A stretch of DNA of 44,595 nt from Nitrosarchaeum sp. GTDB lineage: Archaea; Thermoproteota; Nitrososphaeria; Nitrososphaerales; Nitrosopumilaceae. Position numbers and translations under genes: made by a program. Position 1 is the first letter of the stretch; every line of letters begins with the position of its first letter. The notes beneath the pieces were generated by a model, which was given only the letters and a program-made list of their open reading frames with translations, was not told the DNA's origin and searched no databases. Of this stretch, positions 1 to 44,595 are shown in pieces. The stretch is taken from the NCBI GenBank assembly GCA_021414105.1, contig JAIOPB010000056.1, positions 1 to 44,595 of the forward strand. Reading direction: 5' to 3'.

Positions 1-963
1 TGCAGGCCCACTTATGAAAACAGTTCCTGCACCAGCAATTAATTTTGAATAATGTTCTACTGTTTTAGGTCCTAGATCATAAATTTTATCTCCTATCTCA
101 AGCTCTCTTACATCCATCTCTACTCTCTTCCCATCTTTGTCAATTGCAACATCTACTGGAGTGGAAAACACATCTGGGTATTCCCCAATTAGAGAATGTG
201 CTTTTGCTACTACCTCGTCTTCTCTTTTTATTCCAAGTGGGTATCTTATTCTTCCCTGTGCACGCATGAAAACATTTCCAATTAATCCTGTAAGTAACAC
301 ATGGTCTGCACGACCGTTTTGAATCAATAATTTGATTGCCTCTAATCTATCTGAAACCTTGGAACCACCAAGCACAATTACATGTGGTGCCTTGGCCACA
401 GTCATAATTTCATCAAGATTTCTGACTTCTCTTTCAACAATTCTCCCTGCACATGCAGGCAAAACATATGGAAATCCAACAATTGATGGATGTGATCTAT
501 GTGCACTAGGAAATGAATCCAACACACAAAGATCGAATAATTTTGATAATCTGCTTACCATGATAGTGTTTGCAGCTTCTTGCGGTGTGAATTCATAATT
601 TTCTTCAGCGCATAACCGTAAATTATCTAAAAGCAATATCTCACCACTTTTTAAATTCTTTATTTCGTTTTGTGCAGCACTGCCAATGATGTCTTCTACA
701 TACTTGATTTTTTTCCCCATTAATTTTTCAAGAACTTTTGCATGTTTGTCCATTCCAGTATAGTCCTTATTTCCTACTCTTCCTTGATGAGAAGCAACAA
801 CCATTTTTGCCTCTTTTAGCGATTTTATGGTCTCTGTCGCTTCTTCAATACGTTTAGTTCCTGAAATCTCCATTGTTTCAGGATCTATGGGACAATTCAT
901 ATCCACTCTCAAAAAAGCTGTCTTGTCTTTAAGGTCAAAATCATCTAGTGTGAGTACCTTCAC
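1..963 (-). CDS. pgk: Phosphoglycerate kinase, partial (C-terminal end outside window)
   Basis: Glycolytic/gluconeogenic enzyme that transfers phosphate between 1,3-bisphosphoglycerate and ADP. The visible 321 codons cover the N-terminal domain and the start of the nucleotide domain: FLRVDMNCPID near the start, then VVASHQGRVG, LLDNLRLCAEE, SRLSKLFDLCVLDSF, HVIVLGGSKVSDR and VFISGPA at the window edge. The family is about 400 residues, so roughly 80-90 are missing. I place the start at the GTG at 963, giving the N-terminus MKVLTLDDFDL; an in-frame stop lies about 60 bases upstream with no ATG in between. The apgM gene for the next glycolytic step is also in this window but about 30 kb away. 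Transcribed divergently from the PAP2 phosphatase gene. Confidence 0.95.
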   Translation of the reverse strand, partial: MKVLTLDDFDLKDKTAFLRVDMNCPIDPETMEISGTKRIEEATETIKSLKEAKMVVASHQGRVGNKDYTGMDKHAKVLEKLMGKKIKYVEDIIGSAAQNEIKNLKSGEILLLDNLRLCAEENYEFTPQEAANTIMVSRLSKLFDLCVLDSFPSAHRSHPSIVGFPYVLPACAGRIVEREVRNLDEIMTVAKAPHVIVLGGSKVSDRLEAIKLLIQNGRADHVLLTGLIGNVFMRAQGRIRYPLGIKREDEVVAKAHSLIGEYPDVFSTPVDVAIDKDGKRVEMDVRELEIGDKIYDLGPKTVEHYSKLIAGAGTVFISGPA

Positions 964-1099
964 AGCTTTTCTATTATTCTCTTGGTTAAATTCTTTGAGC
1001 CGATCATTTTTGTCATGATTTGATATTTATCCAGTACATTATTTTCAATACTTATCTACTTGAGAAAAATTAAAAATAACATACTTGAGGTTTACTTAA

Positions 1100-1768
1100 T
1101 TGCAAAGTTGGATTTTTGATATTAGGTCACGTTCATTTGTTTTACTTGTAATTTCATTTGTCATTGTATCTATGTTGGTATATTTTCAAATAACAGAAAG
1201 TTTTGATCAATTAATAATTTCCTTTGTTGCTGATAACGTGGGAAATCCTACTTTGGATATTATCATGCAGCTCATTACCGAAAGTGGTGATTCCTTTTAC
1301 ATGCTAGGTTTTGGCGTATTGATGCTTTTAATAAAAAAAACTAGAAGAGTTGGAATTACCTTAATGATTTTGATTGTTTTATCCACTCTGCTTACTGGAT
1401 ACATAAAATGCGGAATAGATAGAGATAGGCCTGACTTTGATTATGAAGGTGCGCCATTTCCAGTAAAAATTAGCCGTGATACATTTGCATTATTTTGTGA
1501 AGGAGGATATGATGCATCTTATCCCTCTGGACATGCAGCTAGGTCTATAATTTTTGGAATAATACTTGGATATGCCTTATCTGAAAGATTTCCTAGAGGT
1601 TCATACTTGTTGCTTATCTATCCTTTATTGGTATCTATCAGTAGAGTGTATGTTCTTCAGCATTTCCCGATGGATGTTATTGGAGGAACCATTCTTGGTG
1701 TGATGCTAGCTGGTGTAATGGCTAAAAAAACAAAACTATACAAAATATTTGAGAAATCAAAACCCTAA
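1100..1768 (+). CDS. PAP2-family membrane phosphatase
   Basis: Membrane phosphatase of the PAP2 (phosphatidic acid phosphatase type 2) superfamily, probably acting on a lipid phosphate or isoprenoid diphosphate at the membrane. All three signature motifs are present: K-x6-R-P at residues 103-111, PSGH at 142-145 and S-R-x5-H-x3-D at 181-192. The second and third contain the two catalytic histidines. Hydrophobic segments at about 12-30, 68-77, 85-102, 150-160, 168-180 and 192-207 fit a multi-pass protein of usual length (222 residues). The start is TTG; a TATA-like TAAAAATAAC about 26 bases upstream supports a leaderless transcript starting there. The 3' end overlaps the convergent gene by 12 bp. 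Substrate cannot be told from sequence. Confidence 0.88.
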   Translation: MQSWIFDIRSRSFVLLVISFVIVSMLVYFQITESFDQLIISFVADNVGNPTLDIIMQLITESGDSFYMLGFGVLMLLIKKTRRVGITLMILIVLSTLLTGYIKCGIDRDRPDFDYEGAPFPVKISRDTFALFCEGGYDASYPSGHAARSIIFGIILGYALSERFPRGSYLLLIYPLLVSISRVYVLQHFPMDVIGGTILGVMLAGVMAKKTKLYKIFEKSKP

Positions 1769-2068
1769 TTCTGTTAATCCTTTACTGCTAATCAAAACTA
1801 TGGCATAATGATTTTCATCATAATGATATGTCCAATATTTTATATCTCTAATCTCTTTTTTTTGTCTTAGCCCATAGGTGACTCCTGTTGTTACTGTGTA
1901 CCCTATTCTTTTTGCAAGTTTTGATTCTTTTGGCATCAAAACTCTAAACCCTTCTTTCCTATTGCTGAATCCTAATTTCACCATATCCTCAACTGCATCT
2001 AATGCATCTTTGATATCTTTAAGATCGTATGTCTTTGATACTGGCAAATCTTTTGGATGGAATTCCAT
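1757..2068 (-). CDS. Conserved small protein of unknown function (103 aa)
   Basis: I do not recognise a named family. The product is 103 residues, soluble and mixed alpha/beta in character. A predicted helix at about 17-35 (KDIKDALDAVEDMVKLGF) is followed by a basic stretch and a C-terminal half rich in aromatic residues (YWTYHYDENHYAIVLIS). There is no signal peptide, membrane segment or cysteine cluster. The ATG at 2068 has an AT-rich TATA-like element (AAAAATATTAG on the minus strand) about 25-30 bases upstream, so it is probably leaderless. Its 3' end runs 12 bp into the PAP2 gene, and it is divergent from the coiled-coil gene. Amino-acid composition looks like a true gene and the opposite-strand frame does not. 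Confidence 0.7.
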   Translation of the reverse strand: MEFHPKDLPVSKTYDLKDIKDALDAVEDMVKLGFSNRKEGFRVLMPKESKLAKRIGYTVTTGVTYGLRQKKEIRDIKYWTYHYDENHYAIVLISSKGLTELGF

Positions 2069-2130
2069 TCTTTTTTAATGATTTCCTTTTACTAATATTT
2101 TTTCAAAAAATCGATTTTTGCGATCAATGT

Positions 2131-2928
2131 ATGTTAATTTTGTTAACTGGTAAGTCAAATCATGATTATATTCATAACTTAACCGACCAATTTCTCTTTA
2201 TTCAATCGTTGGCATCTCTAGAAAAATTAGTAATTAAACTAAGACAAAAGAAACAACAAGCAACTACTCTTAGGAAAAAATCTGAAAGACAACTGCAACA
2301 AATAAGATCCATTGAAAGAAGATCTTCATCTGGTTTGCATTCAATAGATCGGAAAATTGAATCTGAAAAAGAGGACGCAACTGATGTGTCTGGAATTCTC
2401 AATCAAAAGACATCTCAATTGGAAAGTATTGAAAGACTAGTTGTAGCAGCTCATGAGCGTTTAAACCGTGAAAAAGATGCACTCAGTGAAGCAGAACAGG
2501 AACTAGAATTTGCTAAAAATCCTGAAGAAAAACAATATGCTCAATTACAATTAACTACAATACATGACCGTATCCAAGAATTAGAATTTGAGATAAAAAA
2601 CAGGGAAAAAACAGCAAAAAAGATTGCCGAAGATGTTGCCAAATACAATGAAATTAAGTCAAAAATTAGCACAAAAATTCAAAAACAATCCAAATCAAAG
2701 CCATCATTACGTGAAACAATGAGTGCAAGCCATAAAGCCGCTGAAAAATTTGTTAAAGATTTAGAACAAAAAACTAGGGCTGAAGAATCTGCTGCAAAAG
2801 CACTTGAAAAAGTACATTCTAATCTTCAAATATTACTTGCTAAAAAACGAAAGTCACCCAAAAAACGCGAGTCTGTAAAATCAAAGGCTCCTTCAAAAAA
2901 GGCAACAAAAAAGAAATCTAGAAAATAG
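2131..2928 (+). CDS. Coiled-coil protein with lysine-rich C-terminal tail
   Basis: Unrecognised protein of about 265 residues. Residues about 28-235 are almost entirely charged/heptad-like helix rich in Glu, Lys, Gln, Ala and Leu, which predicts a long coiled coil. The last 30 residues form a very basic tail (KKRKSPKKRESVKSK, then KKATKKKSRK), similar in composition to nucleic-acid-binding tails. There is no membrane segment. The open frame extends upstream to 2029, but the hydrophobic sequence there overlaps the start of the divergent gene and looks untranslated. I choose the ATG at 2131; a start inside the helix near residue 25 is also possible. A chromosome-associated or structural role would be inference only. 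Confidence 0.75.
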   Translation: MLILLTGKSNHDYIHNLTDQFLFIQSLASLEKLVIKLRQKKQQATTLRKKSERQLQQIRSIERRSSSGLHSIDRKIESEKEDATDVSGILNQKTSQLESIERLVVAAHERLNREKDALSEAEQELEFAKNPEEKQYAQLQLTTIHDRIQELEFEIKNREKTAKKIAEDVAKYNEIKSKISTKIQKQSKSKPSLRETMSASHKAAEKFVKDLEQKTRAEESAAKALEKVHSNLQILLAKKRKSPKKRESVKSKAPSKKATKKKSRK

Positions 2929-3028
2929 GTTTGTGTATATTTTTTAGAATTAAACTAATTTCATAATCTAAAAAATATTTACTTTCGTTAGTGTTAAAGT
3001 AGGGGTTATTTTTATTATTTTAATTAAA

Positions 3029-3637
3029 ATGAAAAAACGTGGTCCTATAATTGGAATATTTGGATTAATACTAGTTATCGGCTCCATTTTGATCATGATT
3101 TCTGTCTTTCCAACTTCTGGCATTACTGACCGTGATGATTTTTACATTCCTTCTATGTTTGAAGGAATGTTCAACCAAATCTCTGATAATATACAAATTA
3201 TGCCTGGTGAATCTGGCTATTTTTCATATAGTACTGAATCATCTAACGTTCCTCTGTTGTGGGGTGTACAGATAATTGATTATCAGGATGGTGACAAACT
3301 CTCAATATCTATCTCTAATGTTTATGGGGATGATTATGGTGTCTTTTCTCAAGATGGTCCAATTATCTTTGAGATGTTGGACATTACTAAATCTGATACA
3401 CTGAACTTTGAAATTCAAAATCACGGTTCTAGAATAATTAATACAGTTGTAATGCTTTCTGAAGATCCTGATAATTCTAATGCACTTTCTAATCCAAATT
3501 CATCTTTTATGAATAAGATTTTGCCTTTGGCAATATCTGGTATTTTGTTAATTATTGGAATCGTAGCGTTGTTGATAGGTGTGGTCCTATCTTTAGTTGA
3601 CTGGAAAAATATCCAAAACAATAAACGAAATTTCTAA
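3029..3637 (+). CDS. Membrane-anchored protein with two transmembrane ends, function unknown
   Basis: The 202-residue product has a hydrophobic N-terminal segment (about residues 6-30, preceded by MKKRGP) and a second one near the C-terminus (about 163-190). The roughly 130-residue region between them is hydrophilic and aspartate/serine rich, so it is probably outside the cell. This two-ended anchor with an extracytoplasmic beta-like domain is common among thaumarchaeal envelope proteins, but I recognise no family. The ATG at 3029 is preceded by a long A/T tract that can supply a TATA box, and a run of nine T residues at 3655-3663 follows the stop. It stands alone as a transcription unit, convergent with the OB-fold gene. 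Confidence 0.75.
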   Translation: MKKRGPIIGIFGLILVIGSILIMISVFPTSGITDRDDFYIPSMFEGMFNQISDNIQIMPGESGYFSYSTESSNVPLLWGVQIIDYQDGDKLSISISNVYGDDYGVFSQDGPIIFEMLDITKSDTLNFEIQNHGSRIINTVVMLSEDPDNSNALSNPNSSFMNKILPLAISGILLIIGIVALLIGVVLSLVDWKNIQNNKRNF

Positions 3638-3654
3638 TCTATAATTTTTATCTA

Positions 3655-3663
3655 TTTTTTTTT
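3655..3663 (+). terminator. Oligo-T terminator after the 3029-3637 gene
   Basis: Nine consecutive T residues lie 18 bases after the stop codon, with another T-rich stretch just before (ATTTTTATC). Archaeal RNA polymerase terminates at such coding-strand T runs without needing a hairpin. This is one of only two convergent protein pairs here with room for a terminator. Confidence 0.5.
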
Positions 3664-3691
3664 ATTGGGGAAATTGTTTTAAAAATCCAAT

Positions 3692-3997
3692 TTATTGAGG
3701 ATTGATTTCCATTTTACCAAACTTTCCTTTTGTTAGTGACACTTCACCTTTGAACTCATTGGTGTATCCATTTGTAATTACCACTACATCTCCAATGTTT
3801 ACTGCTTTAATGTCATCTCCCCACAATGTTAATTTGATGTCATCTGATCCATCTGATATTACTGCATCACAAACATCAACCGTGCCACCTGTTTTGAGAT
3901 TTACTGTTCTTGATTCTCCCTTGCTTTTTACTTCAGCTTTTAGATTGATTCCACTTCTCATTTTTTTTACTTGTGCAACTGATTGAAATTCTGCCAT
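3692..3997 (-). CDS. OB-fold single-stranded nucleic-acid-binding protein (RPA/SSB-like)
   Basis: A short (101-residue) stand-alone OB-fold protein. The pattern SGINLKAEV, then V-DA-ISDGSDDIKLTLWGDD, then VNIGDVVVITNGY-N-FKGEVSLT matches the archaeal RPA/SSB-type OB fold, with the typical strand order and the D-x-[ST]-G-x2-x2-L-x-L-W core. It probably binds single-stranded DNA in replication or repair, though RNA binding cannot be excluded. The frame is open back to a TTG at 4021, but ATG at 3997 (MAEFQSVAQ) fits better: a TATA-like TTATTTAAAAA at about 4031-4041 would put the transcript start between the two candidates. It is monocistronic. Confidence 0.8.
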   Translation of the reverse strand: MAEFQSVAQVKKMRSGINLKAEVKSKGESRTVNLKTGGTVDVCDAVISDGSDDIKLTLWGDDIKAVNIGDVVVITNGYTNEFKGEVSLTKGKFGKMEINPQ

Positions 3998-4254
3998 GTA
4001 TTTTGACTCCAATTTGGACAATTATAAGTTTTTTTAAATAATCTTACTTGGGTGATTAAAAGGTATATTCTCACATTTATTCAAAATATCCCTTTTTTCT
4101 CAAAAATCACACTAGTCTGAATGGAAATCACTAAACCAAAATTTACAATGGAAAAATGCTGATTGTGGTACATATAGCTCCGATAAAACATCTCTCACCT
4201 AGAATGTGCCTGTTAGATTCTCTATATTTCATCAAAATGACTGTTAATGCCCTA

Positions 4255-4282
4255 TATTACCAACTATTACCATTTATTACCA
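4255..4282 (+). repeat. Three TATTACCA direct repeats at exact 10-bp spacing
   Basis: Exact copies of TATTACCA lie at 4255-4262, 4265-4272 and 4275-4282. The 10-bp period puts all three on the same face of the helix, and the last copy ends four bases before the TATA box at 4287. This is what an operator or activator site for a multimeric regulator looks like. The regulator is unknown. Confidence 0.75.
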
Positions 4283-4286
4283 ATAG

Positions 4287-4295
4287 TATATATAG
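4287..4295 (+). promoter_or_regulatory. TATA box of the phasin-like gene
   Basis: TATATATAG centred 25 bases upstream of the ATG at 4316. With the usual archaeal TATA-to-start distance, transcription would begin at or next to the A of the start codon, giving a leaderless mRNA. Confidence 0.75.
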
Positions 4296-4315
4296 TCCCA
4301 CATGCAACCAGAATC

Positions 4316-4744
4316 ATGACTACACAAATCCAGCAAACAAATCAAGCAGGAAATGTCTATTCAATGTACAAGCAAAATGTTCAAAAATATTTTGAAAATG
4401 TTACAAAAAATGTACCACAGTATTTTCAATCTATGACACATCTACAAGAAGAATGTGTCAAAGCTTGTGAAAAAACAATCGATGCTTCAATCTCAATGCA
4501 ACAAGAATTTGCAAAAAAGAATGGATTTTCAACTGAAATCCCAGATGCAATGAAAACCGCATTTGTAGATATTAACAAGCAAGTTGTTCAAGCAAATACT
4601 GTACAAAATCAAATTGTTAAAACTACAATTGATGCAACTGTACAAAATATTAAAACATTCAATGATAACGTAAATGCATTTGCTGATTTGAATAAAAACA
4701 TTGTCCAGTCTTGGATAACCCCACTCACACAAATAAAAAACTAG
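4316..4744 (+). CDS. Small helical phasin-like protein
   Basis: A 142-residue soluble protein made almost wholly of amphipathic helix rich in Gln, Asn, Thr, Val and Lys. It has no cysteine pair or membrane segment. The pattern (YKQNVQKYFENVTKNVPQYF, then QSMTHLQEECVK, then a long Q/N/V helix) resembles phasins, which coat polyhydroxyalkanoate granules; thaumarchaea of this type are known to carry PHA synthase genes. That assignment is from composition only. The open frame extends upstream to 4247, but the TATA box at 4287-4295 fixes the start at ATG 4316. The strong TATA box, the phased upstream repeats and the downstream T tract suggest a well expressed, regulated single gene. Confidence 0.7.
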   Translation: MTTQIQQTNQAGNVYSMYKQNVQKYFENVTKNVPQYFQSMTHLQEECVKACEKTIDASISMQQEFAKKNGFSTEIPDAMKTAFVDINKQVVQANTVQNQIVKTTIDATVQNIKTFNDNVNAFADLNKNIVQSWITPLTQIKN

Positions 4745-4749
4745 TGTGA

Positions 4750-4770
4750 TTATTTTTCTTTTTTTTATTT
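4750..4770 (+). terminator. T-rich terminator after the phasin-like gene
   Basis: TTATTTTTC followed by eight T residues begins within ten bases of the stop codon. It is a typical archaeal oligo-T termination region. Confidence 0.5.
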
Positions 4771-5020
4771 CTATAAAATTTCTTAAAAAAATTATGTAAT
4801 TCTGCTCAATAAACACGATGGAAAGTAAGTGTATTGATGAATGCCGTATATGTGTTCTATTTTTTTCTTCATATCGTAAAATACTGGTTTTTAGGTCAAT
4901 TTGCAAAGGATAATTCTGGGGTTCTTCCATGTGCCGAGAATATGGACTTTTAAAAATAATAAACACACTTAAAAATTCTCTAATTTTACGATCATTTTCT
5001 GAATTTCACTCTAATAGTAA
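4771..5020. other. Intergenic region before tRNA-Leu, no supported gene
   Basis: About 250 bases between the terminator and the tRNA promoter. A minus-strand frame begins at an ATG at 4930 with a TATA-like CTTTTAAAA about 22 bases upstream. It continues antisense through the phasin-like gene with a cysteine-rich composition unlike its neighbours, so I do not call it. Nothing else convincing is seen. Confidence 0.4.
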
Positions 5021-5031
5021 TCGAAAAATAT
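5021..5031 (+). promoter_or_regulatory. TATA element of tRNA-Leu
   Basis: TCGAAAAATAT centred about 26 bases before the first base of the tRNA, at the expected archaeal promoter distance. Confidence 0.5.
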
Positions 5032-5052
5032 CAGTCAATATTCCATCTCATT

Positions 5053-5154
5053 GCAGAGGTATCGAAGCCCGGTCAACCGAGAAGGACTCAAGATCCTCAA
5101 AAATAGGAAATCCTTTCTCTCAGGAGTTCGTGGGTTCAAATCCCACCCTCTGCA
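5053..5154 (+). tRNA. tRNA-Leu (anticodon CAA) with a 17-nt intron
   Basis: The acceptor GCAGAGG (5053-5059) pairs with CCTCTGC (5147-5153), and the discriminator is A5154. The T arm is TGGG-TTCAAAT-CCCA. The long variable arm (TCTCTCAGGAGTTCG) marks a class II leucine tRNA. Read straight through, the anticodon stem is imperfect. Removing 5093-5109 gives a perfect 5-bp stem AAGGA/TCCTT around loop CTCAAGA with anticodon CAA at 5089-5091, placing the intron at the canonical 37/38 site. The intron can form a 4-bp TCCT/AGGA helix, so the splice motif is probably a relaxed bulge-helix-bulge. Mature length is 85 nt. CCA is not encoded. Confidence 0.9.
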
Positions 5155-5203
5155 CTAAATTCACTTCACTAAATCTGGAGAATATTTCAAATAATTTTGA
5201 AAA

Positions 5204-5326
5204 TTAGATGGTGATAGGTTTTACTTTGGTGATGGAATGTTTTGAAATCTCTTTATGTATGTCTGCAATGTTTTCATCCTTAAATGTAAGATTACATCTA
5301 AAGCACTTCCAGCTAACTTCAGACAT
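5204..5326 (-). CDS. Very small zinc-finger protein (40 aa)
   Basis: The product starts MSEVSWKCFRCNLTFKD and contains C-x2-C followed by H-x5-H (IHKEISKHS), a C2H2-type zinc finger occupying nearly the whole protein. Short single-finger proteins of this kind are common in thaumarchaea and are thought to bind nucleic acid, but their roles are unknown. The start at 5326 is supported by a TATA box (minus-strand TTATAAGG, 5348-5355) 26 bases upstream, implying a leaderless message. The frame is open upstream, but that part reads as unlikely protein. A plus-strand frame over the same DNA is a shadow. Confidence 0.65.
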   Translation of the reverse strand: MSEVSWKCFRCNLTFKDENIADIHKEISKHSITKVKPITI

Positions 5327-5347
5327 GTATAAGATAATGCGTAATTT

Positions 5348-5355
5348 CCTTATAA
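5348..5355 (-). promoter_or_regulatory. TATA box of the small zinc-finger gene
   Basis: Minus-strand TTATAAGG centred about 26 bases upstream of the ATG at 5326. Confidence 0.6.
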
Positions 5356-5371
5356 GTATATTGCATGATTG

Positions 5372-5391
5372 TTCCAATTTCTTCCAATTTC
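5372..5391 (-). repeat. Exact 10-bp tandem repeat upstream of the zinc-finger promoter
   Basis: TTCCAATTTC occurs twice in tandem on the plus strand (minus strand GAAATTGGAA twice). It begins 17 bp upstream of the TATA box of the minus-strand zinc-finger gene. One helical turn per unit suggests a possible regulator site. Confidence 0.5.
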
Positions 5392-5504
5392 TGATCAATG
5401 TTCTAAAATTTATGAAATTTTTAGATAAATTACGATCATTTGACGGTATTTTCATGACTAAATACTAATCCAAGGGTTTAGAAATAAAAAAATCTAGTTC
5501 AAGA

Positions 5505-6128
5505 GTGGATATGGAAGATATTCTTGAGATATTTGCTGGATTTTCATATCTTGGACCTCTAATTGTTTTGTTTTTGGTAAACATCTCGCCAATTCTAATG
5601 CCGCCAAATTGGTTAATTCTTTCATCGTTTTATGCATTAGACGATTCTATGGATATAGTTGTACTTACAGTAGTTGGTGCTACTGCTTCAACTGCTGGAC
5701 GATTTGTTTTAAAACAACTCGTTTCCAAATTCAAGAATCATTCCAATAATAACACGTCAAATTTAACCGTGATAGGGGATTATCTCAATAAAAAAAAATA
5801 TGGTTATGTTATTTCTTCATTTGTTTTTGCAGTGACTCCTTTGCCGGACAATATTCTTTTTGTAGCATATGGTTTGATAAAAGCAAAAAGTGTAGGAATG
5901 TATGTTGGATTCTGGTTTGGAAAGCTTTTAGCATTTTATGTAATGCTGACAATAAGTCCTGCAATATTGATTCCATTTACAAGAATATTTGAAGACCGAT
6001 TAGTTGGTATTTTATTAGCTGATGGTTTAGGAATTATAGCGATTATTGTTTTTGCTGCAATTGACTGGAATATTCTATTAAATAAGAAAAAACTTAGACT
6101 AATCAAGCCTAGATTGTGGAGATTTTAA
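5505..6128 (+). CDS. VTT/DedA-like (SNARE-associated) membrane protein
   Basis: A 207-residue multi-pass membrane protein. Hydrophobic segments lie at about 12-32, 48-62, 100-118, 123-140, 143-158 and 165-185. The central pattern (PPNWLILSSF, GATASTAGRFVLKQL, TPLPDNILFVAYGLI) is that of the VTT (formerly SNARE-associated/DedA) domain, where re-entrant loops carry conserved Gly, Arg and Pro. Family members are linked to lipid scrambling or undecaprenyl-phosphate flipping; the substrate here is unknown. The start is GTG 5505 or, two codons in, ATG 5511; an AAATAAAAA element near 5482-5490 favours ATG 5511. The HD-domain gene follows after one base, so the two are co-transcribed. Confidence 0.75.
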   Translation: MDMEDILEIFAGFSYLGPLIVLFLVNISPILMPPNWLILSSFYALDDSMDIVVLTVVGATASTAGRFVLKQLVSKFKNHSNNNTSNLTVIGDYLNKKKYGYVISSFVFAVTPLPDNILFVAYGLIKAKSVGMYVGFWFGKLLAFYVMLTISPAILIPFTRIFEDRLVGILLADGLGIIAIIVFAAIDWNILLNKKKLRLIKPRLWRF

Positions 6129-6129
6129 A

Positions 6130-6753
6130 ATGAATGTTATAAATTCACTAAAACAAGAAGTACATAATTTGATAATTAATGATTCTGCACATGACTTTGA
6201 TCATATTATGCGAGTATTCAAAAATGCCCAAAAAATATGTAAAAAGGAAAATATTCCTGAAAAACTTGTTCTAAGTGCTGTATTATTACATGATATTGTT
6301 TCATATCCAAAATCTGACAAACGCTCAAAATCATCCTCAATAAAAAGTGCAGAAAAATCAAGGAGCATTTTAAAAAAATTTAATTTTACAAAAGAAGAGA
6401 TTCAAATAATTTCTGACGCCATTCGTGATCATAGTTTTTCTAGAAATAAAATCCCTACGACCCTTGAGGGAAAAATTCTTCAAGATGCTGATCGTTTGGA
6501 TGCAATTGGTGCAATAGGAATTGCTAGGGTCTTTGCTGTAAGTGGTTCTGAAAAAAGACCATTTTATAATGTTAAAGATCCTTTCTGCAAAAATAGAACA
6601 CCTAATGATGAAATTTGGACATTGGATCATTTCTACCATAAACTACTCAAATTAGAATTTCTTATGAATACAGAATCTGGCAAAATTGAGGCCAAAAAGC
6701 GAACTAAAGTTCTAAAAACTTTTTTGAATGAACTAAAAAAGGAAATACAATAA
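6130..6753 (+). CDS. HD-domain metal-dependent phosphohydrolase
   Basis: A 207-residue HD-superfamily enzyme of the YedJ-like type. It has the metal-binding motif set: H in AHDFDHIMRVF near the N-terminus, the HD pair in VLLHDIVSYP, H in IRDHSFSR and D in LQDADRLDAIGAIGIAR. The last is the hallmark of this subfamily, followed by the variable PFY region. Such proteins hydrolyse phosphomonoesters or nucleotides; the substrate is not identifiable. It starts one base after the VTT protein's stop and is probably translated from the same message. A convergent 65-bp gap follows before the next minus-strand gene. Confidence 0.85.
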   Translation: MNVINSLKQEVHNLIINDSAHDFDHIMRVFKNAQKICKKENIPEKLVLSAVLLHDIVSYPKSDKRSKSSSIKSAEKSRSILKKFNFTKEEIQIISDAIRDHSFSRNKIPTTLEGKILQDADRLDAIGAIGIARVFAVSGSEKRPFYNVKDPFCKNRTPNDEIWTLDHFYHKLLKLEFLMNTESGKIEAKKRTKVLKTFLNELKKEIQ

Positions 6754-6818
6754 TCTTATTTTGCTCACACAAAATAACACCATTTGTTTTTTACTTGATA
6801 ATTTAAAAAATACAATTT

Positions 6819-7130
6819 TTATCCATAATCAATATATCTATTGTATCTCTTTTCAATTTCTTTATTCAAACCAGATATGATTTTTTCATATTCTTCTTGT
6901 TTTCTTATCTGAATGTATTTTATTATGTCTGTGAATTTCTCATTTGCTTGATATGATTCAAAAATTGGCTCCATCATTTTTAGATAGTCTAAAACTTTTC
7001 TTCTATATTCCTCACGAGTAGGTTTTTTTATTTTATTTAATCTAAACCAAACTACTGCCCAGCTAGAACCTACAATATGTGGTAGTAGATCAAAAGCCCT
7101 TTCTATTTCAAAACGTTCATCATTTCTCAT
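6819..7130 (-). CDS. Small helical protein coupled to hemB, unknown function
   Basis: A 103-residue, charge-rich helical protein (FEIERAFDLLPHIVGSSWAV, then long E/K/Y helices). I recognise no family. Its ATG overlaps the hemB stop codon by 4 bases (ATGA), so translation is coupled and it is the last gene of the precorrin-2 dehydrogenase-hemA-hemB operon. That position suggests a role connected to tetrapyrrole synthesis, but this is inference from context. No cysteines, signal peptide or membrane segment are seen. The conserved-looking aromatic patch SSWAVVWFRLNK near residue 25 might bind a hydrophobic ligand. Confidence 0.7.
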   Translation of the reverse strand: MRNDERFEIERAFDLLPHIVGSSWAVVWFRLNKIKKPTREEYRRKVLDYLKMMEPIFESYQANEKFTDIIKYIQIRKQEEYEKIISGLNKEIEKRYNRYIDYG

Positions 7131-8107
7131 AATTTTTGAAGAAATTTTGCCGCTGATTTTGCAAAGTATGTTACAATCATGTCAGCACCAGCTCGCTTAA
7201 TGCAATATAGTATCTCTTCTGTAATGTCTTTTTCATTTACCCATCCTTGTTTTGCAGCACCTTTCACCAATGCATATTCTCCCGATACACTATAGGCAGC
7301 AATTGGAACATTGAATCTTCTTCTAGTTTCTGCTATCAAATCTAAATATGCTAAAGCTGGTTTGATCATTACAATGTCTACTCCTTCATTGATGTCTGTT
7401 TCAATTTCCATCATTGCTTCACGTGCATTTGTAAATGGAACTTGGTACGTCTTTCTATCTCCAAATTTTGGTGCACATTCTGCTGCGTCTCTAAAAGGTG
7501 AATAAAATGATGAACGATGTTTTGCTGAATGTGACATTATGGATACATCTGTGAATCCCTCATCATCTAATGCCTTTCGTATTGCTGTTACCTGTCCATC
7601 CATCATTGCAGATGGTGAAACTGTATCTACACCTGCTTTTGCTTGACTAACGGCAATCTTTGCTAGTGTTTCCAGACTAGAGTCATTATCTATTTTATTT
7701 TCTTTGATGATCCCACAATGACCTGTGGATGTAAATTGGCATAGACAGACATCTGCCATAATTACTATTTTGTCTCCAAAATTTTTTCTAATTTGAGAAA
7801 TTGCTTTTTGAACAATTCCATTATCGTTAAATGCTGAAGTACCCATGTCATCTTTCTTGGCAGGAATCCCAAATAGCATAATAGATGGAATATTCAAATC
7901 GGAAATCGTACCAACTTCATCGTTGATGTCTTCTAGAGGTAATCTCTCAATTTCTGACATTGATTCAACTTTGATTCTAGATTTTAGATCTTCTTGAACA
8001 AATACTGGGCATATTAGATCTCTTGAAGTTAAAGTAGTTTCTTGAATTAATTCTCGCATTTTCTCAGAAGTTCGTAATCTACGAAGACGTCTAGTTGGAA
8101 ATGACAT
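7127..8107 (-). CDS. hemB: Delta-aminolevulinic acid dehydratase (porphobilinogen synthase)
   Basis: Condenses two 5-aminolevulinates to porphobilinogen, the first common tetrapyrrole step. The 326-residue product begins MSFPTRRLRRLRTSEKMREL. Conserved parts include the cysteine-rich zinc site in MADVCLCQFTSTGHCGI, the SPSAMMDGQV motif, the active-site lysine regions MSHSAKHRSSFYSPFRDA and DIVMIKPALAYLDLI, and the terminal AYSVSGEY region. The CxC...C arrangement indicates a zinc-dependent form. The start is ATG 8107, two codons inside a longer TTG frame. It lies 31 bp after hemA and overlaps the downstream small gene, forming an operon. Confidence 0.97.
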   Translation of the reverse strand: MSFPTRRLRRLRTSEKMRELIQETTLTSRDLICPVFVQEDLKSRIKVESMSEIERLPLEDINDEVGTISDLNIPSIMLFGIPAKKDDMGTSAFNDNGIVQKAISQIRKNFGDKIVIMADVCLCQFTSTGHCGIIKENKIDNDSSLETLAKIAVSQAKAGVDTVSPSAMMDGQVTAIRKALDDEGFTDVSIMSHSAKHRSSFYSPFRDAAECAPKFGDRKTYQVPFTNAREAMMEIETDINEGVDIVMIKPALAYLDLIAETRRRFNVPIAAYSVSGEYALVKGAAKQGWVNEKDITEEILYCIKRAGADMIVTYFAKSAAKFLQKL

Positions 8108-8138
8108 TATCAAAATTTCTTCTGGGTAAGATATAATC

Positions 8139-9404
8139 TTAGTCTAATTCATTCTGTTTTTTATAGTCAAATAGTTTGCTTGCCATTTCAATAATGTCTG
8201 GCTTACCTTGTTCTGATGCCTTACGAATATTGTTCATTGGTGTTGAAACAATACTTTCTACAACTGCTTTTGTTAGTTCTTCTATGATTTTGATTTTTTT
8301 CTCATCTTTTTCGTTAAGCATCTGAAGTGCTTTTTGCAATTCTTTTTCTCTTAGTGAATCAATATTTTTGAATACATCTTTCACAAGTGGTTCTGCGTCT
8401 AATCTTTTCATTGAAGCCTCTAATACAGATACTTCCTCACTAATTATATTTTCAACACTTTTTACTTTGTTTAATCGTGATTTCATATTTTTTTCAACCA
8501 TTTCTGCAATCTGATCCAAATTCATCAATTTTATCCCTCCTATAGTTGCAACTTTCTCGTCAACCGTTCTTGGGTTTGATAAATCCAGAATCATCATCCC
8601 ATTTTTCTTTCCTTGCATTGCTTTTGTTATCCTCTCTTGAGTAACAAGGAAATAAGGAGCAGTTGTGGCAACAAACAAGACATCATAATTTTCGAATCCT
8701 GTTAAGACTTCTTCAAATTTTATCGGCCTTCCTCCCATAGTTTCACAAAATGCTTGAGATCTGTCCATTGTTCTGCTAGTTACCACAAAATTATATCCTC
8801 TACGTCCAAGTGATTTTGCAACAAGTGTTGATACCTCGCCGGTTCCAATCAACAAAATTTTCTTCAGTTTTAATTCATCAATGTTCTCTTCTGCCAATTT
8901 TACTGCCATTGATCCTACTGAAATTCCACCGCGGTTAATTCCAGTGGAATTTCTAATCCTAGTTCCAATTCTTATTGCTTTATCAAATAAATTGTTGAGA
9001 TGTTGACCTGACGCTTTTGCATTTCTAGCTGATGTGATGGAGTTTTTTATTTGACCTAAAATCTGTTCTTCCCCTACTACCATTGAGTCTAATCCTGATG
9101 TTAGTTTTAGTAAATGATGTAACGCTTCTCTATTTTCTACAAATTCTACATTTTCTTTAAACGCTTCTTCTTCTAAACCCGTAAGTGATGCCCAAGTTTT
9201 TTTAATTTTGTTAGCGTCATAATTTTTTGCTTTGCCAAATAGCTCTATTCTGTTACAAGTTTGAATAATAACACATTCATCTAAACCTGAATGTTCTTTG
9301 AACTGTGTATATGCACTTTCTAAATCTCTTATAGTAAATCTTTCAAGAATATGAATAGGTGAGTTACGAAAAGTAACACGTGCATTGATTATGTTTTGGT
9401 TCAT
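8139..9404 (-). CDS. hemA: Glutamyl-tRNA reductase
   Basis: Reduces Glu-tRNA(Glu) to glutamate-1-semialdehyde, the entry step of the C5 pathway. At 421 residues it is of normal length. The N-terminal catalytic domain carries the nucleophilic cysteine in IIQTCNRIELFG and the SGLDSMVVGEEQILGQIK motif. The NADPH domain has LLIGTGEVSTLVAKSL; the C-terminal dimerisation helix is present (about 300-400). ATG 9404 overlaps the upstream gene's stop (ATGA), so the two are translationally coupled. I see no hemL in the window, so that step is encoded elsewhere. Confidence 0.97.
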   Translation of the reverse strand: MNQNIINARVTFRNSPIHILERFTIRDLESAYTQFKEHSGLDECVIIQTCNRIELFGKAKNYDANKIKKTWASLTGLEEEAFKENVEFVENREALHHLLKLTSGLDSMVVGEEQILGQIKNSITSARNAKASGQHLNNLFDKAIRIGTRIRNSTGINRGGISVGSMAVKLAEENIDELKLKKILLIGTGEVSTLVAKSLGRRGYNFVVTSRTMDRSQAFCETMGGRPIKFEEVLTGFENYDVLFVATTAPYFLVTQERITKAMQGKKNGMMILDLSNPRTVDEKVATIGGIKLMNLDQIAEMVEKNMKSRLNKVKSVENIISEEVSVLEASMKRLDAEPLVKDVFKNIDSLREKELQKALQMLNEKDEKKIKIIEELTKAVVESIVSTPMNNIRKASEQGKPDIIEMASKLFDYKKQNELD

Positions 9405-10054
9405 TTCCAGTTCCTCAATATTGTAATTGCTCGTTTTTCAGCTTTTTTCAACTGATCGTCTTTTATTAACTGTTTAATCTCTTTATCATTCATAATATTA
9501 CTCAAATACATTTTTCTCCTCTTTTGAGTCAAGATCATGTTTTTAGCATGTTCTCTTGCAATATTTTGAATTTTTATCTGACCAATATCTTCTTTCGTGA
9601 TTATTTTTTTGAATATTTTTTCAGATTTTGTTTTCAGCTTTTTTGACATGGCTGGACTTTTGCCACCTGTAAAAATTGCGATTTGAATTGTATTTTCAAA
9701 ATTTATAATCGCAAGATTTGCAAAATCGCTTAATTCTATATTGTCTGAACTATATGCGATGATTTTTTTGCTTTTAGCATAGTTAATTATTTTCTGATTT
9801 AATTTTTTATCATTTGTTGTTGTGATTATCATGTATGGCTTATAGATTGAAAGAGCGGATGGATTTTGAATTTTCTGTTTTTTAAATTCTATTTTTTTAT
9901 TTCGTACTAGTATTTTTATCTGATTGTTTATCGCGCTACTAATTACTAGAATCTGACAATCTTCCTTTAATAATGAATTAATTCTCTTTAGAGCTTCACT
10001 TCCGCCACCAAGAACAATGACTAATCTCCCACGCAGATTTAGATTAATTATCAC
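9401..10054 (-). CDS. Precorrin-2 dehydrogenase / sirohydrochlorin ferrochelatase-like (CysG N-terminal domain, Met8p-like)
   Basis: Oxidises precorrin-2 to sirohydrochlorin and in some homologues inserts iron to form siroheme. The N-terminal Rossmann domain begins with LVIVLGGGSEALKRI. It is followed by ITTTNDKKLN and by ELSDFANLAIINF-F-GGKSPAMSKKLK, the usual CysG/Met8p active-site stretch with SP(A)MSKK, and by a C-terminal dimerisation helix region. The 217-residue length matches stand-alone bacterial and archaeal forms. The start is GTG 10054, 25 bases downstream of a TATA element (10074-10085), so the operon mRNA is probably leaderless. It heads the operon with hemA and hemB, and is divergent from the siroheme decarboxylase. 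Confidence 0.88.
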   Translation of the reverse strand: MIINLNLRGRLVIVLGGGSEALKRINSLLKEDCQILVISSAINNQIKILVRNKKIEFKKQKIQNPSALSIYKPYMIITTTNDKKLNQKIINYAKSKKIIAYSSDNIELSDFANLAIINFENTIQIAIFTGGKSPAMSKKLKTKSEKIFKKIITKEDIGQIKIQNIAREHAKNMILTQKRRKMYLSNIMNDKEIKQLIKDDQLKKAEKRAITILRNWK

Positions 10055-10073
10055 CGATCAAAGGGACAAAAGT

Positions 10074-10085
10074 TTCTATTTATAG
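10074..10085. promoter_or_regulatory. Shared, near-symmetric TATA element between divergent haem genes
   Basis: TTCTATTTATAG reads CTATAAATAG on the other strand. Its centre is 25 bases from the minus-strand GTG at 10054, and about 45 bases from the plus-strand TTG at 10125. One element could serve both directions. Confidence 0.5.
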
Positions 10086-10124
10086 ATTCAAATCAGATGC
10101 GTAATATTCCAGCTACATTTTTAA

Positions 10125-11177
10125 TTGAATGGGGTAATTATCGAGATATTGACTCAATCTCTGGATAATCTTGATAAAGAAATTCTTAATGAAATTCAAT
10201 GGACTTTTCCTCTTACTTCAAAACCTTTTGATGATATTGCAAAAAAATTTGGTACTTCTTCTGAAATTATTAAAGAGCGTTTAATTCATCTTAAAAAAAT
10301 TGGAGTATTGCGACAACTAAGTGCAATATTTGATACAAGACGCCTTGGTTACAAAAGTTCCTTGGTTGCAATGGAGATTGAATCTGATAAATTAGAATAT
10401 GTTGCAAATCAGATTAATCGTCATCCTGGTGTAAGCCATAATTATGAGCGAGATCATCAGTTTAATCTCTGGTTTACTTTGGCAGTACCACCTGGTTCTG
10501 ATTTGAAGACCGAGGTGGACAAATTTTTGGTATTAAAAGGAATTAAAAAAGTTAGAATGTTGCCGACTATTCAGTTATTCAAGATTGGTGTGAAATTAGA
10601 TATGATTGATGAAAAAAAACATGATGTTGCTCCAACAGAAGAAAAAAAAGAAATTAAAAATATAAAATTTACTCCCACTGAACAAGATAAGGAGTTTATT
10701 CGTGAGCTACAAAAAGACATGGAAATAATCGATAGACCCTTTCTAAATTCTGCAACAAAACTAGGACTTACTGAGGATGAATTATTTGAGAAAATGAAAT
10801 ACTATGAAAGTATTGGGGTGATGCGAAGATTTGCTGCAATTTTAAGACATAGAGAAGTTGGATTTACAGCAAATGGGATGATTGTTTGGAATGTATCTGA
10901 TGATAAAATTTCAGAGGTAGGTTCAAAATTAGGTGCTTTTCCACAAGTAAGTCATTGTTATCAAAGACCCACATATCCTGATTGGCCGTATAGTGTATTT
11001 TCTATGATTCATTGTAAATCTGAAGAGGAAGCAGGAGAAATGGCAAAAACAATCCAAAACCAAATTAACATTGATGATTATAAAATATTGTTCAGTACAC
11101 GTGAATTTAAAAAAACTCGAGTAGAATACTTTGTTGAAAATAATTTTAGTCTAGAAGAAACAATTTCTGTATCTTAA
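10125..11177 (+). CDS. Siroheme decarboxylase, fused AhbA-AhbB-like (Lrp/AsnC fold)
   Basis: Converts siroheme to 12,18-didecarboxysiroheme in the alternative haem (Ahb) and haem d1 pathways. The 350-residue protein contains two tandem copies of the Lrp/AsnC-like winged-helix plus ligand-binding domain, about residues 10-165 and 185-345. Repeat 1 has VLRQLSAIFDTRRLGYKS and HNYERDHQFNLWFTLAVP. Repeat 2 has VMRRFAAILRHREVGF and HCYQRPTYPDWPYSVFSMIH, the characteristic AhbB-like active-site stretch. In most organisms the two subunits are separate genes. Start is TTG 10125 or TTG 10149. It is divergent from the precorrin-2 dehydrogenase-hemA-hemB operon. A plain transcription regulator is the alternative, but the DWPY motif argues against it. 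Confidence 0.88.
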   Translation: MNGVIIEILTQSLDNLDKEILNEIQWTFPLTSKPFDDIAKKFGTSSEIIKERLIHLKKIGVLRQLSAIFDTRRLGYKSSLVAMEIESDKLEYVANQINRHPGVSHNYERDHQFNLWFTLAVPPGSDLKTEVDKFLVLKGIKKVRMLPTIQLFKIGVKLDMIDEKKHDVAPTEEKKEIKNIKFTPTEQDKEFIRELQKDMEIIDRPFLNSATKLGLTEDELFEKMKYYESIGVMRRFAAILRHREVGFTANGMIVWNVSDDKISEVGSKLGAFPQVSHCYQRPTYPDWPYSVFSMIHCKSEEEAGEMAKTIQNQINIDDYKILFSTREFKKTRVEYFVENNFSLEETISVS

Positions 11178-11512
11178 AATTCATTATCATCATGCCCTAC
11201 TACATGAATCATACAAAAGTATTGGTCATTCATGTTACAATAATACTCTGAATCATCACCACATATTTTGCATGCTGGCTTTTCATCATGTTCTGATAAT
11301 TTTATGTGATATACTTTACTTCTAATGGTTATGTTTGACTCCTTGTAAATTCTTGTTATGCTCGAAAAATACTCCAAGTCTGATGGATTTAGATCCTCTT
11401 TATTTTTTATTTTTTTAATTATTATATTCCATTTTTTGTATTCGCCAACCTTTGCAAGTTTCATTTCTTCAATAATGTCTAATGTTTTAATGAGATCAAT
11501 TGATTTGTCCAT
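11174..11512 (-). CDS. Small protein with C-terminal zinc-binding (B-box-like) module
   Basis: A 112-residue protein. The N-terminal 75 residues are helical and charged. The C-terminal part is CKICGDDSEYYCNMNDQYFC followed by H-x3-H and an acidic end, a Cys/His zinc module resembling a B-box or similar treble-clef finger. I recognise no named family. It lies 7 bp downstream of the aldo/keto reductase gene, at the end of the HemQ-like/DUF1802/aldo-keto reductase operon. It overlaps the convergent siroheme decarboxylase stop by 4 bp. A regulatory or protein-protein role is possible but unproven. Confidence 0.72.
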   Translation of the reverse strand: MDKSIDLIKTLDIIEEMKLAKVGEYKKWNIIIKKIKNKEDLNPSDLEYFSSITRIYKESNITIRSKVYHIKLSEHDEKPACKICGDDSEYYCNMNDQYFCMIHVVGHDDNEF

Positions 11513-11519
11513 CTGAAAA

Positions 11520-12515
11520 CTAATTTGCTTGTGTTGCTTTTAATTCGTATGAGGGCCAAGTATTGTATAGATCGTCTATCTCTTTCATATCTGAGGAATT
11601 TAGATATTTTCCATCCGATATTGTTGCAAAAGTTTCAATTTCTTCTACACTTACGACCGTAGGTAAAACTGATGCAATTGATTTTTTTGACAAGATGAAT
11701 TTGATTGCAAATTCTGTAATGCTTAATCCATTACGTTCCGCAATTGGTCTAAATTGCTCTACTTTTCGTAATGCATCTTGCCTCCATTCTTGTTTTCTGT
11801 CTTTTCTATGATCATTACTTGGAATTATCGTCTCTGCTTTTACTTTACCTGTTAAAATTCCAGATGCATCTGGAACTCTAACTAAAATCCCAACATTTTG
11901 TTTTTCTGCTTTCTCAATTAACTCATTTCCAGGTGTTTGCTCTAAAATATTGTAGACTGTTTGTATGGCCGAAACACTTTTTCTTTCCATCGCTTCTAAT
12001 CCTTCTTGTGTCCATCCTATTGCTGGACCCAATGCAACTTGTGATGATTTTATCTTTCCTTCCTGAATCAATTTATCAAATGTATCAAAAGTGATGTCAT
12101 TTCTAATATGGGTTAGCTTTGGATTGTGCATCCCGTATGAATCAACATAATCTGTCTGTAGTCTTTCTAGTGATGCACTTAGTGCTTTTCTTGTAAACTC
12201 TGGTTCAAAACTTTGTGGTAGCTCTGCATGACCTATTTGCTCTACTTTTGAAAAATCATATCCATATTTTGTTGAAATAACCACTTCTTCTCTCATTCCT
12301 TTGAATACTTGGCCAATAAGTTTCTCGCTTATTCCTTTACCATACATATCAGCTGTTTCAAAGAAATTAATTCCTAAATCATATGCTCTTTTGAGCATAC
12401 GTTTTGCTTCATCCTCTTCAATTTTCTTACCCCACCAATCAAGACCTATGGTCCATGCTCCAAATCCTATCTCTGATACTTTGATTCCGCTCTTTCCTAA
12501 TGTTTTGTATTTCAT
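11520..12515 (-). CDS. Aldo/keto reductase family oxidoreductase
   Basis: NAD(P)H-dependent TIM-barrel oxidoreductase of 331 residues. The catalytic tetrad is visible: Asp and Tyr in FETADMYGKGISE, Lys in VVISTKYGYD and His in DSYGMHNP. The N-terminus (MKYKTLGKSGIKVSEIGFG) is typical. The C-terminal cofactor region follows FILSKKSIASVLPTV. Substrate cannot be inferred. Its start overlaps the DUF1802 stop by 4 bp, so it is translationally coupled to the two genes upstream, of which the first is HemQ-like. Whether it acts in tetrapyrrole metabolism is open. Confidence 0.93.
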   Translation of the reverse strand: MKYKTLGKSGIKVSEIGFGAWTIGLDWWGKKIEEDEAKRMLKRAYDLGINFFETADMYGKGISEKLIGQVFKGMREEVVISTKYGYDFSKVEQIGHAELPQSFEPEFTRKALSASLERLQTDYVDSYGMHNPKLTHIRNDITFDTFDKLIQEGKIKSSQVALGPAIGWTQEGLEAMERKSVSAIQTVYNILEQTPGNELIEKAEKQNVGILVRVPDASGILTGKVKAETIIPSNDHRKDRKQEWRQDALRKVEQFRPIAERNGLSITEFAIKFILSKKSIASVLPTVVSVEEIETFATISDGKYLNSSDMKEIDDLYNTWPSYELKATQAN

Positions 12516-13057
12516 TTTACTATCTCCTTGAATTTATTTAGCCTTGATTCTATTTCTATATCACTCAAAACTGCTTCTCCAATTGGAATTTCTTCATTTA
12601 TGTTTATCCAAGATTTGCAGCCCTGATACTCAGATTTTAGCGGAGTATTAAATTCCGGAATTTTATAGACTTTTAAAAATATAGCTTTCATTGGATTGTC
12701 TGGTTTCCAATTTCTTCTTTCACTGATGTATGAATCACTCCAAATATGAAATGATGATAATTTCTTGATTATTTCCTCAGATACAATATCTGCTTCTGCT
12801 AATGCCTCCGCATATGATGTAATTCTATTAAATCCACTCTTTGGTGGGTTTAATTTTACTTGTTCGAGATATTTATGAAATTGTGGTTTTATGTGACTGT
12901 ATTCTTGATGTTCTTGTGTAGCAAACAGTAGAAATTTTTTTGATTCAATTCTAAAACCTGATTCAACATCTAATATTCCTCCTTTTCTGAGTAGAACTGT
13001 TTGATCTCCCTTTTCAAGGGCATTGACTATTGTTGCCCATTCTTTTAGGGATTCCAC
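12512..13057 (-). CDS. DUF1802 family protein
   Basis: A 181-residue soluble protein matching the DUF1802 pattern: KEWATIVNALEKGDQTVLLRKGGI at the start, then FLLFATQEHQ, then a region ending WININEEIP. The family has no established function. It starts at the last base of the HemQ-like gene's stop (TAATG arrangement) and overlaps the aldo/keto reductase by 4 bp, so all three are made from one message. The close packing suggests functional linkage to the HemQ-like protein, which is inference. Confidence 0.82.
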   Translation of the reverse strand: MESLKEWATIVNALEKGDQTVLLRKGGILDVESGFRIESKKFLLFATQEHQEYSHIKPQFHKYLEQVKLNPPKSGFNRITSYAEALAEADIVSEEIIKKLSSFHIWSDSYISERRNWKPDNPMKAIFLKVYKIPEFNTPLKSEYQGCKSWININEEIPIGEAVLSDIEIESRLNKFKEIVK

Positions 13058-13734
13058 TAACCAAGACTTCCTATGAGCGGAATAATGTCTTTTTTTACAC
13101 AGACTAACATAGGTGTATCTACTTTGACATAGGCTGAAACTTTGGTTTCTCTCAAGTCCATAATTAGATCTTGAAAGTTTCTTAAATCATCTGTCTCAAA
13201 CGCTAGCATGAAATCTTGATCATCGATTCCAAATGAATATGTAGTATTGAGAACTATGTCTGGATATTTTTGACTAACATCTATGTGTTCATCCATCATT
13301 TTCTGTCTGTCTTCTTTAGATAACAAATACCATTCTCTTGTTTTGGTAAATGGATAAACAATCGCATATTTTTTTGATTCATTTCCTGCAACAAATGCAA
13401 TCGTTCTACCCTTTCTTGCATATATTGATGGTCTTGTACATGAAACATACGTTTGTGTTGGAATGATGTACTTTCCAAATACTGTTAGATATAATTTTGA
13501 AATTACACTTTGTATTTCCTCAATTGATTTTGCTGCAAACCAAAATAGAAAATCTGAATCTGAACGCAATCCCAATGTTGAATATGTTCTGAATTTTATC
13601 CCTGAATTTTTTATTATGTTCTCTACTTCCTTGGCTGATTCTTCCTTGGCTAAATCTGCCATCCATCTCCATTTGGGATCTATTTGAAAAAATGAGAAAT
13701 TGAAAAAATATTTCTCATCATCATTTCCTTCCAT
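13057..13734 (-). CDS. Chlorite dismutase-family protein, probable coproheme decarboxylase (HemQ/ChdC-like)
   Basis: HemQ oxidatively decarboxylates iron-coproporphyrin III to haem b. This 225-residue protein has the family's ferredoxin-like fold pattern. The stretch YPFTKTREWYLL followed by DRQKMMDEH closely follows actinobacterial HemQ. Y127 and H150 lie 23 residues apart, as I recall for the catalytic tyrosine and proximal haem histidine of that group. True chlorite dismutases use an arginine-centred distal site that I do not recognise here. The C-terminal half (YSFGIDDQDFMLAFETDD) is typical of the family. It heads the DUF1802-aldo/keto reductase operon, near the siroheme decarboxylase. 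An alternative is a haem-binding protein of other function. Confidence 0.83.
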   Translation of the reverse strand: MEGNDDEKYFFNFSFFQIDPKWRWMADLAKEESAKEVENIIKNSGIKFRTYSTLGLRSDSDFLFWFAAKSIEEIQSVISKLYLTVFGKYIIPTQTYVSCTRPSIYARKGRTIAFVAGNESKKYAIVYPFTKTREWYLLSKEDRQKMMDEHIDVSQKYPDIVLNTTYSFGIDDQDFMLAFETDDLRNFQDLIMDLRETKVSAYVKVDTPMLVCVKKDIIPLIGSLG

Positions 13735-13778
13735 GTTCTTTCTTTTTTTGAACCCTATTTAAACAAAAACTAGATTCT

Positions 13779-14003
13779 CTAATGTTGTATTTGTATAATT
13801 TTTTGTTTGGCTTTATGCCCTGATTTTATTTGAACCAACGATGTTGATACTCCAAAATGTCTTGCTAGTTTTTTTATGATCTCTTTGTTGGCCTCTCCTT
13901 TGATTGGCTTTGATTTTATTCCTATTGTAATTTGGTTTTCTTTAATACTAAAAAATTCTTTGTTAAATTCTACGTTTACCTCGTATAGCACACATATTGT
14001 CAA
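13779..14003 (-). CDS. DUF167 (YggU-like) family protein
   Basis: A 74-residue (or 70-residue) member of the DUF167/YggU family. It has the conserved I-V-KS-PIKGEANKEIIKKLARHFGV and VQIKSGHKAKQKIIQI segments, which form the typical alpha/beta fold with a basic surface. Function is not established. The start is TTG 14003 or GTG 13991; a TATA-like TTTAAAAATG about 30 bases upstream fits either. It is a single gene between sufC and the HemQ-like operon on the same strand, with 49-bp and 44-bp gaps. Confidence 0.82.
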   Translation of the reverse strand: MTICVLYEVNVEFNKEFFSIKENQITIGIKSKPIKGEANKEIIKKLARHFGVSTSLVQIKSGHKAKQKIIQIQH

Positions 14004-14052
14004 AAATCATTCCTGCTTAAACTTTTCATTTTTAAAAAAACTATTAATTTGA

Positions 14053-14823
14053 TTAGACTTTTTGTTCTAAAACCCAATCATATCCTTCGCTTTCTAATTT
14101 ATCTGCAAGGGATGCATCACCCGTTTTTAAGATTTGACCTCTAGCAAAGACATGAACATAATCTAATTTATCTAAGAATTTTAAAATTCTTGCATAATGA
14201 GTAATTACAATTACCGTTGCATCTTTTCCTGAAACTTGACTTATTGCCTTAGCTACTGCTTGAACAGCATCTATGTCTAACCCTGAATCTGGCTCATCTA
14301 AAATTGAAATCTTTGGTTTTAAAACTGCCATCTGCAACACCTCTGCGCGTTTCTTTTCTCCTCCTGAGAATCCTTCATTAAGATATCTAGAAAGAAATTC
14401 TTCTTTCAATCCCACTTTATTCAAATTTTCTTTAAGATATTTTTGAAATTCTCTTACTGTGATGAATACTTCTCTGTTTTCTCCTTGTAATGCCTTGCTA
14501 AGTGAATTGTAAGCTGTTCTAAGAAAATGTGAGAATCCTACCCCTGATACTTCTGTAGGGTATTGAAATCCTAAGAACAGTCCTTTTTTTGCACGTTGAT
14601 CTGCAGATAATTCTAAAATACTTTCCCCATCTAACAAAATGTCTCCTTTGGTTACTTCGTATTTTGGATGTGCAAGTAATGTGTATGCCAAAGTACTTTT
14701 TCCAGAACCATTAGGTCCCATTATTGCATGTACTTCTCCTGGACCTGTTTTCAAATTCACTCCTTTGAGAATTTCTTTACCTTCACGTGTAACATGAAGA
14801 TCTCTAATCTCAAGTACTGCCAT
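14053..14823 (-). CDS. sufC: Fe-S cluster assembly ATPase SufC
   Basis: ABC-type ATPase that drives the SufBCD scaffold in iron-sulphur cluster assembly, in the cytoplasm. The 256-residue protein has Walker A GPNGSGKST (about 36-44), a Q-loop in FLGFQYPTEVSGV typical of SufC, signature FSGGEKKRAEV, Walker B ISILDEPDSGLD and switch histidine VIVITHYARIL. SufB and SufD are not adjacent in this window. The ATG at 14823 has a TATA box (14843-14852) 25 bases upstream, giving a leaderless single-gene message. Confidence 0.95.
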   Translation of the reverse strand: MAVLEIRDLHVTREGKEILKGVNLKTGPGEVHAIMGPNGSGKSTLAYTLLAHPKYEVTKGDILLDGESILELSADQRAKKGLFLGFQYPTEVSGVGFSHFLRTAYNSLSKALQGENREVFITVREFQKYLKENLNKVGLKEEFLSRYLNEGFSGGEKKRAEVLQMAVLKPKISILDEPDSGLDIDAVQAVAKAISQVSGKDATVIVITHYARILKFLDKLDYVHVFARGQILKTGDASLADKLESEGYDWVLEQKV

Positions 14824-14842
14824 GGTGCATTTTGTTTTGTTT

Positions 14843-14852
14843 CTATATATAA
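14843..14852 (-). promoter_or_regulatory. TATA box of sufC
   Basis: Minus-strand TTATATATAG centred 25 bases before the sufC ATG. Confidence 0.7.
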
Positions 14853-14916
14853 TACCGACGAAATTTAGCTAATCCTAATGGGATTTTCTATGAATAATAA
14901 AATGAAAAAGGGGGGA

Positions 14917-15873
14917 TTAAATTTTGGCCAGAGATGGTCTCAAAGTGATTTTGAGTTTGTAATATGTTAGAATCTCTTTACATCTATTTCTGATAGTAAC
15001 TTCTGTGACACCTGCAATACTTGAGACATCTCTTTGAAGGACATTTTGTCCTAACAAAACTGAGGCAACATACAGATATGCTGCAGCAATTCCATTTGGG
15101 GCTTTTCCATCTGCAATGCTACTGTCTTTAGTTTTTTCTGCTATCTCTAAAGCTAGTCTTTCAACTCTAACTTCAGTCTGTGTCATATTTGCAATCTTTG
15201 AGATGTATTTGTCCATAGTAACTACCGGGGCATTCAATTGACCCATTTCCATTACCATGGTTCTATAGTACTTTGCTGCAAGTTTGGTTTTTGATTTGAC
15301 ATCTTTTGGTGTACATATTCCTCTACAAATTTCTTCTAATGATCTTACGACATCGCATTGTTTGCATGCCATGTAAATTGTAGCTGCAGTAATACTGGCT
15401 ACTGATTTTCCCTTCACATCAACATGCCCATCTAAATTTCTGTATATCATAGAAGCAGTTTCCAAGACGTTTCTTGAAAGATTCAGACCATCACATGTTT
15501 CACCCATTTTTGATAAAACATTTGCTAATCTTCTTTCTCTTGGTGAAGAAACACGTACTCGTTGTTGCCATTTTCTGAGATTGTTCATCTGATTTGCAAC
15601 TTCGCGGTTGATTGTTTTTCCGCTAAAGTCCTTTGTACTAATTGATATCTCAGTTGTTATTCCCAAATCATGTTGAGAATAAGTTGTTTGTCCTGTTGCT
15701 CTTGCTAGCTTCATTCTATCTTCGAGATTTGAGCTTATTGTTTCTGGACCATGATCTACCATCTGATCTGCGACAACTACGCCGCAACCAGAGCAGATTA
15801 TTTCACCATTCTGAACATCATCTACTAATGAAGATTGACATTCAGGACAGCTTTGGGGTTGTAATATGTTCAT
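14917..15873 (-). CDS. tfb: Transcription initiation factor B (TFB)
   Basis: Archaeal TFIIB homologue that bridges TBP-bound promoter DNA and RNA polymerase. The 318-residue protein starts with a zinc ribbon (C9, C12, C27, C30), followed by the B-finger/linker and two cyclin-like repeats, about 115-205 and 210-305. They carry ASITAATIYMACK and GIAAAYLYVASVLLG, and a helix-turn-helix near VTEVTIRNRCKEI. Its ATG overlaps the gar1 stop by 4 bp. This gar1-tfb pairing is a known archaeal gene order. The genome likely holds further tfb copies, as thaumarchaea usually do. Confidence 0.97.
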   Translation of the reverse strand: MNILQPQSCPECQSSLVDDVQNGEIICSGCGVVVADQMVDHGPETISSNLEDRMKLARATGQTTYSQHDLGITTEISISTKDFSGKTINREVANQMNNLRKWQQRVRVSSPRERRLANVLSKMGETCDGLNLSRNVLETASMIYRNLDGHVDVKGKSVASITAATIYMACKQCDVVRSLEEICRGICTPKDVKSKTKLAAKYYRTMVMEMGQLNAPVVTMDKYISKIANMTQTEVRVERLALEIAEKTKDSSIADGKAPNGIAAAYLYVASVLLGQNVLQRDVSSIAGVTEVTIRNRCKEILTYYKLKITLRPSLAKI

Positions 15874-16115
15874 TTTTTTCTTCTCCTAAATTTTTGTGTG
15901 TTAGCAGGTGAATGATCAATTGCGAAAACACTTTTGCCAATGTATTTTTTGATATTGTTTGTTAACGGAGTTGCTGATGCAAACGGTCTTTTTATTGGAC
16001 CAATTAATTCCATTACTTTTGCAACTTTAGTTCCTGTCTCGTCACAGAGTATTTGCCCTTCAACTAATTTACCTGATAGTTGAATGATCACTCTGCCACT
16101 AGCGGCTAAGTGCAT
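15870..16115 (-). CDS. gar1: H/ACA RNA-protein complex subunit Gar1
   Basis: Component of the H/ACA guide RNP with Cbf5, Nop10 and L7Ae, which makes pseudouridines in rRNA. The 81-residue product shows the six-stranded barrel pattern: RVIIQLSGKLVEGQILCD, then KVAKVMELIGPIKRPFASATP, YIGKSVFAID and a basic tail FRRRKK. The open frame begins at TTG 16136, but ATG 16115 is better because GGAGGT (16126-16131) lies 10 bases upstream as a strong ribosome-binding site and the protein then starts at the conserved region. It overlaps tfb by 4 bp. Confidence 0.9.
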   Translation of the reverse strand: MHLAASGRVIIQLSGKLVEGQILCDETGTKVAKVMELIGPIKRPFASATPLTNNIKKYIGKSVFAIDHSPANTQKFRRRKK

Positions 16116-16125
16116 TATTTCGCCT

Positions 16126-16131
16126 ACCTCC
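16126..16131 (-). promoter_or_regulatory. Shine-Dalgarno site that fixes the gar1 start
   Basis: Minus-strand GGAGGT with a 10-base spacer to ATG 16115. Most genes in this window look leaderless, so this clear site stands out. It falls inside the longer TTG-started frame. Confidence 0.65.
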
Positions 16132-16210
16132 TGCAATTAAAAACAATAATCATCATATTCTTATCATAGACTTCTGTCAACTTTACTTTAGCTAAGAGCT
16201 AGATTTGATT

Positions 16211-16510
16211 TTATTTTGTTTGCTTGGCTCTTTTTGAAACTAATTTTTCTGAAATTTTGTTAAGAATATTTGTCTTAGTGGATCCTTTTGGTAACACTAT
16301 GTAGCCTGACCTGACATAAGGTCTTCGTGGGAATCTTACTTTTTCATCAGTCTCTGTGATTTCAAATCCTGCGGCATGTGCAGCTTCTGTTAATTCTTTT
16401 AGTGAAGGATCAAAAATACATTTTTCTTTTTCTAATTTTCTTCCTTTAGATCTTGGCAATGTCTTGTTAAAATAATCCAACCAGATTACGACATGCTCGT
16501 AATCTTTCAT
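16211..16510 (-). CDS. srp19: Signal recognition particle 19 kDa protein
   Basis: Binds 7S RNA and helps SRP54 assemble on it. The 99-residue archaeal form begins MKDYEHVVIWLDYFNKTLPR, then SKGRKLEK, and RFPRRPYVRSGYIVLPKG, the RNA-binding loop with R-PY--SG, and ends in a basic helix KLVSKRAKQTK. It starts 4 bases after the S8e stop, so the two form an operon. The partner SRP54 is encoded about 9 kb away on the other strand; the 7S RNA is not in the window as far as I can see. Confidence 0.95.
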   Translation of the reverse strand: MKDYEHVVIWLDYFNKTLPRSKGRKLEKEKCIFDPSLKELTEAAHAAGFEITETDEKVRFPRRPYVRSGYIVLPKGSTKTNILNKISEKLVSKRAKQTK

Positions 16511-16514
16511 TTAA

Positions 16515-16895
16515 TCACTTTATTAAAACTGCGTTAACTATTCCTGTTTGCCCTGGTTTAGAAACAACTCTGCACTTTCCTGCTTCTGTTTCTAATATTG
16601 CACCTTTTGTAATGATGCCTCTTCTTTGGTAATCATTGTTTGTAGAATTTTCTAATACTTTGAGAATTTTTATTTTCTTTACTTTAGAATCACCTGTTGC
16701 TAAGTTGACAAAATCAATTGTTTTCAAAGCTGATTTTTTGTTATTACCTCTAACCCGTCTTGTGATTGTGACTTGAGCTCCAGTAACTGATTCATTTGGA
16801 TATCTATCTATTTCATATTTTCTTCTAATTCTTGCAGGATGTCTTCTTCCACCAGTTATTTTACTAGTTGCAAGATTTTCTACTGATTTTCTCAC
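16515..16895 (-). CDS. rps8e: Ribosomal protein eS8 (S8e)
   Basis: Small-subunit ribosomal protein found in archaea and eukaryotes. The 126-residue product starts MRKSVENLATSKITGGRRHP and carries the S8e signature (R-x2-T-G-[GR]-[RK] type N-terminus), followed by RRKYEIDRYP, RRVRGNNKKSALKTIDFVN and the C-terminal KGAILETEAGKCRVVSKPGQ-G. The length is usual for archaea. It is the first gene of the S8e-srp19 pair and is separated by 65 bp from scpB upstream. Confidence 0.96.
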   Translation of the reverse strand: MRKSVENLATSKITGGRRHPARIRRKYEIDRYPNESVTGAQVTITRRVRGNNKKSALKTIDFVNLATGDSKVKKIKILKVLENSTNNDYQRRGIITKGAILETEAGKCRVVSKPGQTGIVNAVLIK

Positions 16896-16960
16896 GAATA
16901 TTCCTTTAATTACTCTAATTTATACAAAACGCAAAAAGTTAGGCTTAAAATAAAAAATAC

Positions 16961-17539
16961 TTAGTTTAGTTTACTTACAATTTCATGTGTGTAATTTGAC
17001 TCTGACATCTTTGCAGTCTTTCTTACTTTGGAAAACAGTCTTTGTTTAAGATTTTCCACATCACCTTGTATTCCAAAGTATTTTTGAAATTTTTCAGTTG
17101 TATTGTAAATTTTTAATCTACCTACGTTTTGGTGAGTGATAAAATCTAATTGTCGTAATTCTTTGAGATGTTCGTATACCCCAGAACCTCTTGTTTCTAC
17201 TAGTTGTTTTGATGAAATTGGTTGCATGTATGCAATGTATGATAATGTTTTCAAAGTTGCATTTGGAAGAATAGGTTTTGACGCATATTTTTTGATAGTT
17301 GAGCTGTATTCTGGTTTTAATTGAAATACATATGACCCATCAGGAAGTGTTACCACTTCAAGTGCCTTAAAGACTGATTTGGTCTTTTTCATTATATCAT
17401 TGAGTAATTCAAACGTCTTTGTTCGTGATTCTGTGCCTGAAGCTCTGATTAATTCTTCTATTTTTAGGGGTCTTCCAGCAGAGTATAGAGCTGCTTCGAT
17501 CTTTGCAATCGGTTCATCATTTATTTCAATTTTTGCCAA
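16961..17539 (-). CDS. scpB: Segregation and condensation protein ScpB-like
   Basis: Winged-helix partner of the ScpA kleisin in SMC complexes that organise chromosomes. The 192-residue protein has the first winged helix near IAKIEAALYSAGRPLKIEELI and the second near LKTLSYIAYMQPISSKQLVETRGSGVYEHL, a recognisable ScpB stretch. The last 40 residues are basic and helical. It is directly downstream of scpA (53-bp gap) on the same strand, so the pairing supports both calls. No smc gene is in the window. Confidence 0.9.
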   Translation of the reverse strand: MAKIEINDEPIAKIEAALYSAGRPLKIEELIRASGTESRTKTFELLNDIMKKTKSVFKALEVVTLPDGSYVFQLKPEYSSTIKKYASKPILPNATLKTLSYIAYMQPISSKQLVETRGSGVYEHLKELRQLDFITHQNVGRLKIYNTTEKFQKYFGIQGDVENLKQRLFSKVRKTAKMSESNYTHEIVSKLN

Positions 17540-17592
17540 CTATCTCTTTTCCCTATAAAATCTACTTAAAGAAATCCTTTCTTCATTTTTGA

Positions 17593-18267
17593 TCAGATTG
17601 TTAACTTCTCTTTTATCAGAATAATTTTAATATCTTCATCTATTTGTTCTAGTTCTACTTTTTCATCTCTGGCCAAAAACAATATTGCAAAAAAGCACCT
17701 AATTGAATCTATTTCATCAAGATCTTTTATGATATCTTGAAGCATACCATATCCTACATTTGAAATTTTTCTAATGATCAAATCTTCGTATTTTCCAATT
17801 ATGTTTTCAAGCGAAATGAAATATTCTTGAAAATTAGGGGCTTCGATAGGTTCTATCTCTAGCTTGTTTCTTCTGGATTGTGGATTGGCTATTGTACCAA
17901 TTAAATTTTGTAATAATCCTAACAAATCATCTAGTGAAACAGGATAAGTTGATTCATGTCGATATGGTATGTCGATTAATTCTATATCAACATCAGTTCT
18001 TTGTCTGATTGATTTTTTTTCCATGGCGGCGCGTTGTAATGCAAAAATGCTTTCTACCTTCATTCTATAAATTAATGAAGATGACAATGCTGCCATTCCT
18101 GCAACCCGTAGATCTTTTTTTCCACTTTTTTCAAGAATTTTTATTAATAAATCTAGAATTTGAATAAGGTCAATATCCCAAACATCTTTTTTAGCAATTG
18201 ACGTGGGATTAAATAGAATGTTTACTGGCGCTTGCGAAATGCCATCTGGGATTTGTTCTTCGCTCAC
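17593..18267 (-). CDS. scpA: Segregation and condensation protein ScpA-like (kleisin)
   Basis: Kleisin that bridges SMC heads. The 224-residue protein has an N-terminal pattern close to ScpA: IAKKDVWDIDLIQILDLLIK, then KDLRVAGMAALSSSLIYRMK, in which the helix pair binds the SMC neck. An acidic/variable middle follows, and the C-terminal winged helix (IRCFFAILFLARDEKVELEQ) matches the kleisin C-terminal domain. ATG 18267 has a TATA-like TTAGATATTATTG about 25 bases upstream. It is co-directional with scpB. Confidence 0.9.
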   Translation of the reverse strand: MSEEQIPDGISQAPVNILFNPTSIAKKDVWDIDLIQILDLLIKILEKSGKKDLRVAGMAALSSSLIYRMKVESIFALQRAAMEKKSIRQRTDVDIELIDIPYRHESTYPVSLDDLLGLLQNLIGTIANPQSRRNKLEIEPIEAPNFQEYFISLENIIGKYEDLIIRKISNVGYGMLQDIIKDLDEIDSIRCFFAILFLARDEKVELEQIDEDIKIILIKEKLTI

Positions 18268-18330
18268 AGATTGATTCTTTTTTTATTCAATAATATCTAA
18301 GGGCTCTATTTTTTTCCTATATCCAGTCAA

Positions 18331-18339
18331 CTCTTATAT
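18331..18339 (+). promoter_or_regulatory. TATA box of the alcohol dehydrogenase gene
   Basis: CTCTTATAT, centred 27-28 bases before ATG 18363. It supports that start over a longer frame beginning at 18339. Confidence 0.6.
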
Positions 18340-18362
18340 TGTTAGGATTGAATTGTCCCTTT

Positions 18363-19415
18363 ATGAAATCTGCTCGGATTACTGGTCCTAATGAACCATT
18401 GAAAGTTATAGAAATGGAAACCCCTCATCCTAAAGATCATCAGGTCTTAGTTAAAGTCAAAGCCGTCGGTGTGTGTCATAGTGATTTGCACCTTTGGGAA
18501 GGAGGTTATGATCTAGGTGATGGTAAATTCATGAAAGTTACTGATAGGGGTGTCAAGTACCCTGTTACCCCTGGGCATGAAATTGTTGGCACTGTTGAAG
18601 AGTTTGGAGATAATGTCAAGGGTTTTTCAAAAGGTGATCAAGTTTTAGTTTATCCTTGGATAGGATGCGGTGAATGCCCTGCTTGTAAAGTTAGCAATGA
18701 AAATCTATGTGATGCCCCAAAATCTCTTGGCGTTTTTCAAGATGGTGGTTATTCTGAATATTCTCTTGTACCTCATTTCAAATATTTGGCAAAATTAAAT
18801 GGAGTTGATCCAGAATCTGCCACTTCATTGGCTTGTTCTGGGTTAACAGCTTACACTGCAATTAAAAAATCAAATCAAAATTCTCCTGAATTTCTTGTAA
18901 TAATAGGTGCTGGTGGATTAGGTTTAATGGGTGTACAAATTGCAAAATCTATCACCAAATCTAAAATAATCTGTGTGGATCTAGATGATCAAAAATTGGA
19001 AATAGCAAAAGAAATGGGTGCTGATTTTGTAATGAACTCCAAAGATCCTGAAACATCTCAAAAAATCATTTCAGTTTGTAATGGTAAAGGAGCTGACAGT
19101 GTTGTGGATTTTGTTAATGCTCCACCTACTGCAAAAATGGGATTGGCAGTTCTGAGAAAACGAGGAAATCTTGTCTTGGTTGGTCTGTTTGGTGGTTCAA
19201 TGGAATTATCTCTGGTTACAATTCCTCTCAAATCTATTACTATTCAAGGTGCATATACTGGAAATTATGCTGACATGGTTGAATTATTAGATCTTGCTCG
19301 AAAAGGAACCATTAATCCAATGATTTCAAAAAGATATTCTCTTGATGCTGCAAATTCTGCTTTAGAGGATCTTAAAGCACGCAAGATTGTTGGTCGTGCT
19401 GTGATTAATCCTTAG
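18363..19415 (+). CDS. Zinc-dependent alcohol dehydrogenase (MDR family)
   Basis: NAD(P)-dependent medium-chain dehydrogenase. Catalytic zinc ligands lie in GVCHSDLHLWEGG (Cys) and TPGHEIVGTVEEFG (His-Glu). The four structural zinc cysteines are in GCGECPACKVSNENLCDAP. The nucleotide fold has VIIGAGGLGLMGVQIAK followed by an acidic DLDD, which favours NAD over NADP. Starting at ATG 18363 (MKSARITGPNEPLKV) gives 350 residues, usual for the family. Eight extra residues in the longer frame are not conserved. Substrate unknown; small alcohols or aldehydes are plausible. Divergent from scpA, monocistronic. Confidence 0.93.
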   Translation: MKSARITGPNEPLKVIEMETPHPKDHQVLVKVKAVGVCHSDLHLWEGGYDLGDGKFMKVTDRGVKYPVTPGHEIVGTVEEFGDNVKGFSKGDQVLVYPWIGCGECPACKVSNENLCDAPKSLGVFQDGGYSEYSLVPHFKYLAKLNGVDPESATSLACSGLTAYTAIKKSNQNSPEFLVIIGAGGLGLMGVQIAKSITKSKIICVDLDDQKLEIAKEMGADFVMNSKDPETSQKIISVCNGKGADSVVDFVNAPPTAKMGLAVLRKRGNLVLVGLFGGSMELSLVTIPLKSITIQGAYTGNYADMVELLDLARKGTINPMISKRYSLDAANSALEDLKARKIVGRAVINP

Positions 19416-19458
19416 TTAAAAATCACTACTCCAAAATGTTATAACATAAAAAAATTGT

Positions 19459-20217
19459 ATGTCTATATTGGATTCAAAGACTAACTGTGAGGTTGCATTA
19501 ACCCATTTGAAAAATAAACAATTTATCACTGCTCATAATTTATTTCTCAATCAAGCAAATTCTATGAAAAAAACTGACTATCTTAAATCTGCACTCTTGT
19601 ATATGCTTGCGGCTGAGTGTAAAACTAGACAAGGAAAAGAATCTAAAGATGAAATTGAACAAGTAGGTAATCTCTTTTTACAATACTCTAAAACTAAAAA
19701 TTCAAAAAATATTCAGGGTGCGTTACTTTGTGCATCAAAATGTTTTTTGAGTCTTGGTGAGTACGACAAAGCAAAAATTTCATATCAAAAAGCAAAATCT
19801 ATACTTTCTTCAACTATTGAAATTTCTAGACCTATCGTTATAATTGATGATAGTAAAGCGATAGCAATGAAACTTCAAAACTATGTGGAGAAATTGGGTT
19901 ATGGTGAAATTCTTGTTTATGAGAATGGTAAAGATGGACTTAAAGGGTGTCAAAAATTATTTTCTGAAAACAAACAACCTATCATACTTTTGGATATGGG
20001 GCTTCCTGATCTTGATGGTGATGAAATTGCTACAAAACTATTAAAAGAAAAAATAGACTTACAAATTATAGTAATTACAGCTGATGATAAAACCACAAAA
20101 CGGGTTAATAAAACAATCAGTTCTGGAGTTGCCGCATTTATTCAAAAACCATTTACTCTTGATGAGATAAAAAACGCAGTTAATATTGCTGAATCCGAAT
20201 ATTCTTTGTTACAATAA
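19459..20217 (+). CDS. Response regulator with N-terminal TPR-like helical domain
   Basis: The 252-residue protein has a C-terminal receiver domain: acidic pair D130-D131 (VIIDDSKA), phosphoacceptor D179 in LLDMGLPDLDG, T207 in VITADD and K230 in IQKPF. The N-terminal 120 residues are helix pairs resembling tetratricopeptide repeats (ALLCASKCFLSLGEYDKAKI). There is no DNA-binding output domain, so signal output is probably by protein contact. No histidine kinase is nearby. It overlaps the convergent Lrp-type gene by 9 bp at the 3' end. The order helical domain then receiver is less usual than the reverse. Confidence 0.9.
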   Translation: MSILDSKTNCEVALTHLKNKQFITAHNLFLNQANSMKKTDYLKSALLYMLAAECKTRQGKESKDEIEQVGNLFLQYSKTKNSKNIQGALLCASKCFLSLGEYDKAKISYQKAKSILSSTIEISRPIVIIDDSKAIAMKLQNYVEKLGYGEILVYENGKDGLKGCQKLFSENKQPIILLDMGLPDLDGDEIATKLLKEKIDLQIIVITADDKTTKRVNKTISSGVAAFIQKPFTLDEIKNAVNIAESEYSLLQ

Positions 20218-20709
20218 TAATAAAGACATATTCAAAATACTTACGTCTTTGATATCTATCTCATTAATTCTATAATCTATTAACTCCTCAGAAAATTTTT
20301 CAACAATTTTTTGTGGCGTATTTGTTTTTGCTGAATCTATTTGAATTATTATGAGCATATTCCATTCTCCTTCCATGTTTGCTACAAGAAGATAATTGTC
20401 TAATTTTGTGATGAATTCTTTAATTGAATTCTTGACTGCCTCTAGTGATTTTGATGGTTTTAATTTCATTAATATGACTTGGTATTCATTAATTCCTGAA
20501 ACATCTGTTAGTACCGCCTTGTATCCTTTAATGATGCCACTCTTTTCTAACCTTTCAATTCTTTTTCTAATTGTTCTATCTGATACATCATGTCCTGATT
20601 TTTTTAATTCAGCTGCAATTTCTTTTGATGGAGTTCTTGCATTGTTGTTGAGAATTTCTATAATTTTCTGATCCACTTTGTCTAAATTTGACCATGCGTC
20701 CTCACTCAT
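20209..20709 (-). CDS. Lrp/AsnC-family transcription regulator
   Basis: A 166-residue regulator. The N-terminal winged helix-turn-helix runs LDKVDQKIIEILNNNARTP, KEIAAELKKSG and SDRTIRKRIERLEKSGIIKGY. The C-terminal RAM-like ligand/oligomer domain follows from about residue 75 (YQVILMKLKPSKSLEAVK, VANMEGEWNMLIIIQ). I choose ATG 20709 over GTG 20727 because the family usually begins just before the first helix. Effector unknown, probably an amino acid or related metabolite. It is convergent with the response regulator, overlapping by 9 bp, which could let the two transcripts interfere. Confidence 0.92.
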   Translation of the reverse strand: MSEDAWSNLDKVDQKIIEILNNNARTPSKEIAAELKKSGHDVSDRTIRKRIERLEKSGIIKGYKAVLTDVSGINEYQVILMKLKPSKSLEAVKNSIKEFITKLDNYLLVANMEGEWNMLIIIQIDSAKTNTPQKIVEKFSEELIDYRINEIDIKDVSILNMSLLLL

Positions 20710-20787
20710 AACATAAAGATATTTCACATGCTTTTGAATTTTTGCTTAGAGTGTCACGTTCTATCAAAAATTATGAATTTTTTTCAC

Positions 20788-21351
20788 TTATTTTTCTAAA
20801 ATCCAACCTGTTTCTATTTGGTTTTTATCTAATTCTTCTCCAACTCCAGTAGCAAATCTCCATATGAAAGGAGCATCTGTAGTCATTTTTGTTTTAATTT
20901 TTAACAGTGATTCTATTTCCGAATTTAAATTTTGATCCGCAGAGTCATGTTCTTTACAAAACTTGCATTTCTGATCAAGTGTGATGGGGTCTGATTCTAT
21001 TAATGGATAAGTCATACATGCAAGAGGTCTATTATTGTATATTCTACAAGGAAATCCTCCATGAGGTGATCTAGATGAGGTTTCTGTATCTAGAAAAGGA
21101 CATGTGTTTCCGTTTTGTTCTATTCCCATTAATTGATATGCTAATATTTTTGTTGGCCTGGAATCCTTTTTTTCAGATACTCCGATTCTCGGTAAAATTG
21201 TTATTTTTAATCTGTTTATTTTTGCAAGTTGTTCTATTCTTTCTTTTTCTTCAGGTAGTATGAGAACTCCTATTTTTCCAAATTTTTTGGTTGGATAATA
21301 TTCTCTTTCAATGCAGCACTGAGAACAATCCTGTATACATCTAAATTCCAC
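20788..21351 (-). CDS. YkgJ-family cysteine cluster protein
   Basis: Members of this family (UPF0153/CxxCxxCC) bind a metal, probably zinc or an Fe-S centre. The 187-residue protein has C-x3-C-x2-CC in CIQDCSQCC at the N-terminus, then CPFLD, FPCRIYNNRPLACMTYPLI (the family's C-x-IY--RP--C-x2-[FY]P motif) and CKFC further on. Function is not established. Single gene on the minus strand, divergent from aIF1A. Confidence 0.88.
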   Translation of the reverse strand: MEFRCIQDCSQCCIEREYYPTKKFGKIGVLILPEEKERIEQLAKINRLKITILPRIGVSEKKDSRPTKILAYQLMGIEQNGNTCPFLDTETSSRSPHGGFPCRIYNNRPLACMTYPLIESDPITLDQKCKFCKEHDSADQNLNSEIESLLKIKTKMTTDAPFIWRFATGVGEELDKNQIETGWILEK

Positions 21352-21436
21352 ATGTTATTTTTATTCACTACAAATAAAATTCATTGGAAGTATCACATTT
21401 TATAAAAATTATGATCTTTTTATTCTAATAATCCCC

Positions 21437-21458
21437 ACAGTTATATGCTCATAACTGT
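21437..21458. promoter_or_regulatory. 8-bp-arm palindrome covering the aIF1A TATA box
   Basis: ACAGTTAT, six-base loop ATGCTC, ATAACTGT. The left arm includes the TATA-like TTATATGC centred about 27 bases upstream of the aIF1A ATG. Perfect arms across the promoter suggest a repressor operator or a cruciform/hairpin; the divergent YkgJ-type gene begins 86 bp away. Confidence 0.6.
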
Positions 21459-21470
21459 ATTGTATGCTAT

Positions 21471-21782
21471 ATGGGTAAGCGTCAAGTCAAAAATGAAAGT
21501 GATTTAAAAGAAATGCGTTTGCCAGAAGAGGGCGAACTTTTTGGTAGAGTCCTAAAAATGCTTGGAGGAGAAAATGTCATGGTAAAATGTACTGATGGTC
21601 TTACTAGAAGAGGTAGAATTAGGGGAAAATTAAAGCGTAGAGTGTGGATACGTGATAACGATATAGTCATAATTGCGCCTTGGGATTTCAAAGAGAATGA
21701 GCGAGGTGATATTGTTTGGAGATTCACTTTACCTCAAATGGAATGGTTAAAAGACAATAATCATATTCCAAAAGACTTCTAA
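21471..21782 (+). CDS. eif1A: Translation initiation factor aIF1A
   Basis: OB-fold factor that binds the A site of the small ribosomal subunit during initiation. The 103-residue protein shows GELFGRVLKMLGGENVMVKC, then RRGRIRGKLKRRVWI, then NDIVIIAPWDF, which are the IF1-type strands. The C-terminal DIVWRFTLPQMEWLKD is archaeal. ATG 21471 lies at leaderless distance from the TATA box. Monocistronic, with an unusual palindrome in its promoter. Its co-localisation with aIF5A about 1.3 kb away is not an operon. Confidence 0.97.
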   Translation: MGKRQVKNESDLKEMRLPEEGELFGRVLKMLGGENVMVKCTDGLTRRGRIRGKLKRRVWIRDNDIVIIAPWDFKENERGDIVWRFTLPQMEWLKDNNHIPKDF

Positions 21783-21861
21783 ACTTCCTTTGACCGATAC
21801 TGTGAACCTGGATTGGGTTGCGCATGATTATCTTGTGTTAGATCTATTTTGATAACTTATC

Positions 21862-21870
21862 TTAATATAC
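21862..21870 (+). promoter_or_regulatory. TATA box of the cold-shock protein gene
   Basis: TTAATATAC centred about 28 bases before ATG 21894. It selects that start over the longer frame from 21849. Confidence 0.6.
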
Positions 21871-21893
21871 GGAATAATTCCTGTAAACATCAA

Positions 21894-22085
21894 ATGGAAC
21901 AAGGCACAGTAAAGTGGTTCAACCGCACAAAAGGCTTTGGTTTTATCGAAAGAGAATCTGGTGACGATCTATTCGTTCACAAATCAGATGTTGATGGATT
22001 CATCAATGAAGGCGATAAAGTCGAGTTTGTAGTCGGCGAAGGTCAAAAAGGACCAGCTGCTCAAAAAGTCAAAAAAACAGCATAG
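21894..22085 (+). CDS. Cold-shock domain protein (CspA-like)
   Basis: Small single-stranded RNA/DNA-binding protein of 63 residues that acts as an RNA chaperone in bacteria. RNP1-like KGFGFIE and RNP2-like DLFVHKSDV are both present, within [18 protein letters not shown]. The ATG 21894 start is set by the upstream TATA box. The family is mainly bacterial and occurs patchily in archaea, including mesophilic thaumarchaea, so ancient gene transfer is likely. Base composition here (more C and G than flanks) differs slightly. T-rich sequence at 22138-22158 could terminate it. Confidence 0.94.
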
Positions 22086-22137
22086 ACAATAGATCTTTTT
22101 ATTAATTTAAGAGTTCAACATTGTTTTCTTAAATTAG

Positions 22138-22158
22138 TCTATTTTTTATTATTTTTAC
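22138..22158 (+). terminator. T-rich terminator after the cold-shock gene
   Basis: Two T tracts (TATTTTTTATTATTTTTA) lie between the cold-shock gene and the convergent tRNA-Tyr. Confidence 0.4.
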
Positions 22159-22178
22159 CAATTTATAAAAAACTGTGG

Positions 22179-22302
22179 TCCCAAGCGAAGGAATTGAACC
22201 TTCGACAACCCGGTTTCTGTATGCCTGATATGCTGTTATTCGGTCAGCCATCGTAAGCCGACAACTACAGCCGGAAGCTCTACCAGGCTGAGCTAGCTTG
22301 GG
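22179..22302 (-). tRNA. tRNA-Tyr (anticodon GTA) with a 50-nt intron
   Basis: On the minus strand the acceptor CCCAAGC pairs with GCTTGGG. The C1-G72 pair and A73 are archaeal tyrosine identity elements. The D arm is GCTC...GAGC and the T arm GAAGG-TTCAATT-CCTTC. Anticodon stem TCCGG/CCGGG closes loop CTGTAGA once the intron (22215-22264) is removed between positions 37 and 38; the anticodon is at 22266-22268. Loop bases CTGT can pair with ACAG at the intron's 3' end, followed by AAA as a 3-base bulge, which fits a bulge-helix-bulge splice site. Mature length is 74 nt; CCA is not encoded. Confidence 0.93.
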
Positions 22303-22353
22303 ACAAAAAAACGAAGTGTTCTAGTATTAAAAAACTATCGAAGGCGTGATGAT

Positions 22354-23022
22354 TTGATTGCTGATCGTATCTGTTTTGATACGCATAAATACCATATTTC
22401 AAGGGATGTAGTAGTGTCTGAGCAACAGTTGTCTTATTCTGGCTATGTATGCGCACCATATTTGCACAATCTCGAATCTGCTAAATTAAAAGAATCTTGG
22501 ATGTCTTCAAACAATATCGAGTCATTATATTTTGTAACTGGAACATTTTCTGATGCTAGTAAACCATATTTTTCTGATTCGACTAATCATTACATCTTGG
22601 GAAAATTCAAAGATAGTCAACACATATCAGACGATCTAACCATACACAACCAAGACAAGACATCATTTGTTTTCAATGTTAAAGATGAATTATTTCAAAG
22701 AGAAGTATCTGGAGAAACAAATTTTGTTACTATCTATTATTTGGAATATAGTGAATCTGATGATTTACAAGAAGTTGCAAATATTTTATTGAAAAGAGAC
22801 AAAATTAGAATTGGTGGACTTGGACATATGACATCCTTTTGTTTGTTGCCTTCAAAATTTACTTTTCCATACGCTGAAAATATTGTAATCATTGAGGTTG
22901 CAAGTGAAAAGAGTCATCAGAGTGTAAAGAAATATTGTGACCAAACTAAACGCGATGTAAATCGAAAAGGTCTGACAATGACTAATTTGTTAAGTCTCTC
23001 AATTCTGGAAAAGCTAAAGTAG
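22354..23022 (+). CDS. Conserved hypothetical protein (222 aa)
   Basis: I do not recognise this protein. It is soluble, mixed alpha/beta, rich in Ser, Asp and aromatics, with three scattered cysteines and no membrane segment. The C-terminal half (FVTIYYLEYSESDDL, RIGGLGHMTSFCLLPS, FPYAENIVIIEVASEK) looks like a compact domain with alternating strands. The only start in range is TTG 22354, 52 bases from the divergent tRNA-Tyr. It sits 34 bp upstream of aIF5A on the same strand and could share its message, so a link to translation is possible but speculative. Confidence 0.7.
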   Translation: MIADRICFDTHKYHISRDVVVSEQQLSYSGYVCAPYLHNLESAKLKESWMSSNNIESLYFVTGTFSDASKPYFSDSTNHYILGKFKDSQHISDDLTIHNQDKTSFVFNVKDELFQREVSGETNFVTIYYLEYSESDDLQEVANILLKRDKIRIGGLGHMTSFCLLPSKFTFPYAENIVIIEVASEKSHQSVKKYCDQTKRDVNRKGLTMTNLLSLSILEKLK

Positions 23023-23056
23023 AAAAGTTAAATATTCGACTAAAACCTGCTTCTTC

Positions 23057-23467
23057 ATGAGCAAACCTGCTGATCTTGGTTCATTAAAAATAGGTTCATA
23101 CATTCTATTACCCGTCTCTGATCAACCCGATGGTGAGGCTTGTAGGATTACTGAATATGATACATCTAAACCTGGAAAACATGGTGCAGCAAAGGCTAGA
23201 ATTGTAGGTGTAGGTGTATTTGATGGTAAATCCAGACCCCATGTCGGACCTGTTAGCATGCAAGTACATATCCCACTAATAGACAAGAGAATGGGTCAGG
23301 TCATCTCCATTATTGGTGAAACTATCCAAATTATGGATTCAGAAACTTTTGAGACAATTGATGTCACTTTAGTTGATGCTGAAATAAATGGAACAGTTGA
23401 AAATGGACAAAATGTTGAATATTGGAAAGTAATGGGTCGAACCAAAATTATGAGAATAAAAAATTAG
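23057..23467 (+). CDS. eif5A: Translation factor aIF5A (hypusine-containing)
   Basis: Promotes peptide-bond formation at difficult sequences. The 136-residue protein has the N-terminal SH3-like domain with PGKHGAAKARIVGVGVFDGK; the first lysine after PG is the hypusine/deoxyhypusine site. The C-terminal OB domain includes VISIIGETIQIMDSETFETI. Length and motifs are standard for archaea. Starts 34 bp after the hypothetical gene; followed by a 195-bp gap containing an inverted repeat. Confidence 0.97.
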   Translation: MSKPADLGSLKIGSYILLPVSDQPDGEACRITEYDTSKPGKHGAAKARIVGVGVFDGKSRPHVGPVSMQVHIPLIDKRMGQVISIIGETIQIMDSETFETIDVTLVDAEINGTVENGQNVEYWKVMGRTKIMRIKN

Positions 23468-23555
23468 CTCTAGAATAATTACAGGTAATTCATTTTAACT
23501 ATAATTCATCTCTAAATCTTGTATTCTTTAGTGCTGTAGTATCTGAATATTGTTT

Positions 23556-23623
23556 CATTATGAGACGGCTAAAAAGTAGAAAAATACACGTTGACAGCAA
23601 AGTATTTTTGACATCTCATAATG
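23556..23623. repeat. 10-bp inverted repeat upstream of the antiporter gene
   Basis: CATTATGAGA at 23556-23565 and its exact reverse complement TCTCATAATG at 23614-23623, 48 bases apart. The second copy lies about 14 bases before the A/T element (AAATTAATTATT, 23638-23649) that probably acts as the antiporter TATA box. Could be two operator half-sites looping, or one site in each orientation. Confidence 0.55.
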
Positions 23624-23662
23624 TACTTACAAACCCAAATTAATTATTGGTAATCAGAATTC

Positions 23663-24829
23663 ATGAACATCGGAATTGAACTACTTGGGGATTTAGCTTT
23701 TTTGCTTATTGCATGTGCTGCCGTAGGAGCTTTAGCGTATATCCTTAAACAACCATTAATTCTTGGTTTTCTTGCTGCTGGTATTTTGATTGGTCCATTT
23801 GGACCGTTTGGTCTTATCAAAAATATTGAAATGCTAAATAACTTTTCTGATATTGCAATTGTTTTACTGTTGTTTGGTGTGGGACTATCATTCCCACTAT
23901 CAAAATTACGCGGAGTAGGAAAAGTAGGAATTACAATTGCAGTAATTGAAGTGTTAGTGATGCTTGGTATAGGTTTTACATTGGGTACATTATTTGGATG
24001 GAATTTTTACGACTCTATGTTTTTGGCGGCTGCATTATCAATAAGCTCTACGGCAGTAATTATTAAAGTACTAGAAGACAGAGGCAACATAGAGACTACA
24101 TCTGGATTGTTATTGACAGGTGTGCTAGTAATTGAAGATATTATTGCAATAGTAATGATTAGCACAATGCATTCTGGAATAGTCACTGGCTCCTTTGAAT
24201 TTTCAGTATTGATATGGACCATTGCAAAGATTAGCATATTTTTTGCAGCTACCCTTATACTTGGAATTTTGCTTGTCCCAAAACTGTTCAATATAATTGC
24301 AAAACTGGAACGATTTGAAATTACTATTACATTTGCATTAGGACTAGCATTTGGATTATCATTTCTGACGTATAATCTTGGATTTTCTGCTGCAACCGGT
24401 GCATTTTTGGCAGGTGTGATAATTGCAGGATCCAAGTTCTCTGATGACATATCTACTTTGATCACCCCAATCAGAGAAGTCTTTGTTGCAATATTTTTTG
24501 TAACAATTGGTGCTTTGATGAATCTATCTGCAATTGGCACATTTTGGGTTCCAGTTGTAGTAATTACAGCTGTGACAATATTGGGAAAAATAATTGGAGT
24601 CTATACTGGAGTGAAACTATTTGGAACTAGTAAACAGTACGCACTTGCAATAGGTCTAAGTATGGCATCACTTGGCGAGTTTTCATTTATTGTATTAAAA
24701 ACAGGAAAAGATCTTGGTGTAATAAGTGACATGTTGTTTCCAATAGTTGGGATGGTTGTAGTATTGACCACATTTATTGGTGTAATGATGGCAAAAAAAG
24801 GAATAAAGACAGTTGAAGTGTATGAATAA
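23663..24829 (+). CDS. Cation/proton antiporter, CPA2 (KefB/NapA-like) family, membrane domain only
   Basis: A 388-residue polytopic membrane protein with about 12 hydrophobic segments. The sequence follows the CPA2 fold: PLILGFLAAGILIGPFG near residue 35, IVLLLFGVGLSFPLSKL, SISSTAVIIKVLEDRG and TGVLVIEDIIAIVMI (acidic residue in the ion site), then the second repeat with GFSAATGAFLAGVIIAGS and a final ASLGEFSFIVLKTG. It lacks the cytoplasmic RCK/TrkA-N domain seen in KefB/KefC. Exchanges Na+ or K+ for H+, direction unknown. Single gene with an inverted repeat upstream. Confidence 0.92.
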   Translation: MNIGIELLGDLAFLLIACAAVGALAYILKQPLILGFLAAGILIGPFGPFGLIKNIEMLNNFSDIAIVLLLFGVGLSFPLSKLRGVGKVGITIAVIEVLVMLGIGFTLGTLFGWNFYDSMFLAAALSISSTAVIIKVLEDRGNIETTSGLLLTGVLVIEDIIAIVMISTMHSGIVTGSFEFSVLIWTIAKISIFFAATLILGILLVPKLFNIIAKLERFEITITFALGLAFGLSFLTYNLGFSAATGAFLAGVIIAGSKFSDDISTLITPIREVFVAIFFVTIGALMNLSAIGTFWVPVVVITAVTILGKIIGVYTGVKLFGTSKQYALAIGLSMASLGEFSFIVLKTGKDLGVISDMLFPIVGMVVVLTTFIGVMMAKKGIKTVEVYE

Positions 24830-25062
24830 TCCAATCTAAAATTATTAAATTCTAATCATTAAACTATCGTTGAATTTGAATTTACAATTTTTAAAAAATT
24901 TAGGTTTTATTTAATGAATCTGTATGAACATCTAATTTATACAACCACATACGGTTGCTGGATTTTGCATTATGGGATATATTTGACCTCTACACACTGG
25001 TTTACAAGGACATGTTTATAGATAATTTATGTTACCACATGGATATACAAATAACATTCACA
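24830..25062. other. Intergenic region before the sRNA, no supported gene
   Basis: A/T-rich gap. CAACC-ACATAC-GGTTG at 24940-24955 can form a weak 5-bp hairpin. A short plus-strand frame from 24955 runs into the C/D box sRNA and I treat it as a shadow. Nothing else supported. Confidence 0.4.
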
Positions 25063-25073
25063 GCTAAAATAAT
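25063..25073 (+). promoter_or_regulatory. Possible TATA element of the C/D box sRNA
   Basis: CTAAAATAATG centred about 22-24 bases before the predicted 5' end of the sRNA at 25090. Confidence 0.4.
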
Positions 25074-25089
25074 GCATATTCAAAGTAGT

Positions 25090-25158
25090 ATGGGTGCTGA
25101 TGATGAGCGGAAAAGCCGTCTGATGTTTGATGAGGATTATGAGTAATGAAGCATCCAT
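25090..25158 (+). ncRNA. C/D box sRNA, predicted guide for elongator tRNA-Met C34
   Basis: Box C ATGATGA at 25100-25106, 13-base spacer, box D' CTGA at 25120-25123, 4-base gap, box C' TGATGA at 25128-25133, 12-base spacer, box D-like ATGA at 25146-25149. The flanks ATGGGTGCT (25090-25098) and AGCATCCAT (25150-25158) form a 9-bp stem with one G-U pair. The second guide GGATTATGAGTA is complementary to a CUCAUAA anticodon loop plus its 3' stem. The fifth base upstream of box D pairs with C34. Cm34 of elongator tRNA-Met is a known C/D sRNA target in other archaea. The D box deviates (ATGA not CTGA). The target of the first guide is unknown. Confidence 0.75.
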
Positions 25159-25194
25159 GCCTTTCTTTGAATATTTGTTAAATTATTTTGCAAG

Positions 25195-25884
25195 ATGAAA
25201 CTAGCAGCTCTTTTTTCAGGTGGAAAAGACAGTACCTATTCTATTTTCTTGGCAAAAAAACAAGGTCATGAAATAAAATGTCTCTTGAGTGTTTTCCCCA
25301 AGTCTGATGAAAGTCACTTATTACATCATCCTAATTTACAATGGACCCATCTGCAATCTCAATCAATGCAAATACCTCAATTGACAATTAAATCTGAATT
25401 CGATGAAACTGACAATGAAATAAACTCATTAGAAAAAATTCTGATCCAAGCTATAGATGAATATCAAATAGAAGGATTAGTACATGGTGGTATCCAAAGT
25501 CAATTTCAAAAAGAAAAATTTGAAAATTTATGTGATAAGTTAAATCTCAAATCAATCACACCATTATGGAATCGTAACCCGCTAGAGTACATGACTGAAC
25601 TGATATCCTCTAATTTTGTATTTATCATTACCAGTGTTTCATCAGGTGGATTAGATGATTCATGGCTTGGTAAAATAATTACAAAAAATGATGTTGATAA
25701 TCTTTATGTGCTCTCTCAAAAATTTGGTTTTAATTTAAATTTTGAAGGCGGAGAAGCAGAAACATTTGTTGTAGATTGTAGTCTTTTTTCACATGCCATT
25801 AAAATTATTCAAGGAAAAAAAATTTGGGACGGTTATAGAGGAAGGTTTGAAATAGTGGATGCGAGGCTAAATTACAATGCTTGA
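25195..25884 (+). CDS. dph6: Diphthine-ammonia ligase (Dph6-like PP-loop ATPase)
   Basis: Catalyses the last step of diphthamide synthesis on elongation factor 2, using ATP and ammonia. The 229-residue protein has the PP-loop SGGKDSTYS at residues about 9-17. It also carries the family's later motifs: VHGGIQSQFQKEKFENLCD, TPLWNRNPLEYM and FEGGEAETFVVDCSLF (EGGE-ETFV is diagnostic). Start ATG 25195. Its stop lies 8 bp inside srp54, so the two are co-translated. Confidence 0.92.
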   Translation: MKLAALFSGGKDSTYSIFLAKKQGHEIKCLLSVFPKSDESHLLHHPNLQWTHLQSQSMQIPQLTIKSEFDETDNEINSLEKILIQAIDEYQIEGLVHGGIQSQFQKEKFENLCDKLNLKSITPLWNRNPLEYMTELISSNFVFIITSVSSGGLDDSWLGKIITKNDVDNLYVLSQKFGFNLNFEGGEAETFVVDCSLFSHAIKIIQGKKIWDGYRGRFEIVDARLNYNA

Positions 25885-27202
25885 TAGTCTAAAGAATAAT
25901 CTGCGTGATGCAATCAAGAAAATTGTAAAATCTTCTGGCATAGATGAAGATCTTATCAAAGAATTGTCAAAAGATGTTCAAAGGGCATTATTGCAATCTG
26001 ATGTCAATGTAAGGCTAGTTCTTGAAATTACAAAACAATTAGAAGCACGTTCATTAAACGAAACGCCTCCTCCCGGGTTGTCAAGAAAAGATCATATTGT
26101 AAAGATTTTGTATGATGAACTTGCAAAGTTGTTAGGTAGAGAAACCGATTTTGATTTCAAACCTGGCAAACAAAATAAAATAATTATGCTTGGAATTCAA
26201 GGAAGTGGAAAAACAACTGTAACTGCAAAACTTGCTAAATTTCTAACTAAACAAGGTTACAAAGTTGGTGTAATAGGAGCTGATACATACAGACCAGGAG
26301 CATTAGTTCAATTACAAACTATGTGTGAAAAATCAAATGTTGAAGTATATGGTGAACCAAACAACAAAAATTCTCCTGATATCGTAAAAAATGGTTTAAA
26401 TCATTTTGAAAAATTGCCTTTAGATGTAATCCTAATTGATACTGCTGGACGACATAAAGAAGAAAAAGATCTACTGGCAGAAATGGAACAAATTAACAAA
26501 GTTACTGCGCCTGATCTTGCAATACTTGTTATTGATGGAACTATTGGCCAACAATGCTTCAATCAAGCGGAGGCATTTCATAAGACAATTCCTGTTGGTG
26601 GAATTATTATTACAAAATTAGATAGTTCTGCAAAAGGTGGTGGTGCAATTGCAGCTTCTGCTGCTACTGGTGCACAAATCATGTATATTGGAACAGGAGA
26701 ACGAATTGATGATTTAGAAAAATTTTCTCCAACTAGATTTGTTGGCAGATTACTTGGAATGGGTGATATTCAAGCAGTTTTAGATTTGGCAAAAAGATTA
26801 GAAAATGAAGGAGATGATGTTAGACTAAAACGAATTTCAAGTGGGAAAATGAATATGGATGATTTTTTCTACCAATTAGAAGAAGTGACCAAAGTAGGCT
26901 CATTGAAAGGATTTCTTGATAACATGCCTGGTCTTTCAGGTATGGTAAAAGATGATCAATTAGATCAAATGGAAGGAAGAGTGTCAAAATGGAGATTCAT
27001 TATTCAAAGTATGACCAAGACGGAAAAAGCTGATCCTGATCTGTTAAATTCATCTCGAATTAAAAGAATTTCAAGAGGTTCTGGTTGGCCAGAACACGAA
27101 GTTAAGGAACTGCTCAAAAATTATAAAAATTCAAAAAATATGATGAAGGCATCAAAAGGAAGACAAATGCAAGGTGCACTTCGTCGTATGGGTTTTGGTT
27201 AG
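25877..27202 (+). CDS. srp54: Signal recognition particle 54 kDa protein (SRP54/Ffh)
   Basis: GTPase that recognises signal sequences and docks to FtsY at the membrane. The 441-residue protein has an N domain (about 1-90). Its G domain has G1 [27 protein letters not shown]3 [25 protein letters not shown] and [12 protein letters not shown]. The methionine-containing M domain runs from about 300, with [17 protein letters not shown] for RNA binding. It overlaps dph6 by 8 bp; pus10 follows after 28 bp. Length normal. Confidence 0.97.
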
Positions 27203-27230
27203 AATTACCATCCATTTGTTAAAAATTAAC

Positions 27231-28382
27231 ATGGCTACAATCAAAGAAATCATTCCTATCGCAAATCAAATCATAAAAGATTATGATTTATGTGATAGCT
27301 GTTTAGGTAGGCTTTTTTCTAAACAAATGAACCTATCATCAAATAAATTACTTGGAAAAAAATTAAAAACATCTGTAAGGCAATCATCTAAAAAATGTTT
27401 TATTTGTAACAATCTTCTAGATAATCTTACACCATATCTGAAATTAATGTTGGATGCTTCTTCCAAATATGATTTTTCATCTATGGTTGTTGGGGCTTTA
27501 ATTAAACCATCCATAATAGATCGGGATGATTATATAAGATCAAAATACAAACTACGAGGAATTGATAGTGTTAAAACTGGTATCACCAAAGAACTTGGAA
27601 AACAATTCACTAAAAAAATAAAGAAAACAGTTGATTTTCTAAACCCAGATCTTACTTTTACAATTAATTTTAAAGATGAATCGTGTCAACTACGTTCAAA
27701 ACCTATTTTATTACATGGAAGATATACCAAATCCGAGAGAGGATTACCTCAAAAACAAAAACCATGTGTTAATTGTTCTGGAAAAGGTTGCAGAAGTTGT
27801 AATTTTCATGGTATCTCTGAGTATGATAGTGTTGAAGGTAAGATTTCTGAATTTCTTTTTAATACCTTTGGCGGAACAACTGCAAAATTTACTTGGGTTG
27901 GTGGCGAAGATAAATCTAGTTTGGTTTTAGGTTCGGGGAGGCCATTTTTTGTCAAAATTCAAAACCCCGTCAAAAGAAATCTCTCTATGCCCCGAAAAAT
28001 ATCCTCTGATTCTATCATCGTACATAATTGCAAAATAATCTCTGATCCTCCAAAAACACCCATTAAATTTAATTCCTCAATAGAACTGAAAATTTCTACA
28101 GAAAATGAAATTCAATCTGCCACTATGAAGAACCTACAGATTCTGCTAAGTGAACCTATAGTAGTTTATGAAAAATCTGGGAAACGATCCGAAAAATGTA
28201 TTTCTGATTTAAAATATAAAAAAACTTCAAAAAATAGTTTTACTTTATTTATTAAGGCAGATGGTGGATTACCTGTAAAACGATTTGTAGATGGTGATGA
28301 TGTATCTCCTGGAATTCGTCAAATTATTAATGATAAATGTATGTGCATAACGTTTGATTTTCTTGAAATTGACCTAAAATGA
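27231..28382 (+). CDS. pus10: tRNA pseudouridine synthase Pus10
   Basis: Makes pseudouridine 54 and 55 in the T loop of archaeal tRNAs. The 383-residue protein has the N-terminal THUMP-related zinc-binding part (CDSCLGRLFSKQM, CFICNNLL) and a second Cys cluster in KPCVNCSGKGCRSCNFHGI. The catalytic domain contains WVGGEDKSSLVLGSGRPFFV, where the aspartate before KSS is at the expected catalytic position. The start ATG 27231 is 19 codons inside a longer frame that overlaps the srp54 stop. Third gene of the dph6-srp54-pus10 operon. Confidence 0.92.
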   Translation: MATIKEIIPIANQIIKDYDLCDSCLGRLFSKQMNLSSNKLLGKKLKTSVRQSSKKCFICNNLLDNLTPYLKLMLDASSKYDFSSMVVGALIKPSIIDRDDYIRSKYKLRGIDSVKTGITKELGKQFTKKIKKTVDFLNPDLTFTINFKDESCQLRSKPILLHGRYTKSERGLPQKQKPCVNCSGKGCRSCNFHGISEYDSVEGKISEFLFNTFGGTTAKFTWVGGEDKSSLVLGSGRPFFVKIQNPVKRNLSMPRKISSDSIIVHNCKIISDPPKTPIKFNSSIELKISTENEIQSATMKNLQILLSEPIVVYEKSGKRSEKCISDLKYKKTSKNSFTLFIKADGGLPVKRFVDGDDVSPGIRQIINDKCMCITFDFLEIDLK

Positions 28383-28417
28383 TAACAATTAACTAATGCC
28401 TAATTTTTTACATAAAT

Positions 28418-28519
28418 ATGCCAATACGAAAAAGAGGTAAACATAAGCGACATGCAGATCAAAGAGCTGATCGACGTAGGAAAAAGACAGCAAAATCAGG
28501 AAAACCAAAATCCAGATAG
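28418..28519 (+). CDS. 33-residue very basic protein
   Basis: The frame MPIRKRGKHKRHADQRADRR continues to the stop with K/R-rich residues. About half of all residues are Arg or Lys and there are no cysteines. It occupies the gap between pus10 and the HExxH gene and is too short for usual gene calling. An A/T element (AATTAACTAA) lies about 25 bases upstream of the ATG. Its composition resembles small ribosomal proteins or other RNA-binding peptides. I cannot match it to a named family. Confidence 0.55.
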   Translation: MPIRKRGKHKRHADQRADRRRKKTAKSGKPKSR

Positions 28520-28558
28520 AATCAACCTTTTTACATTCAAATTTCTCGAGTGGTTATA

Positions 28559-29266
28559 ATGGATCCGTTAATACGAATGAAAGAGGCGCATCTTAAGGGA
28601 TTAATTCCAGATGATGTATATGATCTAGTTGTAAAACGTTTTCCTATAACTGTGGATGGTATTAACAGGATTGAAAAAGCCTCTGGAATACGTTATCCTA
28701 CAGCTTATGTAGAACCCTCAATTGTTATTTCATCTCCTAATCCCAATTCCTATGAATTTGGAATCTTATTTGCTCGTACTATTCCAATATTTTTTGATGA
28801 TAAATTTCATGTCGTAATTCAGATTTCAGCACCACTAGTTGCATATGGTCTTAAAGGTACAATTCATGCAATTTTGGCACACGAGTTTTTACATTTTCTG
28901 GAATTGATTAGAAAAATCTCAAAAATGAATTTACTTTCTGATGAGATTACTGGAAATCTATTTGAAAGTGTCTATGCTGATGAAACAAGATTGTTTGAAC
29001 CAAAGGTTGTATTCAAAGACAGAACTCTGTTAGATCATATCACAAAACGATTCCCAGCAGGTTTTAGAGATTATAAATTAGAAGACAAAGTGATAAAATT
29101 TTGGTTAGAGAAAAATCTTCCAAAAATAAACATCTCCCTTGATGCCAATATAGTCAAATTATCTGCTGAATCTTTATCTAAAATAAAACTGGATCCTGCA
29201 TTTTTACATAGAATAGATCAACTAGAACAAAAAAGTGCTAAAATTATTAAGAAAAAACTTTATTGA
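28559..29266 (+). CDS. Putative zinc metallopeptidase-like protein (HExxH), unknown family
   Basis: A 235-residue soluble protein whose centre reads IHAILAHEFLHFLELIRK, an HExxH zincin-type motif within a hydrophobic helix. ESVYADETRLFEPKVVF downstream might supply a third (Glu/Asp) ligand. No signal peptide, so any activity would be intracellular. I do not recognise a named family; the rest (DPLIRMKEAHLKGLIPDDVY at the start) is unfamiliar. ATG 28559 is preferred over GTG 28550. The 3' end overlaps the S27ae gene by 7 bp. Confidence 0.7.
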   Translation: MDPLIRMKEAHLKGLIPDDVYDLVVKRFPITVDGINRIEKASGIRYPTAYVEPSIVISSPNPNSYEFGILFARTIPIFFDDKFHVVIQISAPLVAYGLKGTIHAILAHEFLHFLELIRKISKMNLLSDEITGNLFESVYADETRLFEPKVVFKDRTLLDHITKRFPAGFRDYKLEDKVIKFWLEKNLPKINISLDANIVKLSAESLSKIKLDPAFLHRIDQLEQKSAKIIKKKLY

Positions 29267-29451
29267 TTAAATTCTGTTAATCCACACTTTCCGCAAGTGT
29301 TTCTATCTTTATGTTTGGACATGAAAACTCCTTTTCCGCATCTAGAACAATTTTTTCTACCTCTTGATAGTTTGTCTCCGTCAATTTTGAAATATTTATA
29401 AACATTTGGGCTAGAGCCTTTTTTTCCAGCTGATGCTTTTTTTGCTGCCAT
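29260..29451 (-). CDS. rps27ae: Ribosomal protein eS31 (S27ae)
   Basis: Small-subunit zinc-ribbon ribosomal protein, the archaeal counterpart of the ubiquitin-fused eukaryotic protein. The 63-residue product has a basic N-terminus (AAKKASAGKKGSSP), YKYFKIDGDKLSRGRKNC, and two CxxC pairs (CSRCGKG, CGKCGLTEF). Its ATG overlaps the S24e stop by one base, so it is translated with S24e. Confidence 0.95.
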   Translation of the reverse strand: MAAKKASAGKKGSSPNVYKYFKIDGDKLSRGRKNCSRCGKGVFMSKHKDRNTCGKCGLTEFNQ

Positions 29452-29789
29452 TATTCAGATTTCTCCGATTCTGGTTCAGCTGCAGTATTCACTTCAGCTT
29501 GTTTGGCTTTTGCTTTTTCCAATCTTTCAAATATTACTGGGTTGATATGTTTTTTTGCAAGCACTTCATCATCATAAACATAGAACGTTCCTGTAACCAG
29601 TGGCTTCCCTACTTGTGTTTGTAATCTCATGGGAATTACAACTTTTCCTGATAATTTGAATTCTTTTGTAATCATATCTACTGCTTCAAGTTTTTTGAGT
29701 TTTCCTGCCAATCCTGTAAAATTACAGATCAGCTCTCTTCTTGATAAGAAGGTGTTATTTACGTCGTTTATCGTCTGAATGATAGACAT
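29451..29789 (-). CDS. rps24e: Ribosomal protein eS24 (S24e)
   Basis: Small-subunit protein with an RRM-like core. The 112-residue product begins MSIIQTINDVNNTFLSRREL, followed by VTKEFKLSG-like and PLVTGTFYVYDDEVLAKKHI motifs of the family, and a C-terminal acidic tail (AAEPESEKSE) found in archaeal versions. Start ATG 29789, nine codons inside a longer frame; a TATA element at 29814-29822 gives a near-leaderless message. First gene of S24e-S27ae. Confidence 0.93.
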   Translation of the reverse strand: MSIIQTINDVNNTFLSRRELICNFTGLAGKLKKLEAVDMITKEFKLSGKVVIPMRLQTQVGKPLVTGTFYVYDDEVLAKKHINPVIFERLEKAKAKQAEVNTAAEPESEKSE

Positions 29790-29813
29790 GTACCCAAAAT
29801 CCTTAAGATATTT

Positions 29814-29822
29814 CATATAAAC
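29814..29822. promoter_or_regulatory. Shared TATA element between divergent S24e and DUF309 genes
   Basis: CATATAAAC (minus strand GTTTATATG) lies about 29 bases from the S24e ATG (29789) and about 31 bases from ATG 29849 on the other strand. Only 59 bp separate the two starts. Confidence 0.5.
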
Positions 29823-29848
29823 CTTGATTGAAATTAGAGAACAAATTT

Positions 29849-30433
29849 ATGAAATTTCAGTTAAATCATCATATGGAACGATACATGATTCATTTAAAAA
29901 ATAATGGATATCTCCCAATACATTCATCTGATCTTGTTCATAGGGCAAGAGAACTTTGTTCAGACATGCACGCATCCGTAAGAGTTGCTCGAGTAGCCAG
30001 TAAATTTCTAGAATTTGATGTTTCAATTAACCCCGATGATTTGGATCTATTAATTGGAAAATTAAGTCCAATTGGTGAATTAGACAATACAAGACATGTG
30101 ATTGAAGAAAAAATTGAAAAAGAAGAGGGGCTCAAAGATGGTGTTTTTTATTTTAATAATGAAAGATTTTGGGAGAGCCATGAATCTTTGGAAGGTGTTT
30201 GGAAAAAATGTTATGGTAAAGAAAAAGAACTTGTACAAGGAATTATTCTTCTTGCTGTTGCTTTTGCTCATGCACAAAAAAATGAGAGTAGCGTAGGTAT
30301 TGGTATGTTAGGGCGTGCATTAGAAAAATTAGGTGACTCTCCTGCTGTGTATGGTAATATTGATGTTGATAGGATTCGAAGTAAAATAAAAGAAATGCAA
30401 GTAACTAGAGATTTGGTTATATTTGAGATTTGA
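29849..30433 (+). CDS. DUF309-domain protein with N-terminal extension
   Basis: The 194-residue protein has the DUF309 signature NNERFWESHESLEGVWK followed by ELVQGIILLAVAFAHAQKNE, where the helix bundle carries conserved E, H and E residues. The roughly 95-residue N-terminal part (DLVHRARELCSDMHASVRVA and so on) is helical and not part of the minimal family. Function unknown. ATG 29849 is chosen over the TTG at 29828. The 3' end runs 17 bp into apgM. Confidence 0.8.
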   Translation: MKFQLNHHMERYMIHLKNNGYLPIHSSDLVHRARELCSDMHASVRVARVASKFLEFDVSINPDDLDLLIGKLSPIGELDNTRHVIEEKIEKEEGLKDGVFYFNNERFWESHESLEGVWKKCYGKEKELVQGIILLAVAFAHAQKNESSVGIGMLGRALEKLGDSPAVYGNIDVDRIRSKIKEMQVTRDLVIFEI

Positions 30434-31751
30434 TTAAATTAAGAGATGTTGTTACTACGTCTGCTCCTTGGATGAGACCTATACTTCCTTTCTTAGCTTG
30501 ATTCTCAGTCATTCTAGTGGTTCCGTCATTTTTGATAAAATTTCCTGACACTAAAATTGGTACAGGATCATCACTATGGCCTTTGTTGATACACGGAGTT
30601 GAATGATCTGCGGAAATAACTATGGCTACTTTATTAGAATCAATATTTGCAAGTAATGTTTTGAAAAACCGTTGATCAATCTCTTCTATATTTTTCATTT
30701 TTCCGATTGCATCCCCATCATGACCAAATTCATCTGGGCCTTTTAGATGAACATAAATTGCATTTTGAGTCTCCATTGCTTTTGCAGCTACTTTGGCTTT
30801 CTCCTCATAATCAGTTAGTCCACCTGCTTCAAATGCTTTCATTTCCAATACTTCTGAAATCCCAAGTTCTACTGGCATATCTACAATACATGAAAAGTTC
30901 ATGGAATACATTTCATTGATTGGTTTTACATCTGGATATTTGTTTCCTGCATCTCTTAGTAAAATACAACTCAGGCTTTTCTTTTTAGCATCATTTCTTT
31001 TTTTATTGATTGGACTTTCTTTCATAATTTTCAGTGATTGTTCTGTAAATTCATTAACTAATTTTGCTGTTTTCTTGGCACTTTCTGTCTCATCAAGAGG
31101 TAAACATTTTTCAATCCGTAAAAAATCTCCCACTGCTTTTGCTATTCCCATGCCTTCTACTCTAGCATATGCAGGATCTGTATTGGTGATTTGCGATGAC
31201 AGTTTTTCACCGTTTGTTCTAATTCTTACTGTGACTCTATGTCCTATTGTGGGTGATACAACTACCGATGTATTTGGGTATGAGAATTTAATTTTATTTT
31301 CAATTTCTTTTGCAACTCCATCTGCATCATTTTTTTCTATGTGTCTACCTGCTCTCCTATCTATGATTATTCCCTCATCATTTAGTGTAGCGTAATTTCC
31401 TCTTAATGCCAAGTCTCCGTCTTTAAAGTCAATTCCAACTCCTATTGCTTCTATGACGCCTCGACCTGCATAATCTACATGGTGAAATCTATATCCTAAC
31501 ATATTGAAAACTGCAATATCTGATTCTGGAGCAATTCCTTTTCCTACTGAAATTACTTCTCCAATTACTCCATTTCGTGCTAATTTGTCAAGAGTTGGTG
31601 TATTGGCAGCCTCAAGCGGTGTTTTACCACCTAAATCCGGATGTGGAAGATCTCCAACTCCATCTAAAAGAACATAGATCATATGAATATCAGAATTATT
31701 GATACTATCCATATTTCCCAGCTTTCTACTGCTCTCCTTTAAAGCTTGCAT
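30417..31751 (-). CDS. apgM: 2,3-bisphosphoglycerate-independent phosphoglycerate mutase, archaeal type
   Basis: Interconverts 3- and 2-phosphoglycerate; alkaline-phosphatase superfamily. The 444-residue protein has MIYVLLDGVGDLPHPDLGGK (metal Asp), KTPLEAANTPTLDKLARNG, GIAPESDIAVFNMLGY (catalytic serine region), later DRRAGRH, HLKGPDEFGHDGD and VISADHSTPCINKGHSDDPV. The start ATG 31751 has an A/T element (TTTTATTTT) about 21 bases upstream; ATG 31712 just before the conserved part is an alternative. Convergent with DUF309, with 17 bp overlap. Confidence 0.95.
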   Translation of the reverse strand: MQALKESSRKLGNMDSINNSDIHMIYVLLDGVGDLPHPDLGGKTPLEAANTPTLDKLARNGVIGEVISVGKGIAPESDIAVFNMLGYRFHHVDYAGRGVIEAIGVGIDFKDGDLALRGNYATLNDEGIIIDRRAGRHIEKNDADGVAKEIENKIKFSYPNTSVVVSPTIGHRVTVRIRTNGEKLSSQITNTDPAYARVEGMGIAKAVGDFLRIEKCLPLDETESAKKTAKLVNEFTEQSLKIMKESPINKKRNDAKKKSLSCILLRDAGNKYPDVKPINEMYSMNFSCIVDMPVELGISEVLEMKAFEAGGLTDYEEKAKVAAKAMETQNAIYVHLKGPDEFGHDGDAIGKMKNIEEIDQRFFKTLLANIDSNKVAIVISADHSTPCINKGHSDDPVPILVSGNFIKNDGTTRMTENQAKKGSIGLIQGADVVTTSLNLIKSQI

Positions 31752-31939
31752 CAAAATATGCGATCAAAATAAAATTATTATTTACAACTTGGAAAATCAT
31801 CTGATTATTTTTACTAAAGAATATTTGTATTTTTAATGATTGTTGTATTTTATTAAAATAAATTTTATTCCGATTATACTTTTTTCTTTTTCAGTGCATT
31901 GGAAAACGTTTTAACATACTTAAACTTCAGGTATGAATT

Positions 31940-32956
31940 ATGGGAGACATGCGCAAAGACTATGTTTCTGAGCGTTTTATGATTGTCTCTAAAAAAGATG
32001 ACAAAGTTATTGATCCAAAAAAATCCCCATTTGCTCCTGGAAATGAATCTATGACAAATCCGTCTGTTCTTTCACTAGTTGCAAAAGATGGCATGTTGCA
32101 ACGTCTTCAAGATAGTGAGGATGAATATGTTGAAGGTTGGTCGATTAGAGTTTTTGAAAATAAAAATCCTATAGTCTCAATTGATACTGAAAATTCCTAC
32201 AGCGATAGACCTCATTACAGTGAACCCGCTTATGGTTACCATTATATTGTAGTTGCTTCCCCTAAAGAAAAAGATACTCTAGCTACCATTGATGCTGAAC
32301 AATGGTCAAACATACTTGTAGTTGTTCAAGATAGATTACGATGGCTCTATACTCAAAAAGGCGTAACATATGTTTCAATTTATGCTGATCAGGGTGAATC
32401 TGCTGGCAGTCAAAACCCACATCCTCATTTGAATGTCTTAACGTTTTCAACAATTCCCCCAGTTATTGAAGGAGAGGCGGAAGCATCTTACAAAATTCTT
32501 AATGAAAAAGGGGTATGTCCAATGTGTCAAACTGTTAATGAGGAAATGGGTGGCCCAAGACAAGTTCTTCAAACTGAAGGATTCATAGCATTTTGTCCTT
32601 GGGCACCATCATATCCATATGAGTTTTGTATCTCTCCCAAAAAACACACAACTAGTTTTTCTAAAATCACACAAAAAGAAATCAATGATTTATCACTTAT
32701 TTTACGAGCTACACTTGGTGGATTGTCAAAAACAGTCAAAGACGTTTCATACAATATGGTATTTCATTTATCTCCTGAAAAGAAAAATAGCAGACAAATT
32801 CATTGGCATATTGAGATTTATCCAATAACTAAACCTTGGTCCGGTCTTGAGCGCGGTTATGGTATTTTTCTTAACGATTTGTCTCCAGAACAGGCAGCAG
32901 AAAAACTTGGTGCATCTTGCAGAAAAGAATTAGCCAATTTGGTTGGCATTGTTTGA
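31940..32956 (+). CDS. Galactose-1-phosphate uridylyltransferase-like protein (HIT superfamily)
   Basis: GalT-type nucleotidyl transferase fold of 338 residues. Seen: CPMC (zinc pair), SQNPHPHLNVLTF at the place of the GalT active-site H-x-H motif, and the C-terminal HWHIEIYP. The usual GalT active-site glutamine after HPH is not at its normal place (HPHLN). It could act as GalT or another nucleotide phosphorylase (Apa2-like). It is followed by an integral membrane gene at a 34-bp gap. A TTAACATACTTAAAC element about 25 bases upstream of ATG fits a leaderless message. Confidence 0.8.
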   Translation: MGDMRKDYVSERFMIVSKKDDKVIDPKKSPFAPGNESMTNPSVLSLVAKDGMLQRLQDSEDEYVEGWSIRVFENKNPIVSIDTENSYSDRPHYSEPAYGYHYIVVASPKEKDTLATIDAEQWSNILVVVQDRLRWLYTQKGVTYVSIYADQGESAGSQNPHPHLNVLTFSTIPPVIEGEAEASYKILNEKGVCPMCQTVNEEMGGPRQVLQTEGFIAFCPWAPSYPYEFCISPKKHTTSFSKITQKEINDLSLILRATLGGLSKTVKDVSYNMVFHLSPEKKNSRQIHWHIEIYPITKPWSGLERGYGIFLNDLSPEQAAEKLGASCRKELANLVGIV

Positions 32957-32990
32957 ATAGTTTAATTATCAACTAGATTTTGTTAGTATC

Positions 32991-33431
32991 ATGTCACTAG
33001 AAAAATGGGCTGCAATTGCAAGTGTTGGATTGTTTGCAATGTTTGTTGGAGAAATGATTTCAATCTATAATTTTATGACTGACATTCCTGCTAATTTTGA
33101 ATTTGGTGTCGCATTTGAACCAAGTCCAAAAATTCTTCAATTCATTTCTATTGGAGTAGCTCCTGCATCTATTCTAGCTGGTCTTTCATTTATTCTGTCA
33201 AAACGTTACGGATCTAAACAAATTGGCACCATGATACTAGGTGGTGGAATAATTTTGTTACTTGGAATGGCGTATTGTTACACTCTTTTAGATAAACTCG
33301 TTGATTCCTATGTGATAGATTCTGTAGTTATCACTCCTCCACTTTTCATGGGCATCTCTATTCCTGTGATGATAGTTGGAATTATTCTAATAAAAACAAA
33401 CAAGAAACGCCCCAAAAAAGAATATTTCTAA
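32991..33431 (+). CDS. Small integral membrane protein, four predicted segments
   Basis: A 146-residue protein with hydrophobic segments at about 8-26, 48-66, 76-94 and 113-135, ending in a basic tail KTNKKRPKKEYF. I recognise no family. It starts 34 bp after the GalT-like gene on the same strand, and could be co-transcribed. Its stop overlaps the convergent GNAT gene by 4 bp. Confidence 0.72.
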   Translation: MSLEKWAAIASVGLFAMFVGEMISIYNFMTDIPANFEFGVAFEPSPKILQFISIGVAPASILAGLSFILSKRYGSKQIGTMILGGGIILLLGMAYCYTLLDKLVDSYVIDSVVITPPLFMGISIPVMIVGIILIKTNKKRPKKEYF

Positions 33432-33865
33432 ATGTGATCAAATCTTAATGCATTTGCATTATGTTTGAAGCCTAATTTTTCATAAAATGGCTTTACTTCA
33501 TCAGCACAATCCAAAATAGTCTTGTAACATCCTTGGTCTTTTGCATACCTTAAAAGATACATGACAATTTTTTCTCCTATTCCTTTCCTTTGATATTCTT
33601 TGTTTATGACAACATCTTCTATGTGGCCGACTTTACCTCCATTATGAATAAACTTGGTTTCTATTAGAAGTGTAATCGAACCCACTATCTTACCTTCTAT
33701 TACTGCCACCGCAACAATGTGATCTGGGTTTGAATTTATTTTATCAAATATTTTTTCTGCAGTTTTCTTATCTATGTTACTTGCTTGACGAAGTGAATCC
33801 AATGTATGTAAAAATCCATTCCAAAGATCTTCTTTCTGTAATTTTCTAACTGTTATGTTGCTCAT
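33428..33865 (-). CDS. GNAT acetyltransferase, GNA1-like (glucosamine-phosphate N-acetyltransferase-like)
   Basis: A 145-residue acetyl-CoA-dependent N-acetyltransferase. The acetyl-CoA motif is VVINKEYQRKGIGEKIV. The surrounding VGHIEDVV and YKTILDCADEVKPFYEKLGF resemble the eukaryotic-type GNA1, which acetylates glucosamine-6-phosphate. That would fit the sugar nucleotidyltransferase 9 bp upstream on the same strand, with both contributing to UDP-GlcNAc or glycan precursor synthesis. The substrate is inferred from similarity and context. Confidence 0.82.
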   Translation of the reverse strand: MSNITVRKLQKEDLWNGFLHTLDSLRQASNIDKKTAEKIFDKINSNPDHIVAVAVIEGKIVGSITLLIETKFIHNGGKVGHIEDVVINKEYQRKGIGEKIVMYLLRYAKDQGCYKTILDCADEVKPFYEKLGFKHNANALRFDHI

Positions 33866-33874
33866 TTTTTCTTA

Positions 33875-34576
33875 TCATATGTTTCCTAGTTTTTGAAGAT
33901 ACTCTTGATTTGCCTTTTTATATGATGCTTTGTTTCCAATATCAAGAAACCCTTTTTTGGAAACAACACTGCTAACTAGTTTCTTTTTGGCCATTGCTTT
34001 TTTAATCACATCATCCATTCCATACGGTGTATTTTTTGGAATCAGATTCATTATTTCTGGTTCCATCACATAGCAACCCATATTGATATTTGCCTTGATT
34101 TCTGGTTTTTCATTCCAAGCAACTACCTTGCCTATTTTGGTGGTTTCGATGACTCCATATGGTAAATTTGTTTTGTATTCATACAAACTCATTGTAATAA
34201 ATGATTTTTTCTTCTTATGTTGATTTATCATACTTCGTAAATTGAAATCAAATATGGAATCACCATACATACAAACAAAAGTATCATCAATGAATTTCTC
34301 TGCTGTTTTAAGTTGACCAGCTGTAGCTAATGGTCTGTTGGAAACTGCATACTCTATACTCACTCCAAATCTCTTACCGTCTTCAAAATAATCTTCAATT
34401 GTTTTCCTTAGATAACTGACACATAGTACAATTGATTTTATGTCATTTTTCCTTGTCCAATCAATTAGATGCTCCAAAATTGGTTTCTCTCCTAATGGTA
34501 ACATTGGCTTTGGAAGAAATGTTGTATATGGTTGCAATCTTGTGCCTAATCCACCTGCAAGAATTACTGCTTTCAC
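33875..34576 (-). CDS. Sugar-1-phosphate nucleotidyltransferase
   Basis: A 233-residue enzyme that makes NDP-sugars. It starts with the signature AVILAGGLGTRLQPYTTFLP, then KPMLPLGEKPILEHLI, and has the metal-binding VCMYGDSIFDF and later GYGMDDV-like and KKGFLDIGN segments. It lacks the C-terminal left-handed helix acyltransferase domain. Base (UTP, dTTP or GTP) and sugar are unclear. It precedes the GNAT gene by 9 bp, as an operon for surface glycan or nucleotide-sugar supply. Confidence 0.9.
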   Translation of the reverse strand: MKAVILAGGLGTRLQPYTTFLPKPMLPLGEKPILEHLIDWTRKNDIKSIVLCVSYLRKTIEDYFEDGKRFGVSIEYAVSNRPLATAGQLKTAEKFIDDTFVCMYGDSIFDFNLRSMINQHKKKKSFITMSLYEYKTNLPYGVIETTKIGKVVAWNEKPEIKANINMGCYVMEPEIMNLIPKNTPYGMDDVIKKAMAKKKLVSSVVSKKGFLDIGNKASYKKANQEYLQKLGNI

Positions 34577-34637
34577 GAGTTTCTATTTGAGATATGACTA
34601 TTTATGTTCAAGTATGGATTTCTATTATACTTTAAAA

Positions 34638-35942
34638 TTAACTAAATAGTTTTGAAATTTTTTCAATAATTAATGCCGGTGTTTTGGCAAAAATTATTAT
34701 CATTGGTTCTTTTCCAAAATCTCCTTTGTGATAAATAATGTCTGGCGGTTCTTCTGAATTTTTTATTGCATATTTTACTCCCCATTCAATCGAAGATCCC
34801 TCTTTGGTTTTCACATTTTTGGGTTCTGCATTTCGTTCGTAACTAGAAATAAGTAATCTCTCTTTTCTTAATTTTGAAATAATTTCTTTATTGTATTTTA
34901 GATTAATTGCTGAACGTACATCAGGAAATTTTTTGTTCATTGTAATTAACGCCTTTGCAACATGTTTTGATCCCCCGTACGATAAATCTCCTGCAACTGT
35001 GACTGTATTTCCAGTTTTTACTATCCTGCCTGAAACTCCTAGAATGTCTTTAATTGACTTTGGATTTTTTTTTGAAAAGACAAAATTTGTTTGACATTCA
35101 GGAATGCCTTTGTAAATATTTTTGATTTCCACAAACTTGTTAATTGCATGGATCAGTTCTGTATGAATTGTATCTTTATTTTTTATTTGTGTGATGTCTA
35201 TCCCATATCCTATATTTTTGGCATTTTTAATTGAATCATATGTAAATTGTTTTGAAAATTTTACTGCTTTTTTTAGTGAGATTCCATTTACCAGTGAAAA
35301 TAGCAATGATGATGAGTAATTACATCCACTTCCATGATTAATTTTTGGAATCTTTTTACCTGATATTGTGTACTGCCTTTTCTTCTCTAATATGAAATCT
35401 GAAATTTGCCCATTTTTTGTTTCTAATCCTGTAATTACAATATTTTTTGCACCCATGTCTTGAATTTTTTGAGCAGCTTTTTGAAGTGATCTTTTTGAAT
35501 CAATTTTGATTTCTGATAAATATTCTGCTTCAAATTTATTCGGTGTAATTACTGTAGCTAACGGAATTAGAAATTTTTTAAAATCTTTGATGGCTATTTT
35601 TTCAATAAGTAAGCCTCCTGTAGTGGATTTTATTATTGGGTCTAATATGATTGGGATTTTTGTATTTTTTAATTCTCTGTAAATTGTTTTTATTATTTCT
35701 GAATTGTATACCATTCCAATTTTAATTCCATCGATTTTAAAATCTGAAATTACTGAGTCAAGTTGATTTTTTAATATTTTTTGTGATACTGGTTCAATCA
35801 TCCCAAAACTCGAAGTATTTTGACCTGTTATTGCAGTGATCACTGTTAACCCGTGTGCATTTAGTGAATCAAATGTTTTGATATCGCTTTGTATGCCTGC
35901 CCCTGACGATGGATCGGAGCCTCCTATCGAAAGTAAATTCAT
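34638..35942 (-). CDS. thiDN: Bifunctional HMP(-P) kinase / thiamine-phosphate synthase (ThiD-ThiN fusion)
   Basis: Phosphorylates hydroxymethylpyrimidine (phosphate) and couples it to thiazole phosphate. The N-terminal ThiD part (about 1-250) starts LLSIGGSDPSSGAGIQSDIK with later GHGSGCNYS-type anion hole (NHGSGCNYSSSLLFSL). The C-terminal ThiN part (about 265-434) has SKKNPKSIKDILGVSGRIV, VAGDLSYGGSKHVAKAL and PDIIYHKGDFGKEPMI. ThiN replaces ThiE in many archaea. ThiC is encoded about 500 bp away on the opposite strand. Confidence 0.94.
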   Translation of the reverse strand: MNLLSIGGSDPSSGAGIQSDIKTFDSLNAHGLTVITAITGQNTSSFGMIEPVSQKILKNQLDSVISDFKIDGIKIGMVYNSEIIKTIYRELKNTKIPIILDPIIKSTTGGLLIEKIAIKDFKKFLIPLATVITPNKFEAEYLSEIKIDSKRSLQKAAQKIQDMGAKNIVITGLETKNGQISDFILEKKRQYTISGKKIPKINHGSGCNYSSSLLFSLVNGISLKKAVKFSKQFTYDSIKNAKNIGYGIDITQIKNKDTIHTELIHAINKFVEIKNIYKGIPECQTNFVFSKKNPKSIKDILGVSGRIVKTGNTVTVAGDLSYGGSKHVAKALITMNKKFPDVRSAINLKYNKEIISKLRKERLLISSYERNAEPKNVKTKEGSSIEWGVKYAIKNSEEPPDIIYHKGDFGKEPMIIIFAKTPALIIEKISKLFS

Positions 35943-36100
35943 ACTATATTTTCAAAACTAGTCCTAATCTATTTTTCCTTTTCATTACACTTTTTGTTTT
36001 TTCTGTTTTCATATCTTTCTAAAACTATGTTTTTTGATTTGATTAATTTCATGATCATAATAGAGCATTTATAGATCTGAAATCATTTTTATTTATTAAT

Positions 36101-36298
36101 TTGAATAAAAAGAAAATTCCTCTGGCAAATGATGTCCCTGATGAACTATTGTGCACTGCATGTTTGTTGCCTATGCAATATCAAAAGAAGATCAATAACT
36201 CCTTTCTTTGGCAATGCTTCAAGTGCGGTAAAAAATACTTTGTCTCTGACTCTTCTATTAATTACAGCATTACGGAAACTTGGAGCTCATCTAAATAG
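36101..36298 (+). CDS. Small zinc-ribbon-like protein (65 aa)
   Basis: The product has C-x2-C (LLCTACLLP) and C-x2-C (QCFKCGKKYF) separated by 21 residues, giving a zinc ribbon across most of its length. Start TTG 36101; a TTTATAGA element at about 36068-36075 lies 25-30 bases upstream. It sits in the gap between divergently oriented thiDN and thiC. Family and role unknown; nucleic-acid binding is plausible. Confidence 0.55.
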   Translation: MNKKKIPLANDVPDELLCTACLLPMQYQKKINNSFLWQCFKCGKKYFVSDSSINYSITETWSSSK

Positions 36299-36457
36299 AG
36301 AATATGGGTTACATAGAATCTTAGAAAAGAAAATCAGTTCTCAGAAATACACATTTTTAGTTTTAGGTGTGATGAAACTAATTCAAAGATAGATGAAAAC
36401 AAACAAATACTTCTTAATTTTGAGCGTATACTGCCCATGTTTCTGTGTTTTTCATGA
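36299..36457. other. Intergenic region upstream of thiC, no riboswitch seen
   Basis: I looked for the TPP riboswitch core (CTGAGA and ACC(C)-GA-CTG) and found none. RTGATGA occurs at 36369 without a matching D box. A thiC leader of usual riboswitch length would also contradict the TATA box at 36461. Confidence 0.4.
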
Positions 36458-36460
36458 TTG

Positions 36461-36467
36461 TTTAAAT
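36461..36467 (+). promoter_or_regulatory. TATA box of thiC
   Basis: TTTAAAT centred 27 bases upstream of ATG 36491. It supports that start and a leaderless message over the longer TTG frame. Confidence 0.6.
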
Positions 36468-36490
36468 CAGGCAAAAACGTAGATTATTTC

Positions 36491-37816
36491 ATGGGTACTC
36501 AAATGAGTGCAGCACGAAGAGGTGTTGCTACTGAGGAAATGAAAAGAGTAGCAAAAGATGAAGATGTTACATTAGAATGGTTAATTCCTAAAATTGCAAG
36601 TGGTTCAATTATTATTCCTAGCAATAATGTTAGACCTCAAAAAATTCACAATGTAGGAATTGGTAAAGGTCTTAAAACAAAAGTGAATGTTAACATTGGT
36701 ACTTCTACACTTAATGTAAACTTGGAGGAAGAGATTGAAAAAGCAAAGGTGGCAGTAAAATATCATGCAGATACAATGATGGATTTAAGCGACGGCGGCG
36801 ATGTTAGAAAAATACGGCAAGCTTTGTTAGAAGTTGCTCCAATAACATTTGGAACTGTACCTATCTATGAGGCATACAATTATGGTGTGGAAGTTCATAA
36901 AAATCCTTTAAACTTAACTGAGGATGATTTTTTAAATGCATTTGAAAATAATGCAAAAGACGGTGTTGATTATACCACGATTCATTGTGGAATTACAAAA
37001 GACATTGCAAAAAGAATCCTGAAAGTCAAAAGATATGGCGGTGTTGTAAGTAAAGGTGGAACAATTACCGCTGCATGGATGTTAAAATATGATAAAGAAA
37101 ACCCCTATCTAACACACTATGATTATCTTATTGAGATTGCCAAAAAATATGACGTCACATTTAGTTTAGGTGATGCATTACGACCTGGCTCTATCCTTGA
37201 TTCTCATGATGAACTTCAGGTTCAAGAAATGATCAATGTAGCACAATTAACTAAACGTGCTCATGAGCAAGATATCCAAGTAATGGTGGAAGGTCCAGGA
37301 CATGTTCCATTAAACGAAGTGGCTGCTAATGTTAGATTGGCTAAATCATTAATTGGTGATGTGCCTTACTATGTTTTGGGTCCTTTGGTAACTGACATTG
37401 CGTCTGGGCATGATCATATAGCAAGTGCCATTGGTGCAGCTGTATCTGCAAGTGAAGGTGTGGATTTATTGTGTTATCTTACTCCTTCTGAACATCTTGC
37501 ATTGCCTAATGCTGAAGAGGTTAAGGCTGGTTTGATTGCATATAGAATTGCTGCACATGCAGCTGATTTGGTGAAAATTCGTGACAAGGCAATAAAATGG
37601 GATATGGAAATGACTGAAGCTCGACGTACATTAGATTGGGAAAAACAAATTGCTCTATCTATTGATCCTGAGGAAGCAGCTAGAATTCATAGTCGAACTG
37701 GCCAACGTCCTGGAAATAATGTCCCATGTACAATGTGTGGTGGTGCGTGTGTCTATGTGATGTTGCCACAACAACGAAAATATGAAAAAGAAGAAAAATT
37801 ACAACAAATTTCGTAA
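36491..37816 (+). CDS. thiC: Phosphomethylpyrimidine synthase (ThiC)
   Basis: Radical-SAM-like enzyme that turns aminoimidazole ribotide into HMP-phosphate for thiamine. The 441-residue protein begins MGTQMSAARRGVATEEM and has the conserved ADTMMDLSDGGDVRKIRQ, FGTVPIYEAYN, VEGPGHVPLNEV and YYVLGPLVTDIASGHDH regions. At the C-terminus the cluster cysteines read CTMCGGAC, C-x2-C-x3-C, one residue shorter than the C-x2-C-x4-C of bacterial ThiC. The start is set by a TATA box at 36461. The 3' end overlaps the nudix gene by 18 bp. Confidence 0.95.
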   Translation: MGTQMSAARRGVATEEMKRVAKDEDVTLEWLIPKIASGSIIIPSNNVRPQKIHNVGIGKGLKTKVNVNIGTSTLNVNLEEEIEKAKVAVKYHADTMMDLSDGGDVRKIRQALLEVAPITFGTVPIYEAYNYGVEVHKNPLNLTEDDFLNAFENNAKDGVDYTTIHCGITKDIAKRILKVKRYGGVVSKGGTITAAWMLKYDKENPYLTHYDYLIEIAKKYDVTFSLGDALRPGSILDSHDELQVQEMINVAQLTKRAHEQDIQVMVEGPGHVPLNEVAANVRLAKSLIGDVPYYVLGPLVTDIASGHDHIASAIGAAVSASEGVDLLCYLTPSEHLALPNAEEVKAGLIAYRIAAHAADLVKIRDKAIKWDMEMTEARRTLDWEKQIALSIDPEEAARIHSRTGQRPGNNVPCTMCGGACVYVMLPQQRKYEKEEKLQQIS

Positions 37817-38203
37817 TACTTTTTCAAGACTAGGAACCGTGTTGTAGTTTTTTAATTCGTCTATGGTGATCCATGTGTATGCTGAATTTTCCCAATTCAA
37901 TTTGATATCTGGGTTTTTTGCTTCAAACAAAAATGGAAATATCTCCCACTCGTGATTTTCATATTGTGGTGAATTTATTCTTAATTTTTCTGCATTTTTT
38001 ACCAATCTGATTTTGTCTTCAGAAATGCCTGTCTCCTCATAAATTTCAATTTTTGCTCTTGTTAATGGTTCTTCATTTTTTTCTATAATTCCACTAATCC
38101 CTGCCCAAAGACCTTTCATGGTTTTTACTTTGTTGCTTCTTCTAAGAATTAGTAATTTCTGTTCGTCCTGAATAAAGGATGTCACAATCTTGGTTGCGCG
38201 CAT
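37799..38203 (-). CDS. Nudix hydrolase
   Basis: A 134-residue pyrophosphohydrolase of the NUDIX fold. The box reads GIIEKNEEPLTRAKIEIYEE then TGI. It matches G-x5-E-x7-R-E-U-x-E-E-x-G-U except that the arginine position is isoleucine; the metal-binding EE pair is intact. Substrate unknown (nucleotides or prenyl diphosphates are possible). It lies 5 bp after tyrA on the same strand, as the last gene of the aromatic operon, and overlaps thiC convergently by 18 bp. Confidence 0.88.
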   Translation of the reverse strand: MRATKIVTSFIQDEQKLLILRRSNKVKTMKGLWAGISGIIEKNEEPLTRAKIEIYEETGISEDKIRLVKNAEKLRINSPQYENHEWEIFPFLFEAKNPDIKLNWENSAYTWITIDELKNYNTVPSLEKVLRNLL

Positions 38204-38208
38204 TTCTT

Positions 38209-39063
38209 TTATTTTTCAATTGCGTTTACCATTTTTGTCAATTTTTTATACGAATCTTCTAAATTTGTATTTGCAGAGAGTTTTTCTTGGCAGGTCTTAA
38301 TGTAATTTATCACTTCTTCTGTTTTTGATTCTTGTACTGCTGTAAGTAATCTTCCGATGTCTTTCCAAAGTTCTTCTGCAACTCTTCTAATTTCTGGATT
38401 TGCAATAATTGTTTCAATTAATTCTGGTGATTCTGTCATGATACTTTCAGCTAGTATTTTTTGAACTCTAAAAGTTGTTCCAGACATTTTTTCTGTTAAT
38501 GACATTTTTTCATCTTTTGAAATTATGTTTGCAAAAACAAGATTCATCAAATGTGTTAACCCCAAGATCACTGCAATTTTTTTATCATGTTCAATTGCAT
38601 CAATTGTTACAAAATTTGCTCCATCAAAAAGCTCTTTTGCAATTGCTAGTTCTTTTTTTGCATCTTTTACTGGAACTGAAATTATATTTTGTCCTTTGAT
38701 TGACTTTGCTCCAGGTCCAAACATCGGGTGAATGCATATTGGATTAATTTTTGTTGGCATTTTTGATAATGATGTTACTACTTTGGATTTTTCTGATGAT
38801 ATTTCGATTAGATATGTCCCACGCTTCATTTCTTTTGCAATCAATCTGATGATCTCTGGTGTTCTTCTTGTAGGTGTACACAATACAACATAATCTGCTT
38901 TTAAAATTCCTCCTACTAATGAATCCGCTTGAATGACTCCTTTTCCTTGAGTTTTATTTTCAGTATCATAACCTGTTACCTCAAAATCATTTGCTAAGAA
39001 ATATTTTGCAAACCATTGTCCCATTTGACCTCCTATTCCGATTATTGTAATTTTCTTTTTCAT
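38209..39063 (-). CDS. tyrA: Prephenate dehydrogenase (TyrA-like)
   Basis: Oxidatively decarboxylates prephenate (or arogenate) on the way to tyrosine. The 284-residue protein has a Rossmann start ITIIGIGGQMGQWFAKYF, then VVLCTPTRRTPEII, and the catalytic domain with ICIHPMFGPGAKSIKGQNII containing the HPMFGP active-site histidine motif. The start ATG overlaps the preceding fusion gene's stop (ATGA). Whether it prefers prephenate or arogenate is not clear; the fused aminotransferase upstream makes the arogenate route worth considering. Confidence 0.93.
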   Translation of the reverse strand: MKKKITIIGIGGQMGQWFAKYFLANDFEVTGYDTENKTQGKGVIQADSLVGGILKADYVVLCTPTRRTPEIIRLIAKEMKRGTYLIEISSEKSKVVTSLSKMPTKINPICIHPMFGPGAKSIKGQNIISVPVKDAKKELAIAKELFDGANFVTIDAIEHDKKIAVILGLTHLMNLVFANIISKDEKMSLTEKMSGTTFRVQKILAESIMTESPELIETIIANPEIRRVAEELWKDIGRLLTAVQESKTEEVINYIKTCQEKLSANTNLEDSYKKLTKMVNAIEK

Positions 39064-40430
39064 TGCTTATCTCTCATCATATTACCAAGTATATTCATTC
39101 CCTCCATTAGTGTTTTTTCGTTTTGACATGCAGATATTCTAATGAAATTCTTGTACTCTCCAAAACCTTCTCCCGGTGCCACTGCTAATCCTTTCTCTAA
39201 AAGATTGTTTGCAAATTGCACTCCATTAAATTCCTCTTGATTAACACGAGCAAAAAGATACATTGCACCATCAGGTGCCACAAAGTCCAAATTCATCTCT
39301 TTTGCCTTTTCAGTCAGTACTTTTAGTCTGGTTTGTACTGTATTAGTATTGTTTGATATGTCTGCTTCTAATGCTTTCATGGCAATATATTGAATAGGCT
39401 CAGAAACATTTGTGAGGCAAAGTGCTTCTAATTTTGATAATATGTCGATAATTTTGGGACTTGCAATGGCATATCCAATTCTAAACCCTGTCATTGCATG
39501 AGATTTTGAAAATGACTGAGTGATAATACTTTTATCATAATTATAACAAAGTATGCTTTTCCATTTTTTAAATGCATATTGAGAATAAACTTCATCGCTA
39601 AGAATGTACAGATTGTTTTTTATTGCTATGTTTACAATTTCATCTTGTAATTTTTCCGGCAGAATTTTTCCTGTTGGATTATTTGGATAGTTCAATACAA
39701 TCATTTTTGTATTTGTGTTGATCACTTTTTCAATTTGCTCTATTGTAGGTTCCCATCTTTCTTCTAATGTGGTAGTGATAGTTCTGACTTTAATTCCTGC
39801 ATTTAACGCGCAATCCTTGTATGCAGGCCATGCTGGTTCTATAACGATTAACTCATCCCCTGGATTTAACAATGTGGTAATTGCAGTAAAAACTAAAAAT
39901 CGTGCACCTGGACTAACTATTATGTTATCTTGTGAAACATTTGCACCAAACTTTTTAGATGAATATTTTGCAAGTGCATCTCTAAATGACGTCAGACCTT
40001 TTGCTTGACCGTATTTCAAAAATCCTTTGTCAAAAACTTCTTCAAGTGCTTTTCTTACAATTTGCGGTGGTAAAAAATCAGGCTCTCCAACTTCCATGTG
40101 GATAATTTTCTTACCTTCTTGTTCCATTGTTTTTGCTTTAAGAAAAATTGATAGATGTGTTTGTTTGCTTTCTGATTGTACTTTAATAGATTCATTAAGT
40201 AAAAAATTTAAAAATTTTGTTGCAATTGATTCGTTAAAATTTAACTCATTACATAATGTAATCACTTTTGTACGTAGATTATCTTCTCGAATTTCATCTG
40301 TAACTCCTTTTCCAATGTTTTTTTTAATTTCTCCAATTTCTTTAGAAATATCAGTTCTAGTTTTAAGCATCTTGATCATTTCAATAGTGATCTCATCCAT
40401 TCTATTGCGAAGTTGGTTAATGTCTGACAT
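39060..40430 (-). CDS. Chorismate mutase-aminotransferase fusion
   Basis: A 456-residue two-domain protein. Residues about 1-85 are an AroQ-type chorismate mutase (INQLRNRMDEITIEMIKMLK, then RTDISKEIGEIKKNIG). Residues about 95-456 are a class I/II PLP aminotransferase with VGEPDFLPPQ, YPNNPTGK, LSDEVYSQYAF and the PLP-lysine region SFSKSHAMTGFRIGYAIA. It could rearrange chorismate to prephenate and transaminate prephenate or a later aromatic keto acid. It starts 4 bp after aroC and overlaps tyrA by 4 bp, in the aromatic operon. Confidence 0.94.
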   Translation of the reverse strand: MSDINQLRNRMDEITIEMIKMLKTRTDISKEIGEIKKNIGKGVTDEIREDNLRTKVITLCNELNFNESIATKFLNFLLNESIKVQSESKQTHLSIFLKAKTMEQEGKKIIHMEVGEPDFLPPQIVRKALEEVFDKGFLKYGQAKGLTSFRDALAKYSSKKFGANVSQDNIIVSPGARFLVFTAITTLLNPGDELIVIEPAWPAYKDCALNAGIKVRTITTTLEERWEPTIEQIEKVINTNTKMIVLNYPNNPTGKILPEKLQDEIVNIAIKNNLYILSDEVYSQYAFKKWKSILCYNYDKSIITQSFSKSHAMTGFRIGYAIASPKIIDILSKLEALCLTNVSEPIQYIAMKALEADISNNTNTVQTRLKVLTEKAKEMNLDFVAPDGAMYLFARVNQEEFNGVQFANNLLEKGLAVAPGEGFGEYKNFIRISACQNEKTLMEGMNILGNMMRDKQ

Positions 40431-40434
40431 GTCT

Positions 40435-41532
40435 TTATAATACAGGCTTAATTGCTCCAGATAAAAGAGCGTGATCTGCCAAAGTTAGAGATACCAATGA
40501 ATCTACTACTGGTGGAGCTCTTGGAACTACACATGGATCGTGTCTTCCTTTTACCTGTAACATTGTAATTTTTTTGGTTTTAATGTCCACGGTACTTTGT
40601 TTTTGTGCTATGGATGATGCAGGTTTGAATGCGATTCTTATTGTTATTGGCATGCCATTTGATATCCCACCTAAAATTCCTCCTGAATTGTTAGTTTTTG
40701 TAACTATCTTTCCTTTTTTTATTATGTATAGATCATTGTTTTCTGAACCATACAGTTTAGATCCTTCAAATCCTGAACCAAACTCTATTCCCTTTACAGA
40801 TGGAATTGAAAATATTGCTTTACTCAAATCCGATTCCAGTGATCCAAAAATTGGCTCACCAACCCCAACTGGCATGTTTGTAGTGATTGACTCTATTATT
40901 CCTCCAAGTGAGTCTCCTTTTTTTCTTGCATCTAATATTACACTCTTCATTTTTTTTGCTGTATTTGTTTCAGGACATCTTACTTCGTTTTTATAAATTG
41001 ACTTGATCATTTTTTCATCAAATTTGTTTTCCATTTTTATTTTCCCAATTTGTGTTGTAAATGAATTTGTTTCAACGCCTAATGCAACTTTTAATAATTT
41101 TCTTGCAATTGCACCGCCCATCACATGAGTAGCAGTTAATCTTCCAGAAAATCTACCACCTCCCCTATAATCATTAAAATGATTGTATTTTATCATGGCA
41201 GGATAATCTGAATGGCCTGGCCTGAGTTTTGTTTTCAAGTTTTCATAATCTGTTGATTTTTGATCACTATTCCAAATTATCATTGTAATTGGTGCCCCAG
41301 TGGTATACCCTCTAAACACTCCTGAAATAATTTCTACAATATCTCCTTCTTTTCGTTGTGTCGAAATCATTGATTGACCTGGTTTTCTAAGGTCTAGCAT
41401 TTTTTGAATTTCTTTTTCATCTATTTCTAATCCTGCTGGACAACCATCTAAAACAGCTCCTATGGATTTACCATGACTTTCACCAAAACTAGTTAACACA
41501 AGACGCTGACCAATTGAACTTCCCGGCAACAT
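40435..41532 (-). CDS. aroC: Chorismate synthase
   Basis: Last step of the shikimate pathway, FMN-dependent. The 365-residue protein has LVLTSFGESHGKSIGAVLDG, RKPGQSMISTQRKEGD, STDYE, RPGHSDYPAMIKY, YRGGGRFSGRLTA and the C-terminal KGRHDPCVVPRAPPVVDSL. ATG 41532 lies 24 bases from a TATA box at 41552-41559, so it probably heads a leaderless aroC-fusion-tyrA-nudix operon. Confidence 0.97.
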   Translation of the reverse strand: MLPGSSIGQRLVLTSFGESHGKSIGAVLDGCPAGLEIDEKEIQKMLDLRKPGQSMISTQRKEGDIVEIISGVFRGYTTGAPITMIIWNSDQKSTDYENLKTKLRPGHSDYPAMIKYNHFNDYRGGGRFSGRLTATHVMGGAIARKLLKVALGVETNSFTTQIGKIKMENKFDEKMIKSIYKNEVRCPETNTAKKMKSVILDARKKGDSLGGIIESITTNMPVGVGEPIFGSLESDLSKAIFSIPSVKGIEFGSGFEGSKLYGSENNDLYIIKKGKIVTKTNNSGGILGGISNGMPITIRIAFKPASSIAQKQSTVDIKTKKITMLQVKGRHDPCVVPRAPPVVDSLVSLTLADHALLSGAIKPVL

Positions 41533-41551
41533 ATTGTGAGAGTAAATTGAT

Positions 41552-41559
41552 GCTTATAA
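41552..41559 (-). promoter_or_regulatory. TATA box of the aroC operon
   Basis: Minus-strand TTATAAGC centred 24 bases upstream of the aroC ATG. Confidence 0.6.
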
Positions 41560-41701
41560 CTGAAACTTCGAACTATGTTAAGGAAACACTCCTACTTTTA
41601 TGCATTATTTTGCCTTTGTACTCCCTATCATTTTAGATTCTGCCCTCTTGGCTAGAGAGATAATCTAGATGATGAATCAAATTGTAAATGAATCAAACGC
41701 A

Positions 41702-42355
41702 TTAGCAAACAGGTGGATGGTCATATTTTGTGTATTCATTATACTTGGGATACATGATGTTTTGAGGATCTGTACTGTGCGGACATCCAAGAAAGTGCCC
41801 CAGTTCATGTTTTAACAAAAAGGAGATGGATTTTTTATCATATTCATGCCATTTGTCATCAATACTTGTTCCAAGACCAATCTCTATTCTATCTCTTTTG
41901 ATCACATAACCATCACTTGGTCCATCCATTTCCTTAATCCAAAAGATTTTGGCATTTGCCATGTGCTGATCATCAACTAGAATAAAGTTAACATTATTTT
42001 TTTTCCAGAATGATACGGCATCGTTAATTACAGAATAATCTAGATCAGAACCTTTTGGAAAAGAATCAACAAAAACCTTATAGTTCTTGGAATGCACAAG
42101 TGTATGTTCTGTATCGCTCGTTTTTTGTATTTTAACTAGTTGATTCTTAAATGAAGATTTTGTAATTATGTTGTTATTTGTAAGAAAATCCATGGCATAA
42201 AAGAATTCAACATCATTGATGTTTCCATTTGACCAGTGTTGAATGACTTGAGACACCCATTCTGGCACTTCATTTGGTTGTGCAGAAACCAAGTTAGGGA
42301 ATAACAATATGCCAAGAATCAAGATTATGAAAATAGGTATTGTGAGTTTTTTCAT
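41702..42355 (-). CDS. Secreted matrixin-like zinc metalloprotease
   Basis: A 217-residue exported protein. The N-terminal signal segment (MKKLTIPIFIILILGILLF, then SAQ) suggests cleavage around residue 26. The catalytic zinc motif HELGHFLGCPHS matches the metzincin HExxHxxGxxH, and NIMYP provides the Met-turn. YSVINDAVSFWKK is the usual N-terminal matrixin region. It lacks hemopexin domains. The frame runs on to 42385 but ATG 42355 begins the signal peptide. Just downstream of the large secreted protein on the same strand (62-bp gap). Confidence 0.87.
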   Translation of the reverse strand: MKKLTIPIFIILILGILLFPNLVSAQPNEVPEWVSQVIQHWSNGNINDVEFFYAMDFLTNNNIITKSSFKNQLVKIQKTSDTEHTLVHSKNYKVFVDSFPKGSDLDYSVINDAVSFWKKNNVNFILVDDQHMANAKIFWIKEMDGPSDGYVIKRDRIEIGLGTSIDDKWHEYDKKSISFLLKHELGHFLGCPHSTDPQNIMYPKYNEYTKYDHPPVC

Positions 42356-42417
42356 ATCGTCATCAAAGTGAACAAATGGGGACAAGAATTAGTCAATATT
42401 AATCCAGAGTTCATTAT

Positions 42418-44595
42418 TTACTCCAAAAGACGATAAGATACTTTAATTTTTCCTCTAGACTCTAGTATTTTACCATCTTTTTCTGAATGAATTTGCACTA
42501 TCCAATTTCCTTCAGCCAAGTCATCAGACATTATAGAGAATCGCTCAAAGTTGCTTTGATTTCCAGAATATCTAATCTGGTATGTTTTATCATTTACAGT
42601 AATAGTTGCGTTATCTGTTTCAGATGTGCTTTCATTAACTATACAATCATCTAAAGTTCCTATAAGGCATGTACCGTCAGGCATTATTACACTATAATCA
42701 CCTTCAATGTTTTCTAATGAAGAATAAAGCATGAATGGTTTTGCCATTTTGTTTTCATCGAGATCATTTAGAGTAGAGATGTTAATTGTGCCAAGAGGAA
42801 TTATTCGTGCAGATGGAAATACATCTAGTGAGGTATTGTTTTCAAATATTTTGTCATATACATAAGTTTTTGATGTAATATCATATCTTGTGACTTCGTT
42901 GACATGAGGTATATGCCAAGATAGAGGTATCTCCGTTACTCCAGGCAAATAGAGCTGTGGTTCGGATGTAAACATAGGGGTATCATTAATTGAGACTATA
43001 GTATAGCCATAGATTGGTTCTGAGCCTGTGTTGTAAAATGAAACCGATGGATAAATGGGGGTTCCAGACATACCGTGTTGTTCTGCATTTATCTTCATAC
43101 TTGCAGAAATAGGTTCTGTAGGTTTGACACCTATGGTGTACTTTTCAGAGTCATGTATCACTGCATCTTGATTCATCACTCTAACCCAATAAATTATTGC
43201 AGGTGGTGACATTGTATCATATGGAATTGTTCCAGATACAGAATATAGATCTGGTAAACCTATACTTGTAATAGTCATATTCTCCTTGAAAAGTGAGTAT
43301 TGCTGACCGTCCAATGTCACAAATCTAATCTCTGCCAGTTTAAGCTCACTTGGACTGTTTACAATGGCTGAAACTGGTAATGCGTGATCACTTACATATG
43401 CATTACTCATCTGTGATGCTCGCTTTGCACTGTCATCTAAATTGATCTTGAGATCAAAAATCTCTACAGAACTTAACTCATCTGGAGATGGTAGGTTTGG
43501 AATATCTTTTTGGAACATTAATGTCTGCTTGCATTGAGTCACATCAACTAGAGTAGCAACCGTATTGCTTATCCCTCGACTAGTAGTTTGAACAGTAACC
43601 ATGAAGAATTCTGTGTTAGATAAAAGAGGAGATTCGTATGCAAATACGTTGGGTTCAGTAACCGATGAAATGGATTCTGAAACTAGTTTAGCTTGAATCA
43701 TAGTTGAGGAAGCACCTACTAGTTGCACTGTTGGAGTAGAATCATTATTAGATACAACAAATATTTTTACAATATTTTGCTCACATTTATCATAAGAAAT
43801 CATTGCTATTTCCAACTTGGTAGACAATTGGAATTCAAAACCAGGAGTATTTGATATTCCTTTAATGCTTGCCCCTGGTATGTGCACTCCAACCTCGCCT
43901 CTACCCTTACCAATAGATTCACCCGATTCGGTAGTAGATGAAGATGATGTAGATTTTTGACTTGCTCCAAATTTGGTAAAGTGATCAGTCCAAATTATAA
44001 GATCATCTCCATTATCAAAAAAGCATTCATCAGTACCAGTAGGCATTCCTGATGCAGAATCAGATGAACATTGTGTATTAATGAAAGTGATAGTTCCATT
44101 TGGTTCTACAAAGAATACTACAAATCCATTTCCACCGTCTCCCGTAAATTCAATTCTTGCGGGACTGGAAAGTTGTATTGTAGTTCCACTAAATCCAAGT
44201 TCAAATGCAGCAACTTCGGAATATGTTGTTGTTTCTGTAGTTATTCCGTTTGTAGTTGTTTCTTGAGGAATAGTAACTGAAGTGGTTGTAGGTAGTTCTA
44301 GTATGCCATTCCAATCTGCAGGACCCGTAAGTATTGTACTGTCTGATATTCCAATTTTTCCATGATCATCTTGTATAGAATTTTCGTGTGGTGCGTGGAA
44401 TAATACATCATATCCATTAGTAATAGATACAGTATTGCCTATTTTGCTTGATGTATAATTGACTGCTATTTGTGTATCGGCTGATTGATCTATTCTGATA
44501 GTCTGTACAACAGATGAACTAGTTAGTACGAGATTTGTATTGTCTTGAGATAGGGTAACTTCTGATGTACTAGATCCTGGGTAGATACTAATAGG
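42418..44595 (-). CDS. Large secreted/cell-surface protein, N-terminal part outside window
   Basis: The minus-strand frame is open from 44595 to the stop at 42418, at least 725 residues, with no N-terminus in the window; the ATG at 44046 is internal. It is rich in Ser/Thr, with beta-sandwich-like repeats. Recognisable thaumarchaeal surface-protein pieces are FTGDGGNGFVVFFVEPNG and ECFFDNGDDLIIWTDHFTKF, followed by an S/T-rich linker. The C-terminus (GNWIVQIHSEKDGKILESRG) is soluble, without an obvious anchor. Function unknown; probably an envelope or adhesin-like protein. The secreted protease gene follows at 62 bp. Confidence 0.8.
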   Translation of the reverse strand, partial: PISIYPGSSTSEVTLSQDNTNLVLTSSSVVQTIRIDQSADTQIAVNYTSSKIGNTVSITNGYDVLFHAPHENSIQDDHGKIGISDSTILTGPADWNGILELPTTTSVTIPQETTTNGITTETTTYSEVAAFELGFSGTTIQLSSPARIEFTGDGGNGFVVFFVEPNGTITFINTQCSSDSASGMPTGTDECFFDNGDDLIIWTDHFTKFGASQKSTSSSSTTESGESIGKGRGEVGVHIPGASIKGISNTPGFEFQLSTKLEIAMISYDKCEQNIVKIFVVSNNDSTPTVQLVGASSTMIQAKLVSESISSVTEPNVFAYESPLLSNTEFFMVTVQTTSRGISNTVATLVDVTQCKQTLMFQKDIPNLPSPDELSSVEIFDLKINLDDSAKRASQMSNAYVSDHALPVSAIVNSPSELKLAEIRFVTLDGQQYSLFKENMTITSIGLPDLYSVSGTIPYDTMSPPAIIYWVRVMNQDAVIHDSEKYTIGVKPTEPISASMKINAEQHGMSGTPIYPSVSFYNTGSEPIYGYTIVSINDTPMFTSEPQLYLPGVTEIPLSWHIPHVNEVTRYDITSKTYVYDKIFENNTSLDVFPSARIIPLGTINISTLNDLDENKMAKPFMLYSSLENIEGDYSVIMPDGTCLIGTLDDCIVNESTSETDNATITVNDKTYQIRYSGNQSNFERFSIMSDDLAEGNWIVQIHSEKDGKILESRGKIKVSYRLLE

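Follow-up and report, generated by a model that had tools for sequence, protein, structure and literature searches.

A predicted dual-guide box C/D sRNA of Nitrosopumilaceae with candidate targets in 23S rRNA and elongator tRNA-Met

We describe a locus in a Nitrosarchaeum sp. which, with a probability of about 85%, is the gene of an archaeal box C/D sRNA with two guides, predicted to methylate the equivalent of E. coli C2510 in 23S rRNA and C34 of elongator tRNA-Met. It was found in a stretch of DNA of 44,595 nt (the window), which lies on contig C50 of a 91.6%-complete assembly of 1.29 Mb. RNAs of this type are known, while this family and its combination of an rRNA and a tRNA target look new. 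A literature search, which covered the subscription literature in part, yielded no publication that combines Nitrosopumilus with a box sRNA, none linking Cm2510 with archaeal 23S rRNA and an sRNA, and, among the titles and abstracts listed, no description of this RNA.

Architecture, conservation and neighbourhood of the sRNA locus

The locus contains the four boxes in the order and with the spacing which the earlier note had claimed (C, 13 nt, D', 4 nt, C', 12 nt, D), and ATGA is indeed present in place of CTGA at box D (Table 1). Exact CUGA at both D boxes is a consensus and not a defining feature; here it is found at D' and not at D. The sequences of both motifs (C with D and C' with D') would allow formation of GA/AG k-turns, the feature by which archaeal C/D boxes were defined in one published set (PMC4644070). 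In the terminal motif, the predicted G.A pairs are G102.A149 and A103.G148 (C ATGATGA with D ATGA; bases are given by the last three digits of their positions). Both guides have the expected approximately 10-12 nt beside D or D' with the fifth base on the target base, as read on the targets of relatives, and the locus has the closing stem and the overall size of approximately 50-70 nt which are typical of archaeal C/D sRNAs. The closing stem consists of 25090-25097 paired with 25151-25158, plus U98-A150 and the wobble pair U89.G159.

Table 1. Features of the predicted sRNA locus, in positions of the window
Feature	Position	Strand	Basis or remark
Box C/D sRNA gene (predicted mature RNA ~70 nt)	25089..25159	+	Boxes, covariance model, fold
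TATA-like box CTAAAATA	25064..25071	+	~25 nt 5' of predicted RNA start
Closing stem, 5' arm	25089..25098	+	Aligned copies and RNAfold
Box C ATGATGA	25100..25106	+	Sequence and aligned copies
D' guide, 13 nt	25107..25119	+	Predicted to pair with 23S rRNA; G115 opposite target C (E. coli C2510)
Box D' CTGA	25120..25123	+	Sequence and aligned copies
D'-C' spacer	4 nt, between 25123 and 25128	+	Sequence
Box C' TGATGA	25128..25133	+	Sequence and aligned copies
D guide, 12 nt	25134..25145	+	Predicted to pair with elongator tRNA-Met 31-41; G141 opposite C34
Box D ATGA (not CTGA)	25146..25149	+	Sequence
Closing stem, 3' arm	25150..25159	+	Aligned copies and RNAfold

RNAfold predicted a stem of 10 bp at -18.1 kcal/mol (z -2.21), and 6 of 200 shuffled sequences were equally stable. 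In 25 aligned copies, 82.5% of the cells of the 8-pair stem are paired, compared to 26.5-43.0% for six slid versions, and changes on both sides were found at five of the eight pairs. The covariation controls for the closing stem are mixed: 50 of 500 column shuffles reach five pairs changed on both sides, and a slide by +2 matches or beats the true stem on the three count measures.

A blastn search with a 109-base query revealed the sRNA in 34 of 61 genomes including its own, and in 17 of the 18 genomes of its genus. The covariance model built from the 25 aligned copies matched 193 of 250 genomes of the order (57 were without a match), a number that includes the genomes which supplied the model sequences and overstates the spread of the family because some matches are other C/D-like RNAs. 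In its own genome the locus scored 97.2 bits, and the runner-up, itself C/D-like, 36.5 bits. Altogether 74 loci were fetched, 34 from the first search and 40 from the 193 matching genomes, picked to span families; eight of them were excluded as other C/D-like RNAs, so that the 66 retained copies are selected as members of this sRNA family. In three f14 genomes the sole reported match was such an excluded RNA. The guide-core counts given below cover all 66 copies, and the parsing of guides and box D covers 62 of them (without G094, G043, G077 and G163). In named genomes, the pattern GGAARAGCC-NN-CTGA-gap-GATTATGAG occurs at 80 loci at least; among the 80 matches listed, 78 were titled Nitrososphaerota or unnamed archaea and two were bacterial (Echinicola and Ruegeria), the latter presumably by chance. 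Judged from its sequence and distribution, the locus is a real, widely conserved C/D sRNA and not a product of chance.

According to Pfam, the neighbouring genes encode aIF5A, a Na+/H+ exchanger, a diphthamide-synthase-like protein, SRP54 and Pus10. In 13 of 37 loci, the sRNA stands immediately behind the stop codon of an aIF5A-like C-terminus, and in most of these 13 the TATA-like box overlaps the T-K-I codons. Among the 32 loci of sufficient length (five of the 37 given were too short), 25 have the motif TAAAATA 44-46 nt 5' of the D' guide core; TATA-like variants were picked after viewing the sequences, and this count refers to TAAAATA alone. In the window, aIF5A is encoded at 23057-23467, and the exchanger (antiporter) gene lies between it and the sRNA. 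Nevertheless, the last stretch before the sRNA, including the TATA-like box, was retained. Since this box-bearing stretch was kept although the exchanger gene separates it from aIF5A, the sRNA is likely transcribed from its own promoter. The region 25041-25088 is similar to the terminal part of aIF5A, even though the complete gene already stops at 23467; it appears to be a remnant or a duplicate of this part that remained after the antiporter gene had come between.

Predicted targets of the two guides

Searches of the source genome for the 16S and 23S rRNA families returned nothing, and tRNA searches did not reveal elongator tRNA-Met in this 91.6%-complete assembly, in which the initiator tRNA-Met and one further CAU tRNA are present; the latter looks like tRNA-Ile2. 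The earlier note had proposed to compare the guide with the tRNA-Met gene of the same genome; as neither this gene nor the 23S target was available there, both targets were read from relatives.

The 23S regions of two relatives (G014 and G009) were scanned with the D' guide, for which the earlier note could name no target and had advised a search of rRNAs and tRNAs. This search was successful: one match stood out, TCGGCTTTTCCTA, in which guide bases 25109-25118 form 10 contiguous Watson-Crick pairs with the 23S rRNA sequence CGGCUUUUCC. In the target motif CGGCUUUUCC, the N+5 rule points to the C preceding the four U residues. This base, which faces the fifth guide position, is C2608 in the 23S rRNA of G014 and aligns with E. 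coli C2510, which belongs to helix 90 and lies close to the peptidyl transferase centre. For archaeal 23S rRNA, a hotspot of methylation has been predicted in helices 90-93 (PMC4644070). A convincing tRNA target of the D' guide was not found in several scans, one of which covered a single strand; the 16S scan was limited to the part beside the 23S rRNA.

Alone, the 23S match is only moderately significant, because 3 of 200 mononucleotide-shuffled D' guides reach its score. Stronger evidence for the predicted target is the comparison of guide and 23S rRNA between families. Matches to the 23S rRNA were obtained in 40 of 61 genomes, with CGGCTTTTCC in 26 of 26 genomes of family f1, to which the source genome belongs, and CGGCTCTTCC in 14 of 14 genomes of other families. 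The D' guide reads GAAAAGCC in f1 and GAAGAGCC elsewhere, and GAAGAGCC goes with the 23S sequence CGGCUCUUCC of the other families. At guide positions 3-9, a script found agreement between guide and 23S rRNA in 25 of 25 f1 genomes and in five of six others; G043, read by eye, agrees too, which results in six of seven. The exception is G054, where the guide GAAAAGCC is combined with the 23S sequence CGGCTCTTCC and keeps an A opposite C; its sRNA may have been retargeted or be of foreign origin. The matched change corresponds to roughly one event on the tree. GAARAGCC is present at the right distance from D' in 64 of the 66 copies (in G070 it is one base short, and G077 lacks it), and thus this guide varies less in the copies read than the tRNA-Met guide, the core of which, TATGAG, is kept in 55 of 66 copies.

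The elongator tRNA-Met gene was located by a tRNA model search in G014, a relative with a single-contig genome, and a near-identical gene is present in 15 of 17 same-genus relatives (the match in G013 is partial). The D guide GGATTATGAGTA can pair with positions 31-41 of this tRNA, and by the N+5 rule G141 faces C34, as had been predicted. The anticodon loop pairs with the guide as proposed, but the 3' stem bases of the relatives are UCU and not UCC, so that the last guide pair is G.U; including it, the guide forms 11 pairs on the spliced tRNA and 12 on the intron-containing precursor. Exon 1 ends with ...GAGTGCCAG and exon 2 starts with ACTCATAATCTGG. A bulge-helix-bulge, by our reading TGCC/GGCA with AG^T and AT^A as its bulges, places the intron at 30/31, a non-canonical position in the tRNA-Met of the relatives. 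Therefore, the guide target is uninterrupted and lies wholly in exon 2, and both the precursor and the spliced tRNA are possible substrates. Positions 31-40 of tRNA-Met read ACTCATAATC in all 42 parsed loci, and the pairing of guide positions 3-11 with tRNA bases 32-40 is unbroken in 33 of the 34 genomes with both sequences (the guides of G010, G030 and G028 were taken from a separate reading of the aligned copies). In the exception, G026, the pairing is broken by a mismatch at tRNA base 38.

When 42 of the 45 tRNA-model matches of G014, its 23S rRNA and part of its 16S rRNA were compared, elongator tRNA-Met was the best target of the D guide, and none of 200 mononucleotide-shuffled guides scored as well. 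Discrimination by the guide is modest, since the initiator tRNA and tRNA-Ile2 differ by one inner mismatch each, at base 39. Cm34 was seen on initiator tRNA-Met in M. maripaludis and P. furiosus (PMC7668247). A search for tRNA-Met in 37 genomes via the contiguous string ACTCATAATCC was given up: of the 45 places found 30 were read, all of them the sRNA itself or unrelated sequence, and the tRNA was missed because it reads ACTCATAATCT. We also dropped the idea that a pair between the final bases of guide and intron makes the guide specific for the precursor; this guide base varies in relatives, and the f8 genomes G043 and G057 lack the intron at 30/31 in their tRNA-Met.

Some additional observations concern tRNA introns. 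In five tRNA-Met genes of order-level relatives (L182, L184, L186, L191 and L192) a further insert follows the anticodon stem besides that at 30/31. The window harbours intron-containing tRNA genes at 5053-5154 (plus strand) and 22179-22302 (minus strand), which were missed by ARAGORN; by our reading of the anticodons they would be Leu(CAA) and Tyr(GTA), respectively. A Gln(CTG)-like tRNA elsewhere in the source genome (L059, G000:C63:7062-7169) has inserts in the D-arm and anticodon regions, possibly two introns.

Box D, the second guide and alternative explanations

The first base of box D is not C in any of the 36 f1 copies, which have ATGA (24), TTGA (10), ACGA (1) or, one base off, TGAA (1). 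In f8 we found CTGA in seven copies, CCGA in three and ACTG, with CTGA one base further, in two (C-initial in 10 of 12); one f13 copy has CTGA and two f7 copies have CAGA. Where box D is one base off (G206 in f1, G205 and G214 in f8), the N+5 rule would miss C34. The 11 copies without TATGAG belong to families f2, f3, f4, f12, f13 (G070) and f16. Scored against the RNAs of relatives, the D guide of G051 fits C34 of tRNA-Leu(CAA), and that of f4 fits the 23S rRNA at E. coli C2501 (numbered by offset), nine bases from C2510.

Other C/D-like sRNAs were noticed in the course of this analysis. L276 (G014:C1:52197-52273) and L277 (G009:C1:1714875-1714951) have a canonical CTGA and a D guide, GGATCTTGAGTT, which fits tRNA-Leu(CAA) with N+5 on C34; a copy of this type was not recognised among the own-genome matches read. 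In the source genome there is a second C/D-like sRNA, L275 (G000:C49:15750-15831; related loci L253, L254, L274 and L278), box D of which is also ATGA. Its D guide GTTTGCCGAATT matches the 23S sequence AATTCGGCAAA with 11 Watson-Crick pairs (from 1795 in the 23S rRNA of G014).

The loss of the first C of box D throughout f1, together with the replacement of the D guide but not of the D' guide in several other families, would be in line with a true C/D sRNA that methylates 23S C2510 only, its box D being eroded to ATGA or TTGA, its terminal C/D motif therefore weak and its tRNA-Met guide being inactive or just binding. We consider this unlikely, because an idle guide is hard to reconcile with a tRNA-Met core kept in 36 of 36 f1 copies, and 35 of these 36 also retain the UGA core needed for the G.A pairs (one has ACGA; in G206 the core is shifted by a base). 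The opposite possibility, a guide for tRNA-Met C34 only, would mean that the 23S complementarity is due to chance or merely helps the rRNA to fold, with the sRNA acting there as a chaperone and not as a methylation guide. The three shuffled guides reaching the 23S score speak for it, and so do tRNA-targeting sRNAs of Pyrobaculum, which according to a review have a second guide without a target (PMC7994747). However, a D' guide that is retained in nearly all copies and tracks the 23S change between families makes this very improbable.

It is even harder to believe that the locus codes for a short protein or belongs to an untranslated part of the aIF5A mRNA. Admittedly, a 63-codon ORF (24955-25146) overlaps it, and its position directly behind aIF5A in 13 of 37 loci would fit an mRNA element. 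But the ORF has no Pfam match, a stop codon is located just upstream in many relatives, and in the window, where the antiporter gene separates aIF5A from the sRNA, the latter is still present together with its TATA-like box. We therefore favour the dual-guide sRNA. We infer that it is transcribed and forms an RNP with L7Ae, Nop5 and fibrillarin, in which the D' guide would direct 2'-O-methylation of the C2510 equivalent next to the peptidyl transferase centre, while the D guide would direct that of the wobble base C34 in elongator tRNA-Met.

Relation to known guide RNAs and significance

At the gathering score, no family of Rfam 15 reached its cut-off at the locus, and family membership was not assigned; the weak matches to many C/D families are read as a sign of the class only. 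The best match, sR41 (RF01126), reached 28 bits versus 54 needed and reflects the common C/D layout and UAUGAG in the second guide; its first guide is unrelated to that of the window sRNA. To regard sR41 as a tRNA-Met family on the basis of UAUGAG was ruled out, as it is described as an orphan, possibly for 23S G1950, in PMC2584109. The sRNA of the window can also be compared to sR49 of Pyrococcus and sR-tMet of haloarchaea. To our knowledge, neither of them has been described to carry a second guide, for rRNA. Both are archaeal C/D RNP guides predicted or reported for tRNA-Met C34, like the window sRNA (PMC2584109 and PMC4033218), in agreement with the earlier note, which had stated that this position is C/D-guided in other archaea. 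Clear homology to sR-tMet (RF02163) was not detected (14.8 bits versus a gathering score of 50).

E. coli C2510 presumably corresponds to human 28S C4456, by the offset G2553/G4499. For C4456 in helix 90 of the PTC, human SNORD49 is listed in PMC12288042, and thus it is a C/D guide for apparently the same rRNA base as the D' guide described here; homology between the two was not seen (Rfam, 10.2 bits versus 37). The tRNA base addressed by the D guide, C34 of elongator tRNA-Met, is methylated in humans by the C/D RNPs SNORD97 and SCARNA97 (PMC6601510). These are two separate RNAs with a D-box guide for tRNA-Met, and the accessible part of this source reports no rRNA guide for them, whereas the window sRNA would carry an rRNA and a tRNA guide in one molecule. 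In this respect it also differs from the tRNA-targeting sRNAs of Pyrobaculum, since targets are predicted for both of its guides.

It is tempting to speculate further, although we regard the following as tentative and rather doubtful as a whole: an old sRNA of the Nitrososphaerota may tie together the marks at C2510 and at tRNA-Met C34, both of them C/D sites in humans, and may have lost the C of box D in Nitrosopumilaceae. Because of the intron position at 30/31 it may act before the splicing of pre-tRNA-Met, and in other families, which retain the ribosomal guide, its second guide may have been swapped for guides to C34 of tRNA-Leu(CAA) or to 23S C2501, leaving a record of retargeting.

Ammonia-oxidising archaea are abundant in sea and soil. 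With the sRNA described here, they gain a guide RNA family for which both targets are predicted, and two candidate methylation sites. Along the tree of this family, the retargeting of guides and the erosion of box D can be traced. Should both marks prove real, a single archaeal RNA would cover two sites which in humans are served by separate snoRNAs.
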